DNA from: Jiangellaceae bacterium
Lineage (GTDB): Bacteria > Actinomycetota > Actinomycetes > Jiangellales > Jiangellaceae
Assembly (NCBI GenBank): GCA_014534205.1
Contig: JACVRX010000003.1
Span: 1 to 37,064 of the forward strand
Length of the DNA stretch: 37,064 nt
Reading direction: 5' to 3'
Shown here one piece after another: positions 1-37,064 of the stretch. The position numbers were made by a program, and so were the translations under genes. Under the pieces are notes generated by a model. It did not search any database. It was not told the origin of the DNA and saw only the letters and a list, made by a program, of their open reading frames with translations. The stretch's first letter is position 1. Each line of letters opens with the position of its first letter.

Positions 1-1199
1 ACCTCGACGTGGGGAGCCACCCGGAGTACGCCACTCCCGAGTGCGACGACGTGGTCGACCTCGTCACTCACGACAAGGCCGGCGAGCGGGTCCTCGAGGG
101 GCTGCTGCTCGACGCCGAGCAGCGGCTGCACGACGAGGGCATCGCGGGTGAGATCTACCTGTTCAAGAACAACACCGACTCCGCCGGGAACTCCTACGGG
201 TGCCACGAGAACTACCTGGTCGGTCGGCACGGCGAGTTCTCACGGCTGGCAGACGTGCTCATACCGTTCCTGGTGACCCGCCAGATCATCTGCGGCGCCG
301 GCAAGGTGCTGCAGACGCCGCGGGGTGCGGTTTACGCGGTGAGCCAGCGCGCCGAGCACATCTGGGAGGGCGTGTCCAGCGCCACGACGCGCAGCAGACC
401 GATCATCAACACCCGGGACGAGCCGCATGCCGACGCCGAGCGCTACCGGCGGCTGCACGTCATCGTCGGGGACTCGAACATGAACGAATCGACGACGCTG
501 CTCAAGATAGGCACGACTGACCTGGTGCTACGCATGGTGGAGACCGGTGCGCACCTTCGCGACCTCGGCCTGGAAAACCCGATCCGGGCCATCCGCGAGA
601 TCAGCCACGACGTCACTGGCCGGCGCAGGGTCCGGCTGGCCAACGGCCGCGAGGCGTCGGCGCTGGAGATCCAGGAGGAGTACTTCACCAAGGCACGCGA
701 CTTCGTCGACCGGCGCGACCTGGGCACCCCGATGGTGCAGCGGGTGCTCGAGCTGTGGGAGCGCACGCTCAAGGCGATCGACTCCGGCGACCTGGCCGTG
801 GTCGAGCGGGAGATCGACTGGGTGACGAAGTACCGGATGATCGAGCGCTACCGCGACCGACATCGCCTGTCGCTGACCCATCCGCGGATTGCCCAGCTGG
901 ATCTCGCCTACCACGACATCCACCGCGGTCGCGGCCTCTACTACCTGCTGGAGCGGCGTGCCGCGGTGACCCGGGTGTGCCGCGACCTCGACATCTTCGC
1001 CGCGAAGTCGATCCCGCCACAGACGACGCGGGCCCGGTTGCGCGGCGAGTTCATCAGGCGCGCGCAGGAGCGGCGCCGTGACTTCACCGTCGACTGGGTG
1101 CACCTCAAGCTCAACGACCAGGCGCAGCGGACGGTGCTGTGCAAGGACCCCTTCCGGGCAGCCGACGAGCGGGTCGAGAAGCTCATCGCGAGCATGTGA
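1..1199 (+). CDS. pafA: Pup--protein ligase PafA, 5'-truncated by window edge
   Basis: Reading frame is open from base 3 ([15 protein letters not shown]...). Motifs [44 protein letters not shown] and [21 protein letters not shown] match PafA; followed by pafB/pafC. Confidence 0.97.
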
Positions 1200-1279
1200 C
1201 GCTGGCACCGGCCCGGCCGACCGACGCACAGCTTGATCAACCGGGATTCAGTGCTGCCAGACAACACGAACACACACGG

Positions 1280-1315
1280 TGATCACAACGTTGATCACAA
1301 CATTGATCACTCATG
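1280..1315. repeat. Three tandem 12-bp repeats (tgatcacaacgt / tgatcacaacat / tgatcactcatg)
   Basis: Read directly in the pafA/DUF3866 convergent intergenic region; each unit contains TGATCAC. A further TGATCA lies just upstream near 1234. Confidence 0.85.
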
Positions 1316-1323
1316 CCGCAGCC

Positions 1324-2418
1324 TCACCCGTACGCCGCCTCGCTGGCGCCACCGAGCAGAGCGGCCGCGTAGCGGCCGGCAGCCGCGGCGGCGAGGAAGT
1401 ACGCGAGGTCGGCGTGCAGACCGCGTCCCATCGTCGACAACGGCACGGGGGACGCCGACAGGGCGTCCAGCATGCCGTCGACGGCTACCGTGACGATCCG
1501 GTGCCGAACCAGCGTCTGGACCTGCGCGGCGACCCGGACGGCGAGCTCGCCGTCCAGTTCGGGCACGACGACATCGGCCGGCGCCAGGGCAACCCGGCCA
1601 TACGCCGTCAGGCTGTGGTGCGAGACACCGTAGTGGCGCTCCCTCCGGTCGGCCTGGCTGATCCGCAGCGACGCCACGCAGCGGCCGCCCAGGACGTATG
1701 TCGCGTTCACCGCCTCACCACAGGCCACCCCGGAGAAGCCCCAGCGGGTGCCGCTCCCCAGATTGCCCGGCCCCTGGGTGACCACTGCCACGTCGGCGTC
1801 CAGCACTCGCCGCGCGGCGAGCAGCCCGGTGTGCAGCGTCACCGCCTCGGCGTCGCCGCCATAGGCCTGACCCACGGTCACGACGGCTCGTAGCCAGCCG
1901 GCCGCGCGCAGCCCCGAGACGGTCCGGCTGTACCAGACGGGCAGTGCGCCGCCGTCGGTCATCACATAGGTCACCCGCGCATCGGGTCGACGTTCCCGTA
2001 CTCCGGCGATGATTGCCGGCAACGCAGAATGCAGGTCCGCGACGACGACGGGAAGGCCGGCGAGGTCGTCGGCGTCGCGCAGCTTCGCATGGGCGGGGGA
2101 GTCGGGCTCGTCGACGCCGAGCACCGTCGTCTGCAGCGGGGTGTACCGCGACTTGACCAGATGCCCTGGAGCAGGCGGCGGGTCGGCCGGCAGCCGGTCC
2201 GGCAGCGCGACGACCATTGCGTAGCCACCGGTGCCCAGGCCCAGAGTCAACGCCGTGGTGTTGAGCAACACCCGATCGCCGACCAGCGGCTGCCCGACCA
2301 CCTGGTCGTAGGCAAGCGCATTGACCTCGCCCTCGCCGTCCACAGCAACGACGAGCTCCACAACGCCGTTCCACGACGCGCCCACCGAACGCACCACGCC
2401 GGCCCGCCATCGAATCAT
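1324..2418 (-). CDS. DUF3866-like protein of the pafA-pafB neighbourhood
   Basis: 364-aa ORF (MIRWRAGVVRSVGASWNGVVELVVAVDGEGEVNALAYDQVVGQPLVGDRVLLNTTAL...), divergent from pafB; family assignment from recall. Confidence 0.75.
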   Translation of the reverse strand: MIRWRAGVVRSVGASWNGVVELVVAVDGEGEVNALAYDQVVGQPLVGDRVLLNTTALTLGLGTGGYAMVVALPDRLPADPPPAPGHLVKSRYTPLQTTVLGVDEPDSPAHAKLRDADDLAGLPVVVADLHSALPAIIAGVRERRPDARVTYVMTDGGALPVWYSRTVSGLRAAGWLRAVVTVGQAYGGDAEAVTLHTGLLAARRVLDADVAVVTQGPGNLGSGTRWGFSGVACGEAVNATYVLGGRCVASLRISQADRRERHYGVSHHSLTAYGRVALAPADVVVPELDGELAVRVAAQVQTLVRHRIVTVAVDGMLDALSASPVPLSTMGRGLHADLAYFLAAAAAGRYAAALLGGASEAAYG

Positions 2419-2469
2419 TGGTCGAGGCTAGCCACCCCGCTAACCTCGCACCGTCGGGAAAGGAGACCG

Positions 2470-3429
2470 GTGCCGACACAAGCCAAGAGCGAGCGGTTGA
2501 TGAACCTGGTCATTTGCCTGCTCGTGTCCCGCGGCTACGTGCCGAAGAGCAAGATCCGCCAGGTGGTCGGCGGGTACGGAGAGCAGTCCGGCGAGGCGTT
2601 CGAGCGGATGTTCGAGCGGGACAAGGAGGAGCTGCGCGAGCTCGGCATCCCCATCGAGACCAGCACGACCGGTGCCGGCGAGGACGACGAGCCCGGCTAC
2701 AGCATTCGGCGGCGGGAGTTCGAGCTGCCCGACATCAACCTGGAGCCGGACGAGGCAGCCGTCCTGGGGCTGGCGGCGCGGGTGTGGCAGCACGCCAGTC
2801 TGGCCGAAGCGACCAGCCGCGCCGTGCTCAAGCTCCGTGCGGCCGGCGTCGACACGGATGCCGCCGCGCTGGCCGCGGTCGAACCGCGGGTCGCCGCCGA
2901 GGAGCCGGCGTTCTGGCCGCTCTGGGAGGCCGTGCGGGACCGCCGGCCGGTGCACTTCGAGTACCGCAAGGCTCCCGGCGAACCACCGGCGCGCAGGCGC
3001 GTCCAACCGTGGAGCGTGCTGTCCTGGCACGGGCACTGGTACGTCATCGGGTTCGACACCGACCGCGGCGCGCCCCGGCTGTTCCGGCTGTCCCGGATCC
3101 TCGGGGATGTGCACCACGTCGACGGCACGTACTCCGTGCCGTCGGCGGCACAGATCCGGGACGCCGCGGGACTGCTGACGCCGGGGCCGCAGACCGGTCT
3201 GGCCCGGATCCGGGTCCGGGTCGGCAGCGGTTTCGGGCTGCGCCGGCGAGCCGCCGCGGTGCTCGCTGACGAGGATGGCTGGGACTTGATCACCGCGTCG
3301 TACGGCGACGCCGACGCGTTGGCCGACGAGCTCGCCGGATATGGCCCGGACGCCGTGGTCATGGAGCCGGAGGAGGTGCGCGCCCGGGTGGTGGAACGAC
3401 TTCGCGCGGTCGCCGGAACGTGGGCATGA
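2470..3429 (+). CDS. pafB: WYL-domain transcriptional regulator PafB; start moved to GTG 2470 behind an aaaggag RBS
   Basis: VPTQAKSERLMNLVICLLVSRGYVPKSKIRQ... with HTH and WYL-type region (RRVQPWSVLSWHGHWYVIGFDTDRGAPRLFRLSRI). The longer track ORF (2029) is antisense extension. Confidence 0.92.
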   Translation: MPTQAKSERLMNLVICLLVSRGYVPKSKIRQVVGGYGEQSGEAFERMFERDKEELRELGIPIETSTTGAGEDDEPGYSIRRREFELPDINLEPDEAAVLGLAARVWQHASLAEATSRAVLKLRAAGVDTDAAALAAVEPRVAAEEPAFWPLWEAVRDRRPVHFEYRKAPGEPPARRRVQPWSVLSWHGHWYVIGFDTDRGAPRLFRLSRILGDVHHVDGTYSVPSAAQIRDAAGLLTPGPQTGLARIRVRVGSGFGLRRRAAAVLADEDGWDLITASYGDADALADELAGYGPDAVVMEPEEVRARVVERLRAVAGTWA

Positions 3430-4433
3430 CCAAACGCATCGGCGGCGCAGGGCAGCAGGTGTCCCGGCTGCTCTCGCTGCTGCCATACCTGCTCGCTCAC
3501 CCGAACAGCTCGGTGGCCGACGTGGCGGAGCTCTTCGGGGTGAGCGAGCGGCAGATCCTGCGCGACCTCAACGTGCTGTGGTTCTCCGGGCTGCCCGGGC
3601 TCGCGATGGGCGACTACATCGAGGTCGACATGGAGGCTGCCGAAGGCGAGGGCGTGATCAACGTCTGGAACGCCGACTACCTGGCCCGGCCACTGCGGCT
3701 CGGCACCGACGAGGCGCTCGCTCTACTTGTCGCCCTCCGCACGCTCGCCGACATGCCCGGTTCGCACGATCGGGCGGCGGTCGACCGGGTGATCGCCAAG
3801 CTGGAACAGGCCGCGGGCACCGCGGCGGAGCGGGCGGCCGCGGTCCGGATCGAGGTGGACGCGGACACCGTCGCAGACGTCGCGGGGACCGTGCGCCGTG
3901 CGCTCGACGAGAAGCGCCGTCTACATCTCACCTACTGGGTGCCAGGCCGAGACGAGACGACCGAGCGCGACGTCGATCCGATGCGGCTGGCGCTCGCCGA
4001 CGGCCGGCTGTATCTCGAGGCCTGGTGCCGGCGAGCCGAAGCCGTCCGGCTGTTCCGGCTGGACCGGGTAGCCGGCATCGAGGTGCTCGACCTGCCGGCG
4101 GAGGTTCCGCCGCAGGCACAGCCACGCGACCTCGCCACGGGCATCTTCCAGCCATCGCCGGACGACCGGCTGGTGACGCTGGAGCTGCAGCCGGGTGGGC
4201 GATGGGTAGCGGACTACTACCCATCGGAGACAGTCGAGGAGATCGGGGAAGGCCGGCTGCAGGTCAGGCTGCGGGCGGGCGACCCGCACTGGGTCCGACG
4301 GCTCGCGCTGCGGCTGGGCACCACCGGGCGAATCGTCGATCCGCCGGACCTCGCGGTCATGGCCGCGGAGTCGGCGCGGGCCGCGCTGGCGGCGTACTCA
4401 GCGGCCGAAGACCGGCCTACAGCGGCTCGCTAA
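3420..4433 (+). CDS. pafC: WYL-domain transcriptional regulator PafC
   Basis: MGMTKRIGGAGQQVSRLLSLLPYLLAHPNSSVADVAELFGVSERQILRDLNVLWF...; overlaps the pafB stop; ATG alternative at 3426. Confidence 0.92.
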   Translation: MGMTKRIGGAGQQVSRLLSLLPYLLAHPNSSVADVAELFGVSERQILRDLNVLWFSGLPGLAMGDYIEVDMEAAEGEGVINVWNADYLARPLRLGTDEALALLVALRTLADMPGSHDRAAVDRVIAKLEQAAGTAAERAAAVRIEVDADTVADVAGTVRRALDEKRRLHLTYWVPGRDETTERDVDPMRLALADGRLYLEAWCRRAEAVRLFRLDRVAGIEVLDLPAEVPPQAQPRDLATGIFQPSPDDRLVTLELQPGGRWVADYYPSETVEEIGEGRLQVRLRAGDPHWVRRLALRLGTTGRIVDPPDLAVMAAESARAALAAYSAAEDRPTAAR

Positions 4434-4438
4434 GGTCA

Positions 4439-4648
4439 ATGCTCGTGTCGACGCTGGCCGTGTGGCTGTTTGTCCTCGTCGCCGCCCTGCTGGTCGCTGC
4501 GCTGGTCGTCCTTGCATTGATCGTGCGCTCCGTGTACCGCCGCGGGCGCGCACTCGTGGTCGAGCTGAGCAGTCTGGCTGCCGACGTGGAGCGGACCGTG
4601 CGTGCGGAGGGAAACCCGTTCGCCGGCACGGAGCATCCGCGGCGCTGA
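4439..4648 (+). CDS. Small membrane protein (about 69 aa, one predicted TM helix)
   Basis: ATG 4439: [69 protein letters not shown]; sits between pafC and tatA. Confidence 0.65.
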
Positions 4649-4697
4649 CCGCCCGGCGTACCATCGATACTGGTCAACTACTGATGGTGAGGTCGCC

Positions 4698-4985
4698 ATG
4701 TTTGGCAGAGGCATTGGTCCACCTGAGATCATCCTGATCCTGCTGATCATCCTCTTGCTCTTCGGCGCCAAGAAGCTCCCCGACCTGGCCCGCGGAGTGG
4801 GCCGGTCGCTGCGCATCTTCAAGGCCGAGACGAAGGGCCTGAAGGACGACGACCACGCCACTGCGTCGCGCGACGCTGAGCCACCACGCGCCGTCGAGGC
4901 TGGGCGGGAAGATGTCGAGTCCTCGTCGACGGCGATCGACGCAACGGTGGTCGAACCTGCGGATACGCCTCGTCGGGACGCCTGA
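4698..4985 (+). CDS. tatA: Sec-independent translocase subunit TatA
   Basis: [48 protein letters not shown] helix, hinge and amphipathic helix; adjacent to tatC. Confidence 0.95.
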
Positions 4986-5015
4986 CGGCTGGCCCGCACA
5001 CCGGCGGCTCGACTG

Positions 5016-5900
5016 ATGGCGACGCTCATCGGGCGCCGGAGGAGGGCCGCGCCGCCACCGCGTGACCCGGAAGGCCGGATGAGCCTGGCCGAGCACCTGC
5101 GGGAGCTGCGGTCCCGGCTGCTCAAGTCGATTCTGGCCGTCGTCGTCGGCGGCAGCGTGGGGATCATCTTCTACAACCAGATCCTGGATTGGTTCATCGG
5201 CCCGTTCCAGAACGCTGTGCGAAAGCTGCAAGCCGAGGGGCTCGACGCAACGATCAACTTCGAGGGCATCGCCGACCCCTTCACTATCCCGTTGCAGCTC
5301 GCCCTCCTCACCGGCATCGTCCTCGCGGCGCCGGTGTGGATCTACCAGGCCTGGGCGTTCGTCACGCCTGGCCTCTACCGCAACGAGCGGCGCTGGGCGG
5401 CGACCGCCGTGCTCACGGCTGCCCCGTTGTTCTTCGCCGGGGTGGTGCTCTGCTACTGGCTGATGCCGAAGGGCCTCACGATCATCCTGGGCTTCACTCC
5501 GGAGGACGTCACCAACATCGTCTCGTTCAGCCGGTACTTCGGCTTCGTCATGCGGCTGATGCTCGTGTTCGGCCTGGCGTTCCTGCTGCCAGTGTTCGTC
5601 GTACTCCTCAACGCGGTCGGCGTCCTGAGCCGGGAGACGTTGTCCAACGCGCGCCGCTGGGTCGTTGTGGGCATCTTCGTCTTCGCCGCCGTTGCCACTC
5701 CGACCGGCGACCCGATCACCATGGTCATGCTCGCCGGACCGATGTGGATCCTGTTCGAGGCGGCCGTGCTGATGTGCCGCTTCAACGACCGCCGGCGCGC
5801 CCGGGCGGAAGGCCAAGCCGTTCCGGACGACGAAACGTCGCCGCTGGAACTGCAGACCGATCCAGCCGACGACGTCCGGCTAGACCGCGATGCGACCTGA
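5016..5900 (+). CDS. tatC: Sec-independent translocase subunit TatC
   Basis: MSLAEHLRELRSRLLKSILAVVVGGSVGIIFYNQILDWF... multi-TM, TatC signature. Confidence 0.96.
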   Translation: MATLIGRRRRAAPPPRDPEGRMSLAEHLRELRSRLLKSILAVVVGGSVGIIFYNQILDWFIGPFQNAVRKLQAEGLDATINFEGIADPFTIPLQLALLTGIVLAAPVWIYQAWAFVTPGLYRNERRWAATAVLTAAPLFFAGVVLCYWLMPKGLTIILGFTPEDVTNIVSFSRYFGFVMRLMLVFGLAFLLPVFVVLLNAVGVLSRETLSNARRWVVVGIFVFAAVATPTGDPITMVMLAGPMWILFEAAVLMCRFNDRRRARAEGQAVPDDETSPLELQTDPADDVRLDRDAT

Positions 5901-5922
5901 CCGACGCCGCTAACCTGCGCGG

Positions 5923-6822
5923 GTGTCCCGGGAAGTCGCGCTGCTCGTCAACCCAACCGCTGCGCACGGTCGCGGCGCCCGGGTAGGCCGGGAGGTTGCT
6001 CACCGGTTGCGCGCCGCTCACCTGGCCGTGCGTGAGCTGGTCGGACGGGACGCCAGGGAAAGTCAGGACCTCGCCCAGGACGCTGTCGACAAGGGGATGG
6101 ACGCGCTGGTCGTCGTCGGCGGGGATGGCATGGTGCACCTCGCCCTGCAGGCGGTCGGCGGCACCGACGTACCGCTCGGCGTCGTGCCGGCGGGTAGCGG
6201 GAACGACTTCGCCCGGGCGCTCGGTATCCCGCTGCGGGACGTCGACGCGGCAGCAGCTGTCGTCATCAACAACCGGTCACGGCAGGTCGACCTGGGCCGG
6301 ACGGGTGACCAATGGTTCGGCGGCGTGGTCGCGGCCGGGTTCGACGCACGCGTCAACGACCGGGCAAACAGGATGACCTGGCCGCGCGGCCGGCTCCGCT
6401 ACGAGCTCGCCATGCTCGTGGAGCTCGGTGTCTTCCAGCCGATCCCCTACCGGCTGGAGCTGGACGGCGACACGTGGGAGACCAGCGGCATGCTGGTGAC
6501 CATCGGCAACATTCCGACCTACGGCGGCGGGATGAAGGTCACCCCGCACGCGCAGGTCGACGACGGCCTGCTGGACGTCATGGTCGTCAAGCCACTGTCC
6601 AAAGCACGGTTCCTGCAGCTGTTTCCGCGGGTCTACACCGGGTCGCACGTGAGGGTTCCGGTGGTCGAGGTACGCCGCGCCGTCAGTGTGCGCGTGGACG
6701 CGCCGGGCATCACCGCCTACGCCGACGGCGAGCGGCTCGGCCCGCTGCCGCAGACCTTCCAGGCAGTGCCCGGCGCTTTACGGGCACTGGCGCCCGCAAC
6801 TACCGGTGCTACGGCGAGTTAG
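5923..6822 (+). CDS. Diacylglycerol/lipid kinase family protein (YegS/DgkB-like)
   Basis: VNPTAAHGRGARVGREV..., VVVGGDGMVHLALQAV, GVVPAGSGNDFARALGIP motifs. Confidence 0.92.
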   Translation: MSREVALLVNPTAAHGRGARVGREVAHRLRAAHLAVRELVGRDARESQDLAQDAVDKGMDALVVVGGDGMVHLALQAVGGTDVPLGVVPAGSGNDFARALGIPLRDVDAAAAVVINNRSRQVDLGRTGDQWFGGVVAAGFDARVNDRANRMTWPRGRLRYELAMLVELGVFQPIPYRLELDGDTWETSGMLVTIGNIPTYGGGMKVTPHAQVDDGLLDVMVVKPLSKARFLQLFPRVYTGSHVRVPVVEVRRAVSVRVDAPGITAYADGERLGPLPQTFQAVPGALRALAPATTGATAS

Positions 6823-6898
6823 CGCCGGGCGGCGTTCCGCACCGGCACAAGTCACGATCGGTCAGGGCGAAGTCGGCGGGCTGGGTAAGTTGGCGGAC

Positions 6899-9634
6899 AT
6901 GAGCTCGCCCGCGGAGCGGTACGCCGCCGCGCGGCGGCGGCAAGAGGAGAAGGCCAGCGCTCTTGGCCGGTTCCGGGCCGGCTACGACTTCACGTTCGAC
7001 GAGTTCCAGGTGCGTGCGTGCCGGGCGGTCGAAGCCGGTCGCGGAGTGCTCGTCGCGGCGCCAACCGGTTCCGGCAAGACCGTTGTAGGGGAGTTCGCCG
7101 TCCATCTGGCGCTGGAGCATGGCCGCAAGTGCTTCTACACGACGCCGATCAAGGCGCTGTCGAACCAGAAGTTCCACGACTTGGTGGGGAGGCACGGTCC
7201 GGCCAATGTCGGCTTGCTCACCGGCGACAACACGGTGAACGCCGACGCACCTGTCGTCGTCATGACGACCGAGGTGTTGCGCAACATGCTGTACGCCGGG
7301 TCGGTGGCGCTCGCCGGCCTCGGCTACGTGGTGATGGACGAGGTGCACTACCTCGCCGACCGGTTCCGTGGTGCGGTCTGGGAGGAGGTGATCATCCATC
7401 TGCCTGACTCCGTGACGCTGGTGTCGCTCTCCGCCACGGTGTCCAACGCGGAGGAGTTCGGCGACTGGCTGCGCACGGTGCGCGGCGACACCGACGTCGT
7501 GGTCGAGGAGCGCCGGCCGGTGCCGCTGTGGCAGCACATCATGGTCGGGACCCGGTTGGTCGACCTGTTCGTCGAGGCCGGAGGTGGCGACGGAGAGCGC
7601 CGGGTCAACCCCGAACTGTTGCGATACGCGCGGGACGAGCAACGGATGCTGGCGCTGAGCGACCGGCGACCGGGCCGCGGCGGGCACCGGCCGCGGCGTT
7701 CCGGCGGTGTCTACACGCCAGACCGGGTGCAGGTAGTCGACCGGCTGGAACGCGCGGACCTGCTGCCCGCGATCGTGTTCGTCTTCAGCCGGGCCGGCTG
7801 CGACGGCGCCGTGCAGCAGTGCCTCGCAGCTGGCGTGCGGCTGACGTCACCGGAGGAGCGCGACGAGACCCGGGCGATCGTCGCCGAGCGCTGCGCCGGG
7901 ATCGCCCACGACGACCTGGACGTGCTCGGCTACCACGAGTGGGCCAACGGATTGGAACGGGGACTCGCCGCCCACCATGCCGGGCTGCTGCCCACGTTCA
8001 AGGAGGTGGTCGAGGAGCTGTTCGTGCGCGGGCTGGTGAAGGCGGTGTTCGCGACCGAAACGCTTGCGCTGGGCATCAACATGCCGGCCCGCTCCGTGGT
8101 CATCGAACGGCTGGTCAAGTGGAACGGCGAGACCCACGCCGACGTGACGCCCGGCGAGTACACCCAGCTCACCGGCCGAGCCGGGCGGCGCGGCATCGAC
8201 GTCGAGGGGCACGGCGTCGTGCTGTGGCAGCCGGCACTGGAGCCGACCGCCGTCGCCGGCCTGGCCTCCACGCGCACGTATCCGCTGCGCTCGTCGTTCC
8301 GGCCGTCCTACAACATGGCGGTCAACCTGGTCGGGCAGGTCGGTCGGCACCGGTCTCGGGAGCTGCTCGAGTCGTCGTTCGCGCAGTTCCAAGCCGACCG
8401 CGCGGTCGTCGGGTTGGCCCGGACGCTCCGCCAGCAGGAGGACGCGCTGCACGGCTACCACGAAGCCATGGCCTGCCACCTCGGTGACTTCGAGGAATAC
8501 TCTCGGCTTCGGCGGCGCATCGGCGAACGCGAGGCCGAACTGGCCCGGCAGGGCACGGCGCTGCGTCGGGCGGCCGCCGCGCAGTCGTTGGAACGGCTGA
8601 AGCCCGGCGATGTGGTGCGAGTACCGGCGGGCAAGTTCGCGGGGTTGGCAGTCGTGCTGGACCCTGGCATGGCGACTGGGGAAGGACCGCGGCCGACCGT
8701 GCTGACCGAGGCGCGTCAGGTCCGGCGGCTGTCCATGGTCGACTTCCCGGTAGCCGTGGAACCGCTCACCCGGATGCGCATCCCACGCAGCTTCAACCCG
8801 AGGGTCCCGTCGGCACGCCGCGACCTTGCGGCCACGCTGCGAACGAAGGCCGCCAGCGCGGACGGCCAACCGCGCCGGCGGGCCGCCCGCGTCCCGGCCG
8901 GCGACGACGGCGAGCTGCAGCAACTACGCCGGACGCTGCGCGCACACCCCTGCCACGGCTGCGCCGAGCGTGAGGAACACGCCCGCTGGGCGGAGCGCTG
9001 GTTCCGGCTGCGGCGTGAGACCGAGCAGCTGCACCGGCGGGTCGAGTCGCGGACCAACACGGTGGCTCGGCAGTTCGACCGGGTCTGTGCAGTGCTGGAA
9101 CGGCTGGGATACCTCGACGGCGACGAGGTGAGCGACGCGGGCCGCCGGCTGGCCCGGCTCTACACCGAGCTCGACCTGCTGGCTGCGCAGGCCATGCGCG
9201 CCGGACTGTGGGACGACCTGGACGCCGCGGAGCTCGCGGCCTGCCTGTCCGCGCTGAGCTACGAGTCCCGCCAGCCCGACGACGCGGTGCCGCCGCGGCT
9301 GCCGCCCGGGCGGGTGCGCGACGTGCTCGCCGAGATGGTGCGGCTGTGGGGCAACCTGGACGAGCTGGAGAAGGAGCACCGCCTCGACTTCCTACGCGAG
9401 CCGGACCTGGGCTTCGCCAACGTCGCCTGGCGGTGGGCCCGCGGCCACCGGCTGGACGCCGTGCTCACCGAAGCCGACCTCACCGCCGGCGACTTCGTAC
9501 GTTCCATGCGCCAGCTGCTCGATCTGCTCGACCAGGTGGCCGACGCCGCTGGGGACTCGCCGCTCCGCGACACCGCCCGGCGGGCCTCCCGCGCCCTCCG
9601 CCGCGGCGTCGTCGACTACCCCACGTTGTCGTAG
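6899..9634 (+). CDS. helY: Ski2/Mtr4-like DEAD/DEAH-box helicase (HelY-like)
   Basis: ATG 6899 (MSSPAERYAAARRRQEEK...). VAAPTGSGKT, MDEVHYL, LVSLSATV, QLTGRAGRRGID motifs. Confidence 0.9.
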   Translation: MSSPAERYAAARRRQEEKASALGRFRAGYDFTFDEFQVRACRAVEAGRGVLVAAPTGSGKTVVGEFAVHLALEHGRKCFYTTPIKALSNQKFHDLVGRHGPANVGLLTGDNTVNADAPVVVMTTEVLRNMLYAGSVALAGLGYVVMDEVHYLADRFRGAVWEEVIIHLPDSVTLVSLSATVSNAEEFGDWLRTVRGDTDVVVEERRPVPLWQHIMVGTRLVDLFVEAGGGDGERRVNPELLRYARDEQRMLALSDRRPGRGGHRPRRSGGVYTPDRVQVVDRLERADLLPAIVFVFSRAGCDGAVQQCLAAGVRLTSPEERDETRAIVAERCAGIAHDDLDVLGYHEWANGLERGLAAHHAGLLPTFKEVVEELFVRGLVKAVFATETLALGINMPARSVVIERLVKWNGETHADVTPGEYTQLTGRAGRRGIDVEGHGVVLWQPALEPTAVAGLASTRTYPLRSSFRPSYNMAVNLVGQVGRHRSRELLESSFAQFQADRAVVGLARTLRQQEDALHGYHEAMACHLGDFEEYSRLRRRIGEREAELARQGTALRRAAAAQSLERLKPGDVVRVPAGKFAGLAVVLDPGMATGEGPRPTVLTEARQVRRLSMVDFPVAVEPLTRMRIPRSFNPRVPSARRDLAATLRTKAASADGQPRRRAARVPAGDDGELQQLRRTLRAHPCHGCAEREEHARWAERWFRLRRETEQLHRRVESRTNTVARQFDRVCAVLERLGYLDGDEVSDAGRRLARLYTELDLLAAQAMRAGLWDDLDAAELAACLSALSYESRQPDDAVPPRLPPGRVRDVLAEMVRLWGNLDELEKEHRLDFLREPDLGFANVAWRWARGHRLDAVLTEADLTAGDFVRSMRQLLDLLDQVADAAGDSPLRDTARRASRALRRGVVDYPTLS

Positions 9635-9639
9635 CGCGT

Positions 9640-9719
9640 TGGAATGACCACGTAGACCACCCCTGCCTATACATCACCAGGCCTGCAAGCCTGGTCATTA
9701 CGGGTACGCCTGGTGATGG
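9640..9719 (+). repeat. Dispersed palindromic element, copy R1 (partly decayed)
   Basis: tggaatgaccacgtagaccacccctgcctatacatcaccaggcctgcaagcctggtcattacgggtacgcctggtgatgg; aligns to copies at 23941 and 29422. Confidence 0.93.
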
Positions 9720-9745
9720 ATCGGGGGCGCAGCCGGCAAGAACGT

Positions 9746-10687
9746 CTACAGCCTCGCAGCACGGGACGCAAAGGTATTCAGGACGCGGTTCAGCGACGAG
9801 TCGAGGTTCCAGCGCTCGCCCAGGTCGACGAGCGCCTCCGGGTCCTTGGGCTCGCGCGGCAGCAGGTCGTCGTACTCCGGAAGTGGCACGTCGGTGCGGA
9901 CGGCGACGACGGTCAGGGCGACGGCAAGGTACTCGCGTGCGTCGGCGAGCTTGCGGCGCAGCATCGGGGCGAGGTCGGAGCGCGGGTCGTCCACGGCGAC
10001 GAGCAGCCCGCCGATATCGGCGAACCGGGACACCAGTGTGGCGGCGGTCTTCTCGCCGATGCCGGCAACGCCGGGCAGCCCGTCGCTGGGATCCCCCCGA
10101 AGCGTCGCGAATGCGGCATAGGCCCGGCCCGGGATGCCGTACTTGGCGGTCACTGCAGCCTCGTCGACTACCTCGTGCCGGCCCACGCCGCGCGCGGTGT
10201 AGAGCACCCGGACACCGCGCGCGTCGTCGACCACCTGGAACAGGTCGCGGTCGCCCGTCACCACGTCGACGGGCCCAGCATCCTTCGCGGCCAGCGTCCC
10301 GATGACGTCGTCGGCCTCGAAGCCGGCGGCGCCTACGGCCGCAATGCCCAGTGCACGCAACACGTCGAGGATCACCGGGATCTGCTTGACCAGGTCCGGT
10401 GGGACGTTTTCCAGGTTGCGAGTGGCGTTGAGCAGCCGGTGCGCCTTGTACGACGGCAGCGCGGCAACCCGGAACGCGGGCCGCCAGTCCTCGTCCAGGC
10501 AGGCCACCAGTCGGTCCGGCGACCGCACGCTGACGAGCCGGGCGATGAAGTCCAGGAGGCCGCGAATCGCGTTGACCGGCGTCCCGTTCGGCGCCTTGAT
10601 CGAATCCGGTACACCGTAGAACGCACGAAAGTACAGCGACGGCGCGTCGAGGAGCATCAGCCGGCTCACAACGCACGAGCCTGCCAT
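9746..10687 (-). CDS. 5'-3' exonuclease (Pol I N-terminal-like / Xni-type)
   Basis: MLLDAPSLYFRAFYGVPDS..., GFEADDVIGTLAAKDAGPVDVVTGDRDLFQVVDD, LRGDPSDGLPGVAGIGEKTAATL (H3TH). The start may be internal. Confidence 0.92.
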   Translation of the reverse strand: MAGSCVVSRLMLLDAPSLYFRAFYGVPDSIKAPNGTPVNAIRGLLDFIARLVSVRSPDRLVACLDEDWRPAFRVAALPSYKAHRLLNATRNLENVPPDLVKQIPVILDVLRALGIAAVGAAGFEADDVIGTLAAKDAGPVDVVTGDRDLFQVVDDARGVRVLYTARGVGRHEVVDEAAVTAKYGIPGRAYAAFATLRGDPSDGLPGVAGIGEKTAATLVSRFADIGGLLVAVDDPRSDLAPMLRRKLADAREYLAVALTVVAVRTDVPLPEYDDLLPREPKDPEALVDLGERWNLDSSLNRVLNTFASRAARL

Positions 10688-10713
10688 GCAGCTGCCCAGA
10701 TACGCTCGGCCCG

Positions 10714-11808
10714 GTGACCGCCGAGCGCCTGGCCCGCGCCCAAGCCGCCGCCCAGCAGGCGGGCTTCGATGCCCTGCTGATCACTCCTGGCGCCGACCTG
10801 CGCTACCTGACGGGGTACCAGGCGTTGCCGCTGGAACGGCTCACCTGCCTGGTGCTGCCGGCAACTGATGACTCCAGACTCCTGGTGCCCGAGCTGGAAC
10901 GGCCGGCGGCGGAAGCGTCGCTTGCGCGTGCACACGGGATCGAGATCGTCGGCTGGCCGGAAACCGCCGACCCGATTGCCTTGGTGGCTGACATGCTGCC
11001 GAAGGCCGGTCGGGTGGCTCTGGACGATCACATGTGGGCGGAGAAGGTGCTGCGCTTCCGGGCGGCCATGCCGGATGCCGAACAGCTGCTCGCCGGGCCG
11101 GTGCTGCGCGAGCTGCGCATGCGGAAGTCGCCGAAAGAGGTGGCAGCGCTCCGGGAGGCTGGCGTCGCGATCGACCGCGTGCACGCCCGGATGGGGGAGT
11201 GGCTCGCAACGGGGCGCACCGAGCGGGAGGTCCGTCGCGACATTGGCAATGCCATCGTCGACGAAGGTCACGTACGCGTGGACTTCGTCATCGTCGCGTC
11301 CGGACCGAACGCGGCCAGCCCGCACCACGAGGCCGCGGGGCGGGCGATCGAGTCGGGCGACCCGGTCGTCGTCGACATCGGTGGAACGACGGAGGCGGGG
11401 TACTGCTCCGACGAGGCCCGCACGTACGTCGTTGGTGAACCGGCGGACGAGTTCACCGTCCACTACGGGGCGCTGCGACAGGCGCAGGACGCCGCAGTGC
11501 AGCACGTGCGGCCTGGAGTCACGGCCGAATCAGTCGATGCCGTCGCTCGAGAGGGGTTGACCGCGGCCGGCCTGGGGGAGTACTTCGTGCACCGGACCGG
11601 ACACGGCATCGGCCTGGAGACGCACGAGGAGCCGTACATCGTCGCCGGTAACGACCGTGTGCTCGAGCCCGGAATGACGTTCTCCGTCGAGCCGGGCTTC
11701 TACCTCCCCGGCCGGTACGGCGCCCGCATCGAGGACATCGTGGTCGTCTCCGAGGATGGCGTGGAGCGGCTCAACGTGCGCCCACGGGAGCTGGCGATCC
11801 TGCGTTGA
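10714..11808 (+). CDS. M24 family metallopeptidase (Xaa-Pro aminopeptidase-like)
   Basis: DIGGTTEAGYCSDEARTYVVG, HRTGHGIGLETHEEPYI, EPGFYLPGRYGARIEDIVVV metal-ligand motifs. Confidence 0.93.
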   Translation: MTAERLARAQAAAQQAGFDALLITPGADLRYLTGYQALPLERLTCLVLPATDDSRLLVPELERPAAEASLARAHGIEIVGWPETADPIALVADMLPKAGRVALDDHMWAEKVLRFRAAMPDAEQLLAGPVLRELRMRKSPKEVAALREAGVAIDRVHARMGEWLATGRTEREVRRDIGNAIVDEGHVRVDFVIVASGPNAASPHHEAAGRAIESGDPVVVDIGGTTEAGYCSDEARTYVVGEPADEFTVHYGALRQAQDAAVQHVRPGVTAESVDAVAREGLTAAGLGEYFVHRTGHGIGLETHEEPYIVAGNDRVLEPGMTFSVEPGFYLPGRYGARIEDIVVVSEDGVERLNVRPRELAILR

Positions 11809-11871
11809 TCACGGCGGATGGCTGGGTGTGGAGTTCCACTGTCACCATGTCGCAGTGGTCAGCGGTTGGAG

Positions 11872-12915
11872 TCAGCCGACGAGGGCATCCACCGCGAGGT
11901 CGACGTCGGACTCGGTGGTGTAGAGGTGGAACGACGCCCGCAGCCGGCCGCCGCGAACGGCCGCCCGCACGCCGCTGGCGGCCAGCCGCTCCTCGGCTCC
12001 GGGGATGTCGAGCGAGACGATTGCTGAGTTGCCCGGCGGCAAACCCAGACCTGCCCGGAACCGGTTGGCGAGGCCGACGTCGTGTGCGTGGATGGCGTCG
12101 ATGCCCACCTGCTCGATGAGCTCCAGGGCCGGCGCCGTGCCGACCCAGTTGAACCAGGCGGGAGAGATGTCCAGCCGCCGGGCGTCGGACGCGAGGCGCA
12201 GTGGCGGCCCGTAGTACGAGCTGTGCGGGTCCTCGCCGGCCCACCAGCCGGCCTGCGCGGGGACGATGCGCTCGCGTAACTGCGGCGTCGTGACCAGAAA
12301 CGCCGTCCCGCGCGGTGACAGCAGCCACTTGTAGGCACCGCAGACCAGCGCGTCGACGCGTGCGGCCTCCACCGGCAGCCAGCCGCACGCCTGCGTCGCG
12401 TCCACCACCGTGGTGGCGCGGACCTCGGCCGCCGCCGCGACGATCGCGTCCAGGTCGGCCACGACGCCAGATGCCGATTGCACCAGGCTGAACGCCACCA
12501 CGTCGGTCCAAGCGTCGATCGAATCAGCCAGCCGCTTCGCAGGCACCGTACGAACGCTTATCCGGGGCTGCTGGATCAGCCACGGAAACAGGTTCGATGT
12601 GAACTCCTCCTCCGGGACGAGGACCCGGGCACCATCCGGGAGCGAGGCGGCGACCAGCCCGAGCAACTGCGACACCTGCGCGCCGGTGCTCACGTCGGAC
12701 GCCGGGACGCCGACCAGCCGGGCGAACGCCTCGCCGGCGCGGATCGTCTCCTCCCCCCACGGCCGCCAATAGCCGCGCCCGGTCCGCCACGTGCCAAGCG
12801 CGTCCTGCAACGCCTGCCACGCGGGCAGAGGTGGCAGGCCGTACGTCGCGGTGTCCAGCCAGCCAGGGGCGGGATCGAAGAGCGTCCGCGCCTTCGCGAT
12901 CTCCATCCCCGTCAT
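11872..12915 (-). CDS. Class V PLP-dependent aminotransferase / cysteine-desulfurase-like
   Basis: VVDATQACGWLPVEAARVDALVCGAYKWLLSPRGTAFL (PLP Lys region), WFNWVGTAPALELIEQVG. Confidence 0.87.
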   Translation of the reverse strand: MTGMEIAKARTLFDPAPGWLDTATYGLPPLPAWQALQDALGTWRTGRGYWRPWGEETIRAGEAFARLVGVPASDVSTGAQVSQLLGLVAASLPDGARVLVPEEEFTSNLFPWLIQQPRISVRTVPAKRLADSIDAWTDVVAFSLVQSASGVVADLDAIVAAAAEVRATTVVDATQACGWLPVEAARVDALVCGAYKWLLSPRGTAFLVTTPQLRERIVPAQAGWWAGEDPHSSYYGPPLRLASDARRLDISPAWFNWVGTAPALELIEQVGIDAIHAHDVGLANRFRAGLGLPPGNSAIVSLDIPGAEERLAASGVRAAVRGGRLRASFHLYTTESDVDLAVDALVG

Positions 12916-12935
12916 GCTGCCATTAGGGTTCAGCC

Positions 12936-13409
12936 GTGGAGGAGATCGACCGGCAGATCGTCGATCTGCTCGCCCGCGACGGCCGGCTGAGTTATACCGA
13001 CCTGGCCAAGGCCACTGGCCTGTCCACGTCGGCGGTGCACCAGCGCGTCCGCCGGCTCGAGCAGCGCGGCATCATCCGCGGCTACGCGGCGGTGCTCGAC
13101 TACGACGCGATGGGGCTGCCGCTGACCGCGTTCGTCTCCATCACGCCGATCAACCCGGGAGACCCGGACGACGCGCCGGAGCGGCTGGCGAAGATCCCGG
13201 AGATCGAGGCGTGCCATTCGGTCGCCGGAGCGGAGAGCCACATCCTGAAGGTCCGGGTGGCCAGCCCCAGCGACCTGGAAGACCTGCTGGGTCGCATCCG
13301 AGCGGCAGCCAACGTCTCCACGCGTACGACCGTGGTGCTCTCCACACCGTTCGAGGCGCGGCCGCCCGCGGACAGCGAGTCGGTCGGAAGCGATGTCCGC
13401 GGCGGCTGA
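12936..13409 (+). CDS. Lrp/AsnC family regulator, resembling mycobacterial LrpA (Rv3291c)
   Basis: EEIDRQIVDLLARDGRLSYTDLAKATGLSTSAVHQRVRRLEQRGIIRGYAAVLD...AFVSITPINPGDPDDAPERL; located in the lat locus. Confidence 0.93.
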   Translation: MEEIDRQIVDLLARDGRLSYTDLAKATGLSTSAVHQRVRRLEQRGIIRGYAAVLDYDAMGLPLTAFVSITPINPGDPDDAPERLAKIPEIEACHSVAGAESHILKVRVASPSDLEDLLGRIRAAANVSTRTTVVLSTPFEARPPADSESVGSDVRGG

Positions 13410-13716
13410 GCAGGTGTGGGCGAGCATTGCCGCCACCGAGCTCGCCCGACCGCACGTGGCGACCGGCACCGGATTCGGCAAGACTCCGGGGCTGCGTATC
13501 TCGGGCAAGATCTACACGATGTTCATGCACGGAGAGCTGGTCCTGAAGCTGCCGAAGGGCCGCGTCGACGAGCTGATCGCATCCGGTGCCGGGAAGCGGC
13601 TCGACACGGGTCGCGGGCGGCTGATGAAGGAATGGGTGGTGCTGGGTCCCCGAACCATGCTGGAGTGGCCGGCACTGGTCGACGATGCCCGCGCTTTCGT
13701 CAGTTCCCAATTCTGA
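13393..13716 (+). CDS. Small TfoX-N/MmcQ-like hypothetical protein
   Basis: MSAAAEQVWASIAATELARPHVATGTGFGKTPGLRISGKIYTMFMHGELVLKLPKGRVDELIASGAGKRLDTGRGRLMKEWVVL...; start overlaps the lrp 3' end. Confidence 0.75.
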   Translation: MSAAAEQVWASIAATELARPHVATGTGFGKTPGLRISGKIYTMFMHGELVLKLPKGRVDELIASGAGKRLDTGRGRLMKEWVVLGPRTMLEWPALVDDARAFVSSQF

Positions 13717-13868
13717 TCCTCCTCTCTCGCTCGGTCTGCTTGCTGGTGCCGAAGCCGTTGAAGAAACTCCGATCAAGCTGCCACTCCCGCCGGTCAACGG
13801 ACTGCACCGGATGCCGCGGAGCAGGTCCCGCCATGACCGCGATTGTGCGTTGCGACGAGGAGGCCGGG

Positions 13869-15038
13869 TCAGCCGCCGAAGGCAGAGATCCCGGTGAGCG
13901 CCTGCCCGATCACCAGCTGGTGCACCTCGGAGGTGCCCTCGTAGGTGAGGACCGACTCCAGGTTGCTGGCGTGCCGCAACACCGAGTACTCCAACGTGAT
14001 CCCGCTGGCGGCGAGAATCGTGCGGCAGGTACGGGCGATCTCCAGCGCCTCCCGGACGTTGTTGAGCTTGCCCAGGCTCACTTGCTCCGGCCGTAGCCGG
14101 CCCTCGTCCTTCAGCCGGCCCAGGTGCATCGCGAGCAGGAAGCCCTTCTGCAGCTCCAACGTCATGTCGGCGAGCTTCGCCTGGGTGAGCTGGAAGGACG
14201 CCAGCGGCCGGTCGAACACTTCCCGGTCGGCCGCGTAGGACAGCGCCGTTTCCAGGCAGTCCCGGGCGGCGCCGAGCGAACCGAACACGATGCCGAAGCG
14301 AGCCTCGTTCAGGCACGAGAGCGGGCCGCGCAGCCCGGTGGCCTCGGGCAGCACCGCGTCGGCCGGCAGCCGCACCCCCTCGAGCACCAGCTCGCTGGTC
14401 ACCGATGCGCGCAGCGAGAGCTTCTTGCCGATCTTCGGCGCAGAGAAACCCGGCGTGTCGGTGGGCACCAGGAAGCCGCGGATCCCGTCGTCGGTGCGCG
14501 CCCACACGACCGCAACGTCGGCGACCGAGCCGTTGGTGATCCACATCTTGGTGCCGTCGAGTACCCAGTCACTGCCGTCGCGCCGTGCCCGGGTACGCAT
14601 GCCGGCCGGGTTTGAGCCGAAGTCCGCCTCGGTGAGTCCGAAACAACCGATGACCTCGCCCGCCGCCATGCCGGGCAGCCAGCGCTGCTTCTGCTCCTCG
14701 GAGCCGAACTTCCAGATGGCGAACATGGCGAGCGAGCCCTGTACCGACACCAGGCTGCGCACGCCGGAGTCGGCCGCCTCCAGCTCCATGCAGGCGAGGC
14801 CGTACGAGACGGCGTTCGTGCCTGCGCAGCCGTACCCCGTGAGGTGCATACCGAGCAGCCCCAGCTTGCCGGCGTCCACGGCGAGCGACAGCGGGATCTC
14901 GCCGGCCTCGTACCAGTCGGCGATGTATGGGTGGACCTTCTCCGCGGCGAACCGGCGCACGGTCTCCTGGATCGCCTGCTCCTCTTCGGAGAGCAGGTGG
15001 TCGACGGCGAGCAGCTGCAGCGGTCCGGTACCGGTCAT
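13869..15038 (-). CDS. Acyl-CoA dehydrogenase, glutaryl-CoA dehydrogenase-like
   Basis: YGCAGTNAVSYGLACMELEAADSG, KLSLRASVTSELVLEGV, YEGTSEVHQLVIGQALTGISAF resemble GCDH rather than generic ACADs. The start overlaps the E1 stop (ATGA). Confidence 0.9.
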   Translation of the reverse strand: MTGTGPLQLLAVDHLLSEEEQAIQETVRRFAAEKVHPYIADWYEAGEIPLSLAVDAGKLGLLGMHLTGYGCAGTNAVSYGLACMELEAADSGVRSLVSVQGSLAMFAIWKFGSEEQKQRWLPGMAAGEVIGCFGLTEADFGSNPAGMRTRARRDGSDWVLDGTKMWITNGSVADVAVVWARTDDGIRGFLVPTDTPGFSAPKIGKKLSLRASVTSELVLEGVRLPADAVLPEATGLRGPLSCLNEARFGIVFGSLGAARDCLETALSYAADREVFDRPLASFQLTQAKLADMTLELQKGFLLAMHLGRLKDEGRLRPEQVSLGKLNNVREALEIARTCRTILAASGITLEYSVLRHASNLESVLTYEGTSEVHQLVIGQALTGISAFGG

Positions 15039-17239
15039 CGACTATCTCCTTCGACGAGCCGCACCGCGGCGGCTTCGATCTCGTCCTCGCCGAGCAGCAC
15101 ATGAAACGCCGCTGGGCCGAGCGGGACGAAGCTGTCCGCGCTGGTGACCCTGCCCATCGTTCCAGTGAACTGCGCGTCGAGGAGTGCCGTCAGCACGGCC
15201 TCGGAAACGCCACCGCTGCGCCGGGTCTCGTCCACCACCAACACCCGACCGGTCGCAGCCGCCGCGCGGAGCATGTCGTCGACCGGCAGCGGCGCCAGCC
15301 AGCGCAGGTCGAGCACCCGGGCCGCGATGCCGCGTGCCGACAACCGCCGCGCCACCCGCAAGCTCATGGGCACGCCGTTGCCGAAGCTCACCAGCGTGAT
15401 GTCGGCGCCCTCGCCATACGTCCGCGCACGCCCGATCGGCACGTGCGCCTGTTCCCACTGCTCCGGCGGCACGTAGCCGTCCAGCCAGCCGCTGTCGCCG
15501 GGCTGGTGCAGGTCGCGGGCGTGGTAGAGCGCGATCGGCTCGAGGACCACGCTGACCGTGCCGTCCACCGCCGCAGCGGCAATACAGGTCCGCAGCATCG
15601 CCGCGGCGTCCGCTCCGCGCGCCGGGCAGGCGACGACCAGCCCAGGGATGTCCCGCAGCACGCCCACCGCGTTGTCGTTGTGGAAGTGCCCACCGAAACC
15701 GCGCTGGTACCCGAGCCCGGCGATCCGGATGACCATCGGGTTGCGGTATGCGCCCTGCGAGAAGAACCGCAACGTCGCAGCCTCGCCGCGCAGCTGGTCC
15801 TCCGCATTGTGCAGGTACGCGAGGTATTGGATCTCCGGCACCGGCAGCAGCCCGGCCAGGCCCGCGCCCAGTGCCAGGCCGAGGATCGACTGCTCGTCCA
15901 GCAACGTGTCGAACACCCGGCCGGCTCCGAACCGGCGAGCCAAGCCGCGGGTCACCCCATAGACGCCGCCCTTGCGCCCGACGTCCTCGCCGAAGACCAG
16001 CACCCGCGAGTCGGCGCTGAGCGCGTCGGCCAATGCGGCGTTGATCGAGCCGGCCAGCGTCAGCGGCTCGTGTTCGTCCGGCTTGACGGTCCGGCCGGCC
16101 GCCGCCACCGACGCCGCGACTGCGTCGGGCCGGTGGGGAGCGAGCGGCGCCATCACGGCAGCTGCAGAGTCAAGCCGGGGCGGGTCCGACAGGTCGGCTG
16201 CGGTTCGCTCGACCTCGGCCGCGGCGGCGTCATAACGTTCCAGCACCTCCGCGGAACCGACCACACCGGCCGAGACGAGCGCGGTCGCGGTGCCGAGCAT
16301 CGGGTCGCGCGCGTAGTCGGCCTCGATCTCCGACGGCGTGCGATACGCGATCTCTGCGTCGCTCCCGGCGTGGCCGAGAAACCGGACGGTCCGCAAGTGC
16401 AGGAACGCCGGCCGACGGGTCTCCCGCACGTGCTGGGCCGCAGCCAGCGCGGCGTCGTACACACCGGGGAGGTCGAACCCGTCCGCCTGCGAGTAGCGCA
16501 GCCCCGGCTGCGCGCCGTAGGCACGTTCGATCCAGCCGGGCGGGGTGCGCACCGAGATGCCCCAGCCGTTGTCCTCGCAGACAAACAGCACCGGGACGGG
16601 AAGGTGCTGGTACACCGTGTGCAGCGCAGTGTTGATGGCGCCTGCGGCGGTCGAATGGTTCACCGAAGCGTCGCCGAACGAGCAGACGACGACGGCGTCG
16701 TCCGGCCACGGCGTCAGGACGCCGAGCTTGCCGGCACGGTGCAACGCGACCGCGAGCCCGACAGCGCGCGGCAAGTGCGAGGCGATCGTGGACGTCTGCG
16801 GGATCACCGACAACTCGGCGTTACCGAACACTTTGTGCCGCCCGCCGGCGATGGGCTCGTCGGCCGCCGCCAGCAGCCCCTGCAGCACGTCGCGCACCGG
16901 CGTCGCTCCGGCGACCTGCGTCCCCCGGACCTGGTAGAACGCCCCGGACCGGTAGTGCAGCAGCGCCGGGTCGGTAGGCCGCAACGCGCTGGCGACCGCC
17001 GCGTTGCTCTCGTGGCCGGCCGAGCCGATGGTGTAGAAGCCGCGGCCCTCAGCCTGCAACTGGCGTGCGAGGAAGTCGAGCTGCCGACTGGTCGCCTGGG
17101 CGTCGAACAGCGCCAGCGCGGTCTGGCCGGTCAGCGCGCTGCCCGGCCGGATCGGCTCACCGGTCGAGAGCGGCGGCATCCCGGCCGGCCGCAACCGGGC
17201 CACGGCGGCCCGGAACGCCGCGTCGAGCGGGTGGTTCAC
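15035..17239 (-). CDS. 2-oxoacid dehydrogenase E1, alpha and beta domains fused (branched-chain-type, TPP-dependent)
   Basis: N-terminal alpha module (GSAGHESNAAVASAL, GDASVNHSTAAGAINTALH...CEDNGWGIS) and C-terminal beta module (VFGEDVGRKGGVYGVTRGL, GRVLVVDETRRSGGVSEAV). GTG 17239 overlaps the upstream ALDH stop (GTGA). Confidence 0.9.
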   Translation of the reverse strand: MNHPLDAAFRAAVARLRPAGMPPLSTGEPIRPGSALTGQTALALFDAQATSRQLDFLARQLQAEGRGFYTIGSAGHESNAAVASALRPTDPALLHYRSGAFYQVRGTQVAGATPVRDVLQGLLAAADEPIAGGRHKVFGNAELSVIPQTSTIASHLPRAVGLAVALHRAGKLGVLTPWPDDAVVVCSFGDASVNHSTAAGAINTALHTVYQHLPVPVLFVCEDNGWGISVRTPPGWIERAYGAQPGLRYSQADGFDLPGVYDAALAAAQHVRETRRPAFLHLRTVRFLGHAGSDAEIAYRTPSEIEADYARDPMLGTATALVSAGVVGSAEVLERYDAAAAEVERTAADLSDPPRLDSAAAVMAPLAPHRPDAVAASVAAAGRTVKPDEHEPLTLAGSINAALADALSADSRVLVFGEDVGRKGGVYGVTRGLARRFGAGRVFDTLLDEQSILGLALGAGLAGLLPVPEIQYLAYLHNAEDQLRGEAATLRFFSQGAYRNPMVIRIAGLGYQRGFGGHFHNDNAVGVLRDIPGLVVACPARGADAAAMLRTCIAAAAVDGTVSVVLEPIALYHARDLHQPGDSGWLDGYVPPEQWEQAHVPIGRARTYGEGADITLVSFGNGVPMSLRVARRLSARGIAARVLDLRWLAPLPVDDMLRAAAATGRVLVVDETRRSGGVSEAVLTALLDAQFTGTMGRVTSADSFVPLGPAAFHVLLGEDEIEAAAVRLVEGDSR

Positions 17240-18777
17240 CAGGCCAACCGGAGGTCCCGATCGGGCTCGAGCTCCACGACGTCCATCTGCGCCTTCTGCA
17301 GCCGGCCGGAGTAGTCCCAGTTCATCGCCTGCCACCGGGTGAACTGCTCCAGCACCCACATGCCGGACTGGCGCGAGCCGTTGCCGGACTTGCCGTTGCC
17401 GCCGAACGGCAGGTGCGCTTCGGCGCCGGAGGTGGAGTTGTTGACGCTCACCATGCCGGCGGAGATGCCGCGGCGGAAGGCGAAGGCTTCCTTGGGGTCG
17501 GTGGTGTAGATCGACGACGACAGCCCGTATCCCGGGGAGTTGGCCAGCCCGATCGCCTCTGCCAGCGTCGAGTACGCGGTGACGCCAACGATGGGCCCGA
17601 AGGTCTCCTCCTCGAAGATCGCGTCGCCCGGGCGGACGCCGTCCACGATCACCGGGTGGTAGTACAGCCCGGCCGTGGGGTCGCCGGCAAAGCCGGGACG
17701 CACGTTGTCCGGGCCGATCCGGCCGGTGGAGCCGTACACGGTGTGGTGCGGCTGGATCCAGCCGAGGTACTCCTCGAACCGGGTGGCGAACTTCTCGTCC
17801 AGCAGCGGGCCCATGAGCACCTCGCCGGACGGGTCGCCTACCGCGGCAGCATCGACGGCCTTGGTGAACCGGGCGAGGAACTCGTCGTGGACGGACTCGT
17901 GGACGATGATCGTGCCGAGCGACGTGCAGCGCTGCCCAGCCGTGCCGAAACCGGAGAACAGCGCGCCCTCGACGGCGAGATCGAGGTCGGCGCTCGGCGT
18001 GACGACGAGCGGGTTCTTGCCGCCGAGCTCCAGGCAGGCGGTCTGCAGACGCCGCCCGGTGAGCTCGCCGATCTTGCTGCCCACGGCGGACGAGCCGGTG
18101 AAGCCGACCTTGTCCACGTCGCCGTCCTCCAGGGCCGCCGAGAGCCCGGCGAAGGTCTGCTCACCGTCGGCGTGCACGACGTTGAACACGCCGTCGGGCA
18201 GTCCGCCGCCGCGTACGAACAGCTCGTGCAACGCCGCGCCGCAGGCGGAGGAGTACTCCGCAGGCTTCCAGACGACGGTGTTGCCGCACAGCAGCGCCGG
18301 AACCAGGTACCAGGACGGCACGGCGACGGGGAAGTTACCGGCGGTGATGACGGCGACCGTGCCGACCGGGCTGCGGAAAGTGAACAACTGCTTGTCCGGC
18401 ATCTCGCTCGGCACCGTCTGGCCGTAGAGACGCCGTCCCTCGCCGAGGAAGAAGTCGCAGGTGTCGACTACTTCGCGCACCTCGCCGAGCGCCTCGCCGA
18501 ACGGCTTGCCGATCTCCCTGGTGACCAGCCGGGCGAGTGCCTCGGCGTTCTCCTCCACCGCGCGGCCGATATGCGCGATGGCCCGGCCGCGTACTGGGGC
18601 GGGAACGTCGGCCCACGCCGGCTGGGCGCGTTTCGCGCTGGCCGCGGCGGCGGCGAACGTCGCTGAGTCGGCGAGTACGACGTCCGCGACGGCGTCGGCA
18701 AGGCGGGCCGGGTTCTTGCTCTGCATCGTCCGCCCGGCGTCGACGGGCTTGCCGTCGATGATCGAGGTGATGTTCAT
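17236..18777 (-). CDS. NAD(P)+-dependent aldehyde dehydrogenase, antiquitin/ALDH7-like (candidate alpha-aminoadipate semialdehyde / piperideine-6-carboxylate dehydrogenase)
   Basis: EVREVVDTCDFFLGEGR, FTGSSAVGSKIGE, LELGGKNPLVV, FGTAGQRCTS, VNNSTSGAEAHLPFGGNGKSGNGSRQSG, MNWDYSGRLQKAQMD. Confidence 0.88.
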   Translation of the reverse strand: MNITSIIDGKPVDAGRTMQSKNPARLADAVADVVLADSATFAAAAASAKRAQPAWADVPAPVRGRAIAHIGRAVEENAEALARLVTREIGKPFGEALGEVREVVDTCDFFLGEGRRLYGQTVPSEMPDKQLFTFRSPVGTVAVITAGNFPVAVPSWYLVPALLCGNTVVWKPAEYSSACGAALHELFVRGGGLPDGVFNVVHADGEQTFAGLSAALEDGDVDKVGFTGSSAVGSKIGELTGRRLQTACLELGGKNPLVVTPSADLDLAVEGALFSGFGTAGQRCTSLGTIIVHESVHDEFLARFTKAVDAAAVGDPSGEVLMGPLLDEKFATRFEEYLGWIQPHHTVYGSTGRIGPDNVRPGFAGDPTAGLYYHPVIVDGVRPGDAIFEEETFGPIVGVTAYSTLAEAIGLANSPGYGLSSSIYTTDPKEAFAFRRGISAGMVSVNNSTSGAEAHLPFGGNGKSGNGSRQSGMWVLEQFTRWQAMNWDYSGRLQKAQMDVVELEPDRDLRLAW

Positions 18778-20123
18778 CGTGCTGCCTCCAGCCGCTCGAT
18801 CACGCGCCCCACGGCGGCAGCGGCGAGCTGCAGCTCCTCGACGGTGACCGACAGCGCCGGCCGGAACCGCACCGAGCGCTCGCCGCTGCCGAGGGCGAGC
18901 ACGTGTTCATCCTCGCGCAAGTAACGGAGGACAGTGTCCCGCGTGTCAGGGTCGGACAGGTCGAAGGCGATCATCAGGCCGCGGCCGCGGACGTTGCTGA
19001 GCAGGGTCGGGTGCGTCTGGGCCAGCTCCCGCAGGTCGGCCAGCAGGGTGTCGCCCTTCGGCCCGGCCTGCTCGATCAGACCCTCCCGCTCGACGATCTC
19101 CAGGATGCGCCGAGACCGCACCATGTCGGTGAGCCCGCCGCCCCAGGTCGAGTTGATCCGCCCGGGCACCATGAACACGTTGTCGGCGACCTCGTCCACC
19201 CGGCCGCCTGCCATCACGCCGCCGAGTTGGACCTTCTTGGAGAACGCGACGATGTCCGGCGAGAGGCCCAGCTGCTGGTATGCCCAGGGGGTCCCGGTGG
19301 TGCCGGCGCCGGACTGCACCTCGTCCACGATGAACAGCGCGTCGTGCTCGTCGGTGAGCTTCTGCATTGCCTGCAGGAATTCGGCGCGCAAGTGGTTGTC
19401 GCCGCCCTCGCCCTGGATCGGCTCGGCGATGAACGCGGCGATGTCGTGCGGGTACCGCGTGAACGCCTCCCGCGCCTGGGCCAGCGCCCTCTCTTCCGCG
19501 GCACGCACCTCGTCGAGGTCGACTGGGAATCGGACGGCCGGGACGTCGATGCGCGGCCAGTCGAACTTGGGATAGCGGTCGGTCTTCACCGGCTCGGTAT
19601 TGGTAAGCGACATCGTGTAGCCACTGCGGCCGTGGAACGCCCGGGTCAGGTGCATGACGCGGGTGCCGAGCTCGGCTGGCCGGCCGTGCGCTTCGTTGTG
19701 CCGGCTCTTCCAGTCGAACGCAGCCTTCAGCGCATTTTCCACCGCAAGTGCGCCGCCCTCGACGAAGAACAGGTGCGGCAGCCGTGGGTCGCCCAGCACT
19801 CGCTCGAACGTTTCGACGAACTCGGCGTAGTGGACGCTATAGATGTCGGAATTCGCCGGCTTGTTGGCCGCCACCTCGGCGAGCAGGGCCATGAAAGCCG
19901 GGTCGTCCACGATCCCCGGGTGGTTGCAGCCGAGCGGGGCCGACGCGAAGAACGTGTACATGTCCAGGTAGCGCTGGCCGTCGCGGGCGTCCACGACCCA
20001 GGAACCCCGGCTGGCGCGAGTGTCTAGCACCAGCTTGAACCCGTCGGTGAGCAGGTGCCGGCCGAGCACCCGGTGGACGTCCGCGGGTGCCACCCGGGTC
20101 CGGTCCGCAGTGATGGAGGTCAC
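18774..20123 (-). CDS. lat: L-lysine 6-aminotransferase; start placed at GTG 20123 behind gaaaggcgg (track start 20150)
   Basis: DMYTFFASAPLGCNHPGIVDDPAF, ANKPANSDIYSVHYAEFVETF, LPHLFFVEGGALAVENALKAAFDWKSRHNEAHG, FHGRSGYTMSLTNTEPVKTDRYPKFDWPRID closely resemble mycobacterial Lat. Confidence 0.94.
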   Translation of the reverse strand: MTSITADRTRVAPADVHRVLGRHLLTDGFKLVLDTRASRGSWVVDARDGQRYLDMYTFFASAPLGCNHPGIVDDPAFMALLAEVAANKPANSDIYSVHYAEFVETFERVLGDPRLPHLFFVEGGALAVENALKAAFDWKSRHNEAHGRPAELGTRVMHLTRAFHGRSGYTMSLTNTEPVKTDRYPKFDWPRIDVPAVRFPVDLDEVRAAEERALAQAREAFTRYPHDIAAFIAEPIQGEGGDNHLRAEFLQAMQKLTDEHDALFIVDEVQSGAGTTGTPWAYQQLGLSPDIVAFSKKVQLGGVMAGGRVDEVADNVFMVPGRINSTWGGGLTDMVRSRRILEIVEREGLIEQAGPKGDTLLADLRELAQTHPTLLSNVRGRGLMIAFDLSDPDTRDTVLRYLREDEHVLALGSGERSVRFRPALSVTVEELQLAAAAVGRVIERLEAAR

Positions 20124-20126
20124 GCG
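20110..20126. promoter_or_regulatory. Direct repeat A (gtgatggaggtcacgcg), possible Lrp-type operator half
   Basis: Near-identical (14/17) to repeat B at 20186-20202; overlaps the lat start. Confidence 0.4.
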
Positions 20127-20185
20127 TCGCCGCCTTTCTGTCGTGGTCACGGGCGGTAGCGCCCGGCAACACTGTGGGATTTCCC

Positions 20186-20202
20186 GTAATGGAGATCACG
20201 TG
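20186..20202. promoter_or_regulatory. Direct repeat B (gtaatggagatcacgtg), possible Lrp-type operator half
   Basis: Paired with repeat A in the lat/amidohydrolase divergent region. Confidence 0.4.
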
Positions 20203-20273
20203 GCGCAAGACTTCCCGCCTAACCAGGAGTATACCGCAAGACCGCCTGGATTGCCGAGTCCTACGATCACGAC

Positions 20274-21908
20274 ATGCCGAGGATGGTGCTGCTGCGCGGC
20301 GGTAACGTCTACAGCGCGAGCGACCCGTTCGCGACCGCGCTGCTGGTCGTTGGGGAGCGGGTGGCCTGGGTGGGCGGCGAGGGCGCCGCCCAGACGCACG
20401 TGGACAGCGCCGACGAGGTGGTGCAGCTCGAAGGGGCGCTGGTCACGCCGGCGTTCGTGGACGCCCACGTGCACGTGATGGAGACCGGCCTGGCGCGCGA
20501 CGGCGTCGACCTGTCGAACTGTGTCTCGCTCGCCGAGTGCCTGGACCGGGTGGTGGCGCACGCTCGGTCGCGCCCGAGTGAACCGGTGTTCGGGCACGGC
20601 TGGGACGAACGAAGCTGGCCGGAAGCTCGCCCGCCGACCCGCACCGAGGTGGATCGGGCGACCGGCGGGGCCGTGGCGTACCTCAGCCGCGTCGACGTGC
20701 ACTCGGCGGTGGTCTCCAGCGCGCTGCTGGACGCCGTGCCGGCGGTGCTCCACGCCGACGGCTACGACGGCAACGGGCTGGTGCGGCGCCAGGCTCATCA
20801 CACGGCGCGGCGAGCCACCCGCGACACACTGCCGCCGGCTCGCCGCGCTCGGTTGCAGCGCGACACTCTGTGGCACGCCGTGACGCTCGGCATCGGCTCA
20901 GTACACGAGATCGGAGCACCGCATATCGCCGACGACGATGACCTGCGCGGCGTCTTCGCGCTCACCCGCGACGAACCGTCGCCGGAGGTGATCGGCTACT
21001 GGGGCGAGGCCGGACCCCACGGCATTGCGGTGGCGCTCCGGGCGGGCTGTGCAGGAGCCGCCGGCGACCTCAACATCGACGGCAGCCTCGGATCGCGAAC
21101 CGCGTTGCTGTCGGCACCCTATGCCGACGCCGCGGCCGAGTCCGGTGCCTGTTACGTCGGCCTCGATGAGGCCACCGAGCACGTGGTGGCGTGCACAGCG
21201 GCCGGTGTGCAGGCTGGTTTCCATTGCATCGGTGACGCGGCGGTGCGCATCGCCGTCTCGGCGATGCAGCGGGCTGCAGAGCGGTGCGGTACGGAAGCGG
21301 TGATTGCCGCGCACCACCGACTGGAACATGTCGAGATGATTGCGCCGCGGCAGGTCGCCGAGATGGCCCGGCTGGGCGTCGCCGCAAGCGTCCAGCCCCG
21401 CTTCGACGAGCTGTGGGGCGGCTTGGCCGGGATGTATGCAACGCGGCTCGGTGCCGATCGGGCCGTCGCCATGAACCCGTTCGCGTCGATGGCGCGAGCC
21501 GGCGTGACGCTGGCGTTCGGCTCCGACTCGCCGGTGACGCCGCTCGGCGGATGGGAGATGGTGCGGGCGGCCGCCTACCACCGCACCCTGGAGCACCGGC
21601 TGAGCGTCCGGGCCGCCTTCGCGGCGGCCACCCGCGGCGGCTGGCGGGCGGCCGGCGTCGCGGACGCCGGCGTGCTGGCGCCCGGGATGCTCGCGAGCTA
21701 CGCGGTGTGGGAGGTGCCGGGGGAACTCGTCGTCACGGCCCCTGACGAGCGGATCGCGGCATGGTCCACCGACCCCCGATCCGGCGTACCGGGGCTCCCG
21801 GAGCTCACGCCGGGGGCACCGCTACCGGTCTGCTTGCAAACGGTTGTGCGAGGACGCACCGTGTTCCGGCGGGACGGCACGCCGGCTCCTGCACTGGCGT
21901 CGGACTGA
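20274..21908 (+). CDS. Amidohydrolase family protein (YtcJ-like)
   Basis: PAFVDAHVHVMETG, GHGWDERSWPEARPPTRTEVDRAT, GFHCIGDAAVRIAVSAM, FGSDSPVTPLGGWEMV. Confidence 0.9.
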   Translation: MPRMVLLRGGNVYSASDPFATALLVVGERVAWVGGEGAAQTHVDSADEVVQLEGALVTPAFVDAHVHVMETGLARDGVDLSNCVSLAECLDRVVAHARSRPSEPVFGHGWDERSWPEARPPTRTEVDRATGGAVAYLSRVDVHSAVVSSALLDAVPAVLHADGYDGNGLVRRQAHHTARRATRDTLPPARRARLQRDTLWHAVTLGIGSVHEIGAPHIADDDDLRGVFALTRDEPSPEVIGYWGEAGPHGIAVALRAGCAGAAGDLNIDGSLGSRTALLSAPYADAAAESGACYVGLDEATEHVVACTAAGVQAGFHCIGDAAVRIAVSAMQRAAERCGTEAVIAAHHRLEHVEMIAPRQVAEMARLGVAASVQPRFDELWGGLAGMYATRLGADRAVAMNPFASMARAGVTLAFGSDSPVTPLGGWEMVRAAAYHRTLEHRLSVRAAFAAATRGGWRAAGVADAGVLAPGMLASYAVWEVPGELVVTAPDERIAAWSTDPRSGVPGLPELTPGAPLPVCLQTVVRGRTVFRRDGTPAPALASD

Positions 21909-21918
21909 CCGCGCCAGT

Positions 21919-21960
21919 GCGGCGTGTCGGCGGCGACACGCCGCTGTCGCACATTTTTTA
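21919..21960 (+). terminator. Intrinsic-like terminator after the amidohydrolase gene
   Basis: Perfect 11-bp stem gcggcgtgtcg-gcgg-cgacacgccgc (21919-21944) with ttttt tract about 10 nt after the stem. Confidence 0.7.
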
Positions 21961-22316
21961 CGAGTGAATCCACGAATCTCGTGATCGTCTGACGGCCCGT
22001 GCTAGCTGGCACGACGTCCCTTCGGTGCACGTCACGGCGGCGTTGACAGCGGCGCCGTGGTGAATCACAGTCGGCTGTCGTCAACCATCGACACCGCTCG
22101 GATCGACGTCCGGGTGAGGCCGCGAGACCGGGGTCAGGGGAGCCTTCGGCGGTAACGGGGAACACCACGCTCCTGTCCGCTCGGCGAACTCCACGGCGGT
22201 CCGAGCGGGTCGACGGTGCGACCAGGCCCGGCTCGCCCAGTAGACAACGGTCGGCGCGCCCGATCGGTCCGAAGGGCGAGTCCGGGCCACCTGCAACCGG
22301 CCGTAGAGTTGCCGCC

Positions 22317-23948
22317 ATGTCCGCGGGAGCCAACCAGCTCGCCTACGTGTCAACCCGCGGGCGGGCCGCGCTGACATTCCTCCTGCTGCTGGTGCCGGTG
22401 GGCGGGCTCCTCCTGGTGCTCGCCGTGCCGGCGCTGGACCTGCGTTGGGAGCACCATCCGGCCCATTTCTGGCTGGTTCTCAGTGTGGCGGTCGTCAACG
22501 TCGTGCTCGCCGTCATTACCAGCGGGGCGGCGACTGCCCGCGGCGACGCTCGGCTGTTCCTCGTGTCGCTCGCCTTGATCGCAAGTGCCGGGTTCCTCGG
22601 ACTGCACGCGCTCGCAACTCCTGGCGTGCTGCTGGCCGGCCCGAACCAGGGATTCAATATCGCGACGCCGGTCGGCTTGCTGCTGGCGGCCGGGTTGGCC
22701 GCGGCATCGGCCACGGTGAGCGAGCGGCAGCTCTCCGACAGGGCAATGCGCTGGATGCGCGGTGCACTCGTGGTGCTGATCGTGGCCTGGGCGGCCGGGT
22801 CGGTGGGCGGGCTCGGCGTGCTCAGTGGACCGCCCAGTACTGAAACACCTACCGCATTGCGGCTCATGGCGCCCGTGGCGATCGCTCTGTACCTGTTCGC
22901 CGGGTGGTGTTACTTCGCGTTGTATCGGACGCGCCGGCGGACCCTGCCACTCGCAATCGCGGCCGCATTCGTACTGCTTGCCGAGGCGATGCTGGCGGTG
23001 GCCTTCGGCCGCAACTGGCAGCTCAGCTGGTGGGAATGGCACCTGCTGATGGCGGTCGCGTTCGGCGCGATCCTGGTGGCGGCGCGGGTGGAGTTCCGAC
23101 GCACCGGGTCGCTCACGGCGGCCTTCGGTGGTCTCTACCTGGAGAGCACGCTGGCCCGAGTCGACGCCCGCTATTCGGCCGCACTCGGTGAGTTGGTTGC
23201 GGCGATCCGGGCCGACGAACCGCTGGCGCCGGTGCTCGCCCGGTTGCGCGCGGACGGTGTCGCGGCCGACGAGGTGGCAGTGCTCGAGCGCTCGGCGCGC
23301 GAGTTGGCCCGGGTGGACTCGCTGCTCAGCGCGTACGTCGGTCCGCGGCTGGCCGAGCGGCTGCGGCAGCAGCCGGCCATGGCCCGGCTCGGCGGGCGCG
23401 AGACCGAGGTCTCGGTACTCTTCGCCGACCTCGCCGGGTTCACGACGTTCTCGCAGAACCGGCCGGCGGCGGAGGTCATCGAGATGCTGAACTCGTACTG
23501 GGAACCGATCGTGCCGGTGGTCGCCGGACGGGAAGGCGGGTGGATCGAGCGATTCGCCGGCGATGCGATCATGGTGGTGTTCAACGCGGTCGACGACCAA
23601 CCCGACCACCCCGCCCGGGCGGCGCGCGCCGCGCTGGCCATGCGCAAGGCAGCGGCTGCGATCGCGGCGGCACACCCGGACTGGCCGACCTTCCGCATCG
23701 GCATTCACACCGGGCGTGCCGTCATCGGCAACGTCGGCGCCGACGACCAGCGCAGTTTCGCCGCCATCGGCGACACGACGAACGTGGCCGCGCGGCTGCA
23801 AGCCGCAGCTACCCCCGGCCAGGTGCTGATCAGCCAGGCCACATACGCCGAGTTGGGCAACGACGTACACACCGAGGCGCTCGGCCCGCTCGCCCTGAAG
23901 GGCCGCGCCGAACCCGTCCCTGCCTACCAACTCACCGCTCTGGAATGA
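22317..23948 (+). CDS. Membrane class III adenylate/guanylate cyclase
   Basis: Hydrophobic N-terminal half, then VSVLFADLAGFTTFSQ...FAGDAIMVVFN...RIGIHTGRAVIGNVG...AIGDTTNVAARLQ. Confidence 0.92.
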   Translation: MSAGANQLAYVSTRGRAALTFLLLLVPVGGLLLVLAVPALDLRWEHHPAHFWLVLSVAVVNVVLAVITSGAATARGDARLFLVSLALIASAGFLGLHALATPGVLLAGPNQGFNIATPVGLLLAAGLAAASATVSERQLSDRAMRWMRGALVVLIVAWAAGSVGGLGVLSGPPSTETPTALRLMAPVAIALYLFAGWCYFALYRTRRRTLPLAIAAAFVLLAEAMLAVAFGRNWQLSWWEWHLLMAVAFGAILVAARVEFRRTGSLTAAFGGLYLESTLARVDARYSAALGELVAAIRADEPLAPVLARLRADGVAADEVAVLERSARELARVDSLLSAYVGPRLAERLRQQPAMARLGGRETEVSVLFADLAGFTTFSQNRPAAEVIEMLNSYWEPIVPVVAGREGGWIERFAGDAIMVVFNAVDDQPDHPARAARAALAMRKAAAAIAAAHPDWPTFRIGIHTGRAVIGNVGADDQRSFAAIGDTTNVAARLQAAATPGQVLISQATYAELGNDVHTEALGPLALKGRAEPVPAYQLTALE

Positions 23949-24021
23949 CCACGTTGACCACCCGGGCCCGTACATCACCAGGCCTGCAACCCTGGTGATG
24001 TACGGGCACGCCTGGTGATGG
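23941..24021 (+). repeat. Dispersed palindromic element, copy R2
   Basis: tggaatgaccacgttgaccacccgggcccgtacatcaccaggcctgcaaccctggtgatgtacgggcacgcctggtgatgg; perfect 17-bp arms gcccgtacatcaccagg/cctggtgatgtacgggc. Confidence 0.95.
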
Positions 24022-24065
24022 CTTCCCGGCCTACCATCGGAACGTCCGGAACTTGAGAGAACAAC

Positions 24066-25628
24066 TTGAGAGAACGGAGCGCTCCGCTGGCCCAAGCGCC
24101 GCTCGCCCGCGCCGCCGGGGCCCTGGGCCTCGGGGCGGCCCTGGTGCTGGCATTCTCGCCCTACGACCTGTGGTTCGTCGCGGTGGTGGTGGCGGGCCTG
24201 CTCGCGCTGCTGCTGCGTGGTCAGGCTCCAGGGCGCTCCGCGGTCTACGGGTTCCTGGCCGGCCTCGGCTTCTTCGTCACGCTGCTGCCGTGGATCGGCG
24301 AGGAGGTCGGGCCGATCCCGTGGCTCATCCTCGCAGCTTTCGAGGCGCTGTTCTTCGCGCCGCTGGGTGCCGTGCTCGCGCTCGTGCAACGGCTGCCCGG
24401 CTGGCCGTTCTGGACGGCGTGCGCCTGGGTGGCCGAGGAGGCGCTGCGGGGTCGGGTTCCGTACGGTGGCTTCACCTGGGGACGTCTGGCCTTCTCCCAG
24501 GCGGACGGTCCGTTGCTGCCACTGGCGGCGCTCGGCGGCGCACCGCTCGTGACGTCGGCCGTCGCGCTGGCCGGCGGGCTGCTCGGCTGGGGCGTGCTGC
24601 GCCGCCCGCTCTGGCAGCGGCTCTTGGCCATTGCTGCCGCGGCGGCCATCACATCCGCCGGCCCGTTGTTCGCGCCGACGAGCAGCGCCGGCGACACGGT
24701 GACCGTCGCGGTCATCCAGGGCAACGTGCCGCAGCTGGGCCTGGAATTCAACGAACGACGGCGAGCGATCACCGCCAACCATGCCGACCTCACCAGGCGG
24801 TTGGCGGACGAGGTCGCGAGCGGCCGCGTCACGCAACCGGATGCCGTGATCTGGCCGGAGAACTCGGTCGACATCAACCCGTACGCCGATGCGGAGACCA
24901 GAGCTGCGATCAGCGCAGCTGTCGACGTGATCGACGCGCCCACGCTGGTCGGCGCCCTGGTCCCCACGGCCGACGAGCAGAACGTGCAGAACACGTCGAT
25001 CGTGTGGCAGCCGGGGGAGGGACCGGGGCTCACCTACGTGAAGCGGCACCCGATGCCGTTCGGTGAATACATCCCGTTCCGCTCGGTGGCGAGGTTGATC
25101 AGTCCCGCCGTGGACCGCCAGCCGCGCGACTTCGTCGCCGGTACCCAGGTGGGGGTCCTGCCCATGGGTCCGGCACGAGTCGGCAGCGTCATCTGTTTCG
25201 AGGTGGCCTTCGACAACCTGGTCCGCGACGCCGTCCGAGCCGGTAGTGACCTCCTCGCCGTGCAGACCAACAACGCGACATTCGGGTTCACCCCGATGAC
25301 AGAACAGCAGCTGGCCATGGCCCGGCTGCGTGCAGTCGAGCACGGGCGCACAGTGCTGGTTGCCGCCCTGTCCGGCGTCAGCGCGGTGGTCGGGCCGGAC
25401 GGCGCCGTCCGCGACCGTGCCGAGGTCTTCACTCAGCAGGCTCTGGTCGCCGACGTCGAGCTGGCACGGTCCCGGACCAGCGCGACGACCGCGGGGGAGT
25501 GGCCGGAATGGATCCTGACGGCGCTGGTCGTCGGCGCAGCGGCGGCGGCGCTGCTGCTTCCGCGCGGCCGCCGCCCTGACCACGTCAGCCCGGCGGGAGC
25601 CGAGCCGGCCACGGTGGAGGCACGGTGA
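24066..25628 (+). CDS. lnt: Apolipoprotein N-acyltransferase
   Basis: Multi-TM N-terminus plus nitrilase domain with Glu (IWPENSVDI), Lys ([15 protein letters not shown]) and Cys ([16 protein letters not shown]) catalytic motifs. Confidence 0.94.
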
Positions 25629-26380
25629 CTGCGTCCCTGGATACCGGCCGCGTACTTGTGATCGTCCCGACGTACAACGAGGCGCGGACCCTGCGCAAGG
25701 CAGTCGAACGCGTTCGTACGGCCGTTCCGGCCGCCCACGTGCTGGTCGTCGACGACGCTTCGCCGGACGGCACCGGCGACATCGCGCAGGCCATGGCAGA
25801 GCTCGATCCGCGGGTGCACGTGCTCCACCGGCCGCGGAAAGAGGGGCTGGGCCGGGCGTACCTGGCCGGGTTCCGGTGGGGCTTGGACGCCGGTTTCGAC
25901 GCGCTGGTCGAGATGGACGCCGACGGCTCACACCAGCCAGAAGAGCTGCCGCAGCTGCTCGCGGCGTTGGCCAACGCCGATCTGGTCATCGGCTCGCGCT
26001 ACGTGGCCGGCGGCACGGTCACCAACTGGCCATTGCATCGCACGCTGCTCTCCCGCGGGGGCAATCTGTACACCCGCCTCGCCCTCGGGCTGCCGGTGCG
26101 CGACGCCACCGCGGGGTACCGGGTCTACCGGGCCAGCGCCTTACGCAGGCTGCGGCTGGACGGCGTCGCGTCCCAGGGCTACTGCTTCCAGGTGGACCTC
26201 GCGTGGCGGGCGGTACGCACCGGACTGCGGATCGCCGAAGTACCGACGACGTTCGTCGAGCGCACCGAGGGCCACTCGAAGATGAGCAGCGCGATCATCC
26301 GTGAGGCGCTGTTGCAGGTAACCCGCTGGGGTGTGGCGTACCGGCTGGGTCAGATCCGCCGCGCGATGTGGCGCGGGTAG
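25625..26380 (+). CDS. ppm1: Polyprenol-phosphate mannosyltransferase, Ppm1 GT2 domain
   Basis: [54 protein letters not shown] overlap with lnt. Confidence 0.93.
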
Positions 26381-26388
26381 CGTCGGCG

Positions 26389-26778
26389 TCAGGCGCTTTT
26401 CCTGCGGCTCCGGTCGCTGGCGGCGAGCTGCGCGCTGCCGGGCAACTGCCCGGCCCTCAGGAGCTGCAGCCGCTCGTCGAGCAACTGCTCGAGGTCCTCG
26501 ATCGAGCGCCGCTCCAGCAGCATGTCCCAGTGCGTGCGCGGCGGCTTGGCCGGTTTCTCCTCCGGCCTGTTGGTCTCCACCCGCAGCGCCTGGGCGCCGC
26601 AGCGGGGGCAGTCCCACAGCGCCGGGACTTCGGCCTCGACCGAAAACGTCATCTCGAACGTGTGCCCGTGCGCACACTCGTAGGTCACGGCCTGCCGCTC
26701 TGCGAGTTCGACGCCGCGCTCGTCCTCGTAGCTCGTGGCACCCAGCCGGGACCCGCGGAGTGTAGAACGCTCGGCCAT
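26389..26778 (-). CDS. rbpA: RNA polymerase-binding protein RbpA; start set at ATG 26778
   Basis: MAERSTLRGSRLGATSYEDERGVELAERQAVTYECAHGHTFEMTFSVEAEVPALWDCPRCG...KPPRTHWDMLLERRSIEDLEQLLDERL. Confidence 0.96.
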   Translation of the reverse strand: MAERSTLRGSRLGATSYEDERGVELAERQAVTYECAHGHTFEMTFSVEAEVPALWDCPRCGAQALRVETNRPEEKPAKPPRTHWDMLLERRSIEDLEQLLDERLQLLRAGQLPGSAQLAASDRSRRKSA

Positions 26779-26877
26779 CGTGGGAGCCCTTCCGGGACGG
26801 TGGTCCCTGCGTCGGAGGTAACGTTTCAGCCGGTCCTGACGTCGCCGGTCGGGCAGCGTCAAGTCGACACCTGAAGG

Positions 26878-26903
26878 AACGCCGCAGTACACCGGGTTGT
26901 TCC
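26878..26903 (-). promoter_or_regulatory. SigR-type promoter upstream of rbpA: GGAAC-N18-GTT
   Basis: Minus strand ggaac aacccggtgtactgcggc gtt: -35 at 26903-26899, 18-nt spacer, -10 at 26880-26878. Confidence 0.8.
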
Positions 26904-26933
26904 GGGCGCGCAGCACCCGGGCGCGTCGAGAGT

Positions 26934-28325
26934 TCACGTCCGCAACACGGCCGGCACGTCATTACCCGCCTGCTCGATGCCGCGCCGTACGTCGACCCGG
27001 GAGAGCAGTGCAACACCGCCGGCGAAGAACAGGATCAACACCAGGATCGCGCTCCGGTACGAGCCGGTGAGCTGGAACGTCACGCCGAAGGCGAGTGCGC
27101 CGAACCAGCTCGTACCCCGCTCGACCGCTTGGTAGAGGCTGAAGTACTCGGCTTGCTTGCCGCGCGGGACGAGCAGGCTGTAGAGCGAGCGGGACAGCGC
27201 CTGGCTGCCGCCGAGCACGACGCCGATCACGACGGCCAGTGCGAGGAACGGCACTACCTGCCGGGCCGGCAGGAAATAGGCCCCGGCGACCACGGCCGTC
27301 CAGACCACCAGCGCAGCGATGATCGTCCGCTTGCTGCCCACCCGCGCCGCCAACCGACCGAGCAGCAAGGCGCCGCCGAATGCGACGAACTGGACCAGCA
27401 GGATGGCTACGACGAGCATGCTCTCGGGAAGCCCCAACTGGCGGTTGCCGTAGATCGACGCGGCATAGATCACCGTCTGCAGACCGTCGTTGTAGAGCAG
27501 GTACGCCAAGAGGAATGTCAGCGTCTGCGGGTAGGCCCGGGCATGCCGCAGCGTGTCGCGGAGTTGGCTGAACGCTGCAGCGATCGCGGATGCCTCGGCA
27601 CCGGTGCGGACGATGGCGATCGGCGGACGGTCCCGCAGGCCACGCAAGGGCACGATCGTCCACACCGCCCACCACACACCGGCCGAGAGCAGGCATACGC
27701 GAACCGCGTCGGCGGTGGACAGGCCGAACGGCAGCACCGTGATCAGTACGAGGTTGGCGGCAAGCAGCAGGCCGCCGCCCAGATACCCGAGCGCCCAGCC
27801 GCGGCTGGACACCCGGTCTCGGTCCGCCTCGGGGGCGATGTCGCACAGGATCGCGTCGTAGACGACGAGCGAGGATCCCAGCGCGATCGAGGCGACGATC
27901 AGCAGCACGACGCCGAGGCCCCAGTTGGCTCCGGCGACGAAGAACATCGAGGCTGCGGCCGCCGCACCCAACCAGGCGAAGGCACCGAGCAGGTGGCGTT
28001 TGCGTGATGTCCGGTCGGCCGCCGCGCCGACCAGGGGCAGCAGCAGGGCCGACAGCACCGTCGCCACCGTGATCGAGTACGGGGCGACCGACCCGGCGGC
28101 CACCGGAATGCCGAGCACGGACAACGTTCCTGTGCACGGGTCCTCCGGGGTGCCGCGCCGGCCACACGCCGCGGCCTCGGCCACCGCGGTCAGGTATGGC
28201 CCGAAGAGCACGGCCCCGGTGGTCGTCACGAACGCCGAATTCGCCCAGTCGTAGAAGTACCAGGCGCGTTGTTCGCGTGCCCGCTCGGCCGGGTCGCGGA
28301 GCGGGCCCGGTAGCGCGAGCGGCAC
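26934..28325 (-). CDS. MFS transporter, UMF1/Atg22-like
   Basis: AREQRAWYFYDWANSAFVTTTGAVLFGPYLTAVAEAA...; 12-TM-like. Confidence 0.88.
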   Translation of the reverse strand: MPLALPGPLRDPAERAREQRAWYFYDWANSAFVTTTGAVLFGPYLTAVAEAAACGRRGTPEDPCTGTLSVLGIPVAAGSVAPYSITVATVLSALLLPLVGAAADRTSRKRHLLGAFAWLGAAAAASMFFVAGANWGLGVVLLIVASIALGSSLVVYDAILCDIAPEADRDRVSSRGWALGYLGGGLLLAANLVLITVLPFGLSTADAVRVCLLSAGVWWAVWTIVPLRGLRDRPPIAIVRTGAEASAIAAAFSQLRDTLRHARAYPQTLTFLLAYLLYNDGLQTVIYAASIYGNRQLGLPESMLVVAILLVQFVAFGGALLLGRLAARVGSKRTIIAALVVWTAVVAGAYFLPARQVVPFLALAVVIGVVLGGSQALSRSLYSLLVPRGKQAEYFSLYQAVERGTSWFGALAFGVTFQLTGSYRSAILVLILFFAGGVALLSRVDVRRGIEQAGNDVPAVLRT

Positions 28326-28435
28326 GGCACCACCTCACCAGGCTCCAGGCTCGGTTGCGCGGACCGTATCCGTACACTCCGGGTCCGGGAAAGTGTCGAG
28401 AGAGTCGCGCGGACCGACGAGAGCGAGGTGGCGCG

Positions 28436-28987
28436 GTGGCCGTACGGGAGATCCGCCTCTACGGCGACCCGGTACTGCTCACCGTGGCCGACGAGGTGAC
28501 CGAGTTCGGCCCGGCCACGCGATCGCTCGCCACGGACTTGCTCGACACCGTGCAGATTCCCGGTCGTGCCGGGGTGGCAGCACCACAGATAGGGGTGCCG
28601 CTGCGGGCATTCTCCTACAACGTCGACGAGCGGCTTGGCGTGGTGTTCAACCCGCTGATCCTGGACCGGGAAGGGGACCAGCACGGCGACGAGGGGTGCC
28701 TATCGGTGCCGGAGCTCTGGTTTCCGACCCGCCGGTCCCGGTACGTAGCGGTGATCGGGTTCGACGCGGACGGTAATGAGGTCCGCGTCGCCGGCGAGGA
28801 GCTCATGGCCCGGTGTCTGGAGCACGAGGTGGACCACCTCGATGGCATCGTCTACCTGCGCCGGCTCGAGCCCAGCGTCCGCCGGGAAGCAATGCGCGCG
28901 GTCCGGGCGAGCGAATGGTTCAGCCGGCCGGCCGGTAGCCCACCACGACCTGACGCGGGCGCACCCGCCGCACGCCTTGTGCAGTGA
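28436..28987 (+). CDS. def: Peptide deformylase
   Basis: GRAGVAAPQIGVPL, GDEGCLSVPELWF, CLEHEVDHLDGIVYL: three PDF motifs; GTG start. Confidence 0.95.
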   Translation: MAVREIRLYGDPVLLTVADEVTEFGPATRSLATDLLDTVQIPGRAGVAAPQIGVPLRAFSYNVDERLGVVFNPLILDREGDQHGDEGCLSVPELWFPTRRSRYVAVIGFDADGNEVRVAGEELMARCLEHEVDHLDGIVYLRRLEPSVRREAMRAVRASEWFSRPAGSPPRPDAGAPAARLVQ

Positions 28988-29339
28988 CGACGTAGACACC
29001 TAGGGCCGCCACGGCATGCTCTCTCGCCATGCCGGCAAACGCGTCGTGCCAGGCCAGGTCGCCGCCCTGGATCGCCGGCTGGCCGGTCCGGCTCACCGCA
29101 AGCAGGGCGCCGTCATGGCCCAGGTATTCGAGCACGTCCATCACCTGGCGCATGGCACGCACCCGGGAGAACTGCGGCGGGTCCAGCGGTACGTCGTCGA
29201 TGGCGATTGCCACGCCGGGGCCGCCGTTCACGGTGGAGGCGACAAGCACGGTGCCGGGCCGAAGCTCACCGGCCGCAGCGATGGTCTGCAGGAAGCGGAC
29301 GGCGTCCGGTTCGTGCTCGACGTAGGTCGGTTCATCCAT
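28920..29339 (-). CDS. Hypothetical protein
   Basis: MDEPTYVEHEPDAVRFLQTIAAAGELRPGTVLVASTVNGGPGVAIAIDDVPLDPPQF...; the track N-terminal extension runs into repeat R3. Confidence 0.6.
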   Translation of the reverse strand: MDEPTYVEHEPDAVRFLQTIAAAGELRPGTVLVASTVNGGPGVAIAIDDVPLDPPQFSRVRAMRQVMDVLEYLGHDGALLAVSRTGQPAIQGGDLAWHDAFAGMAREHAVAALGVYVVTAQGVRRVRPRQVVVGYRPAG

Positions 29340-29421
29340 GTCCGCTGATGCTTCCGCCCGCGGCCTGTGGATCGCTCGGACAATCCACAGCCTCGCCGTG
29401 ATATTTGCAGCCGTTACGGCT

Positions 29422-29502
29422 CGGAATGACCACGTACACCATGCCTGCCGGTACATCACCAGGCCTGCAGGCCTGGTGATGTACCGGCAGGCCTCGTGAT
29501 GG
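29422..29502 (+). repeat. Dispersed palindromic element, copy R3, containing a 50-bp perfect palindrome (29443-29492)
   Basis: gcctgccggtacatcaccaggcctgcaggcctggtgatgtaccggcaggc equals its own reverse complement. Confidence 0.95.
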
Positions 29503-29639
29503 CCCTCGGGCCTTGGACCGAGCCGCCTCGCTTAGCGGGAACGACGCATGTCAGCGTCCCCATGGACACCACGGAACTGGTGCAACCCCGGGGCGTCGAG
29601 GTCCGTACAACCGTGTTCGGTAGGCGTTCGTGCCGTTTG

Positions 29640-29687
29640 CGTGCGGCTCGCCCTCCCTCGCTGTTACCGCAAGAGACGAGCCGCACG
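29640..29687 (-). terminator. Hairpin downstream of the MFS gene, possible terminator
   Basis: 11-bp perfect inverted repeat cgtgcggctcg ... cgagccgcacg, 26-nt loop, just after the MFS stop; no clear T tract. Confidence 0.5.
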
Positions 29688-29698
29688 GCAACCGGCGT

Positions 29699-31234
29699 TC
29701 AGCCGACCGGTTGGGTTTCGAGGCTGTCGGCGGTGAGCTCCTCGTGCTTGATGTTCAGGCCAACGAGCACGATCACCACGCTCAGCGCGAGCATTGCGGA
29801 GGCGGCCCAGAACGCCAACGTGGACCCGTCGGTCTGGGCCGTTACCCCGATGAGTTCGGGGTCGAACTGGCCGCGCTGGGCCGATGCCGCCAACTCCTGC
29901 GCCTTGTCAATCGCTGCCTGCGTCGCCAAGGTGCCGAGGGTGGCGAGGCCGAGCGCGCCGCCAATCTGCTGCATGGTGTTCAGCACGCCGGCGCCGACCC
30001 CGGAGTCCTCCCGAGCGACCCGGCTCACCGACGTCAGGGTCAACGGGACGAACATGAAACCGAAGCCGATCGAGCTCACGATGATCCACGGCAACAGATC
30101 CGCAGCGTACGTGGCGCCGACGTCCAGTTGTGCGTAGCCCAACGTGCCGATGGTCGCAATGATCGCGCCCGAACCGGCAATCCACCTCGGGTCCATGCGG
30201 GAGGCCAGTGCCGACGCAATCTGCGCCGCCACGACGATCCCAGCACTGAAGGGCAAGAACGCGAGACCTGCTTGCAGCGGCTCGTATCCCAGCACCTGCT
30301 GGACGAACAGGCTGATGAAGTAGAACATCGAGAACATCGACGCGCCGATGATGAGGATGGCCAGGAAACTGACTGCCCTGGTGCGGTCGGCGAGGATCCG
30401 CATCGGCAACAGCGGGTGTTCGATGCGGGACTCGATGACGAGGAACAGCGCCAACAGCGCCACACCGCTGACCAGCAGGCTCATGGTCGTCACCGAGACC
30501 CACTCGTGCTGTGCGGCGTAGGTGAGGCCGTACACGACGCCGACCAAGCCAGCGGTACCGATCAAGGCCCCGAGCAGATCGAAGCGCCCCAGCTGCGGCG
30601 CCGACTCACCCAGGAAGCGGGGCGCGAGCAGTATCAGAATGATTCCGATCGGGATGTTGATGAACAACGTCCACCGCCACGACACCTCGGTGAGCGAACC
30701 ACCCACGATCAGTCCGATTGCGGCGCCCATGCCGGACATGGCCGCATAGACCGCGAACGCGCGGTTGCGCGGGGGACCGGCGGGGAACGTCGTGGTGATC
30801 AGCGACAGGGCTGTCGGTGCGGTGATCGCGCCGCCGATGCCCTGTAGTGCCCGGGCGGCAAGCAACCATCCCTCGCTCTGCGCCAATCCGCCCAACAGTG
30901 ACGCCAGCGTGAACAAGCCGATGCCGACCATGAAGATACGCCGGCGGCCGAGCAGGTCACCGGCCCGGCCACCGAGCAGCAGCAGACCGCCGAAGGCCAC
31001 GACGTACGCGTTGATCACCCACGGTAGGTTGGCCGAGGAGATGCCGAGGTCTTCCTGGATCGACGGCAGGGCGATGTTCACCACCGACGCATCCAGCACG
31101 ATCATCAGCTGGGCTGCACCGATGATGGCGAGCGCGATGCCGAGATGTCGATGACCGTGGCCGCTCTCGACGTCTTCAGTCTCCGGCGCCGTCACTGCGA
31201 CGACTGTGTCGTCGTGGGACATCAAAGGACTCAC
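29699..31234 (-). CDS. MFS drug exporter, DHA2/EmrB-QacA family
   Basis: IVLDASVVNIALPSIQEDLGISSANLPWVINAYVVAFGGLLLLGGRAGDLLGRRRIF; 14-TM-like; GTGA overlap with the TetR gene. Confidence 0.93.
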   Translation of the reverse strand: MSPLMSHDDTVVAVTAPETEDVESGHGHRHLGIALAIIGAAQLMIVLDASVVNIALPSIQEDLGISSANLPWVINAYVVAFGGLLLLGGRAGDLLGRRRIFMVGIGLFTLASLLGGLAQSEGWLLAARALQGIGGAITAPTALSLITTTFPAGPPRNRAFAVYAAMSGMGAAIGLIVGGSLTEVSWRWTLFINIPIGIILILLAPRFLGESAPQLGRFDLLGALIGTAGLVGVVYGLTYAAQHEWVSVTTMSLLVSGVALLALFLVIESRIEHPLLPMRILADRTRAVSFLAILIIGASMFSMFYFISLFVQQVLGYEPLQAGLAFLPFSAGIVVAAQIASALASRMDPRWIAGSGAIIATIGTLGYAQLDVGATYAADLLPWIIVSSIGFGFMFVPLTLTSVSRVAREDSGVGAGVLNTMQQIGGALGLATLGTLATQAAIDKAQELAASAQRGQFDPELIGVTAQTDGSTLAFWAASAMLALSVVIVLVGLNIKHEELTADSLETQPVG

Positions 31235-31857
31235 TTCCGGGTTGGGGACGGGTTCTTGCCGGTTGCCGCAGGGAGCACGACTTCGTCGACGACCCGGGCG
31301 ACGAAGCGGGGGTCGACCGGCTCGTCGAGGACCAGCCGCCGGTACAGCACCATGGCCGGCAGCACGCCAACGAGCAACGAAATATCGACGTCGCCCGATA
31401 TCTCGCCGCGCCGGCGAGCCCGTTCCAAGACCTGCCGGGCCAGCTCCATGCGAGGGCCCAAAAAGCGCTTGTGGATCGCTCTGGTGAGGTCAGGGTCGTG
31501 GTGCATCGCTGAAATCAGACCGCCGAGCACCGACAACGGCACGTCGTCGGTCAGCCCGCCCGCGCGGCACGCGACTGCGAGCAAGTCGCCGCGCAGAGAG
31601 CCCGTGTCGAGGTCCGGCGGCTGGCAGCAGGACTTGGCGCGGTGCACGGCATCGACGACCAGTTCGGCCTTGCCCTTCCAGCGCCGGTAGAGGGTGGCTT
31701 TGCTGGCCCGCGCCTCGGCGGCGACCGCGTCGAGGGTCAGCTTGTCGTAGCCGATCGCGCCGAGCAGCCGCACAGTTGCGTCGAGGATCTCTTCCTCGCG
31801 GGCACCCTCGACACGTGGGCGGGTACCTGTGGCCGCGTGGGACACCTCGAGCGGCAC
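31231..31857 (-). CDS. TetR family regulator
   Basis: AREEEILDATVRLLGAIGYDKLTLDAVAAEARASKATLYRRWKGKAELV HTH. Confidence 0.94.
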   Translation of the reverse strand: MPLEVSHAATGTRPRVEGAREEEILDATVRLLGAIGYDKLTLDAVAAEARASKATLYRRWKGKAELVVDAVHRAKSCCQPPDLDTGSLRGDLLAVACRAGGLTDDVPLSVLGGLISAMHHDPDLTRAIHKRFLGPRMELARQVLERARRRGEISGDVDISLLVGVLPAMVLYRRLVLDEPVDPRFVARVVDEVVLPAATGKNPSPTRK

Positions 31858-31881
31858 AGTGCGACTCCTTGCGAGACCTCG

Positions 31882-31906
31882 ATGAAACGAAACTGTTCCG
31901 TTTCAT
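31882..31906. promoter_or_regulatory. Palindromic TetR operator candidate
   Basis: atgaaacg-aaactgttc-cgtttcat: perfect 8-bp arms directly upstream of the tetR start. Confidence 0.75.
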
Positions 31907-31952
31907 TTCCGCACACGTTATCGGGCCGCCGGGTGGTTGTCCAGTTGGGTCT

Positions 31953-32801
31953 TCAGCTCAGTGCGAAGCCCCGTCGCCGCAGGACGTCACGCAGCACTTC
32001 TGCCCGGTCGCTCATCAGCCCGTCCGCGCCCAGGTCCAGGGCACGCTCCATCTCGTCCGCGTTGTTCACGGTCCAGACATGCAAGTGGCGGCCAGTGGCG
32101 TGCGTGGCGGCGATGGTGCGCGGTGTCACCAGCTGCACACCGCCCACCCGGACCGGCACCTGCAGGCAGTCCACTTCGCGCAACAGCCGGGTGACGAGCG
32201 CGGACAGCCGCAGCGCCGACGCGCCCCGGAACCGCGCGACGGTCTGCCGGCCACCGGACGTCACGACGGGAGCGGAGAGCCGCCGCAGCACCGCCCGGCG
32301 GCGGCGGTCGGAGAACGACGCGATGCACACCCGGTCATGTGCGCGGGTGCGGTCGATGGCGCGGGCGCACGCGGAAACGGCCGAGGGGTCCTTGACGTCG
32401 ATATTGAGCCGCAGCTCGGGCCACGCATCGAGGACCTCCTCGAGTGTCGGTATCGGCTCGTACCCTCCGATCCGGGCCCGGCGCAGCTCCGACCACGGCA
32501 GGTCGTGCACTCGCCCCTGGCGGTCGGTAAGCCGGTCCAGCCGCGCGTCGTGGAATGTCACCGCGACACCGTCGGCGCTCGCCCGGACGTCTGTCTCGAC
32601 GTAGCGGAACCCGAGGTCGATTGCCGCAGCGAATGCCCGGAAGGTGTTCTCGAAACCGTCGGGGGAGTAGCCGCGGTGCGCAAACGCGAGCGGCGTCGGA
32701 TGGTCGAGGAATGCCGTCCGGACCGCCGGCGTCGCGCGTGCCACGACACCATCGTGCCCGTTCGGCCGAGTGCGCAAGGCCGGGGTGGCCGAACGGGACA
32801 T
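31953..32801 (-). CDS. Glycerophosphodiester phosphodiesterase
   Basis: LAFAHRGYSPDGFENTFRAFAAAIDLGFRYVETDVRASADGVAVTFHDARLDRLTD; start uncertain. Confidence 0.93.
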   Translation of the reverse strand: MSRSATPALRTRPNGHDGVVARATPAVRTAFLDHPTPLAFAHRGYSPDGFENTFRAFAAAIDLGFRYVETDVRASADGVAVTFHDARLDRLTDRQGRVHDLPWSELRRARIGGYEPIPTLEEVLDAWPELRLNIDVKDPSAVSACARAIDRTRAHDRVCIASFSDRRRRAVLRRLSAPVVTSGGRQTVARFRGASALRLSALVTRLLREVDCLQVPVRVGGVQLVTPRTIAATHATGRHLHVWTVNNADEMERALDLGADGLMSDRAEVLRDVLRRRGFALS

Positions 32802-32802
32802 G

Positions 32803-33351
32803 TCATGGGAACGACGGGTGTTCCGGCGGCGGATCCTCGCCGACGAGACCGTCGATGGACTCCCGAATGAGGTCGGCATGCCCGACGTGCCGAGCGTACT
32901 CCTCGATCAGGTCGACCAGCAGTCGCCGCATGCTCGGTGGTTCCGTCCACCGCGCGGACCGGGCCAGCTGGTCCAGCCCACGGTCCGCCAGAGCCTCTGC
33001 GGCGGCGGAGCGGGACCGCACCACAGCGTCCCGCCAGAGCGTCATGAGCTGCTCAGGGGTGTCTTCAGCGGCCGAGCGCCATTCCCAGTCAGGGTCGGCG
33101 TCCCAGTCCACGGTGTCCCACGGTGGCCCGAGTGGGCGCCCCAGCAGCCGCCGGGTGAAGTAATCGTCCTCGACGAGGGCCAGGTGCTTGAGCAGACCGC
33201 CCAGCGTGATCGCCGAAGGCTTCAGCCGGGCCCGCAGGCCGACCGCGTCCAATCCGCCGCATTTCCACGCAAAGGTCGCGCGCTGGCGCTCTAACGAGCC
33301 CAGCAGTGTGGTGGTCTCGTCACCCGCAAGGGGCGGTTCCGGATGGGTCAT
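32803..33351 (-). CDS. DinB/DUF664 family protein
   Basis: TLGGLLKHLALVEDDYFTRRLLG, LLVDLIEEYARHVGHADLIRESIDG. Confidence 0.88.
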   Translation of the reverse strand: MTHPEPPLAGDETTTLLGSLERQRATFAWKCGGLDAVGLRARLKPSAITLGGLLKHLALVEDDYFTRRLLGRPLGPPWDTVDWDADPDWEWRSAAEDTPEQLMTLWRDAVVRSRSAAAEALADRGLDQLARSARWTEPPSMRRLLVDLIEEYARHVGHADLIRESIDGLVGEDPPPEHPSFP

Positions 33352-33501
33352 GGTCTCCGAACCTACTGACCTGACCGGCCCGGACATCGTTGGACGACGA
33401 CCACCCCACCGGAGTGCGAACGAGACGTGTTGACGTGGGATGAGTGGGGGATACCGAGTGATCCTGCCCTGGCGGTCTCCGTGCCTGGCAGCCGACCGAG
33501 A

Positions 33502-35844
33502 TCAGGCAGGGAGAACCGCGGCCTCGAGCCGCCGGCGGAGGTGCTGCCCCGTCAGCGAGTGCGCTGCTCGGGCGAGCTCCGCCGGCGGCCCCTCGAAGAT
33601 CACCCGCCCGCCGTCGTGGCCGGCGCCCGGTCCCAGGTCGATGACCCAGTCTGCCCGGGCTACGACGTCGAGGTTCTGCTCGATCACGATGACCGTCCGC
33701 CCGTTGTCGATGATCCGGTCGAGCAGGCCGATCAAGTTGTCGACGTCATTCATGTGTAGGCCCGACGTCGGCTCGTCGAGGACGTAGACGTCCGCCTCGC
33801 CGGACATCTCGATCGCCAGCTTCAGGCGCTGCCGTTCGCCGCCCGACAGCGTGTTCAGCATCTGGCCGAGCGTGATGTAACCAAGGCCGACGTCGACGAG
33901 CCGATCGAGCATGACCCGCACCGGTCGCTCGGTGAAGAATGTCTGGGCCTCCTCGACCGACATCGCCAGGACGTCCGAGATGTTCCGGCCGCGGAGGCGA
34001 TACTCGAGGACTTCGTCACTGAAGCGGCGGCCCTCGCAGACCTCGCAGACGCTGGCCACGCCGGCCATGAAGGCGAGGTCGGTGTAGACGACACCGAGTC
34101 CGTTGCAGGCCGGACAGGCGCCTTTCGAATTGGCGCTGAAGAGCGCCGGCTTGACCTTGTTGGCCGCCGCGAATGCCTTTCGGATCGGCTCCATGATCCC
34201 GGTGTACGTGGCCGGGTTCGAACGGCGGGAGCCCCGGATAGCGGTCTGGTCGATGGCGATCACGGACCGGTCGGTCCAGGGCATGCAGCCGTGGATGAGA
34301 GAGCTCTTGCCAGAACCGGCGACCCCGGTGACCGCAACCAGGATGCCCAGCGGCACGTCGACCGAGACGTCCTGCAGGTTGTGCAGCCGGGCGCCGCGGA
34401 TCGCGATCCGCCCGCGAGGCGTCCGGACGGTCTCCTTGAGGTGCTGCTGGACTTCCAGGTGGCGGCCGGTCAGCGTGCCCGACGTCGTGAGACCCTCGAA
34501 CGAGCCCTCGAAGACGATCTCGCCGCCGTGCGTTCCGGCGCCCGGTCCCATGTCGATGACATGGTCGGCGATCCGGATCAGCTCCGGCTCGTGCTCGACA
34601 ACGAGGACGGTGTTGCCCTTGTCACGGAGCCGCCGCAGGAGGCCGTTCATCTGCTGGACGTCATGGGCGTGGAGGCCGACCGTCGGCTCGTCGAAGACGT
34701 ACGTGATCTCGGTCAGGCTCGAGCCGAGATGACGGACCATCCGCGTTCGCTGCGACTCGCCGCCGGACAGCGTCGACGACTCGCGATCGAGGCTGAGGTA
34801 GCCGAGCCCGATCTCGACGAACGTGTCGAGCAGCGCGCCGAGGTGTTCGATCATCGGGCCGGCACCGTGAGCGTCGATCCCGCGAATCCAGGCCGCCAGA
34901 TCGCTGATCTGCATCGCGGCGCAGTCCGCGATGTTCTCGCCGTCGATCCGGGACGAGCGGGCAACGGTGTTGAGCCGCGTGCCCTCGCAGGCGGGGCACG
35001 GCGTCGTCGTCGAGACGCGCCCCACGGCTGCCCGAAGTTGGGGTTGGAGCGAGTCGGGATCCTTGATCAGGTACTGGCGGCGGATCCTGTCGACGAGGCC
35101 GTAGTAGGTCAGGTTGATCATCTCGGTCTTCACCTTCGCCTCGGGGCCGTAGAGGAAGCGCTGCCACTCCGCTTCCGTGTAGTCCCGCAGCTTCTTGTCC
35201 GGATCGAAGAAGCCCGAGTCGACGAAGATCCGGTGGTACCAGCCGCCCACCTGGAAGTTCGGGAAGGTGATGGCACCCTCGTTCAAACTCTTGTCACGAT
35301 CGACCAGCGCGTCGATGTCCACAGTCGACACGCGTCCGAGGCCCTCGCAGTCGGGGCACATCCCGCCGGTGATCGGGTGCTCCTGATACTCCGGCTCCGA
35401 CCGGCCACGCTCCAAGGTCACCTCGCCTCGGACTGATCCTGCCGGCAGGTTGAAACTGAACGCGCTCGATGGCCCGATGTACGGCTTCCCGAGTCGGCTG
35501 AAGATGACCCGGAGCATGTCGTAGGCGTCGGTCGCGGTCCCGACGGTCGAGCGCGCGTTCGCGCCCATCGGCTCCTGGTCGACGATGATCGCGGCGGTCA
35601 GCCCCTCGAGCGACTCGACGTCGGGGCGGGCGAGCGTGGGCATGAATCCCTGGACGAAGGCCGTGTACGTCTCGTTGATGAGTCGCCGCGACTCGGCCGC
35701 GATCGTCTCGAACACAAGCGAGCTCTTGCCGGAGCCCGACACGCCGGTGAAGACGGTGAGCTTTCGCTTGGGGATGTCGACGTCGATGTCGCGGAGGTTG
35801 TTCTCGCGGCCACCCCTGACCTTGATCGCGCCCCAGGCGGGCAT
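33502..35844 (-). CDS. UvrA-like ABC ATPase, short form
   Basis: Two ABC modules: GVSGSGKSSLVFETIAAES, LSGGESQRTRMVRHLGSSL, GVAGSGKSSLIHGCM, LSGGERQRLKLAIEM, VYVLDEPTSGLH; about 780 aa from M 35844. Confidence 0.9.
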   Translation of the reverse strand: MPAWGAIKVRGGRENNLRDIDVDIPKRKLTVFTGVSGSGKSSLVFETIAAESRRLINETYTAFVQGFMPTLARPDVESLEGLTAAIIVDQEPMGANARSTVGTATDAYDMLRVIFSRLGKPYIGPSSAFSFNLPAGSVRGEVTLERGRSEPEYQEHPITGGMCPDCEGLGRVSTVDIDALVDRDKSLNEGAITFPNFQVGGWYHRIFVDSGFFDPDKKLRDYTEAEWQRFLYGPEAKVKTEMINLTYYGLVDRIRRQYLIKDPDSLQPQLRAAVGRVSTTTPCPACEGTRLNTVARSSRIDGENIADCAAMQISDLAAWIRGIDAHGAGPMIEHLGALLDTFVEIGLGYLSLDRESSTLSGGESQRTRMVRHLGSSLTEITYVFDEPTVGLHAHDVQQMNGLLRRLRDKGNTVLVVEHEPELIRIADHVIDMGPGAGTHGGEIVFEGSFEGLTTSGTLTGRHLEVQQHLKETVRTPRGRIAIRGARLHNLQDVSVDVPLGILVAVTGVAGSGKSSLIHGCMPWTDRSVIAIDQTAIRGSRRSNPATYTGIMEPIRKAFAAANKVKPALFSANSKGACPACNGLGVVYTDLAFMAGVASVCEVCEGRRFSDEVLEYRLRGRNISDVLAMSVEEAQTFFTERPVRVMLDRLVDVGLGYITLGQMLNTLSGGERQRLKLAIEMSGEADVYVLDEPTSGLHMNDVDNLIGLLDRIIDNGRTVIVIEQNLDVVARADWVIDLGPGAGHDGGRVIFEGPPAELARAAHSLTGQHLRRRLEAAVLPA

Positions 35845-35861
35845 CCGCTCGTTATCAGTCC

Positions 35862-36347
35862 TCAACTCACCGCTTTCTGCACGAGCGCGGCGATCCTTGC
35901 CTCGTCGTCGGCGGTCAACTTCGTCAGCGCGAAGGAGGTCGGCCACATGGTGCCTTCGTCCAGGTGCGCGTCGGCGTTGAAGCCGAACGTCGCGTAACGC
36001 TCCTTGAACTTGTCCGCGGGGGTGAAGAAGCAGATGACCTTGCCGTTCTCGTTTGCATACGCCGGCATGCCGTACCAGGTCTTCGGCGAAAGAGTTGGGG
36101 CGGCCACCTTGACGACGGCGTGGATTCGCTCGGCCATGGCGCGATCCGGTTCCGGCATCTCGGCGATCTTGGCCAGCACGTCGCTCTCGCCGTCCGCCTT
36201 GCCCTTCTTGCCACGGCGCGCCTCGGTCTTCATCTCCTTGGCGCGCTCCTGCATGGCGGCTCGTTCCTCGTCTGTCCAGATCTTGGACGACTTCCCGCCG
36301 GCGGTGCTTTTGGTGGACCTCTGGGCGGACTTCTGCGTGTCCTTCAT
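35862..36347 (-). CDS. DUF1801-like protein
   Basis: [42 protein letters not shown]; Lys/Ala-rich N-terminus. Confidence 0.75.
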
Positions 36348-36359
36348 TGGCAGGTCCTC

Positions 36360-36749
36360 CTACCGGTGCAGCTGGGTGATCTGGATGAGGTTGCCGCAGG
36401 TGTCGTCCAGCTGGGCGATGGTCGAGCCGGTCACCTCAGTTGGCCGCATCGTGAACTCGGCGCCGCGCGCTTTGATGCGCTCGTAGTCGCCATTGACGTC
36501 GTCGGTGAAGAACATGGCCGCGGGCTGGCCCTGCTGAAAGGTGGCTTCCTGGTACGCCTTGGCCGCCGGGTTGTCGTTGAGCGCCAGCTGCAGCTCCGTC
36601 CCGTCCGGGTCCTCAGGTGAGGCCACGGTCAGCCAACGATACCCGCCCTGGCTGACATCGGCCTTCTTGGTGAAGCCCAGCACGTCGGTATAGAAGCGCA
36701 GAGCCTTCTCCTGGTCGTCCACGTACACGCTGGTCAACTTGATCTTCAT
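36360..36749 (-). CDS. VOC (glyoxalase/bleomycin-resistance) family protein
   Basis: MKIKLTSVYVDDQEKALRFYTDVLGFTKKADVSQGGYRWLTVASPEDPDGTELQL. Confidence 0.93.
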   Translation of the reverse strand: MKIKLTSVYVDDQEKALRFYTDVLGFTKKADVSQGGYRWLTVASPEDPDGTELQLALNDNPAAKAYQEATFQQGQPAAMFFTDDVNGDYERIKARGAEFTMRPTEVTGSTIAQLDDTCGNLIQITQLHR

Positions 36750-36782
36750 AACTCTTCCTGTCCTTGGTCGGTGGCTAGGTAC

Positions 36783-37055
36783 CTACTTCGACAACTCTCC
36801 AGACAAGGCCGGGGCCCCTCTCGTGACAGCTCGTCGAGCCGGGTGGTGACGGTCGAGAGCCACGCCTTCGCGGACTTGATCTCCGTGCCGCTCGGCGACC
36901 TCGCGATGGAACCGCAGGAACGCCTCCTGGACGATGTCCTCGGCCTCGCCGATCGCGCCCACCATCTCGTAGGCGATCGAGAGCAGCAACGGCCGCAGCG
37001 TGGCGTAGACGCCGTCGAGCTCGCCGGGGTCAGCAGGCATTCGGCTGATGTCCAT
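36783..37055 (-). pseudogene. ECF sigma factor (SigJ-like) remnant, frameshifted and lacking region 4
   Basis: LRPLLLSIAYEMVGAIGEAEDIVQEAFLRFHREVAER in frame, then GTEIKSAKAWLSTVTTRL continues only in the +1 frame; no sigma-4 domain before the VOC gene. Confidence 0.8.
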
Positions 37056-37064
37056 CTGTTGACG

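Follow-up and report, generated by a model that had tools for sequence, protein, structure and literature searches.

The window that we analysed, a 37,064-nucleotide stretch of a contig from a Jiangellaceae bacterium (JACVRX010000003.1), carries a three-copy repeat family on its forward strand, and its neighbours there are ordinary genes. The first copy, R1 (9641–9719), is a diverged element situated between convergent genes for a DSHCT/DEAD helicase (plus strand) and a 5'-3' exonuclease (minus strand). The second, R2 (23942–24021), follows an ORF with an adenylate/guanylate cyclase domain (22317–23948), the stop codon of which is the TGA in GGAATGA, inside the element. The third, R3 (29423–29502), is flanked by an MFS gene and by an ORF lacking any Pfam match, both encoded on the minus strand. 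Independent repeat finding grouped the three copies as one family, and delimited the first two as repeats at 9641–9731 and 23942–24032. No match above the curated threshold of Rfam 15 was found in the window. Elsewhere on the minus strand, an ORF of 814 amino acids (33502–35946) contains a pair of diverged DNA repeats at a distance of 915 bp, matching at 70% over 110 bp and at 75% over 65 bp, which perhaps mark a duplicated domain.

The original prediction was that positions 29443–29492 form a perfect 50-bp palindrome, and that R2 and R3 differ in its arms by a C:G to G:C double change that preserves pairing. Direct reading bears out both statements. The sequence GCCTGCCGGTACATCACCAGGCCTGCAGGCCTGGTGATGTACCGGCAGGC is its own reverse complement; by chance alone, 37 kb would be expected to contain 25 self-complementary pairs on the order of 1e-11 times. 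At the changed pair, R2 carries C (23969) and G (24004), and R3 carries G (29450) and C (29485). We number positions from the start of the end motif (position 0), so that this variable pair is 27:62 in both copies. The palindrome is part of a larger conserved unit, starting at 29423 and ending at approximately 29502, which was delimited by aligning it to 68 further one-ended sites of the same genome. This 80-bp unit, which we call type I, consists of a 19-bp end motif, GGAATGACCACGTACACCA (29423–29441), the hairpin core, and a tail, CCTCGTGATGG (29492–29502), whose consensus, CCTGGTGATGG, is common to nearly all type I copies. The R3 unit folds at -34.1 kcal/mol as single-stranded DNA (z = -9.7) and at -57.5 kcal/mol as RNA (z = -9.2).

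The assembly to which the window belongs (G000; 1.66 Mb in 126 contigs, 76% complete) was searched for further copies, which were read as stretches around the matches. The end motif has 156 matches at three or fewer mismatches, compared with a single match for the reversed control, and the hairpin core occurs approximately 100 times, compared with none for its control, for a density of about one hairpin per 16 kb. The repeat is high-copy in extragenic space, as REP and REPIN sequences are. It takes two main forms in this genome: type I, to which R1, R2 and R3 belong, of approximately 80 bp (GGAATGACCACGTACACCA, hairpin, CCTGGTGATGG); and type II, of 90 bp, in which the hairpin has an end motif on both sides. 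Most columns of the end motif are near-invariant among the aligned copies, and across the family the end is about 19 bp long and reads GGAATGAYCACGTNCACCA. A weaker motif, approximately GTNRCCGTTCT, occupies the 11 bp upstream of the end motif in this genome, and the corresponding flank is pyrimidine-rich in other genera.

At several places the hairpin is lost or decayed beside an intact or nearly intact end motif (L042, L043, L054, L128, L143, L015:229 and L018 on the minus strand). The end motif may be constrained separately from the hairpin, although such intact ends alone are no proof of this because the copies were collected by their end motif. One type II copy (L119:87-226, on contig C65 of G000) has 25-bp flanks that are perfectly inverted with respect to one another; it lies near the contig start and is possibly an assembly artefact.

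If the R2–R3 difference reflects a general pattern, then arm differences among other copies should likewise be compensatory, a test set beforehand, and this is what the copies show. In 50 ungapped type I copies with 24 stem pairs, we counted 38 cells with compensated double changes, of 17 kinds of pair, whereas 2000 shuffles gave means of 14.2 (maximum 26) and 7.3 (maximum 13) and none reached either observed value; these counts are inflated to the extent that cells are non-independent events, because the copies share descent as paralogues. Sliding the partner register by one to three bases destroyed the pairing. Pair 27:62 is among the most variable (28 C:G, 11 G:C, 1 T:A and 10 unpaired among the 50 copies). 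In type II it is unpaired in all 15 oriented copies, and together with 25:64 and 26:63, which are paired only sometimes, it makes up a 3x3 unpaired patch. Many stem positions also show compensated differences from genus to genus, with the type II length remaining at 90 bp in most genomes.

The mispairs indicate the level at which pairing is maintained. There are 26 G-T and 33 A-C mispairs in the type I copies; since G-T is not the commoner, there is no wobble excess, and maintenance looks to be at the level of DNA rather than RNA. This bears on the proposal that the elements are bidirectional terminators or mRNA 3'-end hairpins, with the covariation reflecting selection on the RNA stem. The RNA hairpin is very stable, stop codons are no more than a few tens of bases away, and in genome G014 nine of 14 elements are placed between convergent genes, five between tandem genes and none between divergent genes, all of which would suit terminators. 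Against the proposal, in addition to the mispairs, a scan for hairpin-plus-T-run terminators found no T-run at R3, and the same junctions lack elements in related genomes. Placement in G000 is less biased than in G014, with 13 of 39 type I copies convergent, 19 tandem and about seven apparently divergent; the counts for both genomes are approximate because gene strand was estimated from codon-position G+C. We therefore regard terminators as quite an unlikely explanation of the family in general; termination is possible as a by-product.

The original prediction further held that the double change implies selection on, or copying through, the folded structure. The covariation upholds this as a pair of alternatives, and copying through the fold looks to be the better half, because G-T mispairs do not exceed A-C, because pair 27:62 is unpaired in type II, and because in one case an arm has been rewritten. 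That case is an element shared at one orthologous locus by G006 (L154) and Jiangella ureilytica (G002; L155). The 3' arm of L154 has mispairs of a kind frequent in Jiangella copies (with the consensus judged by eye), whereas the 3' arm of L155 is the exact complement of its 5' arm, as if rewritten to match its partner. A single template-switch event would explain L155, the alternative being several independent matching mutations; this is the one clear orthologous pair on which the template-switch case rests. A second orthologous pair (L183 and L231) shows a clean compensated swap, and in a third (L068 and L228) the changes are uncompensated.

Multi-base compensation arising from template switching has been documented (PMC8794818), as have template-switch mutations associated with quasipalindromes in E. 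coli (PMC7202029). Our case is like quasipalindrome correction as described in those reports in that one arm is rewritten to the other, with several matching changes at once; it differs in extending across dispersed repeat copies, many of which are still imperfect. Mispairs persist in several elements, as does the unpaired patch in type II, so arm correction is incomplete. On balance, copying through the fold is the more likely main force, with selection as a possible contributor.

The repeat is shared within the Jiangellaceae, a family of soil bacteria, and its carriers include J. ureilytica, Haloactinopolyspora alba (G008) and the Jiangellales MAG YX2bin44 (G003). A family-wide search pattern matches related or diverged forms in 14 of the 22 family genomes, and the number of ends in a genome ranges from none to more than 130. 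Copy numbers differ even within a genus, being zero in several congeners and, where the pattern matches, anywhere between one or a few and more than 100. Type II is 90 bp long in eight of the nine family genomes that have it (89 bp in G003; one copy of 92 bp in G014), in a comparison that drew on one or two copies from most genomes other than G000 and G014. The common form in Jiangella is a composite of approximately 150–214 bp, with two inverted halves flanking a centre that contains GGCAATCGCTTTCC.

At four loci in G006 (L189, L190, L192 and L193) the composite sits in a larger multi-copy mosaic together with a second palindrome (ATGATCATCAACCTTT...AAAGGTTGATGATCAT). No convincing transposase ORF was found in this 800–970 bp multi-copy repeat, which looks like a mosaic of non-coding repeats.

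Outside the Jiangellaceae (Verrucomicrobia, Myxococcales and others) we found isolated matches to the end motif, none with an attached hairpin; given the missing hairpin, we took these to be chance matches. A search for plasmid homologues of the repeat found none, and three stretches on viral contigs have an exact end match.

Comparison of orthologous junctions shows elements present in one genome and absent from another. A 205-bp composite is present in G006 and J. ureilytica and absent from G009, where the convergent genes overlap at their stops. Likewise, G014 has a 90-bp palindrome at a convergent junction whose orthologue in G010 contains instead a short spacer of unrelated sequence. Neither of these unoccupied sites is clean, and no direct repeats of 2–9 bp flank the 47 type II copies that we inspected for target-site duplication (24 from G000 and 23 from G014). 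Insertion as such is therefore our inference, with deletion in the other lineage possible, and the mechanism would be unlike standard DDE cut-and-paste.

These observations weigh on the idea of a classical MITE, that is, a DDE transposon reduced by deletion and mobilised in trans by a transposase for which the 19-bp ends serve as terminal inverted repeats. Inverted ends are indeed present in type II and the composite forms, most genomes have type II at a constant 90 bp, and copy numbers differ strongly between related genomes. Terminal inverted repeats are absent from the one-ended type I, however, target-site duplications are wanting in all 47 type II copies, and the loci read around the copies contain no autonomous parent or other ORF-bearing element with such ends. 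A transposon between inverted copies was considered and set aside, as the genes there look housekeeping by eye (release factor 2-like and MerR-like, with a phosphoglycerate mutase-like gene beside one copy). We judge a classical MITE unlikely.

Elements of three IS families have inserted in or against the repeat. At all nine of its junctions (L224-L232), an IS110-family element of J. ureilytica (PF01548; NF033542 above cut-off) meets the end motif at one and the same base and in one orientation, with the junction AACGTGATC|TCTCTG, or AACGTGGTC in one copy; a relative does likewise in Haloactinopolyspora (L268). The hairpin is split close to its centre by an IS30 element (NF033563 above cut-off) in G014, and IS30 or IS30-like ends break it at about this place both there (L271, L274, L279, L281 and L282) and in Haloactinopolyspora (L264 and L267). 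In G014 the right ends of an ISL3-family element (PF01610) lie directly against the outer side of the end motif (L269, L270, L272 and L275), and in Haloactinopolyspora ISL3-like ends adjoin the GGAATTCC palindrome within the element (L265 and L266). Insertion of IS elements into REPs is known from other bacteria (PMC1525189), and the IS110-family insertions resemble that system in using one exact site of a repeated palindrome at 9/9 junctions; our family differs in that IS110, IS30 and ISL3 elements use different places.

Such insertion by IS110 is one of several REP-like features, along with high copy number, intergenic location, a conserved unpaired 5' end and inverted doublets, that would fit a REP or REPIN of the known kind mobilised by a RAYT. 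The RAYT/Y1 transposase domain (Y1_Tnp, PF01797) was found in none of the 22 family genomes, whereas five of 14 control genomes were positive, so that only a very diverged HUH enzyme could have escaped; a published survey records a single IS-type Y1 subclass in the Actinobacteridae (PMC6006769). A search for the Y2 (IS91) transposase domain, PF04986, gave no match in the family, a negative that carries no information because the controls were equally silent. Furthermore, neither a GTAG nor a CGTC tetranucleotide is present at the hairpin foot in the aligned copies, where the end is GGAATGAYCACGTNCACCA, and the unit is two to three times the typical REP length (PMC3733652). Mobilisation by a RAYT is accordingly very improbable.

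We consider it probable that R3 belongs to a dispersed, non-autonomous, RAYT-less family of REP/MITE-like palindromic repeats, the arms of which are matched mainly by template switching. To the observed high copy number, variable occupancy of orthologous sites, arm covariation exceeding that in shuffles and IS insertion at fixed sites, this reading adds a conditional mechanism. An enzyme, none having been identified here, would spread copies within each genome; the arms would be kept complementary mainly at the DNA level, with one arm templating the other during replication; selection for the hairpin at amplification perhaps contributes; and the hairpin may have acquired a secondary, co-opted role in terminating transcription where it separates convergent genes. 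A rather unlikely variant is that the 19-bp end and the fixed-geometry palindrome (90 bp across genera) are copied by way of a folded single strand without a known type of transposase. Under this variant one agent, either an enzyme not identified here or host replication, would both spread the repeat and keep its arms complementary.

In a limited literature search we found no earlier description of this repeat family. Like REP, BIME and REPIN sequences (PMC3733652, PMC3116915), it is made up of numerous extragenic palindromes that bear a conserved unpaired end, occurring singly or as inverted doublets and in a lineage-specific manner; CGTC-tagged REPs are likewise without a known transposase (PMC3733652, PMC3116915). 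It differs from them in having an end motif of approximately 19 bp rather than a tetranucleotide tag, a palindrome of up to 90 bp rather than 20–40 bp, no RAYT in the family, and Actinobacteria as hosts. RUP, ERIC, NEMIS and Correia elements are short, non-coding, intergenic palindromic repeats of MITE-like character, with inverted ends and the ability to fold into hairpins. Our repeat is like them in all of these respects, and unlike them in that no target duplication and no parent transposon were found and in that a one-ended form is abundant. It resembles a REP or a MITE and fits neither definition fully, having no RAYT or tag on the one hand and no target duplication or known parent on the other.

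REP-like repeats are usually tied to RAYTs; the present REP-like repeats occur in Actinobacteria, in a bacterial family where no Y1 enzyme was detected, and their palindrome is 90 bp long in most genera. That three IS families use this one repeat family bears on the targeting of IS110 elements by bridge RNA. The copies also provide natural replicates for deciding between selection and template switching as the source of compensatory stem changes.
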